From: a virus
Virus record (IMG/VR): IMGVR_UViG_3300027659_000069
Span: 1 to 42,971 of that record
DNA: 42,971 nt
Direction: 5' to 3' (one strand)
The notes beneath the pieces were generated by a model that worked only from the letters and a program-made list of their open reading frames with translations, was not told where the DNA came from and did no database searches. Both the position numbers and the translations under genes were made by a program. Of this stretch, positions 1 to 42,971 are shown in pieces; position 1 is the first letter of the stretch; each line of letters opens with the position of its first letter.

Positions 1-2
1 TG

Positions 3-1457
3 CTTGCAAGGTATGTTGTTTTCTTTATTAAAAATTTGCAATACATTAAAAAGGCAGAGACCATGAGAACTCAGTTTGGTTGGGTAGAGGGGAACAGCAA
101 GTTCATCCTCGGTGATAGAGAGATTACAAAAGACGGAGTGTTTTACAGCCCGCCGTCAAGCGTTACAAAAGATATTGCCGCAAAGCTAATTGCCAAAGGC
201 ACGATGGAGAAGTGGAAAGAAGCGTTCAACATGTACGCTAGGCCGGGGCTTGAACCCCACGCATTTGCCGCACTCACGGCATTTGGCTCACCACTGTTGA
301 AATTTACAGGTCTTGAAGGTGCAATCATTAACGTGATTCACCCTGAGTCTGGTTCAGGTAAGTCGACAGCGTTGTTTATGTGCAACAGTGTGTATGGTGA
401 ACCCAAGGGGTTGACCTCTATGTACAAGGACACGTTCAACGCAAAGATGCACCAGCTTGGCGTGATGAACAATCTGCCTAACACGATCGACGAGATTACC
501 AACCTGAGTGGTATGGAGTTCTCTGACTTGGCGTACAGCATCAGCCAAGGCCGAGGCAAAAACAAAATGAACGGGCAGACCAATACGTTGCGTGTTAACA
601 ACACTAGCTGGCAGGGTATGACTTTGTGCTCGGCAAACGCCAGCTTCTATGAAAAGTTAGGTGTGGCAAAGAATACGCCCGATGGCGAGTCCATGCGTCT
701 GCTTGAGTACAAGATTGAACCCAACGGCATCATTGAGGTGCAAGAGGGTAAGCAAATGTTTGACCATCAGCTTCGGGAAAACTTTGGGCATGCGGGCGAA
801 ATCTACATCCAGTGGCTTGTCAATAACTTGGAAGAAGCAATAGCTTTGGTGCGTAAGATTCAGGCTCGGCTTGATAGGGAAGTACAGTTTAATCAGAAGG
901 AGCGTTTCTGGTCAGGTGTGTCGGCTTGCAACATAGCTGGTGGTTTGATTTCATCTCAATTGGAACTGCACAACTACGACATGAAAGCTGTGTACGACTG
1001 GCTCAAGGGCATGCTTGGTGAAATGCGGTTTGAGATTCAAGCCCCTAACTCAACACCCGTAACAATCCTTGGTGAGTTTGTTAACGCCCACATTATTAAT
1101 GCTTTAGTTGTAAATGGTGAGGTTGATGCTCGTAGTAATCTGCAGTCTATGCCCATGCTTGAGCCCCGTGGAGAGCTGCTCATACGCTACGAGCCAGATA
1201 CCAAAGAACTCTTTATCGCGGCCAAACAATTTAAAGACTTCTGCGTCAAACAGCAAATCAATTACAAGACCACCTTGAAAGAATTGGGTAATGCTAAGAT
1301 TTATTTAGAGGGTGTAAACAAACGAATGTCCAAGGGCATGAAGGTTGTATCTCCCGCAGTTCGGGTGTTGAAGTTTGACGCATCAGCCACCGAGTTCTTA
1401 CAGATGGACGCCCTTGTAGCTACAGATGAAAATCGAGACGGTGACGTATCAAATTGA
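3..1457 (+). CDS. DUF927-type phage helicase/primase, 5'-truncated by the window edge
   Basis: Probable replicative helicase/primase of the DUF927 (D5/P4-like) group. The reading frame is open through the left edge; the first possible start inside the window is a TTG at 36, but the frame upstream is coding-like, so the true start probably lies outside. A P-loop with the core ESGSGKST sits near nt 345-368, about 104 residues after the TTG. A Walker B-like NTIDEIT follows about 45 residues later, then an SQGRGKNKMNG segment like the basic sensor region of this family. The C-terminal part (about 200 residues) shows no motif I know. Seen: the P-loop and acidic box. Known: DUF927 proteins occur in phage replication modules as ATP-driven helicases. 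Inferred: the N-terminal primase part, if any, lies to the left. It overlaps the next gene by 32 bp and shares its terminator. Confidence 0.72.
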   Translation, partial: LARYVVFFIKNLQYIKKAETMRTQFGWVEGNSKFILGDREITKDGVFYSPPSSVTKDIAAKLIAKGTMEKWKEAFNMYARPGLEPHAFAALTAFGSPLLKFTGLEGAIINVIHPESGSGKSTALFMCNSVYGEPKGLTSMYKDTFNAKMHQLGVMNNLPNTIDEITNLSGMEFSDLAYSISQGRGKNKMNGQTNTLRVNNTSWQGMTLCSANASFYEKLGVAKNTPDGESMRLLEYKIEPNGIIEVQEGKQMFDHQLRENFGHAGEIYIQWLVNNLEEAIALVRKIQARLDREVQFNQKERFWSGVSACNIAGGLISSQLELHNYDMKAVYDWLKGMLGEMRFEIQAPNSTPVTILGEFVNAHIINALVVNGEVDARSNLQSMPMLEPRGELLIRYEPDTKELFIAAKQFKDFCVKQQINYKTTLKELGNAKIYLEGVNKRMSKGMKVVSPAVRVLKFDASATEFLQMDALVATDENRDGDVSN

Positions 1458-1620
1458 TTGGTCTAAATTTCGGCGTGGCTACTCTTTCTTTGTACCCTGC
1501 ATTGACGAGAAGGCCGCCCGGGAAACAATTGCGGCAATAAGTAAACGGCTAAAGATGACTACTGTTACAAAAGTAGTTATAGAAGAAGGCATTAAGGGCT
1601 TGCGTGTGTGGCGAGTTTGA
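1426..1620 (+). CDS. Small conserved phage protein, unknown function
   Basis: A 64-residue basic protein whose ATG lies inside the end of the helicase gene, in another frame, so it is probably translationally coupled. It has a WSKFRRGYSFFVPC segment followed by a likely helix (DEKAARETIAAISKRL) and a beta-rich basic tail ending GLRVWRV. The pattern of strand, helix and strand suggests a compact alpha/beta fold. I recall similar short proteins beside replication genes of aquatic phages, but know no function. The stop lies 49 nt before the terminator stem, so it is the last gene of the leftmost rightward operon. No clear Shine-Dalgarno sequence is visible, consistent with coupling to the overlapping upstream gene. 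Confidence 0.6.
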   Translation: MKIETVTYQIDWSKFRRGYSFFVPCIDEKAARETIAAISKRLKMTTVTKVVIEEGIKGLRVWRV

Positions 1621-1669
1621 GCTACACTAAACCCTGAGATTTTCCTGAGTCAGTTGCTACTCTCCTCTT

Positions 1670-1698
1670 ATCCCCGGCTAATCACCGGGGATTTTTTT
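1670..1698 (+). terminator. Intrinsic terminator of the helicase operon
   Basis: An 8-bp stem (ATCCCCGG at 1670-1677 with CCGGGGAT at 1685-1692), a 7-nt loop, and a T-run at 1692-1698. The T-run is only on the + strand side, so it ends rightward transcripts. The TGA stop of the opposing 2435-residue gene (1682-1684) lies in the loop. Confidence 0.88.
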
Positions 1699-4600
1699 CG
1701 GCCATACCAGTCAACTCTACTTTGCGCCGTTCTTCCATTTCTTTTTCCCTGCGCTCAAGCTTCTTCTCAAGGTTGCTAATAGCTTCGTCACCTATACCGT
1801 AGAACTTCTTAGTTGTGGTTACACCGGCTGGCGCTTTTTGACGTTGTTCGTCTTTTGTCTTCAAAGATTTCTTAATGTCTTTGATCTTCAACGAGTAGTC
1901 TGGGTATTGCTTGTTAAACTGTTCAACGTCTTTATCTATGATGTTGTCAAACTTAGCATCACCTTCGTCCGTACCCTTACGGTTTTGAATATCTAACTTG
2001 CGCAGTATCTTGTTACGTTCGTTCAGGATGTCCTGTTCTTTAGACAGCATTTTGAAACCAGCTTCTTTAACACTAGCGGTAAGCGCGGGGGCAAAACCAA
2101 TTATTTGGCCAACTTTTTCAGACGTCTTAACGTTTTCAGGCGCAACTAGCTCTACACCTGTTGCCGACTTGATACCTTCAACGTCATATTTTTGCGCAAG
2201 TAAGAAGTCTCTAATTGGTTTAGGCATCATCTTTTCGTTGCCCTTTTCATAGTCTCCAAGCATGTACTGTTCAACAGCGTCAACCATACTAGTTGCTACG
2301 CTTAAAGTGGGGCCACCAAAATACGCAGCCAAGAAACCTGCTGCGGCTTCTTTAACATTCTTAGTAGACTTACCGTCCTTTGCCCAAATGTCATTGAGAC
2401 CAATCCTTGAAGATACGCTCCAACCTGTAACAGCATTAACAGGGCCGTCCATAATCCATTCGTCGAGGGGTACTCCACCAACTGAATACTCACCAAACTT
2501 TTGCGGCATGTAAACTTCTCTGAGCCACATCTCTGGATCCATGTCTTTAAGTTCTTCAGGTAAGTCTTCCTCATCTACCTTGTCTTTAAGCCCAGCCACA
2601 ATACCGTGAATTAATATGGAGTAAGCAGGGATGCCCGCTAAACCCGCTATAGAACCAGCAGTCATGTAAATACCAATAAACTTAGCCAGCGCTTCTTTTT
2701 TACCCTCTTTGTTAAAGAACGGAAGCATCTTTAAAAAGTTACCAACTAATTGCTGAATCATAACCACGGGGTACATCTTCATTGCAAACGCAACACGCCC
2801 CACACCACGTTGCATCCAACGTGGTTTGTTTGTAGTCTCATAGTCGCCGAGCGCCTCACGAGTGTCATCAGCGGCTTGTTTAATTGCGTCGGCTTCGGAC
2901 AGTCCACGCTGTTTGCCCAAACGATACGAAGCTAGGTACACCACCTCACGGGTTAGGCGCTCCATGTTGTGCATTAATGCACCAGTTATAAGATACGCGG
3001 CTTCCTTGCCCCTACCTCTGACACTTTCTAAATCGGATACAGGGGTCTGAGAGTAATCGTACACCTGTGCAACGTAGGTAGACTGCGCCACATTCATGCG
3101 GGTCATAGCTTGAATAGCCCGCTTCTCATCTGCGGGTAAGTTCTTAGCGTTAGCAATACTGGGGGCAACGTAGCGGTGCGTGCCGTCTACATTCTCTTTA
3201 ACAACACCGTACTGATTTAAGTACGTTATCATTTTTCCAAGTTCTTTTGCCGTTCTAATAGGCGAGAAGCCATGGTTAGCCGCCAAGATAGGCAGGGCAG
3301 AGACATATATAGATATAGGCTGGATCAACGCAGTCGACGCACTAGTAAGTGTCCACAGGTACGTAACCCTGTTAGCTACTCCGGCAACTGCATCCCAAAC
3401 GTCCTGTGGTCTTGGTGACAACACAGTTGCTACACGCCGCTCCAACTCTTTTACATACGGTAGTAAGTATTCTCTACCTACGATACTATCCCTTGCGGCA
3501 GAAGTAACGTTACGCATCTTTTGCGCATATTTGAGGCGAGCCAACTGCACAGACATTTTTGCGGCTGTTTTAGCCACATTCTGAATAAAGTCGGTTCTAT
3601 AACCACCACGGCCTTTACGATGGCGGAACATCAGACGGAAGCTTTGCTCGGGCATTGTGTTCAAGAACACTTGGTACACAGAGTCTTTTAGATTTTCTTT
3701 GTAGGCGTTTGTTGTGCCTTCTGTATCCCCAGCAGGAAGCTTAATAGCATCGATTGCTCTAAAGATAGAAGTTAGCAGTTGGCTAGAATCCTTGGCAGTG
3801 TTACGCAAAGCATCAAGGTCGTCGCCTAACTCCATCTCTCCTGAGTCACGCATCTCCTCAATGGATTGTCTTTTCTCTCCGGCAATACGTGCGGCGTCTT
3901 CGTCACGTTCTGTTGCGGATTCATAAATATAAAACGCTCTAGTGGGAGAGGTTGATTTGCCGACAGCCAACCAGAAGTCACCTTCGTCACGCACAAATGG
4001 GAAGAAAGGTTTGATCCGATCTTTGGTCTCGTACGTCTGACGAATAACAGCGGCTAAATTGCTTTTAACTTCATCGGTTAAACCAGAGATACCACGTACC
4101 TGCTCATCTAATAACTCAATGAATAAATCACCCATGTCAACGTAGTAGTCGCGCCACATTTTGTACAACTCTTGACCTTTTGCGCCAAGTGCTTTGTACT
4201 CGGCATCAAACTTCTTATCGCGCACCTTTTGCGTTGTATCCGACGGGTCGTACTGAGCATCCGTCGTTTTGTATATCATCTGGGTTAGCTTCTCTTCCAA
4301 AGTCTTGTCGGCTTTAAAAGCATTACGTGTTACACGGATGCGTTCTTCTGCGGCCTCAAGAAGTGCCTTGGTCATACCCTTCATGTCATTGTGCAAGTCC
4401 AGTGCTTGTTGAACTTGTGGCAGATCGTTTTTAACCCAGTCGGCCAAAAAGTCCCAAGTTGGGAGTCGCACCGCCACTGCACGTTGGCTGCTACTCATTT
4501 TCTTCCAAGCACCCTTGAACAGTATCTTGGCCTTCTCTGGGTCTCTAAGCTTTTGCAACATCCCAGCGTTCTTAACTTTCTGAGAGTCTGCAGATTGTTG

Positions 4601-7600
4601 ATATGTAATCTCAGCCTTTACGCGAGCCTTAGTAAGTTCTTTGGCGGTGCGCAGTTCTTTTTGTTCGCCCTTATCCGCGTCTTCATCAAACTCAGGGGGG
4701 GTGTAGTTAATCTTTTGTGGGAGTGCGCCACCTTTTGTATCAACTTTGGTCAGCCTTGTGCCGAGCATTTTGTCAGTAATATCGACTAGATCAGTAAACG
4801 CAGTGGCATCTCCGGCCTTAACACCAAACAAATCACGGATGCTGTCGACAAAACCAGAGAAGCCTGTGCCACGTTTACCTTGCACGCTCATCAAGAACTT
4901 CTGGAACTCAGGGCTAGACATGCCGTAAGCCAAGAACTCATGAGGATCGGAGAACACACCAATAGATACTTTGCCCGTTCTGTCGCGGTCAGTAGTGCCC
5001 TCAATCATTTTCTGCACTTCTGGGGATAGTTCGCCAAACAGCACGCCTTCTTCATACGCTTCTTGCGTACGCTTCATTAGGCTTTCCATCTCACGCATAA
5101 ACTTCTGCAGGCTAGCGTTTTTAAATCCTTTGAATAGACCTGCGTCAATACGACTAGCCGTTGCTGCGTGTAGCAATTCGTGCAACACTGTTATAACGTT
5201 TATACCTTGTTGGTCTCCGAAGCTACTACCACGCACGTATATGGTACGTTCTTTAGATCCCGGGGTATAAACAAACAAACCACGCGCACCGCTTAGCTGA
5301 GCTGGTATTGAATCGCCCTTCTCAACCACCACAAACTTAACGTTAATTACAAAGTTACGGATACGCTGCGCTACAAACCGTTGGAATAGATTACCAGTCT
5401 TAATGATGTGCGCAATTGCTTGTGAACCGTTAGTCAGCCCGCTAAACCCTGTGTCGGCTTTAGCTACTTTAACGTCCGATGACTTGCTAGCTTTAGATTC
5501 TGTTTTACCTGATACACCCGGGGCTGAGACTGCGCCAAGTACATCTTCTTTGGGGCCAGAAAGAACATCTTGAGCGGCTTTGATACCCCGGCGAATGTCA
5601 GCAAGCTCTGCTTCCGTAGCCTTAGAGTTTTTAATGTCTGCGCTAATCCGTTTGCCTATTGCGCTGCCACGAGCAATGTTAGGGTTACCCTGTAGTTCTA
5701 ACAAACCACGAAGCGCGCTGCGCCGAGACTGTCGTGCGTCAATCTCAGCTTGCTCAGCTTCTTCAAAGCTAAGTTCTTCAATCTGCTCTGGCGTTAAAGT
5801 CTGGTTAAGTTGGGCAACAAACTTCTTTCGGTTGTACTCAGCGTCGTTGTTAATTCGAGTTTGTTCGTTACGGGTTAACTTCTTCTGTTCCTTAACTTCA
5901 GGGGGTGCGGCTGGACGACCACGAGTTTTACCGGCTACTGCTCCGGCTGGTGGTGCTTCTTGTCCTTCTTGCGTTGTTTCGATGGTTTCAGAGGTTTCAG
6001 TGCCAACGTCGGCTCCTTTAGTTTTTGTGGAAGGTTTAGTTTTATCAAGCCCAGTATCAAACAAACCGACTGATGAGTGTTGGTCGTCACTGAACCTAAT
6101 ACCATCGTACCCCAAAGCTTTAAGCGGGCCAATAATGTCTTTCTTTAATTGGTCACCATACGCAGAACTAAATTTTGTAAGCCCCCAAAAGCCACTGTTA
6201 AGTTGAGTGGTGCTATCTGGGTCAGTCTTATCCCGTGCGTCAAATTTAGCCGCGTCTACAAGATCACTGCCGACTCTAGTGGTCGGTGTTAAGCCCGCAA
6301 TTACATCCCGTCCTTCTGGAGTAGAAATGTCCAGTAGCTTTAACCCACTAAAGTCTTGTGTGATAATGCGCGAAGTCTTAGGCACAACCCCAGCCGTACC
6401 GCTGTCTGGATTGGTCATCTCTTCTGCTTGGGCTTGGCTCAGACTTGGGTACGCTTTATCAAGAGGTTGAATTGTGTCTTGGTTAATTAGTCCCTCTTCA
6501 GGAGCAACGCCGACCGCTTTCCACGTCTCACCGTCAAGCCCATAAATAACACCGTTACGATCAACAATGTATTTCTGTGTGTTATCGAGTCTTGCACGCC
6601 CACCACCACCATTTTGCGCATAACGCTCTGCAGTAGATAAGTCTTCACCAAAGAATACCATGCCCCCGCTTTTCTCTGGGTCAAGAGTGTCGTACTGCGT
6701 GTTTGTACCGTGGTACAGGGTGGTAGCTTTTTCTGGTGTAGCTTTTGGCGCTGCTTTTTTTTGGCGTTGGGTTATTTCTGTCTTTACAAGGTCGTACTCA
6801 ACATCGCTAAGACTAGTATTAGTAAGTTCTGTATCAAGCTGATCGTCCGATAACGCACGTACTGTTTCGGGTGTAACTGCTCCACGAGTTAGGGTAAATG
6901 GCGATGGCTTTGTTTCTTTAGTTACTTGCGGTAGTAGTTCTAAGTCATCTATGCTATCCGTTAAATTTTTTAATATTTGTTCGTTAGTTTGAACACCTTG
7001 AGCACCCAAATTTAATGAATTAAGGTCGTCGCCAATAACTCGTACGGTTGTATCTATTACTTTGCCAGACGCATCTCGAACAATTGTTAATGATGCTTGC
7101 TCACCCGCATACAATACAGGGAGGCTAGTTTTAGTCTCTCCCCCTTTTAATGCAGCCTGCTGTGTTCCTTCTCCAGTAGTAGCTCCTGCAACATCCTGTC
7201 CAGTAGGTACCACTCCACTTGGCTTAGCGACTCCAACTCCTCCGGCGGGGGGCTCTGCACTGGGCTGTCCAGCCACGCTAACGCTCTCTCCACTTGGTGT
7301 ACTGATAGGTTCAACAATATTTGTTGTTCCTCCTGTTTCGTCCTTTGCAAGCTCATCTGCTTGTGCCTCCTCTTGGGCTAGTTGTTGTGCGTCAAGCTTT
7401 GCCTGTTGTGGTGGAACCCCAGCCGCAATCAGTTCTTGTGCAATCTGCTCTTCACGACTTTCGGGTATCTTAATAGCCGCAGTTTTATTTTCGGCTTTTA
7501 TGGCATCGGCAACTCTACGTGCTGCCATATTTTTAGCAGTATCAGGAGGCGTGCCTAATGCAACCAATCGTTCGTATTCTTGTTGAACACGAGCTTCACG

Positions 7601-8989
7601 AACTGCATCGGGTGTTGTCTTTGGTATGGGTGGAGGTGGTGGAGGTGTCTCTTTTAAGTCATCGCTTGGACGCACTTCCCCAAGTTCACCTAAGTCCATA
7701 TTTACAGGTTCTTTTTGCGCAGCAAGTTCAGCGTTGATTGCGGCTTCTTGCTCAGCCATCCTAGCGTTACGTAAATTAGAACGCGCTTCTAGTGGAGCAG
7801 TAACGACTCCGGCCAAAGCCTCAAGCAACACATCGGCGGGTTTGTCATCACCTGTGGCTTTTTGTGCTATAAATTCACCGCCAGCACCGCCAGCCGTTTG
7901 GGTTGCCAGCTCTTTACCCCATGCCGCCATCGTAGCTTTTTTAGCCGCAGTACCAGCAAGTTTACCTTCAGCAATAAGAGCCTGCGCAGGTTTTAAGAAC
8001 CTACCAGCTACGCCCAGAGACAAGCCATCAATTACACCAATAATCAAACCGCGTTTAGCGGCTTTATCGCGCATCTCTGCAATAATTTTTGGGTTGGACA
8101 ACGCTTTAGATATTGCGTTTGCATCCAACATATTGACGCCTTTGTCCTGCAGGACGTCAGCCATAACCGAGCCATACTCAGTAGCGCCTGATGTAGAGCC
8201 TCCAGCAACGGATCTAGTTACAACTCCAGCGGGGCCGAGCACTAAAGCAGGAATCATACCGGGCAACGATACTGCCACGGACTCTACCAACATGGTAAAC
8301 GTTGCACGTGGGTTAGAAGCCAGAGCGGAGATAGCTTCGCCGTAGGTTTTGGAGTTACCGATTGCTTCCATACCCGCACGTATATCTTGGGAAGGGGCAG
8401 CGGCTGCTCTTTGTTTTGCATTGCGTGCTAGTAAGCGTCCCGCAGCATCAGCGTCGGCTACACCAGTTTGGAATAGGTAGCTTGTAGCAATATCACCCAG
8501 ACTTGCGTCTACGCGCTTAAACATATTGCCGGTTGCTTCTGCGGCGTACTTTACGGGGGATTCAGTAAATTTAGTTTCAGGTGTAGCTTTAATTTCACCA
8601 GCAGGTTCAGCCCTAGCGCGAGGCGGCGCAGGTACAGCCATTGGTGCTTGCTGTTTAAAGTAGTCACTACCCCGTTGCTGCCCGTGCTTAATTACGTCCT
8701 CAAAATTAACACCCATGCTTTGAAGAGACTGCTTTAATTTTGCTTGGTCAGCGCCCTCTTCAAGAAGGTTGACGGCATCGTCAAGCATTTCAACCCGATT
8801 TTTATACGGGGCGCGTTTAGGCTGCTCGGATATTTTTTCTACTACGGGGGTAGCCGGAGCAGGCGTTGGCGCGGGGGCTGGTCTGCTTTCCGCAATTAAA
8901 CTTTGAACGGTAGAATCAATAACGTCTGGGTTTGTGCCGTCGGGAAACCTTAGAACTCTTCCATCCGCGAGTTTTGCCTCGATTGCCAT
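1682..8989 (-). CDS. Giant polyvalent protein with ADP-ribosyltransferase-like and zinc-metallopeptidase-like domains
   Basis: 2435 residues, last gene of the leftward late block. The N-terminus (GRVLRFPDGTNPDVID) is a short module I recall at the start of large phage proteins. Residues 440-620 are Pro/Ala/Gln-rich linker. An ART-PolyVal-like domain spans about 757-980: LYHGT at 758-762, STAERYA at 785-791, and the closing GYDGIRF at 960-966. A metallopeptidase-like domain follows with HELLH at 1270-1274 and DPHEFLAYG (E1351 a likely third zinc ligand). The rest is mostly helical, with a hydrophobic, possibly membrane-inserting stretch around 2100-2135 and a charged C-terminal coil. Known: polyvalent proteins of phages carry several effector domains in one chain and are thought to enter the cell with the DNA. 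Inferred: an ejected internal virion protein that acts early on host targets. A purely structural role for the helical half is equally possible. Confidence 0.75.
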   Translation of the reverse strand: MAIEAKLADGRVLRFPDGTNPDVIDSTVQSLIAESRPAPAPTPAPATPVVEKISEQPKRAPYKNRVEMLDDAVNLLEEGADQAKLKQSLQSMGVNFEDVIKHGQQRGSDYFKQQAPMAVPAPPRARAEPAGEIKATPETKFTESPVKYAAEATGNMFKRVDASLGDIATSYLFQTGVADADAAGRLLARNAKQRAAAAPSQDIRAGMEAIGNSKTYGEAISALASNPRATFTMLVESVAVSLPGMIPALVLGPAGVVTRSVAGGSTSGATEYGSVMADVLQDKGVNMLDANAISKALSNPKIIAEMRDKAAKRGLIIGVIDGLSLGVAGRFLKPAQALIAEGKLAGTAAKKATMAAWGKELATQTAGGAGGEFIAQKATGDDKPADVLLEALAGVVTAPLEARSNLRNARMAEQEAAINAELAAQKEPVNMDLGELGEVRPSDDLKETPPPPPPIPKTTPDAVREARVQQEYERLVALGTPPDTAKNMAARRVADAIKAENKTAAIKIPESREEQIAQELIAAGVPPQQAKLDAQQLAQEEAQADELAKDETGGTTNIVEPISTPSGESVSVAGQPSAEPPAGGVGVAKPSGVVPTGQDVAGATTGEGTQQAALKGGETKTSLPVLYAGEQASLTIVRDASGKVIDTTVRVIGDDLNSLNLGAQGVQTNEQILKNLTDSIDDLELLPQVTKETKPSPFTLTRGAVTPETVRALSDDQLDTELTNTSLSDVEYDLVKTEITQRQKKAAPKATPEKATTLYHGTNTQYDTLDPEKSGGMVFFGEDLSTAERYAQNGGGGRARLDNTQKYIVDRNGVIYGLDGETWKAVGVAPEEGLINQDTIQPLDKAYPSLSQAQAEEMTNPDSGTAGVVPKTSRIITQDFSGLKLLDISTPEGRDVIAGLTPTTRVGSDLVDAAKFDARDKTDPDSTTQLNSGFWGLTKFSSAYGDQLKKDIIGPLKALGYDGIRFSDDQHSSVGLFDTGLDKTKPSTKTKGADVGTETSETIETTQEGQEAPPAGAVAGKTRGRPAAPPEVKEQKKLTRNEQTRINNDAEYNRKKFVAQLNQTLTPEQIEELSFEEAEQAEIDARQSRRSALRGLLELQGNPNIARGSAIGKRISADIKNSKATEAELADIRRGIKAAQDVLSGPKEDVLGAVSAPGVSGKTESKASKSSDVKVAKADTGFSGLTNGSQAIAHIIKTGNLFQRFVAQRIRNFVINVKFVVVEKGDSIPAQLSGARGLFVYTPGSKERTIYVRGSSFGDQQGINVITVLHELLHAATASRIDAGLFKGFKNASLQKFMREMESLMKRTQEAYEEGVLFGELSPEVQKMIEGTTDRDRTGKVSIGVFSDPHEFLAYGMSSPEFQKFLMSVQGKRGTGFSGFVDSIRDLFGVKAGDATAFTDLVDITDKMLGTRLTKVDTKGGALPQKINYTPPEFDEDADKGEQKELRTAKELTKARVKAEITYQQSADSQKVKNAGMLQKLRDPEKAKILFKGAWKKMSSSQRAVAVRLPTWDFLADWVKNDLPQVQQALDLHNDMKGMTKALLEAAEERIRVTRNAFKADKTLEEKLTQMIYKTTDAQYDPSDTTQKVRDKKFDAEYKALGAKGQELYKMWRDYYVDMGDLFIELLDEQVRGISGLTDEVKSNLAAVIRQTYETKDRIKPFFPFVRDEGDFWLAVGKSTSPTRAFYIYESATERDEDAARIAGEKRQSIEEMRDSGEMELGDDLDALRNTAKDSSQLLTSIFRAIDAIKLPAGDTEGTTNAYKENLKDSVYQVFLNTMPEQSFRLMFRHRKGRGGYRTDFIQNVAKTAAKMSVQLARLKYAQKMRNVTSAARDSIVGREYLLPYVKELERRVATVLSPRPQDVWDAVAGVANRVTYLWTLTSASTALIQPISIYVSALPILAANHGFSPIRTAKELGKMITYLNQYGVVKENVDGTHRYVAPSIANAKNLPADEKRAIQAMTRMNVAQSTYVAQVYDYSQTPVSDLESVRGRGKEAAYLITGALMHNMERLTREVVYLASYRLGKQRGLSEADAIKQAADDTREALGDYETTNKPRWMQRGVGRVAFAMKMYPVVMIQQLVGNFLKMLPFFNKEGKKEALAKFIGIYMTAGSIAGLAGIPAYSILIHGIVAGLKDKVDEEDLPEELKDMDPEMWLREVYMPQKFGEYSVGGVPLDEWIMDGPVNAVTGWSVSSRIGLNDIWAKDGKSTKNVKEAAAGFLAAYFGGPTLSVATSMVDAVEQYMLGDYEKGNEKMMPKPIRDFLLAQKYDVEGIKSATGVELVAPENVKTSEKVGQIIGFAPALTASVKEAGFKMLSKEQDILNERNKILRKLDIQNRKGTDEGDAKFDNIIDKDVEQFNKQYPDYSLKIKDIKKSLKTKDEQRQKAPAGVTTTKKFYGIGDEAISNLEKKLERREKEMEERRKVELTGMAEKNPR

Positions 8990-8998
8990 AAAACCCCT

Positions 8999-10552
8999 TT
9001 AATTGATTCGCTTACCGTTTGCATCGTAGTTTAATACAGCCCCGGGTTTAGCGGAAGAGGTTGCAGCAGGAGCAGCGGTTGGGATGTAGTCTACCGCCTT
9101 ATTGGGATCAAAATCATCAGAGCCAGCGTTAGGATTTTTTGTCATCCAGCCACTCTTATACGCTGCTTCAGCGGCTTTTTCATTACCACCATTAGCCTCA
9201 ACGTATTTTTTCCAAGCAGATTTTCTAATTGACTTAAAGTCAGCAAGAGCGGTTTGCGCGGCAGTATTTTCTTTAGATGTTATTGTAGCCGCCGCTCTAG
9301 TAGCCGCAGTTGGGCCTTCTTTGCCCGTACCAAGAATTTCTAGCAAACCTTCTCTTTGTTTTCTCAAAACAGCAATCTGTGGGTCATTAGGGTCTTTTGC
9401 TTCCAGCGCAATAATTTGTTTAGTAATCAAAGCGGCTTCGCGATCAACCTGCGGGAGTTTAGTACTTGCATCACCAGAACCAGCGCCTTTATTAACTTTG
9501 CTATACCCAACAGTACGCGCTGCAATATCTGCAGCAAAACGAAGTTTGTCGCCATGGGCTCGATTAGCATCTTGTTGGAATTTACGAGCCGCCTCCAAAG
9601 CAGTTTGTGCCCCTCTTTGATTACCCATGCGTTCTTTACGTTCTGCATCATTAAGGGCAAAATTCATCTGCTCAATAGCGCGTTTTTCTTGCTGCTCGGC
9701 GCGTTTTATTTCACCCATTTGTTGAGCGTACGCGGGTAGGGCTTCACTTGCACCTTCAGCTAAACTGCGGCCCTTTAAAATTTTTCCAGCGGCAGTAAGT
9801 AGCGCCATACCTTCGCCGGTTCTTCTATCACCAGCTAAAGCTGCCCTGCGTGCTTCTGTGTCTGCTCTAGCGGGAGCATAGATATTTGGGCCACCGGCCT
9901 TTTCTACACGCGCCATGTACCTATCAAGAAAAGCTTCTTGTTCTTTAGCAGACATTTCTGTAGGCTCAAACGCCATGTATTTCTCAAGTGCTTCCTGCGC
10001 TCTGCCTATTGTTGTTGGGTTCGGCACTCCTCCTGCTACTGCTGCCATGTAGTCGTCAAATGAATTAGCGCTAACTGCGTCGCCAGAACTACTTGGATAA
10101 GCAACAGCGCCGTCAGAACTACCTGCATAAGCGGGAACTAATCCTCTATCTTTGAACGCAATAATACCGCCCTCGGCAAAGTCTTCTTCGGGTGTATACA
10201 TACCAGCCAAACCGCCAGATGCTGCTTGCATAGTGGGCTGTGGCATTGGAGCTTGTTGTTGTGGGGGCATACCTTGAGGAGCTTGACCCATTGCGCCGGG
10301 CACCATTGCGCCTAGGCCTTGCATCATAGGGGGAGGGGCTAAGTTTTGAGCAACAATAGAAGGGGCCGAAGTTGGCTGTTGTGCCTGACCCGCCATAGCC
10401 ATCATGTCGGCTTCTTTAATCAAACGCAGTGCGTTGAGCGCAGTATAAGAGTCTAGGCTTGCATCAGGGCTTTGGCCCATAACCGCAGCACGAAGCGCAT
10501 TAGGGTTTTTTCTATACTTTGCGGCATAGACAGATGCCATATCAATTGCCAT
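8999..10552 (-). CDS. Gly/Gln/Met-rich late protein with AEGGI motif, putative internal virion protein
   Basis: 517 residues. The first 60 are helical; about 60-125 is low-complexity Met/Pro/Gln/Gly; then comes a GGLAGMYTPEEDFAEGGIIAF segment near residues 113-137 that I recall in many marine and freshwater phage proteins of unknown role. About 200-350 is a charged, Lys/Glu/Arg-rich helical region, likely a coiled coil; the end is Ala-rich and disordered. No catalytic motif is visible. It ends 9 nt before the ATG of the giant polyvalent protein. The AEGGI motif recurs in the 963-residue protein two genes upstream, and a related NGG motif occurs in the gene between, so the three may function together. 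Inference: an ejection or internal head protein, analogous in position and composition to P22 gp7/gp20/gp16, without detectable homology by eye. Confidence 0.6.
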   Translation of the reverse strand: MAIDMASVYAAKYRKNPNALRAAVMGQSPDASLDSYTALNALRLIKEADMMAMAGQAQQPTSAPSIVAQNLAPPPMMQGLGAMVPGAMGQAPQGMPPQQQAPMPQPTMQAASGGLAGMYTPEEDFAEGGIIAFKDRGLVPAYAGSSDGAVAYPSSSGDAVSANSFDDYMAAVAGGVPNPTTIGRAQEALEKYMAFEPTEMSAKEQEAFLDRYMARVEKAGGPNIYAPARADTEARRAALAGDRRTGEGMALLTAAGKILKGRSLAEGASEALPAYAQQMGEIKRAEQQEKRAIEQMNFALNDAERKERMGNQRGAQTALEAARKFQQDANRAHGDKLRFAADIAARTVGYSKVNKGAGSGDASTKLPQVDREAALITKQIIALEAKDPNDPQIAVLRKQREGLLEILGTGKEGPTAATRAAATITSKENTAAQTALADFKSIRKSAWKKYVEANGGNEKAAEAAYKSGWMTKNPNAGSDDFDPNKAVDYIPTAAPAATSSAKPGAVLNYDANGKRIN

Positions 10553-10561
10553 GATATTTCC

Positions 10562-11641
10562 TTAGACCAAGTTGTTCAAAGCAAGTGCGCCAAGACCGCC
10601 GCCATTAGACATAGCCACACCGCCGTTAGCAAACATTTTACTGATACCAGCCGCGCCGAGACCCAACGACGCAATAGTCTGTGCTGTAGAAGGAGGAGCT
10701 TGGTAAATAGATGAGCCAGTCTGAGTCAAAGGCACACCACGAATAATGTCGGACATAAACGACAGGTTTTTGTACGGGTAGTTTTGCGCACCCATAAAGT
10801 CACCGTACTTGGTGTCAATATCTTTTTGCATTTGCGCTTGTTGCTGCAAGCCGTATTGGTTTTGCAGTGCGTTAACACCCATGTTCTGCTGATACTGATT
10901 TTGACCTAGCTGACCTAAAGTATTTGCACCAGTCAGCGCTGTCTGCAAACCCTGCAAACCAAGACCCGCACCAAACTGACCTTGTTGTGCGTTTAGTTGA
11001 CCTGCAGCTAACCTCTGTCCTTGCTCTTGATTAAACTGACCCATACCCTGTGAATAAGCGTTCTGCAATCCAGTCGCGGCAATATCACCCTTTTGACGGG
11101 CTAAGTTACCAGCAGCTTGCGCACGCATTAAATAATCACCACTGCCACCAAACGCGCCTGAACGAGCAGCCTGTGCTTGTTGCGCTTGACCTGCAATTTG
11201 AGCTTGGCGCTGAGCATCTTGTTGTTGACGAGCAACAACTTCACCCATATAGGGGGACATGTATTGGCTAGCCATGCCAGTACCGGGTACAAATTTACCA
11301 GTAGCCTGATCGTAAGACCCTTGTGTACCGCCAACAAAAGACTGTGGGTTTAGTGGGTTGTATGTGTAGCTAGTGTTAAGTGCGCCCAAACCAGCAGAAC
11401 CTGCCATAGCAGTCGCATCTCGCAACTGAGGTTGAGTCTGCATTAAAGCCGCGTTGTCATAAGACATTTGCTGAAGTGGGGAGAACTGCGCTACACGCTC
11501 ACCCTGATACTGCATGTACGGGTTGTATTCAATGTCGGTTAACGCTTGGGCTTGGCCTAGCAAGTCTTGTGCGTAGGGCGCAATCTCGGGTGCAAAACCT
11601 TGTTGGTTTAGCGTGGTTTGATATAAAGTCGATTCAGCCAT
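10562..11641 (-). CDS. Gln/Ala/Gly-rich late protein, putative ejection protein
   Basis: 359 residues, strongly rich in Gln, Ala, Gly and Tyr. The central part (about 120-270) is a long series of helical Gln/Ala segments around a SGAFGGSGDYLMRAQ core, with repeated LNAQQGQFGAG-like units, suited to a rod or coiled coil. The C-terminus is hydrophobic/Gly-rich and ends with FANGGVAMSNGGG, the local version of the GG motif of neighbouring genes. No enzyme motif is seen. Family members that I recall sit next to the same two neighbours in aquatic podovirus-like genomes. Inference: an internal or ejected protein that helps DNA cross the envelope. A tail-needle or tail-tip role cannot be excluded. 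Confidence 0.6.
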   Translation of the reverse strand: MAESTLYQTTLNQQGFAPEIAPYAQDLLGQAQALTDIEYNPYMQYQGERVAQFSPLQQMSYDNAALMQTQPQLRDATAMAGSAGLGALNTSYTYNPLNPQSFVGGTQGSYDQATGKFVPGTGMASQYMSPYMGEVVARQQQDAQRQAQIAGQAQQAQAARSGAFGGSGDYLMRAQAAGNLARQKGDIAATGLQNAYSQGMGQFNQEQGQRLAAGQLNAQQGQFGAGLGLQGLQTALTGANTLGQLGQNQYQQNMGVNALQNQYGLQQQAQMQKDIDTKYGDFMGAQNYPYKNLSFMSDIIRGVPLTQTGSSIYQAPPSTAQTIASLGLGAAGISKMFANGGVAMSNGGGLGALALNNLV

Positions 11642-11650
11642 GTCTATTCC

Positions 11651-14542
11651 TTATGCGGGAAGATATTTTTCGGAGCGGCTATTCTTTGCCACTCTACCTT
11701 TGCCGACTGTGCCTCGGCGAGCTTTTTGTACACGATCCATCATTGCGTATAGCTTGCGTGCGCCAGCTTCAGTCGAGCCGTTACCCAACTCAGACACAAT
11801 GCGTGCAGGCACTACAAATTCACCGTCGGCGAGTCGTGCAGGGCGCTTGTTACCAATTGTTGCAGGGATAGAATCAGACACGCCATCACCGGGGCCACGC
11901 AGTAAACGGCCACCGTCTGAGTAACCACCAAGGTCAAACTGCTGAGTCATGCCGCCGCGAGCCATAGCCATATTCATTAGCCCGCCAGCAGCGCTTTTTT
12001 GAATCTCTGAAGCAATCCATTTTTTACCTGCATAGTCCCATACCCATTCATTACCGGGCCCGGGATCAGATGTGGGTTTTTCATCTTGATTTGTTAAATT
12101 AGGAGTTCCTGTAGCTTTGTCACCTGCGGCTTTATCTGCCGCCGCCGCTTTATCCGCAGCCGCTTTTTCACCGGCAAGTACGTAAGAAGGTTTTACGTAA
12201 TCGGGGTTAAGTTCGTATTTACCGTTTACAAACACATACTTTTTAGCTTTACGGTTTTCTGGGAACCGACCAACAGACTCAAAGTATGGCTTCATAATTT
12301 CGCCAGTCTTTGTGTAAGGAGTAGGGTCGTACGGCGTTTTGCCAGTCAAGTAATCGTAAGACTGCTTAGAACCACCGGTTAATTTGTCCTCGTACTTTTC
12401 TTTAAACTGTTCTCTAGTGTATGTAGGAGATAGATAACCCAAGCTACCGCCGCCTTTAGTGTACGCATCACGCAAGCTAGTCATACCCGTAAACCCACCT
12501 TCAGGAATGCCGGGGATGTTAGGACGGGTTGTAATCGTGCCGTTAGGGTTAACAGTGGTTATACCCGCGCCACTAACGCCGGGGGGCAGTGCTGGGCCAT
12601 AAACACTTTCAAGACGTCCAGACGTGCCTGTACCACCAAGACCGTAGTCATTAACGCCGGAAATTATTGGTACTCCAGCTAAATTTGCAATACGTGGTGT
12701 TACGGGCGTAACAGGCGGTGTTACTACTTTTGTTTCGGCAGCTTTAACCGCATCGTAACGGGCTTTAACTTCGTTTCTAGACAAACCAAAAGCCTGCGCC
12801 ATATCGTCAACGGTGTACTTGTTGTCATCCATGTACTTGACCCACTGCTTATCGTAGTTAAGTTTAGGGTCTGCAACTACTTTATCTTTTGCTATTTGGT
12901 CAGTTAACGCATACGCACCTTTACTTAGGTCGTAAGCTTTTTGGATCATTGGCTGTGTGTAACCGGCGTACTTAGGGTCGTTTGCAATCTCGGCTTTATA
13001 CATCTCACTAGAATCAATACCTTCTTTAACCATCCGGTTGTAGATACCAAACACGCCCGAACCACCAGTTGTATCAGTAGACCCTCTGAATGGGTCAGCT
13101 AAACTAGCAATATAGCGGTTGACTGCGGCAGGGTCGGCATTAGTTGCTTTGATTGCTGCGTTAATGTCTGCGGTTGGGTTGTCTGTCAGGTACTTACCAA
13201 TTTGTGCGTCGGTATATTGCGTGTACGCGGGGGCTGTTGCGGCTTGAACTACCGGAGCTGTGGCTGCTTGAACTACCGGAGCTGTGGCTGCTTGAACTAC
13301 CGGAGCTGTGGCTTCTTGAACTACAGGTGAAGTAGCAACAGGGGCGGAAACATCTGGTGCAAATTGTTGCGCAAAGTAATCAACAGGGGCAGGAGCAACG
13401 GGGGTATCAACAGTAGGCGTGTAGTAGTTAAACGCGCCGTCTTCACCAACAGTGTAATTTGGGTTGTACAAATTAATACCCAAACCAGCCAAGCCGGAAG
13501 TATCAAAACCTTGATACGTAGAAGCTACATCTGCGGCAGTAATTTTGTTTTCTTGGGCAAGCTCATTAACTCTACCATAGTCACCTGCAGCGTAAGCTCT
13601 GTCAATTTCATCTTTGACCTCGCCACCAATCACAAAATGAGCAATACCGCCTTCAGCCATACGAACAACGGGCTCACTCTTCTGTGTGAAATCAAGCATA
13701 CCGGGGCCGTAGCCGCCGTCGTCCATACCCATCAAGCCACCGCCCGCTGTTTTCTTTACTTGGGCTTCGTACGGAGTTCCAGCAGTGTATGTACCGCCGT
13801 ATGGGTCAAAAGAATATGGGCGAATCATGCCGGGTTTTGTTGCAGTAGTTGGCAAATTAGATTTAACTGCTTGGTCTGCAAGAATAGGAGCAGCGGCTGC
13901 AGCCATGTATTTAAAATTGTCTTTAGTTAACAGACTTGAGGGGTTAGCTTTAGCTACATCAAAACCCCGGGACATCTTGTCAAATGGCGACGCTGCTTCT
14001 ACAGCACCGGCAGCAGCTTGTTGGGCAGCACTAACCGCTTGAGTACTTGCTGCGTCTATTACCCCTGCTTGACCTAAGTTATAGGCCATATCCGCAGAAA
14101 GGCCAGCTCCCGCACCTTCTAAAACACCGGGAGGTACGTAGCTAGATAGATAACTTTGACCCGCAGCTTGACTGCCAATTGCTTCTGCACCCGCAGTACC
14201 CATACCCGCACCAAGACCAGCACCGCCGTAAGCACCGAGACCGGCAGAAATGCCTTTGCCTAAATCACCAGTACGTACTGTTTCTGCGCCACCCACCATC
14301 ATTGCAGCAATATGGGGCGGCACACCCGCCATAGATAAACCCACACCAATAATAGTTGGTAACAACTTATCTAAGAAGCCAGCTTCAGGGAGACCAGTTT
14401 CTGGGTTAATGGTAAGGGAGCCGCCGTGGTTCTCGGCCAACGCTTGTAGCCCCTGCACTTCACGTGGGGACATGTGGATAAGCATCGAGTCAGGGCCGCG
14501 ACCCTTGGATGCCATGTGGTCGGCTAGTACAGCAAGGCTCAT
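11651..14542 (-). CDS. Large Gly/Ala-rich virion-associated protein with C-terminal DGEFVVPA module
   Basis: 963 residues. Residues about 55-140 are hydrophobic, Gly/Ala-rich and could insert into membrane. MAEGGIAHF follows near residue 295. About residues 405-437 hold four copies of an 8-residue unit (VVQAATAP). The middle is Pro/Thr-rich with a run of short helical segments. The last about 90 residues form a module with RGPGDGVSDSIPATI, LADGEFVVPARIV and GSTEAGARKLYAMM, which I recall as a recurrent C-terminal module of phage late proteins; its role is unknown to me. Start ATG at 14542 lies 35 nt after the preceding gene's stop. With its two downstream neighbours and the giant protein it forms a likely internal/ejection gene group. 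This is inferred from composition and position, not from a recognised fold. Confidence 0.6.
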   Translation of the reverse strand: MSLAVLADHMASKGRGPDSMLIHMSPREVQGLQALAENHGGSLTINPETGLPEAGFLDKLLPTIIGVGLSMAGVPPHIAAMMVGGAETVRTGDLGKGISAGLGAYGGAGLGAGMGTAGAEAIGSQAAGQSYLSSYVPPGVLEGAGAGLSADMAYNLGQAGVIDAASTQAVSAAQQAAAGAVEAASPFDKMSRGFDVAKANPSSLLTKDNFKYMAAAAAPILADQAVKSNLPTTATKPGMIRPYSFDPYGGTYTAGTPYEAQVKKTAGGGLMGMDDGGYGPGMLDFTQKSEPVVRMAEGGIAHFVIGGEVKDEIDRAYAAGDYGRVNELAQENKITAADVASTYQGFDTSGLAGLGINLYNPNYTVGEDGAFNYYTPTVDTPVAPAPVDYFAQQFAPDVSAPVATSPVVQEATAPVVQAATAPVVQAATAPVVQAATAPAYTQYTDAQIGKYLTDNPTADINAAIKATNADPAAVNRYIASLADPFRGSTDTTGGSGVFGIYNRMVKEGIDSSEMYKAEIANDPKYAGYTQPMIQKAYDLSKGAYALTDQIAKDKVVADPKLNYDKQWVKYMDDNKYTVDDMAQAFGLSRNEVKARYDAVKAAETKVVTPPVTPVTPRIANLAGVPIISGVNDYGLGGTGTSGRLESVYGPALPPGVSGAGITTVNPNGTITTRPNIPGIPEGGFTGMTSLRDAYTKGGGSLGYLSPTYTREQFKEKYEDKLTGGSKQSYDYLTGKTPYDPTPYTKTGEIMKPYFESVGRFPENRKAKKYVFVNGKYELNPDYVKPSYVLAGEKAAADKAAAADKAAGDKATGTPNLTNQDEKPTSDPGPGNEWVWDYAGKKWIASEIQKSAAGGLMNMAMARGGMTQQFDLGGYSDGGRLLRGPGDGVSDSIPATIGNKRPARLADGEFVVPARIVSELGNGSTEAGARKLYAMMDRVQKARRGTVGKGRVAKNSRSEKYLPA
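13231..13326 (-). repeat. Four tandem 24-bp repeats inside the 963-residue protein gene
   Basis: Units at 13231-13254, 13255-13278, 13279-13302 and 13303-13326. Units 2 and 3 are identical; units 1 and 4 differ at a few bases. Each encodes an 8-residue Val/Gln/Ala/Thr/Pro unit. The near-identity of the middle copies suggests recent slippage or recombination, so copy number probably varies between relatives. Confidence 0.92.
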
Positions 14543-14576
14543 AGTTGCCTCTCAAAATGGGGGTTGGTCGATAATA

Positions 14577-14849
14577 TCATGTTGACGTCTTTATGCGAAG
14601 CATTTGGCTACCAGCTTGTACACCGTCTTGTGTATCTCTGTAAACATCGCCCAAGCGCAAGCTAGCAAAGTCAGCCTCAGTGGGTAGTGTCTCAATATTC
14701 AAATTCAACGTTGCCCCGCCCATGTCACCGGGGTTAGACAGTTGGTTAAAGTACAGACGTAAGATGTTATTCAGTTGATCGAAGTACCGCCTGTCGTACG
14801 CGTCGGGGGGCAGAGATAAGCTTGGCGGGGTTGCGTTTAGTTCAGCCAT
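14577..14849 (-). CDS. Small conserved late protein, unknown function
   Basis: 90 residues. N-terminus is Pro-rich (NATPPSLSLPPD), followed by a helix YDRRYFDQLNNILRLYFNQL and an acidic/polar tail containing NLNIETLPTEADFASLRLGDVY. It abuts the tail hub-like gene, sharing one base at 14849 (stop and start overlap), and precedes the 963-residue gene. I recall similar small proteins in the same position in aquatic phage contigs. The helix plus short beta tail would suit a small adaptor or capping subunit, but no function can be assigned. Confidence 0.6.
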   Translation of the reverse strand: MAELNATPPSLSLPPDAYDRRYFDQLNNILRLYFNQLSNPGDMGGATLNLNIETLPTEADFASLRLGDVYRDTQDGVQAGSQMLRIKTST

Positions 14850-16927
14850 TAGCGTCTGCCGTCAGGTCTGATGTCAATTCTGGGAGCGCCCAGTTGCCAC
14901 TGTGTATTGATCTGGTTTGAGCCAATCTTAAAGATCATCTGGCGACCGCGCATGCGAGTAAATATCTGGCCTGTAAACTCTTCGGTAATGACGTACGTAC
15001 TACCCTTTATAACCGTGCCGTTAGCAGTGCTTGTGGTTCCAGAGCCAGAATTAGCCAGACCATACAGCGTCATGGTTACCTGTGGAGCAACAGCGGTGGG
15101 GCTGTTTGTAGAAGCACCAAAAGTTAAATCCGGCAGCACCCGCCACACAAACCCAAAGTTATGACCGTCACCAATATCAAATTCAGACGAAGATATGTAA
15201 GCGTCCAAAGCCGTTGCTGTGCCGGTTGCGTTGTCGTTCAAGCCGTTTTCGTGTTCTACAATGTTGCCTGTACTATTTGGTTGGTACGTTGCAGCTAAAG
15301 GAAAATCACGCAAACCTGAATCAAGCCATGCTGTTCGTGCCATCGTGCCGTAATACCAGATTTTTTCAACGTAGTTGTAGATAACGTACTTATCAATAGC
15401 CGACGTGTTGGCTGAGCAATAGAACCACCAGACCTCATTAAAGCCTTCGTTTGTTCCCGCAAACACTTGCAAGTTTTGGCCGCTATTAATATCGTTAAAA
15501 ATAAACCGAAGCAAGGCACAAGGCAACGTGTTTACACGGCCATCGTATGCGTAGAACTTGTCTATACCCATCCAATACACAACACCAGAAGCTATAACTA
15601 CAGCATTAGGGCTGTAAATAGAGATGTTTTCACCAAGCAACTGCGGTGCCCAGACATAAGGGGGGCCAAGATACTGAAGTGAATACACAGCCGAGTCGGT
15701 AAACACCAAAATTTCTTGGCGAGTTTGAATTGTTGTGATGATCTCTGAGCCGCTAGAAAGACGTACAAACCCCGCTTGGTTTGTGGGGTCAGGCGTCCAA
15801 TTAAAAAGATCGTCTTGCCCGCACCAACGAATTAGCATAGGATCAAGTGTGGCCGAGCCGTAGTCATTGCAACCAAAAGTTAAAATAAAACGGGACGTGT
15901 CAGACACAGTCAAAGTGTTTAGTATTGTGGGCACATCTACAATTAGAGAGACATACACACCCGTACCAGTACTCGACGTATTAACCGCTGCACCTGCGCT
16001 GTCCAAAAGCTTGAACGTCAAGCCATTTACTTCAAACACATAGTACGTAGTTGCCGCACTAATGCCAGTAGGTAAAGATGTGGTGGCAGCAAACTGAAGG
16101 GCCGCGCCTTCGGTATATTGGATAGTGGAGGTCACTACAGTCGGCGAAGCACTGGTAAAAGATACATTACCGCCAAGGGTGTTAAGTAGTACGCCACGGG
16201 CTGTTAATGTAGGTGCTTCCCAATAGTAAAGACCTCCGTTACGCGGCGCAAAAACTAAATCTTCACCGTAGTTTTTTTGACTCCATAACCGTAGCGCAAG
16301 AGCAGTAGCTAAGCCATTACCCCAAGTACCCAGCCCCCATCCACCTGCACCCCATCCAACTAAAGGTTCTTGAATAGCGGGGCCAACATTGATCTGATAT
16401 GCGGCGGTAACTGTGCCACCACCCGGCCCCGCTGTAGACGTTGCTTGCGAAGTGGCCGTAATGTTGTACGTGTTTGCTGTCAAAACAGTAACCTGAAACT
16501 CACCGTTTAATGTCAAACCGCCAACAGCAGAAGCACCAGAAAATGTTACAAAATCCCCTGTAACAGCGCCGTGCGCTGTGTCTGTAACTAAAACCGTTGT
16601 TGAATTATTGGTTGTATTAAAAGGGTTAGTAAGTGTGACTGTCTCACGAAGGGGCGTAATGTCGTAATACGCACCGCCGTTTTCTAAATAGAACTTAAGG
16701 TTTGTGCCGACACCAATGATGTTTCTGCCATCAAGCAACACCCAGTTCCAAAGTGACCTACAGATGCCTAAAAATGTATTAACAGAAATACGTAACCAAC
16801 CACCAATTACTTCGGGATTACCCTGACGAAAGCGTACCTTGTCGGCCTCGTACCAACCGCCTTCCGTGGTGTAGCGGGTATTTTCTTTATTAACACCCGG
16901 CTTAAACAGAATCTTTTGTAATGGCAT
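14849..16927 (-). CDS. Tail hub / stabilisation-like structural protein (P22 gp10-like by context)
   Basis: 692 residues from the ATG at 16927; a GTG at 16948 would add seven residues and overlap the endolysin gene. I chose the ATG because MPLQKILFKPGVN is the usual family start and it lies just after the endolysin stop (TAAAAATG). The N-terminal part (GVNKENTRYTTEGGWYEADKVRFR, in two pieces) and a beta-rich body with an Ig-like insertion at about 100-180 resemble proteins annotated as phage stabilisation or structural proteins. A Gly/Trp-rich stretch (VGWGAGGWGLGTWG) lies near residue 195. The rest is a series of beta segments with WYYGTMARTAW and a DIRPDGRR end, compatible with a beta-propeller tail hub. 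Function is inferred from family memory and from its place between lysis and late virion genes. Confidence 0.6.
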   Translation of the reverse strand: MPLQKILFKPGVNKENTRYTTEGGWYEADKVRFRQGNPEVIGGWLRISVNTFLGICRSLWNWVLLDGRNIIGVGTNLKFYLENGGAYYDITPLRETVTLTNPFNTTNNSTTVLVTDTAHGAVTGDFVTFSGASAVGGLTLNGEFQVTVLTANTYNITATSQATSTAGPGGGTVTAAYQINVGPAIQEPLVGWGAGGWGLGTWGNGLATALALRLWSQKNYGEDLVFAPRNGGLYYWEAPTLTARGVLLNTLGGNVSFTSASPTVVTSTIQYTEGAALQFAATTSLPTGISAATTYYVFEVNGLTFKLLDSAGAAVNTSSTGTGVYVSLIVDVPTILNTLTVSDTSRFILTFGCNDYGSATLDPMLIRWCGQDDLFNWTPDPTNQAGFVRLSSGSEIITTIQTRQEILVFTDSAVYSLQYLGPPYVWAPQLLGENISIYSPNAVVIASGVVYWMGIDKFYAYDGRVNTLPCALLRFIFNDINSGQNLQVFAGTNEGFNEVWWFYCSANTSAIDKYVIYNYVEKIWYYGTMARTAWLDSGLRDFPLAATYQPNSTGNIVEHENGLNDNATGTATALDAYISSSEFDIGDGHNFGFVWRVLPDLTFGASTNSPTAVAPQVTMTLYGLANSGSGTTSTANGTVIKGSTYVITEEFTGQIFTRMRGRQMIFKIGSNQINTQWQLGAPRIDIRPDGRR

Positions 16928-16929
16928 TT

Positions 16930-17373
16930 TTAGTCCAGCAGTGCGCACTCAGCCTTGCGGCGTTTAAGTAGTCCCGGCAACACCTTGCCGCCGCCTTTAG
17001 TCCAGAGCATTAGTTGTTCTTTTGCTCCTTCCCAATCATTGGCGTTGATTTTCCTCTTTAACGTAGATGTTTGCAAGCGTCCTGTGCCCAAATTGTAGGC
17101 AAAGTCCACGATGGCGTTGCACTTGCGAACGTCAGTAATCAGGCCGGGGCAGTTACGCAAAACTCCGGGCAGGTACGTATGCTCAAGCTCAATCATCAAA
17201 AGCGCCCGCGCTGTAGGTTCATCCATTGGGGTATCTTCCAAAGTCACCTTGCGCTTGTCTGCGTAGTAGGTAGAACCGTAGCCAATCGTGGCTACGTTGG
17301 CAGGGCAAAGATACGGCTTGGAGCGAAAGCCCTCAAACCGTCTGCACATCTCTGCGGCTAGTTCTAAGTTCAT
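16930..17373 (-). CDS. Endolysin, T4-type lysozyme (GH24) with Cys in the catalytic Asp position
   Basis: 147 residues, close to the usual length of small phage lysozymes. It hydrolyses peptidoglycan glycan strands at lysis. Conserved block: RFEGFRSKPYLCPANVATIGYG, here given as two parts: E14 in FEGFR, C23 in YLCPA, T29 in ATIGYGS. The spacing 9 and 6 equals that of the E11-D20-T26 triad of T4 lysozyme, with Cys replacing Asp. Cys at this position is seen in some natural GH24 enzymes, and the T4 D20C variant is reported to keep activity. The later CNAIVDFAYNLGTG and WTKGGGKVLPGLLKRR segments are typical of GH24. No signal peptide or SAR anchor is seen, so it should need the holin. Its ATG overlaps the upstream holin-like gene by 4 bp. 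Confidence 0.93.
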   Translation of the reverse strand: MNLELAAEMCRRFEGFRSKPYLCPANVATIGYGSTYYADKRKVTLEDTPMDEPTARALLMIELEHTYLPGVLRNCPGLITDVRKCNAIVDFAYNLGTGRLQTSTLKRKINANDWEGAKEQLMLWTKGGGKVLPGLLKRRKAECALLD

Positions 17374-17861
17374 AACCCGCGTTGCTTCAGAGTTCTATCA
17401 AGGAACCAATAGTTAATTGTTCCAGCCAAGAGTGCCGAGAAGTCAGGCGACATCATCATCTTAAAGACTTCCATAGGAGAAGCCCCTGCAATCCATGAGT
17501 TCCAACCAAACCACAGATGCACAAAAGACCAGACCAAAAGAATCCAGTACGTAACAACAGGACGAACAGATGCAGACAGACTAGCCGCCCAACCACCAGC
17601 GGCTTTGACCATTGTGGCTTGTTGTTCTATGGCAGACTGAAACGCATCCATTACGCCTACGTCAATAGCAGCTTCACGCTGCGCTCCAATCTCAGCCAGT
17701 TTCATCTGACCTCTGATTTGCTCTAGTTCACACTGACGGGAGAACATTGCCATCTCGTGCATGCGCTCGTTCTTCTTGTCAAAAAACTTGAGAACTTCTG
17801 GGGCCAAGCGGAAAATACCGCCTAGCGCTCCGCCCAATATGCCACCAAATACTTCAAACAT
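17370..17861 (-). CDS. Holin-like 3-TM protein (GTA-holin-type)
   Basis: 163 residues: short hydrophobic Gly-rich N-terminus (VFGGILGGALGGIFRLAPE), an amphipathic charged helix (about 25-70), then RPVVTYWILLVWSFVHLWFG as a strong membrane segment and a final hydrophobic SALLAGTINYWFLDR. This matches the layout of the 3-TM holin family first named from gene-transfer agents (GTA_holin_3TM). It would form inner-membrane lesions that release the endolysin, whose start overlaps this stop by 4 bp. It lies 2 nt downstream of a second small membrane protein. Holin assignment rests on family pattern plus lysis-cassette context. Confidence 0.8.
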   Translation of the reverse strand: MFEVFGGILGGALGGIFRLAPEVLKFFDKKNERMHEMAMFSRQCELEQIRGQMKLAEIGAQREAAIDVGVMDAFQSAIEQQATMVKAAGGWAASLSASVRPVVTYWILLVWSFVHLWFGWNSWIAGASPMEVFKMMMSPDFSALLAGTINYWFLDRTLKQRGL

Positions 17862-17863
17862 AG

Positions 17864-18148
17864 TTAATCCTTACAAGATTTTGATTTGTCTTCATTCTGC
17901 ATGAGTTTGATACCAGACAGGAACCCAATCATGCCGCCGATAAGAGTAGAAAAAGCGGGTGAAATCATCTTGAATATCTCGGCGTTGTCCACCTCTTTGG
18001 CCCAAAGGCCAAGCATAAAGCTGACGACCATAGCCAAAACAGAGATGCACAGGGTGGTGCTTACCATGAGCGTGACCCACAGCGTCAGCTTGTCTTTGGT
18101 GTCCATTGACACTTTCTTCACTGGTCTGGGTATCGGCTTTCTGGTCAT
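17864..18148 (-). CDS. Small two-TM membrane protein in lysis cassette
   Basis: 94 residues with a basic N-terminus (TRKPIPRPVKK), a first membrane segment (LWVTLMVSTTLCISVLAMVV) and a second (FSTLIGGMIGFLSGIKL), ending in a charged tail. It could be a second holin or antiholin, which commonly accompany a main holin; the short acidic linker between segments and the basic N-terminus fit that. Its ATG overlaps the stop of the upstream secreted protein by 4 bp, and the 3-TM holin-like gene starts 2 nt after it. Function is by position only. Confidence 0.7.
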   Translation of the reverse strand: MTRKPIPRPVKKVSMDTKDKLTLWVTLMVSTTLCISVLAMVVSFMLGLWAKEVDNAEIFKMISPAFSTLIGGMIGFLSGIKLMQNEDKSKSCKD

Positions 18149-18432
18149 TTCTTTTCCCGTTCAAGTGCGTCCTTGTAGCCATGAACAACTTTATTACGCA
18201 ACCATGTGGAGTCTGCCGTGCCCGCCCACTCTGCTAGGTTGTTCCAGATCACCATGTATTCGGTTGACTTGCAGTAGGGCGCATTCTTGTCGAGCCACGC
18301 CATCATTTCTCTGTGCCGTATGGTCGGGTCGTGGACTGTGTAAGCAATCCCATAAAACTCGCGCACATGGCATTCGCTCTTGGCCGTGGCTCCCACTAGC
18401 CCCAACAACAGTAACAGAATGAGCCAACGCAT
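18145..18432 (-). CDS. Small secreted protein of the lysis cassette, unknown function
   Basis: 95 residues with a clear signal peptide: MRWLILLLLLGLVGATAKSE, cleavage likely after the Ala-Thr-Ala stretch. There is no convincing lipobox. The mature part has two Cys (C21 and C54) that could form a periplasmic disulfide and a Trp-rich helical end (VIWNNLAEW, then STWLRNKVVHGYKDALEREKK). Spanin subunits sit at this place in many lysis cassettes, but the sequence lacks the coiled-coil/TM layout of i-spanins and an o-spanin lipobox, so I do not call it a spanin. The start codon directly follows the TAA of the 31-residue membrane peptide. Confidence 0.65.
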   Translation of the reverse strand: MRWLILLLLLGLVGATAKSECHVREFYGIAYTVHDPTIRHREMMAWLDKNAPYCKSTEYMVIWNNLAEWAGTADSTWLRNKVVHGYKDALEREKK

Positions 18433-18528
18433 TTACCACATCCAACTCCATGCAATCATGTACGTGCCAAAAATAACGAAGGCCGCTATACAGGCCGCCG
18501 CAATAAATGCTTCAGCCCAGTCTTTCAT
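18433..18528 (-). CDS. 31-residue membrane microprotein in the lysis cassette
   Basis: An ATG at 18528 overlaps the upstream stop as TAATG, and the TAA at 18433-18435 is followed at once by the next gene's ATG, so the gene fits exactly between its neighbours. The product starts MKDWAEAF and continues as one hydrophobic helix (IAAACIAAFVIFGTYMIAW), ending SWMW. This is the layout of a single-pass inner-membrane peptide with an acidic, outward- or inward-facing N-terminus. The exact nesting without any spare bases is strong evidence for translation. Role unknown; a pinholin, antiholin or lysis regulator are possibilities given the neighbours. Confidence 0.68.
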   Translation of the reverse strand: MKDWAEAFIAAACIAAFVIFGTYMIAWSWMW

Positions 18529-18788
18529 TATGCTAGCTCTGGTATTTTCTTCTTGACTTTGGCTGTTATGACTGCTGTCGATGTGTCTCGATCAATTGTC
18601 ATGTAGCCTTGGCAAGTGATGTTGTAGTCTACCCCGTTAGCGTCTTTCTCGCTTTTGATGGGGACTGTGATGTCTAGGCTCTTGAACAGAAATTCTTTGC
18701 CATTTTCAAACACGCGCCAAACGTGATCCATCGTGCCGCGACCTGCTTGGCCTCTCGACTTGTTGAACCGAATTTGGTACGTGTTCAT
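18528..18788 (-). CDS. Conserved small late protein, unknown function
   Basis: 86 residues, basic and beta-rich, starting MNTYQIRFNKSRGQAGRGTM with a WRVFENGKEFLFK strand pair, a central VDYNITCQGYMTIDRD segment, and a basic end. I recall close relatives in many aquatic phage genomes, always unannotated. The start overlaps the 2OG-oxygenase stop by 4 bp (ATGA), and its stop overlaps the start of the 31-residue membrane peptide. It may belong functionally with either the oxygenase or the lysis cassette; the sequence does not say which. Confidence 0.65.
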   Translation of the reverse strand: MNTYQIRFNKSRGQAGRGTMDHVWRVFENGKEFLFKSLDITVPIKSEKDANGVDYNITCQGYMTIDRDTSTAVITAKVKKKIPELA

Positions 18789-19492
18789 ATAATTTCTGCG
18801 GCTGGCGGCATAGCGCAGGCTTGCGGTTGTTGAATCACGGTCAAGTTGAAATGCACAAACTTAATTGGAAGTTCTGCCGCGTGGCGTGTAAACGAATGAG
18901 ACAACCATGAGTTAGCAAAGATCATCATGCCGGGTTTGGGCGTAAAGTTAATCATTTTGCTTGCGGGTGTGGCTGCGCTTATGTCTTGCTCTGGTAAATC
19001 AATCTGCACCTTGCCTGCACGGGGGTCGTGGAACACTACGTTGGAGCCGCCTTCTGGTGTCTTAAGAAAGTAAAAGCCTGTAATCTGTGAACCGTATCCA
19101 TGAACGTGTGCGTCCATTGCAGAGTGCTTATAGTGCTCCTGTGTCCACATTTCTGTAAACGACACTGCTTTGTCCTGCATGGCGTAGCCCTGTTCGTTGA
19201 GAATGTTCCAAGCCGTAGCGCCAACAAACTCAGTAAACCCGGCCATGCGGAGATCACCAAAGTAACTTTGCGTCATGTACACGGGATAAATCTCGTCAAG
19301 GTTACGCTCTTTGCGTTGAACTTCTAAAGCTTCTTCAGAAACAGTATTAACCGCATCCAAGAAGTCAGGGCGCTCAATGATGTATATTGGGCAAGGGAAA
19401 TGGTATGCAACTTGAAGCTGTGTTTGCAGAACAACTTGAGCCACTGACTCAGCGGCTTTACAGACTTCTTGTTTTTTTGTTACTTTGCTCAT
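18785..19492 (-). CDS. 2-oxoglutarate/Fe(II)-dependent oxygenase-like protein
   Basis: 235 residues resembling the putative 2OG-Fe(II) oxygenase family of phages (PF13759 type). The core shows DAHVHGYGSQITGFYFLKTP (H129, H131), a strand VVFHDPR, then GMMIFANSWLSHSFTRH with distal H199, and a downstream basic residue (K211 in PIKFVHFNL) where 2OG is usually bound. The first metal motif reads H-x-H rather than the classic H-x-D/E. Known: these enzymes hydroxylate proteins, nucleic acids or small molecules; phage members mostly lack known substrates. It lies between tail-fibre genes and the lysis cassette with 4-bp overlaps on both sides, so the substrate might be a virion protein or a host factor present late. 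The fold call is good; the activity is inferred. Confidence 0.8.
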   Translation of the reverse strand: MSKVTKKQEVCKAAESVAQVVLQTQLQVAYHFPCPIYIIERPDFLDAVNTVSEEALEVQRKERNLDEIYPVYMTQSYFGDLRMAGFTEFVGATAWNILNEQGYAMQDKAVSFTEMWTQEHYKHSAMDAHVHGYGSQITGFYFLKTPEGGSNVVFHDPRAGKVQIDLPEQDISAATPASKMINFTPKPGMMIFANSWLSHSFTRHAAELPIKFVHFNLTVIQQPQACAMPPAAEII

Positions 19493-19989
19493 TCCGTAAT
19501 CTCAACCCACTGCCAAGCAAAAAAATCAAACTTATACCGCTTACTAGGATCAGGATACGCTGAAGCTTCTCTCCAGTTATTCTCTGCTCCACACCAAAAA
19601 ACATAAAGACCCGCATCTACTTTAGCTTGGTCAAGTATTGGACGTGGTATCGGGGGAACCATTTTGCAAATGGCTTCATCAAACGTCCAAGCTAACCAAT
19701 TAGAAGCATACTCACGCTCACTAAAAGCCGTAATAACCGCCTGTTGCTTTGCGGTTTTTTCTTCGGTAGTCATGTTACGTACAAGCCATACGTCAGACCA
19801 AACGCCATTCACTTTTTCATAAACAGGCCTATCTTCGGCTAACAGTTCATACACGCCCAAAGCAGGCTCCGGGACACGCTCAAAAGGCTCCCAGTGTGCG
19901 GGGATAACGCCAAACGCTTGTAAAATATTATCTTCAAAAGCCGGGTGGTTTTTGATAGAGCCATTTTCAGTTTCAATGTACAAGTTCAT
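19489..19989 (-). CDS. Putative tail fibre-associated / assembly-like protein
   Basis: 166 residues, Trp/Tyr/Pro-rich. The first half (NLYIETENGSIKNHPAFEDN, HWEPFERVPEP, LGVYELL) is a beta-rich module of the kind found in small tail-fibre-linked proteins of freshwater phages. The middle (MTTEEKTAKQQAVITAF) is a helix as in tail-fibre assembly chaperones. The C-terminal part is another Trp-rich beta module (AGLYVFWCGAENNW; FDFFAWQWVEI). It starts right after the Gly-rich adhesin stop, a usual place for a fibre chaperone. Chaperone versus minor fibre subunit cannot be settled by eye. Confidence 0.5.
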   Translation of the reverse strand: MNLYIETENGSIKNHPAFEDNILQAFGVIPAHWEPFERVPEPALGVYELLAEDRPVYEKVNGVWSDVWLVRNMTTEEKTAKQQAVITAFSEREYASNWLAWTFDEAICKMVPPIPRPILDQAKVDAGLYVFWCGAENNWREASAYPDPSKRYKFDFFAWQWVEITE

Positions 19990-21300
19990 TTATAAATCTC
20001 CTGTACAGGTTGATGGAAATGCGCGAGAACATCCGGGCCAGATAATGCGGACAGCACCCGTACCGGGAGTACCGTTATTTCCACCGCCCGTGGCAGAGAA
20101 TGCTCCACCGCCGTAGGCACCGCCACTGCCGCCGTTATACCATACGCCACAACAGCCCATGCAACGATATACCGGCGGAGTACCATTTGCCCCACCTGAT
20201 CCACCGCGACCATAAGTATTACTTTCGCAAGCACCTCCGCCAGCGCCATTTGCTCCTTGACCGAGAAGTCCTACCCCTCCCCCGCCTCCACCTTGGCCAT
20301 AGCTTCCGTTCACATACGCAGAACCCCCACCTCCACCCCCGCTTCCGGCGCCCCCAGCACCCCTGCCATTATTTCCGCCATTCCCCGAGTAACCACCAGC
20401 GCCCCCACCGGAGCCACCACCACCATTTCCGCCGCCATCACCACTGTACGTCCCCCCATAGCTGTAACTTCCTGTGTTACCTGTTGCGCCGCCAAAACAC
20501 GAAGGGTTACCAACGGCCACGTTATAACTATTGCCCGGAGTCACCGACACATTATTTTTATACCCCAAGCCTCCGCCCCCGCCGTAAGGTGAATAGCCTT
20601 TTCCAACAGCTACTATAGAAACTTTAGTAACCCCAGCAGGTGCAACCCATGTGTAACTACCACTATTACCTGTATATACTTGTTGTCCAACCACAATTAC
20701 TGGGGTAGCTGAATTACTCGCTGCACTAGAAGCGCCTGTACCAGCACTATTTGTTGCTGTTACAGTAAACGTATATGCGGTATTAGTAGTCAATCCTGTA
20801 ACAGTGATTGTTCCAGAACCCGCTTGACTTAATGTGCCTGTAATACCACTTGGCGAAGATGTCGCCGTATAGGACGTAATCGTTGCGCCACCATTACTTG
20901 CAGGAGCCGTGTATGTGACAGTTACTGTGGTTGCCCCAGCAGCTGTAGCCGTACCGATCGTTGGTGCTCCCGGAACGATTGCCGCTACAGAAGCTGTAGA
21001 GTTGGAATTAGCCGTAACGCCAGATGGTGCAATGGTATTGGTAGCTTTTACAACACAGCGGATTGTATTGCCAACGTCTGCTGCAACAAGGGTGTATGTG
21101 CTTGATGTTGCACCACTGATGTTTGTTGTGACCCGTTGCCATTGGTAGGTAAATGTAGGTGCTGGCGCACCTGTCCATGTACCGTTAGTTGTTGTAAGCG
21201 TAGAGCCAAACGAGGCTGTACCTGAGACTACCGGGGCCACAGCGTTGACTGGCGCAGAGCCATAGCTGTTCCCAACAGCAGCAAGTAGTATTCCACTCAT
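19990..21300 (-). CDS. Tail adhesin: Ig-like + fibronectin III-like + poly-glycine domain
   Basis: 436 residues from the ATG at 21300, chosen because it overlaps the upstream fibre stop as ATGA; a longer frame would run 54 bp into that gene. Residues about 15-95: bacterial Ig-like domain (TLTTTNGTWTGAPAPTFTYQ). About 110-205: fibronectin III-like domain (TSYTATSSPSGITGTL; TAYTFTVTATNSAG). About 210-250: a beta module (SYTWVAPAGVTKVSIVAVG). About 235-415: very Gly-rich repeats with Asn/Ser/Tyr, ending GAVRIIWPG. Gly-rich C-terminal domains of this type form poly-glycine II sandwiches in phage S16 gp38-like adhesins. Inferred: the distal receptor-binding protein that sets host range. Confidence 0.78.
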   Translation of the reverse strand: MSGILLAAVGNSYGSAPVNAVAPVVSGTASFGSTLTTTNGTWTGAPAPTFTYQWQRVTTNISGATSSTYTLVAADVGNTIRCVVKATNTIAPSGVTANSNSTASVAAIVPGAPTIGTATAAGATTVTVTYTAPASNGGATITSYTATSSPSGITGTLSQAGSGTITVTGLTTNTAYTFTVTATNSAGTGASSAASNSATPVIVVGQQVYTGNSGSYTWVAPAGVTKVSIVAVGKGYSPYGGGGGLGYKNNVSVTPGNSYNVAVGNPSCFGGATGNTGSYSYGGTYSGDGGGNGGGGSGGGAGGYSGNGGNNGRGAGGAGSGGGGGGSAYVNGSYGQGGGGGGVGLLGQGANGAGGGACESNTYGRGGSGGANGTPPVYRCMGCCGVWYNGGSGGAYGGGAFSATGGGNNGTPGTGAVRIIWPGCSRAFPSTCTGDL

Positions 21301-22664
21301 GTTACGTTTCCTGTCACAACACAAACAGTACCAGAAATAAACAACACATTGCAAAGGCCTCGTGTTGCTAAAGAAATAGTTGCTACATCCGAATCAGTGC
21401 CGCCAATGTACGCGGTGGTAATTGACATAGTCAATGTGATTGCGCCTGATGTGTTGTTAAAAATAACAACCGCGTCACCAGCAGCAAAAGTAGCGTTAGG
21501 AACAACAATAGATCCGCTTGCGCCTATTTCAATAAATTCACCAACATCACCCGTGGCTAGGGTATAGCTTGTTGTCTTAGCGGAACCAGACTGCGGTATG
21601 TTTCTATAACCAACAGGGTTAGTGCCGTCAACGGTGCAAGATGACAATACGCCTTGTGATGGTGTTCCCAATTGAGGGGTTGTCAGCGTTGGGCTTGTCA
21701 GCGTCTTGTTGGTCAGGGTTTCTGTACCTGTTGGACTTACATAATCAGTCCCCGCCACCGCAGCAGATATTGCCGTTGCGTTGCCTTTTAAAACACCTGT
21801 AATGGATGTCGATAAAGTCAAAGCGGGAGTCGCACCGCCTGAACTTGAACCAGCAAAGCCATTGGTTGATGCCACGCTAACTGCGGTGACTGTGCCCGAG
21901 GTTGCTGGAGCCGTGCTTGACCATGTTGTACCGTTAGAAGTCAGCACGTTACCTGATGTGCTGGGTGCAACAAACAAAGGTGTTGATGTGCCATTACCCA
22001 GTATGACGTTGTTGGCCGTGAGAGTTGAAAGACCTGTACCGCCTTGAGCCACAGTAACGTCTGTGTTTTCGTCTAACATCCTGACCCACGAACCACCGTG
22101 AGCAAAATACATTGCCCCGTCTGCGTGGCTGTGGGCTATTGCGCCGTGATAGGTTGAAGCAGAAGGAAACGCTGCTTGGTTGGCAAAGTAGAACGGGATA
22201 ATACTGCCCGCGTTTTCTGCTCCCAAGATAGCACTACTAAATGAATTTAAAACATCCACAACGTTAGTGCCATCGTTGTAGACCAGTGTGGCCTTGCCCG
22301 CCGCAACCGCCACGCCTGTGCCAGAGGTGTTCTTAATTGTTTTTACACCTGTACCATTGTTTCTAACGAGGTAAAACTTCTCAATCTGGCAACCAGAACC
22401 CAGTATTAAATTACGTACAGAACCAATGCCCGTAGAGCTTTCTGTGATGTTTAAACGCAGGTTTCTGGCCGCTTGGGTGGTTGCAGAGTCTGTTAGTGTA
22501 ATTGTTACATCTGCGTCTGATGCAAAATTTACCGTGGCAGAGCCTGTAATAGCTTCTCCTAAAACAGCATCACCCAAATTGACATTGGTAGCCGTTCCCC
22601 ATGTGCCTGAGTTTGCCCCAGTTTCAAGCAACTCTATTTTAAGTGCTGAGTACGTTGATGCCAT
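21297..22664 (-). CDS. Tail fibre protein
   Basis: 455 residues. The N-terminus (MASTYSALKIELLETGANSG, then TWGTATNVNLG) is a common virion-binding end of phage fibres. The centre holds the fibre motif VAQGGTGLSTLTANNVILGN and a Ser/Thr/Gly-rich shaft, including SPTGTETLTNKTLTSPTLTT, typical of trimeric beta-structured fibres. The last about 100 residues (YTLATGDVGEFIEIG; GDAVVIFNNTSGAITL; RGLCNVLFISGTVCVV) form a compact beta domain seen at the ends of related fibres. It overlaps the adhesin start by 4 bp, so fibre and adhesin are translated as a pair. Exact attachment site is not visible. Confidence 0.8.
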   Translation of the reverse strand: MASTYSALKIELLETGANSGTWGTATNVNLGDAVLGEAITGSATVNFASDADVTITLTDSATTQAARNLRLNITESSTGIGSVRNLILGSGCQIEKFYLVRNNGTGVKTIKNTSGTGVAVAAGKATLVYNDGTNVVDVLNSFSSAILGAENAGSIIPFYFANQAAFPSASTYHGAIAHSHADGAMYFAHGGSWVRMLDENTDVTVAQGGTGLSTLTANNVILGNGTSTPLFVAPSTSGNVLTSNGTTWSSTAPATSGTVTAVSVASTNGFAGSSSGGATPALTLSTSITGVLKGNATAISAAVAGTDYVSPTGTETLTNKTLTSPTLTTPQLGTPSQGVLSSCTVDGTNPVGYRNIPQSGSAKTTSYTLATGDVGEFIEIGASGSIVVPNATFAAGDAVVIFNNTSGAITLTMSITTAYIGGTDSDVATISLATRGLCNVLFISGTVCVVTGNVT

Positions 22665-22673
22665 TTTTAACTC

Positions 22674-23681
22674 CTAGTTCGTTGCGACTGCAACCCAGTT
22701 GGCAGTCTGTGTATTATCAATTATTTCCCAGAATGGTCGTGCAGTCAACCCATCTGTACCTGTTGCTAACTCGTTAATAGAAGCAATAAAAACCGCCGCT
22801 GCCGCCAACGTATCTGCACTTACTGCATTTTCAGTAATTGTGCTTTTAAATGCTACTTGTGCCGTAATTACATCTGACCCCGTAGCGGTTTCTGTAATTG
22901 CCGCATTAACTACAACTACCGCCGTTACTGCATCTGTTCCCGTCGCCGTTTCTTGCACATCACTAAAATATACAAGACTTCCAGCTATGTTATCTGTTCC
23001 GGTTGCAGTCTCTGCAACTGTAGCTGCATACACCGGCACACTCGATACCGCATCCGTTCCTGTTGCCGTTTCAGTAATTAAAACAGGGTACGTTAATGCT
23101 GCCGTTATTGCATCGCTACCCGTACTTGTCTCATCACACGAATTATCATTTGAGTCTGTTGCAGTTACAGTTTCTGTTCCCGTTGCCGTTTCTGACACAG
23201 AAACGCTAATTGTTAACGTTGAAGTCACCGCATCCGTGGCAACCGCTAACTCACCAAGCCCGCCCCACGAGTTATAACCCCATGCGCTCTCGCCCCATCC
23301 CGTGCCAGCTACTGACGCATCATAAATTTCTCCGCCTGCTTCTATAATTGAGGCTGTAGCTGTTTCGGTAATACTTGAATTTACCGCTATGACCGAAGAA
23401 ATTGCGTCTGTTCCGGTGCTGGCCTCTGTTACTGTAGTTGCATATAGCGGCCCGCCTTCTGTAGCGTCTGTTCCTGTTGACGTTTCCGTTATGTCTGAGG
23501 TAAATACCTTGCCTGCTGCAATTTCATCTGTGCCCGTACCCGTTTCACTAACGGAAGCCCCAACATTAACTGCCGATGTAACCGCGTCTGTGCCGGTAGA
23601 GGTTTCGTCGACGGTGCTGGTGTAGGCGACAAAGCCGCCCCAACCACTGTCCCCCCATGCACCGTCACCCCACCCGGCCAT
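22674..23681 (-). CDS. Repetitive structural protein of 20-residue ETATGTDA units
   Basis: 335 residues built almost wholly from degenerate units of exactly 20 residues that start [V/I]-x-E-T-[A/S]-T-G-T-D-A. Five units cover residues 24-123, seven cover 162-301 and a partial one follows; a Gly/Trp-rich insert (VAGTGWGESAWGYNSWGGLG) separates the blocks and a second Gly/Trp stretch (GWGDGAWGDSGWGG) is at the N-terminus. The C-terminus (WEIIDNTQTANWVAV) is a short beta end. Acidic and devoid of Lys, it looks like a beta-solenoid or fibrous shaft. It stands between tail-fibre and minor structural genes, so it may be a fibre or appendage. I know no function. Confidence 0.7.
   Translation of the reverse strand: MAGWGDGAWGDSGWGGFVAYTSTVDETSTGTDAVTSAVNVGASVSETGTGTDEIAAGKVFTSDITETSTGTDATEGGPLYATTVTEASTGTDAISSVIAVNSSITETATASIIEAGGEIYDASVAGTGWGESAWGYNSWGGLGELAVATDAVTSTLTISVSVSETATGTETVTATDSNDNSCDETSTGSDAITAALTYPVLITETATGTDAVSSVPVYAATVAETATGTDNIAGSLVYFSDVQETATGTDAVTAVVVVNAAITETATGSDVITAQVAFKSTITENAVSADTLAAAAVFIASINELATGTDGLTARPFWEIIDNTQTANWVAVATN
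22719..23612 (-). repeat. Degenerate tandem repeat array, 60-bp (20-residue) period
   Basis: About 13 units in fixed phase: residues 24-123 (five) and 162-321 (about eight), interrupted by a 38-residue Gly/Trp insert region. Protein-level identity is mainly at the E-T-x-T-G-T-D-A core; the DNA is more diverged, which argues for an old, selected array rather than recent slippage. Confidence 0.88.
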
Positions 23682-23682
23682 A

Positions 23683-24261
23683 TTAAGCCGCCAAGCTGAA
23701 TGTGTAAGTTACAGACAAAGTATCGCTGTTCACCACAGAACGGTCACCCGGTGAGCCAAAGTCAGCCGCTGAGAACAATGTTCCTGCTGTACCACTCTTA
23801 GCACTACCGCTGGTCAAGAAAGCCCCGCCCACAGTCGTTGTGCCATTGATGTTAAATACAGCAGGAGAAGCCGTGTTAGTCACTACAGATGGGTTAGCAG
23901 TAGTTGCAGCTACAAACGTAGTCGATACACGGGTTGCATTGCTATAAGCCACAACCTCAGTCCAGCCAGCGTGAGAAGACATCGTATCACCCGCCGCAGG
24001 CGTGTTAGATGAACCCGCACCGTACAGGCCAAGATACCAAGTAGTGATCGGTGTTGTTGAAGTCAAAGCACTGCCAGCCATGTAAGCCAGACCCGCGTTG
24101 ACGACAAGATTCTTAGACTGCGCTTCCCACTTCAAGTTGCCGTCTTTGTCATGGCATTTGATTTCAAATAAACCGGTCGCTTTTGCGTCCTCACCGGTTT
24201 TGGTATTACAGGTCAGGCCACTAGAGACTACGTCGGTGGCTTTGGTTTTTTCAATAGTCAT
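23683..24261 (-). CDS. Minor structural protein, unknown function
   Basis: 192 residues. A short polar N-terminus leads to GLFEIKCHDKDGNLKWEAQS and NLVVNAGLAYMAG, a segment I recall in phage virion proteins next to fibres. Then come TTWYLGLYGAG, a SHAGWTEVVAYSN beta motif and a Thr/Ser/Ala-rich beta C-terminus (FLTSGSAKSGTAGTLFSAAD). It has no Cys-pair, enzyme or membrane motif. A start SD (AGGAGT-like, from actcct on the + strand) precedes the ATG at 24261. Likely a small beta-sandwich virion protein. Confidence 0.62.
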   Translation of the reverse strand: MTIEKTKATDVVSSGLTCNTKTGEDAKATGLFEIKCHDKDGNLKWEAQSKNLVVNAGLAYMAGSALTSTTPITTWYLGLYGAGSSNTPAAGDTMSSHAGWTEVVAYSNATRVSTTFVAATTANPSVVTNTASPAVFNINGTTTVGGAFLTSGSAKSGTAGTLFSAADFGSPGDRSVVNSDTLSVTYTFSLAA

Positions 24262-24270
24262 GATGACTCC

Positions 24271-24693
24271 TTAGTTAGAAGAACGAATAAGAGCCGCCGT
24301 AGCGGTATTTGCTGGCATGGTGATTGTAAACGTGGTTGTAGATGTTTTGTCAGACCCGAAGTCCAAAACAGCTATGGATGGATTACCGGCAACGGTATCG
24401 TTGTAAATCAAAGCACATCTAGCCGTGATTGCCCCAGTCCATGAGATGTTTGGGAAGCTCACAAAAGCTGTGTATCCAGAAGACGATACCGTGATAGGCG
24501 TTAGTATTGCTCCGCCATTAACGTAAGTGCCTGTATTGGCTACTTCGTTTGTAGCTGAATACGTTGTTGTGTCTTCGTTTAAATTTGCGCTGGCTGTGTA
24601 CAGGGCAATCCTAATAACGTCGGTTGTCAAGTCATGAATACCTTGGTACAACTGCGCCTTAAACGAAGTGGTCTGAGTTTGAACAATAGACAT
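24271..24693 (-). CDS. Minor structural protein, unknown function
   Basis: 140 residues. N-terminal FKAQLYQGIHDLTTDVIRIALYTA is a phage structural-protein segment that I recall beside connector genes. The rest alternates beta strands with polar loops (YSATNEVANTGTY, GYTAFVSFPNISWTG, RCALIYNDTVAG, ATAALIRSSN). Shares one base with the connector-like gene upstream at 24693. By order in the cluster it could be a neck or tail-attachment subunit; nothing more can be shown. Confidence 0.62.
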   Translation of the reverse strand: MSIVQTQTTSFKAQLYQGIHDLTTDVIRIALYTASANLNEDTTTYSATNEVANTGTYVNGGAILTPITVSSSGYTAFVSFPNISWTGAITARCALIYNDTVAGNPSIAVLDFGSDKTSTTTFTITMPANTATAALIRSSN

Positions 24694-25352
24694 CAGGTCA
24701 CCGCCTGTCTATATTGACCAGAACGGTAAGCATCCTGACGCTCCATACCATCGCCCAGACGTTTAGCCAATGCAAGTGCTTCTTGATATTTGCCGTTGTA
24801 CAGCGCCATCATGTCTGGCTCACCCTTCATGTAGGTGTAAGCCTCAACCAGCGATGCGTACAAGAGCACGGGATCAAAGTTATCACCTAGCCAAGATGTA
24901 AACGGTGCCACAGTAATGCTTGGTGGGTAGAAGAAATAGTGCAGTTCTGCCCCATATGCGGCGTCTGGTGTTGGGCCAAGAATAAAAGTTAACTCGGCTG
25001 CGTTGTCTGAACGTGGGCCAAACAACGCATAGTACCTAGGAATTCCCGTGTCTGTGGGCTTTGGGTATGCCTGCCGAATAAAGTTAACATCTTTGTTTAA
25101 CAAGTACTCGTACTCGCCACTGGCGTTAATAATAGCTAAAGAATACACCGCCAAAAAATCCGTGGGGCACTGCAAGTACTTGTTGTTTGTTGTGGTTGCG
25201 CCTGTCACGTTACTGCGCAAAGACGGAAACTGTACCGAGTTGAATATACGCTCTTCAGCTTGCGTAACGAACACGGGGATATTAGCCACGAAATCTGCTT
25301 CCGTGTTCTCCGTGTACGCTTGAATCGCGTTGCTGAGTGCGGTGTAATTCAT
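24693..25352 (-). CDS. Head-tail connector / adaptor-like protein
   Basis: 219 residues. N-terminal helix TALSNAIQAYTENTEADFVA and IPVFVTQAEERIFNSVQFP are typical of a phage adaptor protein family known from SU10-like viruses. A beta insertion (KYLQCPTDFLAVYSLAI) is followed by a helical C-terminus (YASLVEAYTYMKGEPDMMAL; KYQEALALAKRLGDGM) as in gp4/gp6-like connector rings. Overlaps its upstream neighbour by 4 bp. It would sit under the portal and join the head to the tail hub. Confidence 0.66.
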   Translation of the reverse strand: MNYTALSNAIQAYTENTEADFVANIPVFVTQAEERIFNSVQFPSLRSNVTGATTTNNKYLQCPTDFLAVYSLAIINASGEYEYLLNKDVNFIRQAYPKPTDTGIPRYYALFGPRSDNAAELTFILGPTPDAAYGAELHYFFYPPSITVAPFTSWLGDNFDPVLLYASLVEAYTYMKGEPDMMALYNGKYQEALALAKRLGDGMERQDAYRSGQYRQAVT

Positions 25353-25609
25353 GCCATCGGGCCTCTGGCTGTAATGCCTTTAGTGGCCGCGCCATTACCA
25401 CGGGTGACAATACCGGAGGTTTTGGTTTCATTCTGACCGTTGTTAATAACGCCAACGCTCATCTTCATGGTGCTAAGACTACTAATGCTAGAGTCTTTGC
25501 CGGGGTTCTCCGACATCACTAGAGGCTTGCCGTTCATTTTGTGCGGTGCAGCATAAGTAGCAGCGTCGCCAACTTCTTTACCCATAACTTTTTTGCTAAA
25601 TTTAGCCAT
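25349..25609 (-). CDS. Small basic late protein with divergent C-terminal tag
   Basis: 86 residues. Polar, Lys- and Ser-rich N-terminal half; the C-terminus SGIVTRGNGAATKGITARGPM is a diverged form of the RADG-x-A-x-KGKT-x-G tag on four proteins encoded at 27.7-29.7 kb. No fold motif. It starts 2 nt after the 57-residue gene upstream (stop at 25612) and overlaps the connector start by 4 bp. Unknown role; probably a virion-associated or assembly peptide of the same set. Confidence 0.65.
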   Translation of the reverse strand: MAKFSKKVMGKEVGDAATYAAPHKMNGKPLVMSENPGKDSSISSLSTMKMSVGVINNGQNETKTSGIVTRGNGAATKGITARGPMA

Positions 25610-25611
25610 GA

Positions 25612-25785
25612 TTAGCCTCCACGTTGGTTAGCAACTTTGGCCAAACCACGGCCATACTGAAGCATCATTTCATTAGTCTTACCGCCCTTGGCAAGCTTTG
25701 TGGGCTTTTTGCCGGGGTGCATGTTTTTCTCGTGCTTACCAATGGCGGACTTCACCATCTTTTTGTCTTGTGTCATATCTTTCAT
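25612..25785 (-). CDS. 57-residue basic late protein, unknown function
   Basis: ATG at 25785 preceded by a good AGGAG 7 nt upstream; TAA at 25612-25614, 2 nt before the next start. Product is Lys/Met/Gly-rich: MKDMTQDKKMVKSAIGKHE, then MHPGKKPTKLAKGGKTNEMM and a final YGRGLAKVANQRGG. It carries the LAKGG form of the GG motif found in neighbouring small proteins. I recall very similar short proteins in aquatic phages. It fills an otherwise empty 185-bp gap exactly. Function unknown. Confidence 0.75.
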   Translation of the reverse strand: MKDMTQDKKMVKSAIGKHEKNMHPGKKPTKLAKGGKTNEMMLQYGRGLAKVANQRGG

Positions 25786-25794
25786 AACTAACTC

Positions 25795-26184
25795 CTAAGT
25801 AACTGTTACCGTAACTGTACCAACATTTGTCGTTGCCACCAAGTAATTTGGTGTCATACCTACATCAAAATAGCTAGCCCCACCTACTGGGTTCCAGCCC
25901 CACTGAATATCCCGCGAACCCCCAGTCGGACTGCCAGCAGTATTTACGCCCGCTGTGACATACGTTGAGTCTGTACGTGGGTTACGCACTGCTTGCGGAT
26001 CATCAACTGGGTACATACCTAACTGCAACTGAGGCTGGTCAGGATCCCAACACTGAGGGCACACAAGCAGGTTATATATCTTAGTCTTCTGAATCTCTTT
26101 TTTTAACGCTGTCAATTTGTACTGGAAGCCACACCTATCGCACATGGCAATACTGTTTTTGCCAGAAGCAAACCGATTACCCAT
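25795..26184 (-). CDS. Zinc-ribbon protein of the neck cluster
   Basis: 129 residues. CDRCGFQYK and VCPQCWDPDQPQLQL form a CxxC...CxxC zinc ribbon at about residues 15-45, followed by the conserved MYPVDDPQAVRNPRTDSTY and a low-complexity Gly/Thr/Val-rich tail (TVGTVTVTV at the end). I recall the same zinc-ribbon plus DPQA-RNPR module in many aquatic phage contigs, always between adaptor genes. It shares a single base with the 316-residue adaptor-like gene (stop/start overlap at 26184). A structural zinc site in a neck protein is more likely than DNA binding, but this is inference. Confidence 0.72.
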   Translation of the reverse strand: MGNRFASGKNSIAMCDRCGFQYKLTALKKEIQKTKIYNLLVCPQCWDPDQPQLQLGMYPVDDPQAVRNPRTDSTYVTAGVNTAGSPTGGSRDIQWGWNPVGGASYFDVGMTPNYLVATTNVGTVTVTVT

Positions 26185-27134
26185 CAGGAGCCCCCGCCAA
26201 TAAACTGTTGTCGAGGCACAAAACGAATAGCCGCTTTCTCTCGGTCTTCAGATGCGGCTAACTCCCAAGCTTCGTCATACTGTTGTTTTAATACAGGTAA
26301 GCGCTCAGCGCCACCGGCAATCTTTAACGCCAAATAGAATGCGAGGCCAGCGGCCAAACAGGGGATAAATCTAAACGGCACGTCCATCACGTTCACACCA
26401 CCACCTGCGTCCTGCGTGCGGCGTAAGCGCCAGTAAACAAACGTGTACTGCTGTGACCCATCAGGAGTTGGCCAAACTGTAATAGCCGGAACCTGCGCCC
26501 AGTACACGGTAGCCGCAGCGGTATGTCCTACAGCAATAGTCTCTTGTTGACCACGGGAGCAGTTAAACAGCGTGCCAGAGTTAGCGTTTGCGGTCTGGGT
26601 GATGTAGCTGTAATTGATGATCTCGTCATCGATCTTAATGAAGCCAGTTGCTGGCAAACCCCTTACATCGTTCAACACAACTGATGTGCTGGTAGACGTA
26701 ATCGTCGTTGTAAGCGTTGCAGAAATAGGAGAGTTCTGGCCGTTATATCGCTGAATCCAGACTTGAATTGGTCTGGCTTGTTGAATTTTATTTGGGATCG
26801 TGGCGTACGTAGAAACACTAATACGTGTGATCGTTAGATCGGCCTGTGTATTAGCTGCGTTAGGCTGCGTACGGATAACGTGCTCAATCAGATCAACTGT
26901 ATTGTCTGGCAGGGCGTATGTATTCTGGCCCTGAACAAGAGTGATCTCACCCTGCTCCATCGTCCACATATTGATACCGCGATTGGCCCAGTCTGCAAAC
27001 ATAATGTTCAAACTACGACGAGCAGTACGCAAGTCATAGCCAGTGCGCAGCTCACCACCGGCGCGTTCAAACGCCTCCTCGACCAATTCATCGAGTTGGA
27101 GATTAAAACCTGATGCGCCAGAAGTGGTTGCCAT
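26184..27134 (-). CDS. Neck/adaptor-like virion protein with inserted beta domain
   Basis: 316 residues. N-terminal helices FNLQLDELVEEAFERAGGEL and LRTARRSLNIMFADWANRGI are characteristic of a conserved podovirus-type adaptor protein. MWTMEQGEITLVQGQNTYAL leads to beta strands; about 145-225 is a separate Thr/Ser-rich beta insertion (VVLNDVRGLPATGFIKIDDE, then CSRGQQET). The C-terminal helices (FIPCLAAGLAFYLALKIAGG; YDEAWELAASEDREKAAIR) resemble connector rings. It shares one base with the genes on both sides. A second connector ring or tail-tube-like ring is likely. Confidence 0.66.
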   Translation of the reverse strand: MATTSGASGFNLQLDELVEEAFERAGGELRTGYDLRTARRSLNIMFADWANRGINMWTMEQGEITLVQGQNTYALPDNTVDLIEHVIRTQPNAANTQADLTITRISVSTYATIPNKIQQARPIQVWIQRYNGQNSPISATLTTTITSTSTSVVLNDVRGLPATGFIKIDDEIINYSYITQTANANSGTLFNCSRGQQETIAVGHTAAATVYWAQVPAITVWPTPDGSQQYTFVYWRLRRTQDAGGGVNVMDVPFRFIPCLAAGLAFYLALKIAGGAERLPVLKQQYDEAWELAASEDREKAAIRFVPRQQFIGGGS

Positions 27135-27475
27135 TATCTAAATCCTGCAGTTTTCTTCGCAATTGTTTTTGGTTGCGCTACGAATTGTTTTCCGGCTTTT
27201 TTGCCAGCACGTTTCGCACGCGTTGTTGCAGCATACTCACTTGGACTGAGACTTTTAATCGCAGCAGAAGGAAGGTATCTTTCACCTGTGTCAGAAGATT
27301 TTTTACCACTTTTGGTTCTCCATTTTTGGTCGCCCCAGTCTTTTAAAGACTGTTGCGATTTAGCTAATCCACCACCTGCCATTTTTTTCTTTCCAGCGCA
27401 GTGGGCCTTCTCTGAAAAACCTTTTGGGGCGTCGCAGTTTATAGCTTTCTTGCGCTTGTCAGACCACTTAGTCAC
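27134..27475 (-). CDS. Small basic late protein of a KAINCD...KAHC family
   Basis: 113 residues from a GTG at 27475, chosen because it overlaps the upstream stop by 8 bp and has GGTGG about 8 nt upstream; the longer frame would enter the previous gene by 80 bp. Signature parts: DKRKKAINCDAPKGFSEKAHC, KKKMAGGGLAKS, LKDWGDQKWRTKSGKKSSDTG, ERYLPSAAIKSLSPSEYAAT, and a Lys-rich tail. It matches a conserved domain of unknown function (I think DUF5872) found in phages and large DNA viruses. Two Cys might bind metal. It carries the AGGG form of the local GG motif. Confidence 0.72.
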   Translation of the reverse strand: MTKWSDKRKKAINCDAPKGFSEKAHCAGKKKMAGGGLAKSQQSLKDWGDQKWRTKSGKKSSDTGERYLPSAAIKSLSPSEYAATTRAKRAGKKAGKQFVAQPKTIAKKTAGFR

Positions 27476-27755
27476 GATAGCCACCACCTGCGGCTTTGTA
27501 TCGTTTAGCCATAACCTGCGCTTTACGTGCTGACCACTGACCTGCACCAGTTCCTACGATTGCCGCAGCTTTGACGCTGTTAAAAATCCGTTTACGTAAC
27601 TCAGGCTTGGTGTAGTTGCCAGCTTCGTTTACCTTAGACTTTACTTTGCCGCCCTCTTTGTACTGGGTGAAGTCAGTGTCATCCCTACGCTTCTTGCGTA
27701 CACCTTTTGGCATTTTGCTGGGGGAGATGGCTCCCATTCCACGGCTGGCTATCAT
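27468..27755 (-). CDS. Small basic conserved late protein, unknown function
   Basis: 95 residues, rich in Lys, Arg and Gly: SRGMGAISPSKMPKGVRKKR, FTQYKEGGKVKSKVNEAGNY, TKPELRKRIFNSVKAAAIVG, then GQWSARKAQVMAKRYKAAGG. I recall this family as recurrent in aquatic phage contigs. The basic, helical second half could bind nucleic acid or package with DNA. It carries a KEGG form of the GG motif. ATG at 27755 overlaps the preceding stop by 4 bp. Confidence 0.7.
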   Translation of the reverse strand: MIASRGMGAISPSKMPKGVRKKRRDDTDFTQYKEGGKVKSKVNEAGNYTKPELRKRIFNSVKAAAIVGTGAGQWSARKAQVMAKRYKAAGGGYRD

Positions 27756-28252
27756 ACAAACCTGCCTTTGGTTTTACCTTTAGTGGCAATACCATCAGCA
27801 CGGCGGGAAGCTGAAGACGCTTTAGAAGTCATGCCACCGGAAGCCATCTTTTTGACTTTGCCTCCACGCTTCATGGCTGATGCACCGGCATTTAATTCTT
27901 CATCTCGTGGCTTAGATCCACCACTACCACCAGCAAATTGGCCTTGATCCCCGTATCCGGGAACGGCGTACTCACCTTCTTCAGAACGTTTTACTAGTTC
28001 ACGTTTTGCAAGTGTGGAATCAAAACCACGTACTGGAATTTCAGCCGTCTTCGCTAATTCCCGCGCGTCGGCCACATCATACATAGGGTCGTCAGCCCTA
28101 CCGCTTCTGTTATCAGCATATACACGTTTACGGAGCATATCGTTATAGGCATCCGCTGCCGCTACCTGCGCTGGGTCGTAACTAGCTCCCGAAACCCGAA
28201 ATGCATCCGAGCTACGAGTAACTCGTGGCGGTAAAGATAATTTTGTAGCCAT
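27752..28252 (-). CDS. Late protein with RADG...GKT C-terminal tag (1)
   Basis: 166 residues. The body is polar (DPAQVAAADAYNDMLRKRVY; RELAKTAEIPVRGFD) with no known fold. The last 33 residues are MKRGGKVKKMASGG followed by SRRADGIATKGKTKGRFV. The same end occurs on the next three genes, whose bodies are unrelated. Overlap with the downstream gene is 4 bp and the upstream gap is 2 nt. Because the bodies differ while the ends match, the tag is probably a portable functional peptide; what it binds is unknown. Confidence 0.68.
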   Translation of the reverse strand: MATKLSLPPRVTRSSDAFRVSGASYDPAQVAAADAYNDMLRKRVYADNRSGRADDPMYDVADARELAKTAEIPVRGFDSTLAKRELVKRSEEGEYAVPGYGDQGQFAGGSGGSKPRDEELNAGASAMKRGGKVKKMASGGMTSKASSASRRADGIATKGKTKGRFV

Positions 28253-28254
28253 AG

Positions 28255-28902
28255 TTACACCATCTTTCCACGGGTTTTACCCCGTTGAGCAATGCCGTCG
28301 GCGCGGCGGGAAGCGGTTACACCACCGGAGGCCATCTTTGTAACAGGCTTCATACCTGCGGGTTTACCCGCCTTAGAGAACGACATGAACCTAGCAGTCA
28401 TACCGCCTTTTTTCATATTCGCTTCGTCTTTACCAGAATAGGCTTTACGTTCTTTATCCTCGGCTTCAGTTTCACGCCGATAGTTATCAACTTCTTCTTC
28501 ATCTAGACGAGCCTTAGCATCTTTAGACAGCTCAACCTTGTCGCGCTTATTAGCTGCTTTTTCAGCGGCACTACCAAGGCCAGATTTATCAACTATTTTT
28601 TTACCGACGCCGGTTTCTTCATCTAGTTTTTTGCCAACCGCATAGCCAGCTTCAGCGGCAAGTCCAGCAAGCCCCGCACGGCCAGCGGTACGTGTAATTG
28701 CTCTGCCCGCAGCATTTTGGACTTGTGATCGGTTTTGTGCCCTAGTTCCAGAAGTGTCTAAGCCCCGTTTAATGCGCTCATTATCGGCACTCTGTGACGC
28801 CGCTACATCCTCGCGCAAATTAGGCGCTACATCTTTTGCGTTTGTTTGCCCGGGAGAACGGTACGTATACCCTTCGCGTGCTGGTTTATTAAGGCGTCCC
28901 AT
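28255..28902 (-). CDS. Late protein with RADG...GKT C-terminal tag (2)
   Basis: 215 residues, very charged. N-terminal GRLNKPAREGYTYRSPGQTN; middle helical (RAGLAGLAAEAGYAVGKKLD, then a long Lys/Asp/Glu-rich helix with SKDAKARLDEEEVDNYRRE) that may be coiled coil; then MKKGGMTARFMSF and KMASGGVTASRRADGIAQRG with KTRGKMV at the end. The tag is the same as on its neighbours. It has 2-nt gaps on both sides. The Gly/Ala helical segment could be amphipathic. No function known; likely part of the tagged small-protein set. Confidence 0.68.
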   Translation of the reverse strand: MGRLNKPAREGYTYRSPGQTNAKDVAPNLREDVAASQSADNERIKRGLDTSGTRAQNRSQVQNAAGRAITRTAGRAGLAGLAAEAGYAVGKKLDEETGVGKKIVDKSGLGSAAEKAANKRDKVELSKDAKARLDEEEVDNYRRETEAEDKERKAYSGKDEANMKKGGMTARFMSFSKAGKPAGMKPVTKMASGGVTASRRADGIAQRGKTRGKMV

Positions 28903-28904
28903 AG

Positions 28905-29132
28905 TTACACCATCTTTCCGCGAGTCTTACCTTTAGTAGCACACCCATCAGCACGGCTGGAGGCGGAACCACCTTTGGCATAGCCTTTTTGTCCACGAAC
29001 AGCGTCGCGTGGGTCTTTCTTTTTAGGCGCTTCTTCCGTGCTGGTTAAAGACTCAGAGTAAGCTTTTTCAGTGGCCGCGTTCATCTTTCGCTCGGCCATC
29101 TCTTCCCGCGCTGCTTTTTCTGCTGGACTCAT
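28905..29132 (-). CDS. Late protein with RADG...GKT C-terminal tag (3)
   Basis: 75 residues, the shortest of the tagged set. N-terminal amphipathic helix SPAEKAAREEMAERKMNAAT, a short acidic/basic linker (EAPKKKDPRDAVRGQKGYAK), then GGSASSRADGCATKGKTRGK and MV. The tag makes up a quarter of the protein. In this copy Cys replaces the Ile of RADGI. A good SD (AGGAG, from actcctt on the + strand) precedes the ATG at 29132. Role unknown. Confidence 0.68.
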   Translation of the reverse strand: MSPAEKAAREEMAERKMNAATEKAYSESLTSTEEAPKKKDPRDAVRGQKGYAKGGSASSRADGCATKGKTRGKMV

Positions 29133-29142
29133 GATTAACTCC

Positions 29143-29688
29143 TTAACAGGCTTTGCCGCCGCTCTTAAGCATTTTGCCTTTAGTCTTGCCTTTTACAGCA
29201 ATACCATCAGCGCGTTTAGAGGCGGAGCCGCCATTCGCCATACCACCCATATTCATTTTTTTCATAGCCGCGCCGCCGTGTTTCATGCCTTTGCCGTCAC
29301 CGATAAACGCGGGCTTTCCGTCTTTCATGGGCATAGCGCCGCCACTAGACATTTTCATGGCTGAATTTTTCATCATTTTACCGTCAGGCATCTTGTGCAT
29401 GCCGTCTTTTCGCTTAGCCATTATTGCCATCATTCCGGGGTTCATTTTAGTAGCCATAGTATTACCGCCTTCTTTCATAATTGACATCTTGCCGTGAAGT
29501 GTCTTAGGTTTGTTAACTTTTTGAAGATCGGGGCGGGACGTATTGGTGTCCTTGCCAAACTTCATTCCTTTGCTCACGCCGCTAAATTCTTTAGCAACCG
29601 ATACCGGTACACCCGCAGCTTTTGCAAACTTCGGGTTGTGTGCAGCAGCATCCATGAACTGCTTTTGTTTGTTACTCGTCGCTGGCAT
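29143..29688 (-). CDS. Met/Lys/Gly-rich late protein with RADG...GKT tag (4)
   Basis: 181 residues from the second of two adjacent ATGs (29688), which has the better SD spacing (GGAG at 6 nt); the first ATG overlaps the upstream stop as TAATG and would add one residue. N-terminus: PATSNKQKQFMDAAAHNPKF and AGVPVSVAKEFSGVSKGMKF, a conserved late-protein segment. The rest is extreme in Met, Lys and Gly (KRKDGMHKMPDGKMMKNSAM) with repeated K-x-GG and MKxGG motifs, ending ASKRADGIAVKGKTKGKML then KSGGKAC. Unlike the other tagged proteins it has seven residues after the tag. Function unknown. Confidence 0.68.
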   Translation of the reverse strand: MPATSNKQKQFMDAAAHNPKFAKAAGVPVSVAKEFSGVSKGMKFGKDTNTSRPDLQKVNKPKTLHGKMSIMKEGGNTMATKMNPGMMAIMAKRKDGMHKMPDGKMMKNSAMKMSSGGAMPMKDGKPAFIGDGKGMKHGGAAMKKMNMGGMANGGSASKRADGIAVKGKTKGKMLKSGGKAC

Positions 29689-29690
29689 CA

Positions 29691-30383
29691 TTATCTCCTA
29701 CGCTGGATAAGTCCGCCACGCAAATATTGCTCGTATTCTTCAACGTCAAAATTATTTTTTCCATAACCACTGTCTTGCGGCATAAAATCACCACCAGCGC
29801 CGCCTTGTGGCATGTACCCACCGCCGGGGCCAGAAGGGAAAACAAGTTCTTGTTGGGGGCCAACTTCCGGCGTAATACCATATATACGTTCACGTAAGGC
29901 ATCAAGTTGTGCAGGTGTAAAGTTACTTTCTACAGGCACGCTTTCTAGTCTTCTTGGGAGCATTGTTTCGTTAAACTTAAATCGTTCACTATCTTCTGCG
30001 TCAGGGCCAACGTAATAAGATGACGCGGGATTAATAGTGCCGTAAGTTTCGTTACGTAAAGTGTCTTCAAATTTAACTCTACCCTCCGGTGAATTTGTTC
30101 GCGCCTGTATCTCTTCCATTAGCCGTTCTTCTTCATTTAGGTCTATACCTTGTGGGTACTGGCTACCGTAAAGTGTGCGGGCAGCGTTCTCTATCGTGTT
30201 TTGTGCGCTTGGTAAACTACTACGAACACCAAACTTGTCTGTAAGGTAGTTAATCAGTTGGTTACCGTAATACGTTTGCGGACTTAAAATCTTAAGTAAG
30301 TCGTCCTGCTCTTTAAAAGTAGGTCGTGTATAGGCGTACTCACGCCCAAGTAAGCTAGCAAGTCCAAGCAAAGGCGCGGCCAT
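29691..30383 (-). CDS. Late protein, unknown function
   Basis: 230 residues. N-terminal hydrophobic/Leu-rich start (APLLGLASLLGREYAYTRP), acidic helical middle (LNEEERLMEEIQARTNSPEG), a YYVGPDAEDSERFKFNETML segment and a Gly/Pro/Met-rich end (GGGYMPQGGAGGDFMPQ) with DVEEYEQYLRGGLIQRRR at the C-terminus. The terminal RGGL is a looser version of the GG motif of its neighbours. No domain recognised. Two-nt gap to the upstream gene; shares a base with the downstream start. Confidence 0.62.
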   Translation of the reverse strand: MAAPLLGLASLLGREYAYTRPTFKEQDDLLKILSPQTYYGNQLINYLTDKFGVRSSLPSAQNTIENAARTLYGSQYPQGIDLNEEERLMEEIQARTNSPEGRVKFEDTLRNETYGTINPASSYYVGPDAEDSERFKFNETMLPRRLESVPVESNFTPAQLDALRERIYGITPEVGPQQELVFPSGPGGGYMPQGGAGGDFMPQDSGYGKNNFDVEEYEQYLRGGLIQRRR

Positions 30384-30385
30384 AA

Positions 30386-30580
30386 TCAGTCACCCTTCTT
30401 TCGACGGATGATCTCCGCAAACGGTTTACCTGCAATCATTTCAGTGATCCGCATACCTGTCCACACAATCGTAAACAGTGCGGCAACCGCAGGAAGTAGT
30501 TGCATTAACGTACCAACAGCCGTAACAGCGGCAACGCCGTCCGCTACGTTCTTTAGGGTTTCGACGTTCTCTTGGTTCAT
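30386..30580 (-). CDS. Small one-TM membrane protein
   Basis: 64 residues from the ATG at 30580, chosen over a TTG at 30601 because it has GGAAG 7 nt upstream and follows the previous TGA by one base. Helical N-terminus NQENVETLKNVADGVAAVTA, one hydrophobic stretch (MQLLPAVAALFTIVWTGMRI) likely spanning the membrane, and a basic end (RRKKGD). Single-pass with the positive end inside. Small proteins of this layout occur among phage structural genes; role unknown. Confidence 0.62.
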   Translation of the reverse strand: MNQENVETLKNVADGVAAVTAVGTLMQLLPAVAALFTIVWTGMRITEMIAGKPFAEIIRRKKGD

Positions 30581-30581
30581 A

Positions 30582-30839
30582 TCAGCACTTCCATCTTGCA
30601 AGAGCAGCCGCCTTACGGGTGGGCTTACCCTTCTCGTCTTTCATGGGGCCGGGCATACCTGACATACGTGCGCAGAACGAATCCTTGCGCTTACCACCTT
30701 GTGGCTGTGGAGCCTTCAGGTTACTACCCGTAGCCGCGTTGTACTTAGCGCGGCCTTTGGCAGTCAAGCCCGCCCCCTTGGATATTGGCAATTTCTCGCC
30801 TCTTCCAACTGATAAAACGGGGCCTTTCTTTTTAGCCAT
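30582..30839 (-). CDS. Small basic conserved protein (LTAKGRAKYN...SFCARM family)
   Basis: 85 residues, Lys/Gly/Arg-rich: KGAGLTAKGRAKYNAATGSN, LKAPQPQGGKRKDSFCARMS, then a DEKGKPTRKAAALARWKC end. I recall this domain (annotated as DUF6321 in some databases) in many marine and freshwater phages and cyanophages. Cys in SFCARM and the C-terminal Cys are conserved in my memory. It might bind nucleic acid or act in packaging/assembly; no evidence here decides. Overlaps the next upstream gene by 8 bp. Confidence 0.72.
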   Translation of the reverse strand: MAKKKGPVLSVGRGEKLPISKGAGLTAKGRAKYNAATGSNLKAPQPQGGKRKDSFCARMSGMPGPMKDEKGKPTRKAAALARWKC

Positions 30840-31137
30840 AGAAAATTGTGACTGAAGTTACGTTCGCCACAGTTCCATGAATATTGGTGCTGAATAAAAC
30901 ACCTTCGCCCGGAAATATAAGATACGTAGGTTGCGTAGCAGAAGCCACGGTGTTAAGCGTCATAACGGTTGTGCCGCCTGACCCACCATCTTTAAATATC
31001 ACACTGCCAGCCGTGGCTGACGGAACCATGTAAACAGCTTTGACCCTTGCTCTAGTAAGAGCGGTAGGTGCTTGATTGGTAAATTGCCCCGTAGAAGTTA
31101 GCGGGACACTTGCCTGTACATCAGTTTGCATCGACAT
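30832..31137 (-). CDS. Small virion-protein-like gene, unknown function
   Basis: 101 residues. N-terminus MSMQTDVQASVPLTSTGQF, then ARVKAVYMVPSATAGSVIF, DGGSGGTTVMTLNTVAS and a beta-rich end GEGVLFSTNIHGTVANVTSV. It resembles small beta-sandwich virion proteins (decoration or fibre-base type) found near capsid genes. It overlaps the gene upstream by 17 bp and the downstream gene by 8 bp. Assignment to the virion is by fold impression and position only. Confidence 0.6.
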   Translation of the reverse strand: MSMQTDVQASVPLTSTGQFTNQAPTALTRARVKAVYMVPSATAGSVIFKDGGSGGTTVMTLNTVASATQPTYLIFPGEGVLFSTNIHGTVANVTSVTIFYG

Positions 31138-31282
31138 GTTGTTGCTCCGGTTTGTCTGCTATCTTTTGCAGCCAGTACTGACATTCTTGCATGGCCCCAG
31201 CGATGGCATTTAGATTGGCTTCCATCTGCCGCCTCTGGGCCTCTAACGCCTCAAGGCGTTCTTTAAGGTCTAACTCGGTCAT
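31121..31282 (-). CDS. 53-residue coiled-coil microprotein
   Basis: ATG at 31282 lies one base after the TAA of the upstream gene (TAA-T-ATG); TGA at 31121-31123, so it fills the 146-bp gap and overlaps the next start by 17 bp. The product MTELDLKERLEALEAQRRQM plus EANLNAIAGAMQECQYWLQK is one amphipathic helix with heptad-like Leu/Ala spacing and a short polar tail. Similar tiny coiled-coil proteins occur in phage late operons; possible roles are oligomer clamp or assembly aid, but none is known. Confidence 0.7.
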   Translation of the reverse strand: MTELDLKERLEALEAQRRQMEANLNAIAGAMQECQYWLQKIADKPEQQHVDAN

Positions 31283-31283
31283 A

Positions 31284-31853
31284 TTAAGCAGATGTGCTAA
31301 ACAGTTGGATGTAACGAATAGCGCCGTTAACCAGAACTCGTATTTGACCTGCTGGTGTAGTCGGTGTTCCTGCTGTTACAGCCAAACCTGCGGCTACGTT
31401 TTTACCCAGTCTGCCAACGTCAAACAAGTTTAAACAAGGGTTGGTTGAAGATGAATCTTCACCAAAACCAATAAACGCTTTTGGTGTTGTGGCTCTTGTG
31501 CCTGTAAATTGAGCAAAGTCAAAAACCGCGCCGTAAGTAGCGCCTGCGTTTGTACTTGGCCCCATGTCTACAACACCATATACAGCAGTGTTAAGACCTG
31601 TAATGGTGGATGTTGCTGTACCCATTGAAGTTTGTGCATAGCAGCCAAAAATATTAGCGCCAGAGACTCCAGCCGTGCGAGAGTTAGCCGCGCCAACCAA
31701 TGCAGCTACTGTGCCTGTCCATGTTGCCGCAGGGCGTACAGTGAAATCAGTGAGGTTGTAACTGCCTGATACGTAGTCAGCAGCGGTCAAGGTATCGTCA
31801 GAATTAAAGCCAGCGTTAGACGTAACTGGGCCAGCAAAGGTGGTTTGAGCCAT
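31284..31853 (-). CDS. Virion-protein-like gene at head of the downstream late operon
   Basis: 189 residues. N-terminus MAQTTFAGPVTSNAGFNSD and C-terminus GQIRVLVNGAIRYIQLFSTS match a family that I recall beside capsid genes in aquatic phages. The middle is beta-rich and Thr/Gly/Ala-rich (TGTVAALVGAANSRT; TGLNTAVYGVVDMGPST). Possibly a head-decoration or head-fibre protein. A good SD (AAGGA, 7-8 nt upstream) precedes the ATG at 31853, and a candidate promoter and structured leader lie just upstream, so it is the first gene of the 31.9-to-1.7-kb transcript. Confidence 0.64.
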   Translation of the reverse strand: MAQTTFAGPVTSNAGFNSDDTLTAADYVSGSYNLTDFTVRPAATWTGTVAALVGAANSRTAGVSGANIFGCYAQTSMGTATSTITGLNTAVYGVVDMGPSTNAGATYGAVFDFAQFTGTRATTPKAFIGFGEDSSSTNPCLNLFDVGRLGKNVAAGLAVTAGTPTTPAGQIRVLVNGAIRYIQLFSTSA

Positions 31854-31877
31854 GATTTTTCCTTACATACAAGTTAA

Positions 31878-31920
31878 GTGCATTAGTCTGTATGTCGTCA
31901 GCCGGGACTGTCTAATGCAC
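31878..31920 (-). promoter_or_regulatory. Structured leader: 9-bp inverted repeat before the late operon
   Basis: GTGCATTAG at 31878-31886 pairs with CTAATGCAC at 31912-31920 (25-nt loop that can form a small inner CAG/CTG hairpin). A second small CCGG/CCGG hairpin follows toward the promoter. All lie in the 5' leader of the leftward transcript, between the promoter and the SD of the gene starting at 31853. Seen directly; a role in mRNA stability or regulation is inferred. Confidence 0.6.
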
Positions 31921-31942
31921 CGGATAAGCCCGGATTACTGTG

Positions 31943-31971
31943 TTTATATCACGGTGTTTACTTGGGTGCAA
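31943..31971 (-). promoter_or_regulatory. Candidate sigma70-type promoter for the 31.9-1.7 kb late block
   Basis: On the minus strand: TTGCAC (31971-31966), 17-bp spacer, TATAAA (31948-31943). The -10 matches five of six consensus bases, the -35 three of six, spacing ideal. It sits just right of the structured leader and inside the 159-bp gap between divergent genes. Confidence 0.45.
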
Positions 31972-32012
31972 CAATTATTTTTCTTGTCACAATCCCCCGG
32001 CACTATAGGGGT

Positions 32013-32453
32013 ATGAAATACCGCATTGCCCCTGTTGATACTCGCCGGTCAGAGGTGGTGCAACTACTGACGTTGCTTCAAAAAGCATGTCTTCCCCACG
32101 ACAAAATTTACCCAATTACTCAAGGATACTGGTATGTCGCTTACACACAAAACGGTGAGGCTGCTGGGTTCGCTGGTGTTGTTCCCTCTAGTCGTTGGTC
32201 TGACACTATGTATCTTTGTCGGGCAGGTGTTGTACGCGCTCATCGTGGACGCGGGCTTCAGAAAAGGTTTATTAAAGCGCGGATTCGCAAAGCCAAGGCG
32301 CTAAAAATGAACTGGGTCATCACTGACACCAATCAAAACCCGGCATCCGCTAACAGTTTGATAGCTATGGGTTTCAAAATGTTTGAGCCATCTAAACCTT
32401 GGGGTTTTAAAACGGCGTTGTACTGGCGATACCGGATCAAACATGCCGTATAA
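32013..32453 (+). CDS. GNAT-family N-acetyltransferase
   Basis: 146 residues from ATG at 32013 with AGGGG just upstream; an alternative start at 31962 lacks an SD. It would transfer acetyl from acetyl-CoA to an amine. Motif A appears as VVRAHRGRGLQKRFIKARIR with the R-x-x-G-x-G-type pyrophosphate loop (RGRGLQ); the preceding strand is DTMYLCRAGVV, and NPASANSLIAMGFKMF is the typical following helix-strand. Length is usual for a single GNAT domain. It is read against the late strand, in a two-gene operon with an HNH nuclease gene that overlaps its end by 11 bp. Substrate unknown; phage GNATs can modify host proteins, antibiotics or virion parts. Call is by motif. Confidence 0.85.
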   Translation: MKYRIAPVDTRRSEVVQLLTLLQKACLPHDKIYPITQGYWYVAYTQNGEAAGFAGVVPSSRWSDTMYLCRAGVVRAHRGRGLQKRFIKARIRKAKALKMNWVITDTNQNPASANSLIAMGFKMFEPSKPWGFKTALYWRYRIKHAV

Positions 32454-32823
32454 AGACCCAAAAGTTAAGCAAATTAAACAAAAGACGTACGCAAGTACGT
32501 ACTATGCCAACAATAAGGCGACTGTAATTGCGGCAAGTAAAGCCTCGGCCAAGGCGTATAAAGATCAGTGGCGTAGCTTTAAAGCTACATTAGCCTGCGT
32601 AAAGTGTGGGCAAAACCACCCGGCCACGTTTGATTTCCATCACATAGACAGCAGTACCAAAGAGGCATCAGTTAATAAACTGCTCAAAAACAGAGCATTT
32701 AAACGTGCTATGGAAGAGGTCAAGAAATGCGTTGTGCTCTGTGCCAACTGCCACCGTATACACCATCACGACGAGCGCATTGCCAAGAAAGCCAAAAAGA
32801 AAAAAGGGGCCGAAGCCCCCTGA
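32443..32823 (+). CDS. HNH endonuclease-like protein
   Basis: 126 residues from ATG at 32443, which overlaps the GNAT stop by 11 bp. N-terminal basic helices (PYKDPKVKQIKQKTYAS) bind DNA in this type. CVKCGQNHP and LCANCHRIHHHDE are the two zinc Cys pairs; FDFHHIDSS holds the catalytic HH, giving the HNH/McrA-like order C-x-x-C, HH, C-x-x-C-H...H. The end is Lys-rich and encoded by the A-run that also serves as the T-run of the opposing terminator. Such free-standing HNH genes are often mobile (homing) in phages. With GNAT it forms an insertion-like cassette against the late strand. DNA cleavage is inferred from the motif. Confidence 0.82.
   Translation: MPYKDPKVKQIKQKTYASTYYANNKATVIAASKASAKAYKDQWRSFKATLACVKCGQNHPATFDFHHIDSSTKEASVNKLLKNRAFKRAMEEVKKCVVLCANCHRIHHHDERIAKKAKKKKGAEAP
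32794..32820 (-). terminator. Leftward terminator inside the end of the HNH gene
   Basis: On the minus strand GGGGC-TTCG-GCCCC (32819-32806), then a T-rich run (32805-32794, TTTTTCTTTTT). The TTCG tetraloop and T-run make a strong intrinsic terminator for the 78-residue acidic gene. It is wholly within the HNH coding sequence. Confidence 0.85.
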
Positions 32824-32844
32824 CTGTAGTATTTAAACCACAGA

Positions 32845-33081
32845 TTACTTGTTATCAGCAGCTTCTTCAGCGGCTTCAGTCTCAGCGCCATCTAATTCTT
32901 CTTCAGTGTCGTCCTCGTCTTCAAACTCTTCATTGCTAAGCACGACATCATATTCAACTGCCCAACCGTAGTTTTCCTGAAATTGCACGAACTTCTGGAA
33001 AATTTCAATCATCTCAAAATCGTGTGTCTCAATAGACAGCTTGTTGTTACCAAAGTAACCAAATTCCATTTCAAATTTCAT
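32845..33081 (-). CDS. Small acidic protein downstream of the capsid gene
   Basis: 78 residues. The first 47 form a likely alpha/beta domain (FEMEFGYFGNNKLSIETHDF; MIEIFQKFVQFQENYGWAVE); the last 30 are almost only Asp/Glu/Ala/Thr (EEFEDEDDTEEELDGAETEA). It lies between two leftward terminators, so it is made from read-through past the capsid terminator or from an own weak promoter in 33082-33148. DNA mimicry is a possibility for such an acidic tail, but there is no direct sign. Unknown function. Confidence 0.62.
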   Translation of the reverse strand: MKFEMEFGYFGNNKLSIETHDFEMIEIFQKFVQFQENYGWAVEYDVVLSNEEFEDEDDTEEELDGAETEAAEEAADNK

Positions 33082-33148
33082 GATATGCCCCTAAGATTTA
33101 TGCAACCACAGCGGCTGCAAATTGATCGTAGTCTAACTTTGTGACAAC

Positions 33149-33171
33149 AAAAAGGCCACCCGAAGGTGGCC
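33149..33171 (-). terminator. Leftward intrinsic terminator after the capsid gene
   Basis: Minus strand GGCCACC-TTCG-GGTGGCC (33171-33154), 7-bp stem with TTCG loop, then TTTTT (33153-33149). It lies 28 nt after the capsid stop codon, the usual place for a terminator that limits read-through from a highly transcribed capsid gene. Confidence 0.9.
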
Positions 33172-33198
33172 CTAAATAGCCCTCGTGAGGCCGTTTTA

Positions 33199-34116
33199 TT
33201 AGGTTGAACCAGAAGATCCAAACATACCCAATGGGTCAGACCAGCCGAAGCTGTAACGCTCACGAGCCTTATAACGAACGTTTCCAGTGTCAAAATCCCC
33301 ATCCATTTTGTTCTCCAAAGGAGAGCGGATGAAGTGCTTCAGACCGTTAGGCACGTCAGTACACAAGAACCAAGCGTTTGTGTCTGTCAAGTAGTTGTTG
33401 ACTGTGTAGCCTTCAGGGATAGAACCGTTGTTTTTCAACGCATTAATATCATTGTCAGCAGTACCAACACGCAATGAAGTCTCGAGCAAACGAGTTGCCG
33501 TAAACTGCAGTGCAGGAGGAACAATCAACTTCCTTGGCTTAGCAGCAATCAACAAGCCACGCTCATCAGTCCAAGCAGCGATCTGAATAACGGCGGCTTC
33601 CAAAGAAGTCTCGTTCAAATCAGCTTGAGTAGATGGGGTGTTGCTGTTAGTACCGCCAGAGATCAAGGGGTGTGCTGTGCTAAACAGAGGAACGCCATCA
33701 CCACCGAAATAAACGGCAGAGTTAGTGAAACCATTGTTTAAAGTGGATGCAGCTTTAACCTGCTTGGTATAAGCCATAGCACGAGCCAAAGCTTTGGTGT
33801 AGCGAGCAGACAAGCTGTCGTACAAGTTATCTTCAACCGCTTCTTCAGTGATTGAGAAACCCAAGGCAATAGTTTCGTGTACGTAACGAGCCGTAAATGC
33901 TTCTTGTGCATTGTCATAAGCGATGGCAGAGCCTTCGTTCTTAACAGGTGCGGCAGAGAAGCCAGACAGTTTCGTCTCTTCTTCGAACGAACGCTCTGAA
34001 GTTTCGGTTTCATAAATTTCTTTATGTTGTTCACCGTAACGAGCGTACTCCATACCGAACAAAGCGTTCAGGCCGGGGAGCAGTTCTTTAAGTAGTTGTG
34101 CGCGGGAAATAGCCAT
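33199..34116 (-). CDS. Major capsid protein, Mu gpT-like
   Basis: 305 residues. It forms the icosahedral shell. The sequence AISRAQLLKELLPGLNALFG, LGFSITEEAVEDNLYDSLSA, RYTKALARAMAYTKQVKAAS and DGVPLFSTAHPLISGG matches the Mu-like major head subunit gpT family of the HK97 fold; length is typical. No N-terminal delta-domain is evident and no prohead protease gene is found, as expected for a separate scaffold. Upstream lie a small virion-protein gene, a conserved gene and the scaffold; a strong terminator follows. The start ATG at 34116 has an AGGAG-like SD (ctcct on the + strand). Confidence 0.9.
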   Translation of the reverse strand: MAISRAQLLKELLPGLNALFGMEYARYGEQHKEIYETETSERSFEEETKLSGFSAAPVKNEGSAIAYDNAQEAFTARYVHETIALGFSITEEAVEDNLYDSLSARYTKALARAMAYTKQVKAASTLNNGFTNSAVYFGGDGVPLFSTAHPLISGGTNSNTPSTQADLNETSLEAAVIQIAAWTDERGLLIAAKPRKLIVPPALQFTATRLLETSLRVGTADNDINALKNNGSIPEGYTVNNYLTDTNAWFLCTDVPNGLKHFIRSPLENKMDGDFDTGNVRYKARERYSFGWSDPLGMFGSSGST

Positions 34117-34128
34117 GATTTATGCTCC

Positions 34129-34734
34129 TTATACGCCAGTAGGATTGTTGTACTGGTGCATGGTTGCATTTATCTTGACAATAAACTCAACAAATGTATC
34201 AGCGCCTGTTGCTGTCTCTCGAACCACATCAATAATGCGGATAGGCAGCGTAATGGTAGTAGCTTGAGTGCCTTCATCAATTGCCACTGCTGAATTACCA
34301 GAGGTAGTAGAGCCAGCGTTTTGAATCAAAGCAATGTTATTACCAATAGCAGAGATGCCCATTCCGGCCACAGTTGTGGTTGCAGAACAAGAGACTACTT
34401 GGAACAGCGTATCAGGATCATCTGCAACAACTGCAAAAATCTGCGTGCCAGACTTGATAGACTGACTTGCTGGATAAAATTGCTGTTGCTGGACTTGACC
34501 ATTACTGTTAGTAAAACTTACGCCCAAAAACACACCGCAAGGCGTGGCAGTTGTTGTGCCCGTGTCTTTTTCGATAGTGCCATCAGAAATACGTTTAACC
34601 AAGTCACCGTAGAAAATGTTAGTAGCATAGCCACTAGCAATTTGCATCAGGCGGGTTGCGCCTGCAAATACCTGTCCACCTATTAGGTTTACAGGCTTTA
34701 GACCGTAAGGGGCCGAGACTGTAGGATAAGCCAT
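34129..34734 (-). CDS. Capsid-linked virion protein, possible decoration protein
   Basis: 201 residues, beta-rich. N-terminus AYPTVSAPYGLKPVNLIGG, then GATRLMQIASGYATNIFYGD and a central GVFLGVSFTNSNGQVQQQQF; C-terminus RIIDVVRETATGADTFVEFI. I recall this family directly upstream of capsid genes in aquatic phages, including versions annotated as structural proteins. Decoration or minor capsid is the likeliest role. It is 12 nt upstream of the capsid gene, probably sharing its transcript and high expression. Confidence 0.68.
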   Translation of the reverse strand: MAYPTVSAPYGLKPVNLIGGQVFAGATRLMQIASGYATNIFYGDLVKRISDGTIEKDTGTTTATPCGVFLGVSFTNSNGQVQQQQFYPASQSIKSGTQIFAVVADDPDTLFQVVSCSATTTVAGMGISAIGNNIALIQNAGSTTSGNSAVAIDEGTQATTITLPIRIIDVVRETATGADTFVEFIVKINATMHQYNNPTGV

Positions 34735-34751
34735 AAAAGACTCCTATAAAT

Positions 34752-35225
34752 TTAAGTACCAGAACCGAAAGTAACCTTAGTTTTTCTCTCTGAAAAGAGA
34801 GGCATCCTAGGATCATTTTCACGAAGGAAATTGTTATCCACCGAATCAATCTGAGACTTATTCTGCTTGTCGTAATAATCGGCACGCTGTTTTAAGAACT
34901 CTTCAGGAATACGGCACAATAACAACCCACCAATTTCAATACCGCCTTTAAAGCGGCCTTCAACGGTGGCGTGCATCATAAGCTCGGGATAATCTTCTGC
35001 TTTGCAGGGTTCATATCCTTCACGTAACTTAGAAGAAATATTGCTAGGATCAGCTACACCCACTGTACTAATGCGAACGTATCTATGTTTCCAACCGGGG
35101 CGATCATTGGGCATAGGTAACGTCTCAGGCGGACGCCACGCTTCAGGGCGTTGCATCTTTTGACGAGTATCCGCTTCACGGGCAGTACGATTTTGTGTCT
35201 TCTCAGACGATAAAACTTGATCCAT
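34752..35225 (-). CDS. Conserved late protein between scaffold and capsid, unknown function
   Basis: 157 residues, charged and mostly helical/beta mixed: EKTQNRTAREADTRQKMQRP, WRPPETLPMPNDRPGWKHRY, VRISTVGVADPSNISSKLRE, GYEPCKAEDYPELM, then a short EGRFKGGIEIGGLLLCRIP hydrophobic part and a basic/polar tail. I recall it as a constant neighbour of the scaffold in related phage contigs; no function is known to me. Shares one base with the scaffold gene stop/start at 35225. Confidence 0.66.
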   Translation of the reverse strand: MDQVLSSEKTQNRTAREADTRQKMQRPEAWRPPETLPMPNDRPGWKHRYVRISTVGVADPSNISSKLREGYEPCKAEDYPELMMHATVEGRFKGGIEIGGLLLCRIPEEFLKQRADYYDKQNKSQIDSVDNNFLRENDPRMPLFSERKTKVTFGSGT

Positions 35226-36232
35226 TATTCACCTCTTCTTAGTTGAGCAACCTGTTTAGCGTATTCTTCCAAAGGAACCCCAAGACGGCGAGCGATCGCT
35301 GCTTCGGATGCCTTCAGCCTAATACGATTAGGCGGAGTGCTACGGGAGGCCGGGGCCACCACGTTAGCGGGCTTTGTTGCACGGCGCGGAGGTTCATCCT
35401 CGTAAACCGGTTCTGATGCCTTTTTCGAAGGGGCGTCATCTTCATAGCTCTGAGTATCATCATAATACTCAGGAAATCGTCGACGCATTGTAGCGTCTAC
35501 TCGTTTGTAGTAGTCATCAGATCCCACAAAGTTTGCACCATGTTCCTTAGCCAGCTTTTGATGCAACCCGAGGGCGGATGCTGTCATTTCAGGATCGGTG
35601 CCAAACCAAGTGTTTTTCTGCATCCAACTTTCATCTTTTGGAGTAACAGAAGGTTGATTCGTACTACGTTGTTGTATTTGTACATTATTTTCTTCAACTT
35701 GTAAAGGCCTCATGTTCTGAACCTTATCAAGATTCAGCGTTGCCCGCGAAACGTCTGCCTGTGCTTCTACTACAGCATCGGAATCTCCAGACTCATAAGC
35801 TTCTTTATATCGTTTTTTAGCATTGTCAAATTCCATCTCAGCAGAACTCTTTGACTGCTCAATGTACGCTCTTGACCCAAGCGATACTTGCTGCTGTAGC
35901 TGGCGATTTTGATCCCACAATTGCTTGGCCAGCTTCTCAGCCGCTTCGCGTTCACGCAATGCCTCTTCTTTAGCACGGCGTTCATCGTGATATCCACGTG
36001 TAAATTTCTTCAGGCGCAGTTGAACTTTTTCATCGTATTCGGATAGTTCATCTTCAGTAGGATCTTCAGGTGGTGTTTCGTCGGGCTTACGGCCACGATC
36101 TCTACGAGGCGTGTCGTTTTCGATTTCTACCTCGAATCCGCCATCGTCCTCTGTATCTACGGGTTTACCCTTAACTTCTTCCTCTGCTTCATGAGGAAAC
36201 TTAAAGTCATCTTTTAACTCAGCTTGTGCCAT
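35225..36232 (-). CDS. Capsid assembly scaffold-like protein
   Basis: 335 residues, very charged and low in aromatics. N-terminal half is acidic (EDDGGFEVEIENDTPRRDR; PPEDPTEDELSEYDEK). About residues 70-180 are a long coiled coil (KKFTRGYHDERRAKEEALRE; KLAKQLWDQNRQLQQQV). The C-terminal part is basic with RIRLKASEAAIARRLGVPLE, like the capsid-binding helix of scaffolds. Gene order portal-...-scaffold-...-capsid fits. It should direct shell assembly and leave before packaging. No protease domain is fused. Confidence 0.8.
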   Translation of the reverse strand: MAQAELKDDFKFPHEAEEEVKGKPVDTEDDGGFEVEIENDTPRRDRGRKPDETPPEDPTEDELSEYDEKVQLRLKKFTRGYHDERRAKEEALREREAAEKLAKQLWDQNRQLQQQVSLGSRAYIEQSKSSAEMEFDNAKKRYKEAYESGDSDAVVEAQADVSRATLNLDKVQNMRPLQVEENNVQIQQRSTNQPSVTPKDESWMQKNTWFGTDPEMTASALGLHQKLAKEHGANFVGSDDYYKRVDATMRRRFPEYYDDTQSYEDDAPSKKASEPVYEDEPPRRATKPANVVAPASRSTPPNRIRLKASEAAIARRLGVPLEEYAKQVAQLRRGE

Positions 36233-36242
36233 GTGTTACTCC

Positions 36243-36653
36243 TTATGATGCACGTGTAATACCACGGGGGTCTTCTACGACTGCTTCAACCGAATCATCA
36301 TTGAGGATGCGGAATTCACGGCCATGAATCTTCAGGCGCGTACCTGAATTAGGGCGGATGATGACAAAGTCACCCTCCTTGCAACTCGGCCCACTTGGGA
36401 ACCGAGTGGTATCTTTGTAGCAGTCAGGCCCAAGCTTGACCACAAACAACACGGGGGTCAGCACTTCTTCATGGTGCATGACTTGGCTTGATTTAATCAG
36501 ACCAACTTCGCTATCAGCAAACTCTTCCATAGCTTCCGGCACTACACAAAGTAGGTGAAAAGTTTTAGGATCAGGCAACTGCTTAGCTTTATCTTCGGCG
36601 GTTTTATTAAGAATGCCAGACAAGTCCACGGCAGCGACGTTAAATTCAGTCAT
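36243..36653 (-). CDS. GroES-like co-chaperonin (phage Cpn10-type)
   Basis: 136 residues from ATG at 36653 (SD GGAG 8 nt upstream, 8-bp overlap with previous gene); an upstream start adds ten residues. The C-terminal half, LGPDCYKD, FPSGPSCKEGDFVIIRPNSG, TRLKIHGREFRILNDDSVEA, VVEDP, follows the GroES barrel pattern GDxV...G...G...E..I...DI-A-V. The segment FADSEVGLIKSSQVMHHEEV could be the mobile loop contacting GroEL. Known: T4 gp31 and other viral GroES proteins replace host GroES to fold the capsid protein. Inferred: here it helps fold the capsid/portal with host GroEL. The position between portal and scaffold supports this. Confidence 0.75.
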   Translation of the reverse strand: MTEFNVAAVDLSGILNKTAEDKAKQLPDPKTFHLLCVVPEAMEEFADSEVGLIKSSQVMHHEEVLTPVLFVVKLGPDCYKDTTRFPSGPSCKEGDFVIIRPNSGTRLKIHGREFRILNDDSVEAVVEDPRGITRAS

Positions 36654-36843
36654 CAGATTTCTCCATTTTTTGCACGAGGTCATTGATTACATTCTCTGCT
36701 AGGTTAAGACCTCGGATCACCCCACAGATACTTCGATACTCTTCTATGTCAGCGGCTCTACCGTTGGCAAGGTGAAAAGCTTGTTCCGCTCTAAGTCGCT
36801 CAATCTCATTAACGATGTGCGACAAAAGTTTGTAGTCGTTCAA
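36646..36843 (-). CDS. Small helical protein between portal and co-chaperonin
   Basis: 65 residues, almost wholly helical: MNDYKLLSHIVNEIERLRAE, QAFHLANGRAADIEEYRSIC, GVIRGLNLAENVINDLVQKM. The pattern is a two-helix hairpin that I recall as a conserved small phage gene next to portals. ATG at 36843 overlaps the portal stop (4 bp) and its stop overlaps the co-chaperonin start. Unknown role, probably assembly. Confidence 0.66.
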   Translation of the reverse strand: MNDYKLLSHIVNEIERLRAEQAFHLANGRAADIEEYRSICGVIRGLNLAENVINDLVQKMEKSDD

Positions 36844-39335
36844 TCTCTCTCCCTTTTAGGTTTTTGGGACGTTCTTTGTGCCGCTTGCATGGCCATCTGA
36901 GCGCGGTGCTTGGCGATATCAGCGCCAATTCGAGTGCCTTCAAGAAGTTGATTCTTCTGAAGTTTGTCTTTTGCAGCGGCTGCGCTTGCACCAACCTGCA
37001 TAGCTGCAATTTCTTTCTGGGCCGCAATGCGTGACTCTTCAATGCGAAGCTGGTCAGCTTTGGCTGCCGCATCAACTTGTTGTTTCTGCACCTTAAGTTG
37101 AAGTTCTTGCATCTTAATTTGCAACTCTTGCTGCTGCATTTGAATAAGCGGGTCTTGCGCTTGCTGTTGAGCCTGCTGCTGTGCGGCCTGCGACTGGGCT
37201 TGTTGAGTCATGCGAGTCGAGGCTTGTGCAGCTAACTGTGCAACTTGTGCAGCCACCTCTGGAGCCATGTTCTTTCCTTGCTCCTCTGTTGGTAGCAACA
37301 AACCAACTGTCTGCTCAACTTCTTTGCGATATGCGTACGCTAAGTGCTCGTTGATGTGCGCCATCATTGCGGCTACAAGTGCCTGACCTTGTGGAGTCTG
37401 CCCAATTAAACCCATGATCTTGGGGTTCTGAAGCATGCTTGTGTGCACTGCAATATGCGCTTGATGATCCTGCTCAATAAACGCTTTAGCAGGTTTGCCA
37501 GTCAAAACATTCTGGTTCTCTTGCACTGGATCTGTAGCTTTAGCATCGTCCTCAATCGGGATTAGCTTTGCTGCATTCTTAATACCCAACACCTCAATCA
37601 TCTGACGGTGTAGTAAAGGAAGGTTATATAACTGCGGCGCTGTCTGCGCTAACTGAAGAGCGGCTTGGTATTGCACAATCTTCTGCGCCATCGTTGCAGC
37701 GTTTGGATCGCTCACAGGGATTACAGCGACCATATCGTAGTCAGACTTCTTAGCACGGCGTGAGCCATCAATTGGCTCGTAGTCATACTCTTCTGGTGTG
37801 TAGTCAGCGATGATGGCTTTCAAGAGTCGGAACTCTTGACGCATTGAGTAGTGCATACGTGCTTGCACTGCGCCCATCACTTTGAGTGTTCTCTCAAGAA
37901 TAGCCAATGTTGTACCCACGGGTGCTTGCGCACTCATGTCACTGACGTTCATGTCTCCTGCGGAAGCAAACTGTCTACCCTCTTGCACAATGTTCTGGAA
38001 CAAGGCAAAGAGAACCTGACTGGGTTCCTTGTAAGGCAACGGCAAAATGTTGTCTCTGATGGATCCACTCGGTACATCAACATCACGAAATTCCCCCGGT
38101 GCAATGGGGGTGTCGTCACCCTTGACTCGTAAGCCGCGAGACTTAAGACCACCGGGTAAATTAGACAAAGTGCCAGCATCGACGAGCTGACGAATAAGCA
38201 TAGTCGCTGACTTGGCGTAGCCGCCGATAAGGTGAATGAGTCCGTATCCATAAAAGCCAAACCCCGGTATATATTGATAATGTACAAAGTGCTGACGCTT
38301 GATGTGCAACTCATCATCCTCGTACCAATTGCGGCGAATGGCAAGAATCTTAGTTGTCGCTTTCTCAACAGTCACAACATACGGTAGTGCTATGCCCGTC
38401 TTCTCACCATCTTTATCTTCATGCTCATAACCCTTCAAGTCAAGGTCAACGTGCATCTCAAGTATGCGATACCTCTCATCTTGCAGTGCTGACATGCCTG
38501 TTTCTTCAGCTTTCTGCTTCTCAATATCATCAAGCTCACCGGACGGCTCACCCAACTCCACGTCGCTGTAGAACCCAGCCTCTTGCAGTTTAAGAATCTC
38601 ATTCTCAGTCTTACGCATCACGTGCGTAACGCGCTCGGCACGCTCTAAGTTAGATGCGCCGTATGGCACAACAATGTCTTCTGCGGGGATGAACATCGCA
38701 ACTTGACGCCCTAGCGATGGGTCGTAATAAACCTTCTTAAACGCCGATCCAGACAACGGTAGATTCCACAATAGCTTTTCATGCTCTGGGCGATACTCAA
38801 CCATCACCTCAGTGAGTTGGTAATTCATGTCTTCTCTTACGCGAGCAGATGCGTCTTCTTTCTCAGGTGTATCTTTCCCCAAGATTTGCGTCTTTACTGG
38901 GCCAGCGGCGGGGAACGTCTCCATGATGCCTTCACTTTGGAAACGCACAACAGACTCAGTGAGCATGGGATGAAACACACCACAAGCACCGGCCCATGGC
39001 TCTGTTCTTTCCTCATACTTCAAACCCAATAACTTTAAGCCGTCAACATAGGTTCTGATCCAATCTTTGCGATCACCAATATCTTTGTCAAAATCAGCAA
39101 CCAACTCACTACCAAGAGAGTCAAGCGCACTGTCGTCCATAAAGTCAGCAAGGTTGGCATCAAAGTCTTCATCCGTTTCTTTTTTGCCGGGTTCTAGTTC
39201 AATCTCAATACCACCCATAGCAATACGCACGCCTTCAGGGTCTTCAATCTCAATCTCTATTGGAGCCATATCCATATCTTCTTCGATACCAAGAGGGGCT
39301 GCGTACAAACCTTTGTCTACTGAATTCGTTGCCAT
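36840..39335 (-). CDS. Portal protein (P22-like)
   Basis: 831 residues, as long as large podovirus portals. It forms the dodecameric DNA channel and binds terminase. The N-terminal 65 residues are acidic; DWIRTYVDGLKLLGLKYEER and TEPWAGACGVFHPMLTESVV start the portal core; EYRPEHEKLLWNLPLSGSAF and KKVYYDPSLGRQVAMFIPAE continue it. The later YQYIPGFGFYGYGLIHLIGG and NILPLPYKEPSQVLFALFQN are typical. The last 160 residues are a Gln/Ala-rich coiled coil (QAQSQAAQQQAQQQAQDPLI), as in P22-type barrel helices. Sits 9 nt downstream of terminase. Confidence 0.9.
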   Translation of the reverse strand: MATNSVDKGLYAAPLGIEEDMDMAPIEIEIEDPEGVRIAMGGIEIELEPGKKETDEDFDANLADFMDDSALDSLGSELVADFDKDIGDRKDWIRTYVDGLKLLGLKYEERTEPWAGACGVFHPMLTESVVRFQSEGIMETFPAAGPVKTQILGKDTPEKEDASARVREDMNYQLTEVMVEYRPEHEKLLWNLPLSGSAFKKVYYDPSLGRQVAMFIPAEDIVVPYGASNLERAERVTHVMRKTENEILKLQEAGFYSDVELGEPSGELDDIEKQKAEETGMSALQDERYRILEMHVDLDLKGYEHEDKDGEKTGIALPYVVTVEKATTKILAIRRNWYEDDELHIKRQHFVHYQYIPGFGFYGYGLIHLIGGYAKSATMLIRQLVDAGTLSNLPGGLKSRGLRVKGDDTPIAPGEFRDVDVPSGSIRDNILPLPYKEPSQVLFALFQNIVQEGRQFASAGDMNVSDMSAQAPVGTTLAILERTLKVMGAVQARMHYSMRQEFRLLKAIIADYTPEEYDYEPIDGSRRAKKSDYDMVAVIPVSDPNAATMAQKIVQYQAALQLAQTAPQLYNLPLLHRQMIEVLGIKNAAKLIPIEDDAKATDPVQENQNVLTGKPAKAFIEQDHQAHIAVHTSMLQNPKIMGLIGQTPQGQALVAAMMAHINEHLAYAYRKEVEQTVGLLLPTEEQGKNMAPEVAAQVAQLAAQASTRMTQQAQSQAAQQQAQQQAQDPLIQMQQQELQIKMQELQLKVQKQQVDAAAKADQLRIEESRIAAQKEIAAMQVGASAAAAKDKLQKNQLLEGTRIGADIAKHRAQMAMQAAQRTSQKPKRERD

Positions 39336-39344
39336 AATTTATCC

Positions 39345-40871
39345 TTAAACTGTATAGAACCGCTCGCGGCGGTGGCCTTTAAACCATTTAATCTCTTCGG
39401 GCTCATCGCTTGGTAAGCGTAAGAACCCACCCTGACGAAAGCGCATAAGCGCTAAAGTTGTTGAGTCAACCAAGTCATCATGCTCGCCTGACGGAAATGC
39501 TGCAACTTCATCTACTAACTCTTCTGCCCAGCGGGTTTGTGGAACCCACACTTTCCCACTTGCAATTATGTCTGAGACTGAGTTTAAACGGGCAATTTTG
39601 TCTTGGCCCTTACCCGGTGTGAACTCTTGCACCGGTATACCCATTGCTCTTAAGTCATAGATTAGCGGCGCACCGGACGCCTTCTTCTCTACGATCAGTG
39701 AGTCAGGCTCATACTCGTTGTACTCTCTAAGCACATCTCGTTTTAACTCTGGAAACTCAACTCGCTTCTTGTACGTGTTGAGCAGAATAATATTAGGAGC
39801 AAAGTTGTCTTCCTCGCAGTTAAAGATACCCCACGTAGTACCGGCTGAATAGTCAGCGCGCTGGGATTTCTCAAACGCCGTGTCCCACGACTGTAAAACA
39901 TAGTCACACTCCGGCGGATCGTCTTTCTCCCACCACTTCCACCAATCTCGCTTAACAATTGCGCTCTCATTACCAATGGGGTTCTGCTGATACTGCGCTT
40001 GCCATTTGCTATTAGGAAGTTCTTCCCGTAGAGCCTCAAGTTCTTCTCTGCTCCAAAATTGTGGCCACACTGGATTACCTGAAGGCAGGATCGCGGGAAA
40101 CTCAATCACCTCCCACTCTTCACCTGACCTTTGCGCCGCAGATTTAAGCACCTGCCCTGTCAAATCTCGAGCTGCCCAGCGTGTCATCACAATCACAATC
40201 GACCCACCCGGCTGTAAACGCTGACGGGGGCCTGATGTATACCACTCATACACCTTATCGTAGATGTCTGGGTTGCTAGCCGCCATTGCAGCCTCTTGTT
40301 CCGAGTGCGGATCGTCAATAATGAGCACATCTGCGCCCTTACCGGTCACTGTACCGCCCACACCGATCGCAAAATAGTCACCACCCTTGCTGGTATTCCA
40401 CCTTCCGGCTGCTTTCGAGTCCTGTTGGAGCGCTAAATTGGGAAAAATACCGTTATAAACGTCCGAATCCACTAAATTTCGCACTTTTCGACCAAATCCA
40501 ACCGCTAATTCACCCGTGTTAGACGCCTGAATAACTTTTTTGTGGGGAAACTTACCCAAAAACCAAGCAGGTAGCAGATAACTAGCAAACTCGGACTTAG
40601 TGTGGCGAGGAGGCATATTAATAATAAGACGTTTGCAAGTTCCATTTGCAACCCTTTCAAAAGCATCTGCCATTCTCTTGTGGTGCGCACCTGAAATGAA
40701 CGTAGGCCATACTCGTTCAACGAACTTGATGAACTTATCTTGGCAAAGCTCACGGTCTTTGAGTTTCTCTAACTTGTAAAGTTGGGCATCCAACACGCGC
40801 AGGTCAGCTTCCGACATCTTACCGGACTCAACTGCTGTGTCGATTTCCTTAAGACTGAGAGTGTTGGCCAT
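39345..40871 (-). CDS. terL: Terminase large subunit
   Basis: 508 residues. ATPase motor and headful/cohesive-end nuclease of packaging. ATPase: variant Walker A MPPRHTKS (residues 86-93) and Walker B LIIDDP (183-188), with the C-motif-like VMTRWAARD after. Nuclease: SWDTAFEKS (D330), LIVEKKASG (E395) and GEHDDLVDS (D465, D466, D469) supply the acidic metal site of the RNase H-like fold. Length and order are normal, no intein or insertion. Overlaps the small-terminase-like gene by 23 bp and is followed by portal. Confidence 0.95.
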   Translation of the reverse strand: MANTLSLKEIDTAVESGKMSEADLRVLDAQLYKLEKLKDRELCQDKFIKFVERVWPTFISGAHHKRMADAFERVANGTCKRLIINMPPRHTKSEFASYLLPAWFLGKFPHKKVIQASNTGELAVGFGRKVRNLVDSDVYNGIFPNLALQQDSKAAGRWNTSKGGDYFAIGVGGTVTGKGADVLIIDDPHSEQEAAMAASNPDIYDKVYEWYTSGPRQRLQPGGSIVIVMTRWAARDLTGQVLKSAAQRSGEEWEVIEFPAILPSGNPVWPQFWSREELEALREELPNSKWQAQYQQNPIGNESAIVKRDWWKWWEKDDPPECDYVLQSWDTAFEKSQRADYSAGTTWGIFNCEEDNFAPNIILLNTYKKRVEFPELKRDVLREYNEYEPDSLIVEKKASGAPLIYDLRAMGIPVQEFTPGKGQDKIARLNSVSDIIASGKVWVPQTRWAEELVDEVAAFPSGEHDDLVDSTTLALMRFRQGGFLRLPSDEPEEIKWFKGHRRERFYTV

Positions 40872-41445
40872 TATCAGGTACGTCTTCGCGGGTTTCTTCT
40901 GCTGGGCCTAGTAGCGTATCCAGATCGTCCAAAGGAGTAACATCTGTTACGTCTGCATTCATAAGCCGCTTGATGCGCTCTTTAATAGAGTCCTCAAGTC
41001 CCTTGCTTGTAGTGTGATGCACAGTAATTTCACTGCGTTCAGTGAACAAGCCAATATCTGAATGTTTGCCTAGCAACTCAAGCGCCTTGATCTCAATCTT
41101 GGCATCACCGCAGTCAGACAGGGTGACTAGCTTATTAGTAATGTATGTGCGGGCCTGTTGTATATCTGCAAATGCTTGGAAGTCAAACTTCTTAATAAGG
41201 ACTGAAGCCGCCTTCGCTTCAGCAGGTACAGATATGTGCTTAGGTGCATTGGGTTTATCGGTACCGTTAAAAAGTTCCGCAGACTTATGCAAGTCTTTAT
41301 CTTCGTAATCAATACCGGGGCCGAGCTTGTCGATCAGGTTTGAGGTATTTACAGCAATAGCGATGCCGTCCTTGTGAGTCTTGGGTTGCTCATCGGACAT
41401 ATCAAACGGTAACGGATGTTCCGTTGTTGGCTGAATTTCAATCAT
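40849..41445 (-). CDS. Terminase small subunit-like protein
   Basis: 198 residues from ATG at 41445; a GTG at 41484 would add 13 residues but lies upstream of the proposed transcription start, so it is less likely. Expected to recognise the packaging site. Parts: HKDGIAIAVNTSNLIDKLGP, HISVPAEAKAASVLIKKFDF, FADIQQARTYITNKLVTLSD, then KIEIKALELLGKHSDIGLFT and HHTTSKGLEDSIKERIKRLM. The helical ALELLGKHSDIGLFTE segment occurs in the small terminases of related phages that I recall. The gene is first in the head operon, overlapping terL by 23 bp. DNA binding is inferred from this position. Confidence 0.7.
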   Translation of the reverse strand: MIEIQPTTEHPLPFDMSDEQPKTHKDGIAIAVNTSNLIDKLGPGIDYEDKDLHKSAELFNGTDKPNAPKHISVPAEAKAASVLIKKFDFQAFADIQQARTYITNKLVTLSDCGDAKIEIKALELLGKHSDIGLFTERSEITVHHTTSKGLEDSIKERIKRLMNADVTDVTPLDDLDTLLGPAEETREDVPDNGQHSQS

Positions 41446-41473
41446 AGGCACCGTAAGTAAACGGGAATGCCCG

Positions 41474-41503
41474 AAATGTAACACAAACTTTTAATTTTTT
41501 GCA
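41474..41503 (-). promoter_or_regulatory. Candidate promoter of the packaging/head operon
   Basis: Minus strand TTGCAA (41503-41498), 18-bp spacer, TACATT (41479-41474). The -10 matches four of six bases and the -35 four of six. Transcription would start near 41467, about 22 nt before the ATG at 41445. A/T-tracts just upstream could bend DNA or act as an UP element. Confidence 0.42.
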
Positions 41504-41568
41504 AAAATTTTTTTGACTGGCCTTTTATTTTTGTACCGGGGGGTGTTTCTATATGGGAGCTTTGTAGC

Positions 41569-41770
41569 ATTGTGGTACAAAATATATAGGGGGTGGGGGG
41601 TATTTTTAAAACAGGTCTTCGAGTGAGCAACACAGTGTGTATGTGGCGCTACCTCCCCTTGCTCTAGTTTTTGGGGGTGGGGGTGTCGATCTTTGATCTT
41701 TTCTAACTTTTGTTAGGTCACCCCCCTATTGAATTATCGTATAGAAAAGGCTTGCAATGTGTACCACAAT
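41569..41770. repeat. 11-bp inverted repeat, arms 180 bp apart
   Basis: ATTGTGGTACA at 41569-41579 and its exact reverse complement TGTACCACAAT at 41760-41770. The right arm lies in the spacer of the rightward promoter. A related CGTACCAC occurs at 42928-42935. The arms could be paired binding sites for a regulator. Confidence 0.75.
41703..41716. promoter_or_regulatory. CTAAC-N4-GTTAG palindrome, copy 1
   Basis: Arms CTAAC/GTTAG with TTTT centre, 35 bp upstream of the -35 box of the rightward promoter. The same palindrome recurs at 42439, 42859 and 42915, so an operator or other protein site is likely. Confidence 0.55.
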
Positions 41771-41780
41771 TTGATAATAT
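41752..41780 (+). promoter_or_regulatory. Sigma70-type promoter of the right-hand operon
   Basis: TTGCAA (41752-41757), 17-bp spacer, TAATAT (41775-41780). Spacing is ideal and the -35 matches four of six bases. It would drive the genes at 41869-42857. The spacer contains the right arm of the 11-bp inverted repeat, so a bound protein would block RNA polymerase. Confidence 0.62.
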
Positions 41781-41868
41781 AGACCCATGGCAACGAAAAA
41801 AGTTTTGTTTCCATGCTCAGGTAGCTAGCGGGTTTTTCCAAAGCTACCATGTTAGAAAAGGTTAGATT

Positions 41869-42405
41869 ATGACAAACGTCATTCTGTCGTCTCCCGCCGT
41901 TGACACCGGCATTTTATCCATTGCCCGTAATGCACTTGTTGAGGGTGTTACGAAAACCGGTGTTGTCATTGACAACTACTCAAGTGCTATTGCATCGGTG
42001 TTCGATCGCAAAGACACCAACGGCAAAATCATTGCAAAATGGTATGACCTAGACGGCAAAGAAGCGAAAGGTATCAAGTTAGAGAAATCATTGTTTGCTA
42101 ACACTTTGATGGATCGTGATCCTAAGTTCATTAAGTCAACGGATGCGGAGGGTAAGCGAACACCTACGGCAACAGTAGACACCTACTGGATGCGCGTGAA
42201 GATCGCTAGCGGGTATGTTCCAAAGGGTAAGTTAAAAGGTTCAAATGATGTTGATGCAAAAACAGCAACAGAATTGAAAACCATGATAAACCGCATCTTA
42301 GGTGCGGAAGAGGCGGGACAAGAGTGCCACGCTAGCACTATCCTAGAAAACCTTAAGAACAACTACTTTGTTCTTACTGGTGAGTCTTATAACGCCAACA
42401 AGTAA
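41869..42405 (+). CDS. Unknown protein, first gene of the right-hand operon
   Basis: 178 residues. I do not recognise it. The chain is mixed alpha/beta and charged: TGILSIARNALVEGVTKTGV, IASVFDRKDTNGKIIAKWYD, EKSLFANTLMDRDPKFIKST, TATVDTYWMRVKIASGYVPK, then a helical ELKTMINRILGAEEAGQECH and ENLKNNYFVLTGESYNANK end. No membrane or signal segment and one Cys only. AAGG lies 9 nt before the ATG. As first gene after a strong promoter it is probably an early, abundant protein, for example DNA-binding or host-directed; this is inference from position. Confidence 0.62.
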   Translation: MTNVILSSPAVDTGILSIARNALVEGVTKTGVVIDNYSSAIASVFDRKDTNGKIIAKWYDLDGKEAKGIKLEKSLFANTLMDRDPKFIKSTDAEGKRTPTATVDTYWMRVKIASGYVPKGKLKGSNDVDAKTATELKTMINRILGAEEAGQECHASTILENLKNNYFVLTGESYNANK

Positions 42406-42414
42406 GTAAACGAC

Positions 42415-42440
42415 AGAACCTAGGGGAAACCCTAGGTTCT
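42415..42440 (+). other. 11-bp perfect hairpin with GAAA tetraloop between two genes
   Basis: AGAACCTAGGG (42415-42425), GAAA loop, CCCTAGGTTCT (42430-42440). No T-run follows, so it is not a standard terminator; an mRNA-stabilising or processing hairpin is more likely. Its right arm runs into palindrome copy 2. Confidence 0.8.
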
Positions 42441-42452
42441 AACAAATGTTAG
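42439..42452. promoter_or_regulatory. CTAAC-N4-GTTAG palindrome, copy 2
   Basis: CTAACAAATGTTAG, a 14-bp palindrome with full CTAACA/TGTTAG arms, 17 bp upstream of the ATG at 42470 and touching the hairpin stem. Confidence 0.6.
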
Positions 42453-42469
42453 AAATCAAGGGGAATAAA

Positions 42470-42673
42470 ATGAAACCATCGTTCAAGCATGATTGTGATA
42501 AGTGTAAGTTTGTCGGCAAAATTTTCAGAGCCTTAAATCTTGAGGGTACGAAAAAACGTGCAACTGATCTTTATGAATCTTGCAACACCTACGGAAGCAA
42601 ATACATTTTGCGTTGTTCAAGCAAGGGCGGTGACTACATCACTACCGACAATTTTCAACAGTACATGATCTAA
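42470..42673 (+). CDS. Small Cys-containing protein, possible zinc finger
   Basis: 67 residues from ATG at 42470, chosen for its AGGGG SD 6 nt upstream; an ATG at 42446 falls in the palindrome and lacks an SD. FKHDCDKCKFVGKI has a CxxC pair; Cys in YESCNTYGSKYILRCSSKGG could complete a four-Cys zinc site, though the spacing is loose. The rest is beta-rich (YILRC, GDYITTDNFQQYMI). I recall small FKHDCDxC proteins in other phages, without function. Second gene of the right-hand operon. Confidence 0.68.
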   Translation: MKPSFKHDCDKCKFVGKIFRALNLEGTKKRATDLYESCNTYGSKYILRCSSKGGDYITTDNFQQYMI

Positions 42674-42683
42674 GGGGAAAATT

Positions 42684-42857
42684 ATGCTTACCAGACTAGA
42701 CAGTACGCTTTGCAAAATCTTGTTATCAAAGCGCATGATGTGGGCTTGGCGGTTTTGGTGGATAGAAGCCGCCCGAGTCGGCAACGATTACAAGGGATAT
42801 GTCAACATTGGTTTGAACACCAAAGCCCGTAGACAACAACGAATCAATTACATGTGA
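42684..42857 (+). CDS. 57-residue Trp/Arg-rich microprotein
   Basis: ATG at 42684 has AGGGG 7 nt upstream (same SD as the preceding gene, whose stop is 10 nt away); TGA at 42855-42857. Product: MLTRLDSTLCKILLSKRMMW, AWRFWWIEAARVGNDYKGYV, NIGLNTKARRQQRINYM. A Trp-rich helical centre and basic ends could bind nucleic acid or sit at the membrane surface. I recognise no family. The operon terminator follows 20 nt later. Confidence 0.66.
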   Translation: MLTRLDSTLCKILLSKRMMWAWRFWWIEAARVGNDYKGYVNIGLNTKARRQQRINYM

Positions 42858-42858
42858 T

Positions 42859-42872
42859 CTAACATTTGTTAG
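42859..42872. promoter_or_regulatory. CTAAC-N4-GTTAG palindrome, copy 3
   Basis: CTAACATTTGTTAG directly after the stop codon at 42857 and 5 bp before the terminator stem. Arms are identical to copies 2 and 4. Confidence 0.55.
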
Positions 42873-42876
42873 AACC

Positions 42877-42902
42877 AAGCCCCGCTAGTCGGGGCTTTTT
42901 TG
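42877..42902 (+). terminator. Intrinsic terminator of the right-hand operon
   Basis: AAGCCCCG (42877-42884), 5-nt loop, CGGGGCTT (42890-42897), then a T-run to 42901. It ends the three-gene rightward transcript from 41780. Confidence 0.9.
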
Positions 42903-42914
42903 CGTCTGCTCGAT

Positions 42915-42928
42915 CTAACATTTGTTAG
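42915..42928. promoter_or_regulatory. CTAAC-N4-GTTAG palindrome, copy 4
   Basis: CTAACATTTGTTAG, identical to copy 3, placed after the terminator and so probably upstream of the next promoter outside the window. It is followed by CGTACCAC, like the inverted-repeat arm at 41760. Confidence 0.6.
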
Positions 42929-42971
42929 CGTACCACTAAGTTATTTTTCCCCAGAATTTTTGTCGTGTACC

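What the first reader, a model, noticed from the sequence alone, without database searches (positions are those of the whole stretch)
27752..29691. Four adjacent proteins with unrelated bodies share one C-terminal tag
Genes at 27752, 28255, 28905 and 29143 all end in S-x-RADG-x-A-x-(K/R)GKT-(K/R)G, each preceded by A-x-GG; a diverged copy ends the gene at 25349. The bodies differ in length (75-215 residues) and sequence. A portable C-terminal peptide on several late proteins suggests a targeting or docking signal, for example for loading into the prohead or binding a common partner, as a capsid-cargo tag would do. I know of no described function, so this is the best candidate here for an undescribed system.
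Basis: partly seen in the sequence, partly recalled or inferred. Interest (0 to 1): 0.8.

Follow-up and report, generated by a model that had tools for sequence, protein, structure and literature searches.

The report
Portable C-terminal tag in phages
A whole lineage of freshwater and marine viruses of bacteria puts the same short tail-end peptide on a fast-changing set of otherwise unrelated small proteins made alongside the virus shell, which looks like an undescribed address label that docks them to the particle as it is built.

Summary
Four late proteins with unrelated bodies end in one tag, and a related tag ends the 25349 gene. A pattern that did not require a stop codon found more than 120 viral contigs. 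Of 173 tags there with a stop in view, 138 end exactly 3 residues before it, 33 end 10-17 before it, and 2 are further in. A scrambled pattern found none in 2.9 million contigs, and 85,000 bacterial and archaeal species gave 5 hits, only one plainly chance. Selection is at protein level: first and second codon positions are fixed, third positions drift, and conservation ends at the stop codon. Two sister dialects (RGxGAAxKGxxARGPMA, RGxGAAxRGTKFxGVF) are also strictly C-terminal, and 310 of 317 scanned loci carry the same podovirus-like head module. Tagged genes sit in a hypervariable island of that module. The tag is cleanly added to or absent from the same DUF6321 protein, and AlphaFold leaves it disordered. 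The best reading is a docking or packaging tag that works like the T4 capsid-targeting sequence but is C-terminal and unrelated in sequence. Virion location and partner are untested.

The parts
27755..27814 (-). type-1 C-terminal tag SASRRADGIATKGKTKGRFV
27752..28252 (-). tagged late gene, 166 aa, no known domain
28258..28317 (-). type-1 C-terminal tag TASRRADGIAQRGKTRGKMV
28255..28902 (-). tagged late gene, 215 aa; weak match to phrog_28519, function unknown
28908..28967 (-). type-1 C-terminal tag SASSRADGCATKGKTRGKMV
28905..29132 (-). tagged late gene, 75 aa
29167..29226 (-). type-1 tag SASKRADGIAVKGKTKGKML, followed by KSGGKAC (29146-29166)
29143..29691 (-). tagged late gene, 182 aa; N-terminal module phrog_16759, which also begins phrog_22033 and phrog_25121 (named virion structural protein)
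25352..25423 (-). type-2 tag KTSGIVTRGNGAATKGITARGPMA
25349..25609 (-). one-per-genome small gene with variable N-terminus and type-2 tag, just upstream of the SU10-type adaptor
30582..30839 (-). DUF6321 gene without tag here; 11 of 111 relatives carry the tag appended after the terminal WxC
33199..34116 (-). major capsid protein (Phage_capsid_4 / Mu gpT type), marks the head module the tag belongs to
26184..27134 (-). SU10-type adaptor, far boundary of the tagged island
24693..25352 (-). SU10-type adaptor, next to the type-2 tagged gene

Best explanation
The 16-20 residue tail is a portable docking signal read as a disordered linear peptide. A component of this phage lineage's conserved head and neck module binds it during assembly, so that a fast-changing set of small late proteins is recruited to, and most likely packaged in, the particle. 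It works like the capsid-targeting sequence of T-even internal proteins, but it is C-terminal, is not visibly cleaved, and comes in lineage-specific dialects. Shown here: tag, position, portability, lineage restriction, protein-level selection, body turnover, predicted disorder. Inferred: binding, the identity of the partner, packaging, and delivery of the bodies.
For: C-terminal at a fixed distance although the search did not require it (type 2; type 3). Scrambled control 0. Phage-only. About 87 body clusters for type 1 and 34 for type 3. 213 of 213 type-1 tags on the strand of the structural genes, nearly all between MCP/DUF6321 and the adaptor. Core head markers in 115 of 120, 78 of 78 and 117 of 119 tag loci against 0 of 13 control loci. 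Sampling by MCP rather than by tag: 23 of 27 loci have strict tags inside the island, the other 4 show relaxed forms, and all 39 strict tags lie inside the island. DUF6321 with a clean tag graft in 11 of 111. The same body family (phrog_16759) carries type 1 here and type 3 in L282. Tagged bodies are shared with 15% of other genomes against 84% for core genes. Tags on unrelated bodies of one genome are more alike than between genomes, 0 of 1000 permutations. AlphaFold: body folded, tag pLDDT below 50. The DUF6321 fold is also in a protein named 'Virion protein' in Synechococcus phage S-SCSM1. T-even internal proteins are described as highly diverse with only a conserved targeting sequence (PMC3012670).
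Against: No proteomics or structure places any tagged protein in a virion. No partner was found: every core head gene shared by type-1 and type-3 carriers also occurs in tagless relatives such as HTVC027P and CRP-901. The large presumed ejection proteins (1682, 8999, 10562, 11651) lack the tag, so it is not the only way into the particle. No prohead protease domain was found.
Confidence: 0.5

Rival explanations
1. The tag docks the proteins to a partner inside the infected cell that is not part of the virion, for example a host complex or a phage assembly or lysis factor.
For: Nothing shown requires the virion; the genes are simply late. Tagless relatives keep the same head genes.
Against: Tags occur almost only with one head-module lineage, inside the head gene block. 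That lineage infects very different hosts (Pelagibacter; cyanobacteria), which fits a phage-encoded partner better than a host one.
Confidence: 0.22
2. The tag is a short basic tail that binds packaged DNA, making the proteins internal DNA-condensing proteins without a specific partner.
For: The tag is rich in K and R, and tagged bodies are on average positively charged.
Against: Invariant R, D, G, A, G, T at fixed spacing to the stop are more than a charge pattern needs; some tagged proteins carry little net charge (28905: 17 positive, 11 negative).
Confidence: 0.12
3. The tag binds the outside of the capsid or the neck, so that the bodies are exterior decoration proteins.
For: Cement-type genes lie next to the island.
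Against: Bodies look disordered in composition and match no decoration family. This is a sub-case of docking to the particle and cannot be separated here.
Confidence: 0.1
4. The shared end is a DNA-level element, such as a recombination site for cassette exchange or a ribosome-binding signal for the next gene.
For: Two junctions in the window share the 20 bases GGAAAGATGGTGTAACTATG, and next genes often start at the stop codon.
Against: Third codon positions vary (0.03-1.1 bits) while first and second positions of the invariant residues are fixed, and conservation ends at the stop. Within a genome 53% of third bases differ.
Confidence: 0.03
5. The genes are diverged duplicates of one ancestor and the tail is the last conserved part.
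For: Genes are adjacent and share linker composition.
Against: Bodies fall into about 87 clusters including the separate known families DUF6321 and phrog_16759, and DUF6321 exists with and without the tag.
Confidence: 0.03

Closest known systems
T-even internal proteins (IPI, IPII, IPIII, Alt) with the capsid-targeting sequence
   Same: A short shared peptide on a highly diverse set of small head proteins; bodies turn over while the peptide stays (PMC3012670).
   Different: The T4 signal is N-terminal and removed by the prohead protease (own knowledge); here the signal is C-terminal, unrelated in sequence, and no prohead protease domain was found.
Encapsulin cargo-loading (targeting) peptides
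   Same: A short C-terminal peptide on unrelated proteins, in a system with an HK97-type shell (PMC8346489 abstract; C-terminal detail from own knowledge).
   Different: Here a complete phage with terminase and portal; bodies show no enzyme domains; motif unrelated.
Crassvirus capsid and tail cargo proteins
   Same: Virus-encoded proteins stored in the particle (PMC10172136).
   Different: Those are large conserved proteins, and no shared short signal came up in the passages read; here the proteins are small, variable and tagged.
DUF6321, phrog_16759 and phrog_27331 carrier families
   Same: Known phage protein families that serve as bodies.
   Different: No Pfam, PHROGs or NCBIfam model was seen to cover the tag itself.

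Membership tests
T4 capsid-targeting sequence / internal proteins | one short peptide shared by unrelated small bodies | tested here: met
T4 capsid-targeting sequence / internal proteins | peptide at the N-terminus | tested here: not met
   the tag is C-terminal in all but 2 of 173, and in 121 of 121 for type 3
T4 capsid-targeting sequence / internal proteins | cleavage by a prohead protease | tested here: inconclusive
   no protease domain by Pfam in the head proteins scanned; cleavage itself not testable
T4 capsid-targeting sequence / internal proteins | tagged proteins are inside the mature head | not testable with these tools
   needs virion proteomics
Encapsulin cargo peptide | short C-terminal peptide on cargo | tested here: met
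Encapsulin cargo peptide | dedicated non-phage shell and enzyme cargo | tested here: not met
   terminase, portal and phage MCP present; no enzyme domains in 82 tagged proteins
Paralogous family with a conserved C-terminal domain | homologous bodies | tested here: not met

The most novel reading that the evidence does not exclude
A previously undescribed superfamily of C-terminal virion-targeting peptides, with at least three dialects that follow phage lineage, by which a widespread podovirus-like lineage loads an interchangeable set of effectors into its particles.
Probability: 0.4. Interest if true: 0.9.

Novelty: new variant of a known kind. Interest (0 to 1): 0.78.

Why it matters
If it is a loading signal, one short motif would flag every candidate internal or injected protein of a large group of environmental phages, most of which are now unannotated, and would give a peptide for packing foreign proteins into phage heads. 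Even without a mechanism, a strictly C-terminal peptide kept on dozens of unrelated bodies and tied to one head module points to a specific unknown binding partner that can be looked for directly.

Tried and rejected
Short-peptide tblastn against cultured phages found nothing beyond the phages the queries came from, probably because of low-complexity masking and short length. PDB sequence searches with MCP, adaptor, tagged protein and tag gave nothing, and the DUF6321 model had no PDB match. Profile comparison of type 1 and type 3 proteins aligned the right residues but is not significant (P 0.09); their kinship rests on equal spacing to the stop, intermediates and a shared body family. A partner search by presence and absence gave no gene unique to tag carriers. 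AlphaFold of the 25349 protein gave low confidence (mean pLDDT 60, pTM 0.15). Literature searches for the motif strings and DUF6321 found no relevant paper; only open-access PMC text was searchable. The Simplicispira genome match is a chance internal match and the Patulibacter one a chimeric contig end. DNA-level explanations were tested by codon position and dropped.

Full report
Observation. The DNA pattern for R-A-D-G-x-A-x-(K/R)-G-K-T-(K/R)-G occurs four times in the window and never in 100 shuffles. Without their tails the four bodies show no significant similarity once low-complexity sequence is filtered.

Beyond the window. In those loci plus the window it marks 173 tags with a stop codon in view; 138 end exactly three residues before the stop, 33 end 10-17 residues before it, and two lie further in, one of them because a second, variant tag follows it in the same protein. 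A scrambled version of the pattern gave no match at all. In genomes of about 85,000 bacterial and archaeal species there were five loci: three on metagenome-binned contigs with phage-like tagged genes, one chimeric contig end, and one chance internal match.

Dialects. The tail of the 25349 gene (type 2) is found in more than 120 loci, 144 of 145 at one fixed distance from the stop, one gene per contig, with a highly variable front half. A third pattern, RGxGAAx(K/R)GxxFxG, gave 121 tags, all within three residues of the stop, on about 34 body clusters. Types 1 and 3 put R, G, A, K/R and G at the same distances from the C-terminus (-16, -13, -11, -9, -8). RGDG variants are common, and intermediates such as RGCGIASRGKTRGRMV and RGGGCEIRGKTKGKMV exist. 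One body family (phrog_16759) carries type 1 in the window and type 3 in L282. Types 1 and 3 were not seen together in one contig except where a type-2/3 intermediate sits at the 25349 position. Direct profile comparison of the two is not significant, so kinship is likely but not proven.

Selection. In 171 type-1 tags the first and second codon positions of the invariant residues carry close to 2 bits, third positions mostly 0.03-1.1 bits, and conservation stops at the stop codon. Within one genome 53% of comparable third bases differ, against 70% expected from codon usage alone. The peptide is kept, not the DNA.

Portability. In an alignment of DUF6321 proteins most end at WxC, while others continue with the tag. 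Over 111 distinct relatives, 96 end there, 11 carry the tag directly after it, one has another tail, and 3 could not be judged. The window's own copy is untagged. AlphaFold gives the DUF6321 part pLDDT of roughly 70-87 and the tag below 50, as expected for a linear docking peptide.

Context. Gene order is TerL, portal, GroES-like, scaffold-like, two small genes, MCP, cement-like genes, DUF6321, the tagged island, adaptor, small genes including the type-2 gene, SU10-type adaptor. All 213 type-1 tags tested lie on the strand of these markers and nearly all between MCP/DUF6321 and the adaptor. Core markers of this head module occur in 115 of 120 type-1, 78 of 78 type-2 and 117 of 119 type-3 loci, and in none of 13 control loci drawn with an arbitrary 15-mer; the control set is small. 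Sampling instead by MCP, 23 of 27 loci spanning the island have strict tags; the remaining four show relaxed forms, and all 39 strict tags lie in the island. In 16 genomes, tagged bodies have a relative in 15% of the other genomes (22 of 38 in none), untagged neighbours in 34%, core genes in 84%. So the tail is fixed while the bodies turn over.

Cultured carriers. HTVC023P has two type-3 proteins (gp32, gp51) and Pag-Yong1 one type-1-like protein. Relatives HTVC027P, 023Pt_psg01, CRP-901, DSL-LC04, QDWS535, RLK and ct2G2228 show none in the regions read.

Mechanism. A fixed, disordered, C-terminal peptide on interchangeable late proteins, tied to one head module, is best explained by docking to a component of that module during assembly. 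[quoted passage not shown] The resemblance is functional only: position and sequence differ and cleavage was not seen, so membership is not claimed. The bodies would then be internal or injected proteins; their functions are unknown and no enzyme domain was found. I put 0.5 on docking that leads to packaging, and the rest on non-virion docking, DNA binding, exterior decoration and minor alternatives. The partner is not identified; candidates are the shared head proteins, all of which also occur in tagless relatives.

Limits. Scans stopped at 120 loci, contigs are fragments, gene calls in scripts were simple, the patterns themselves define what was collected (RGDG forms are under-sampled), and no virion proteomics was available for any tagged phage.

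Noticed in passing
L257:24459-28680 and L264:20162-24369: Three adjacent glycine-rich structural proteins of 443-491 aa in HTVC023P, and three in phage 023Pt_psg01, share another C-terminal end, GGSGIVIIRYKFQ.
   Followed up: no
window, junctions at about 28905 and 28255: The 20 bases GGAAAGATGGTGTAACTATG are identical at the ends of the 28905 and 28255 genes and run into the start of the next gene, suggesting recent exchange at the junction.
   Followed up: partly
L198, gene at 1253: One short protein joins a module like that of the window's 25612 gene (AKFGKNMAKVMNQG) to a type-2 tag, a natural fusion of two genes that are neighbours here.
   Followed up: no
window 1682-8989: 2435-aa protein with sub-threshold matches to ART-PolyVal and LPD39, that is, a large polyvalent protein possibly injected with the DNA; no tag.
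   Followed up: no
window 32443-32823: Plus-strand gene with an HNH-like end (CANCHRIHHHDE) lies between MCP and the cement-like gene, probably a homing endonuclease insertion.
   Followed up: no
L129:162-1841: A Patulibacter MAG contig end fuses an acyltransferase-like frame to a tagged phage tail, apparently a chimeric assembly.
   Followed up: partly
L005, - strand tagged ORF of 176 codons: One protein carries two tags in tandem (RADGMAHKGKTKGKMV then KGADGIASKGKTRGKIV), the only double tag seen.
   Followed up: no
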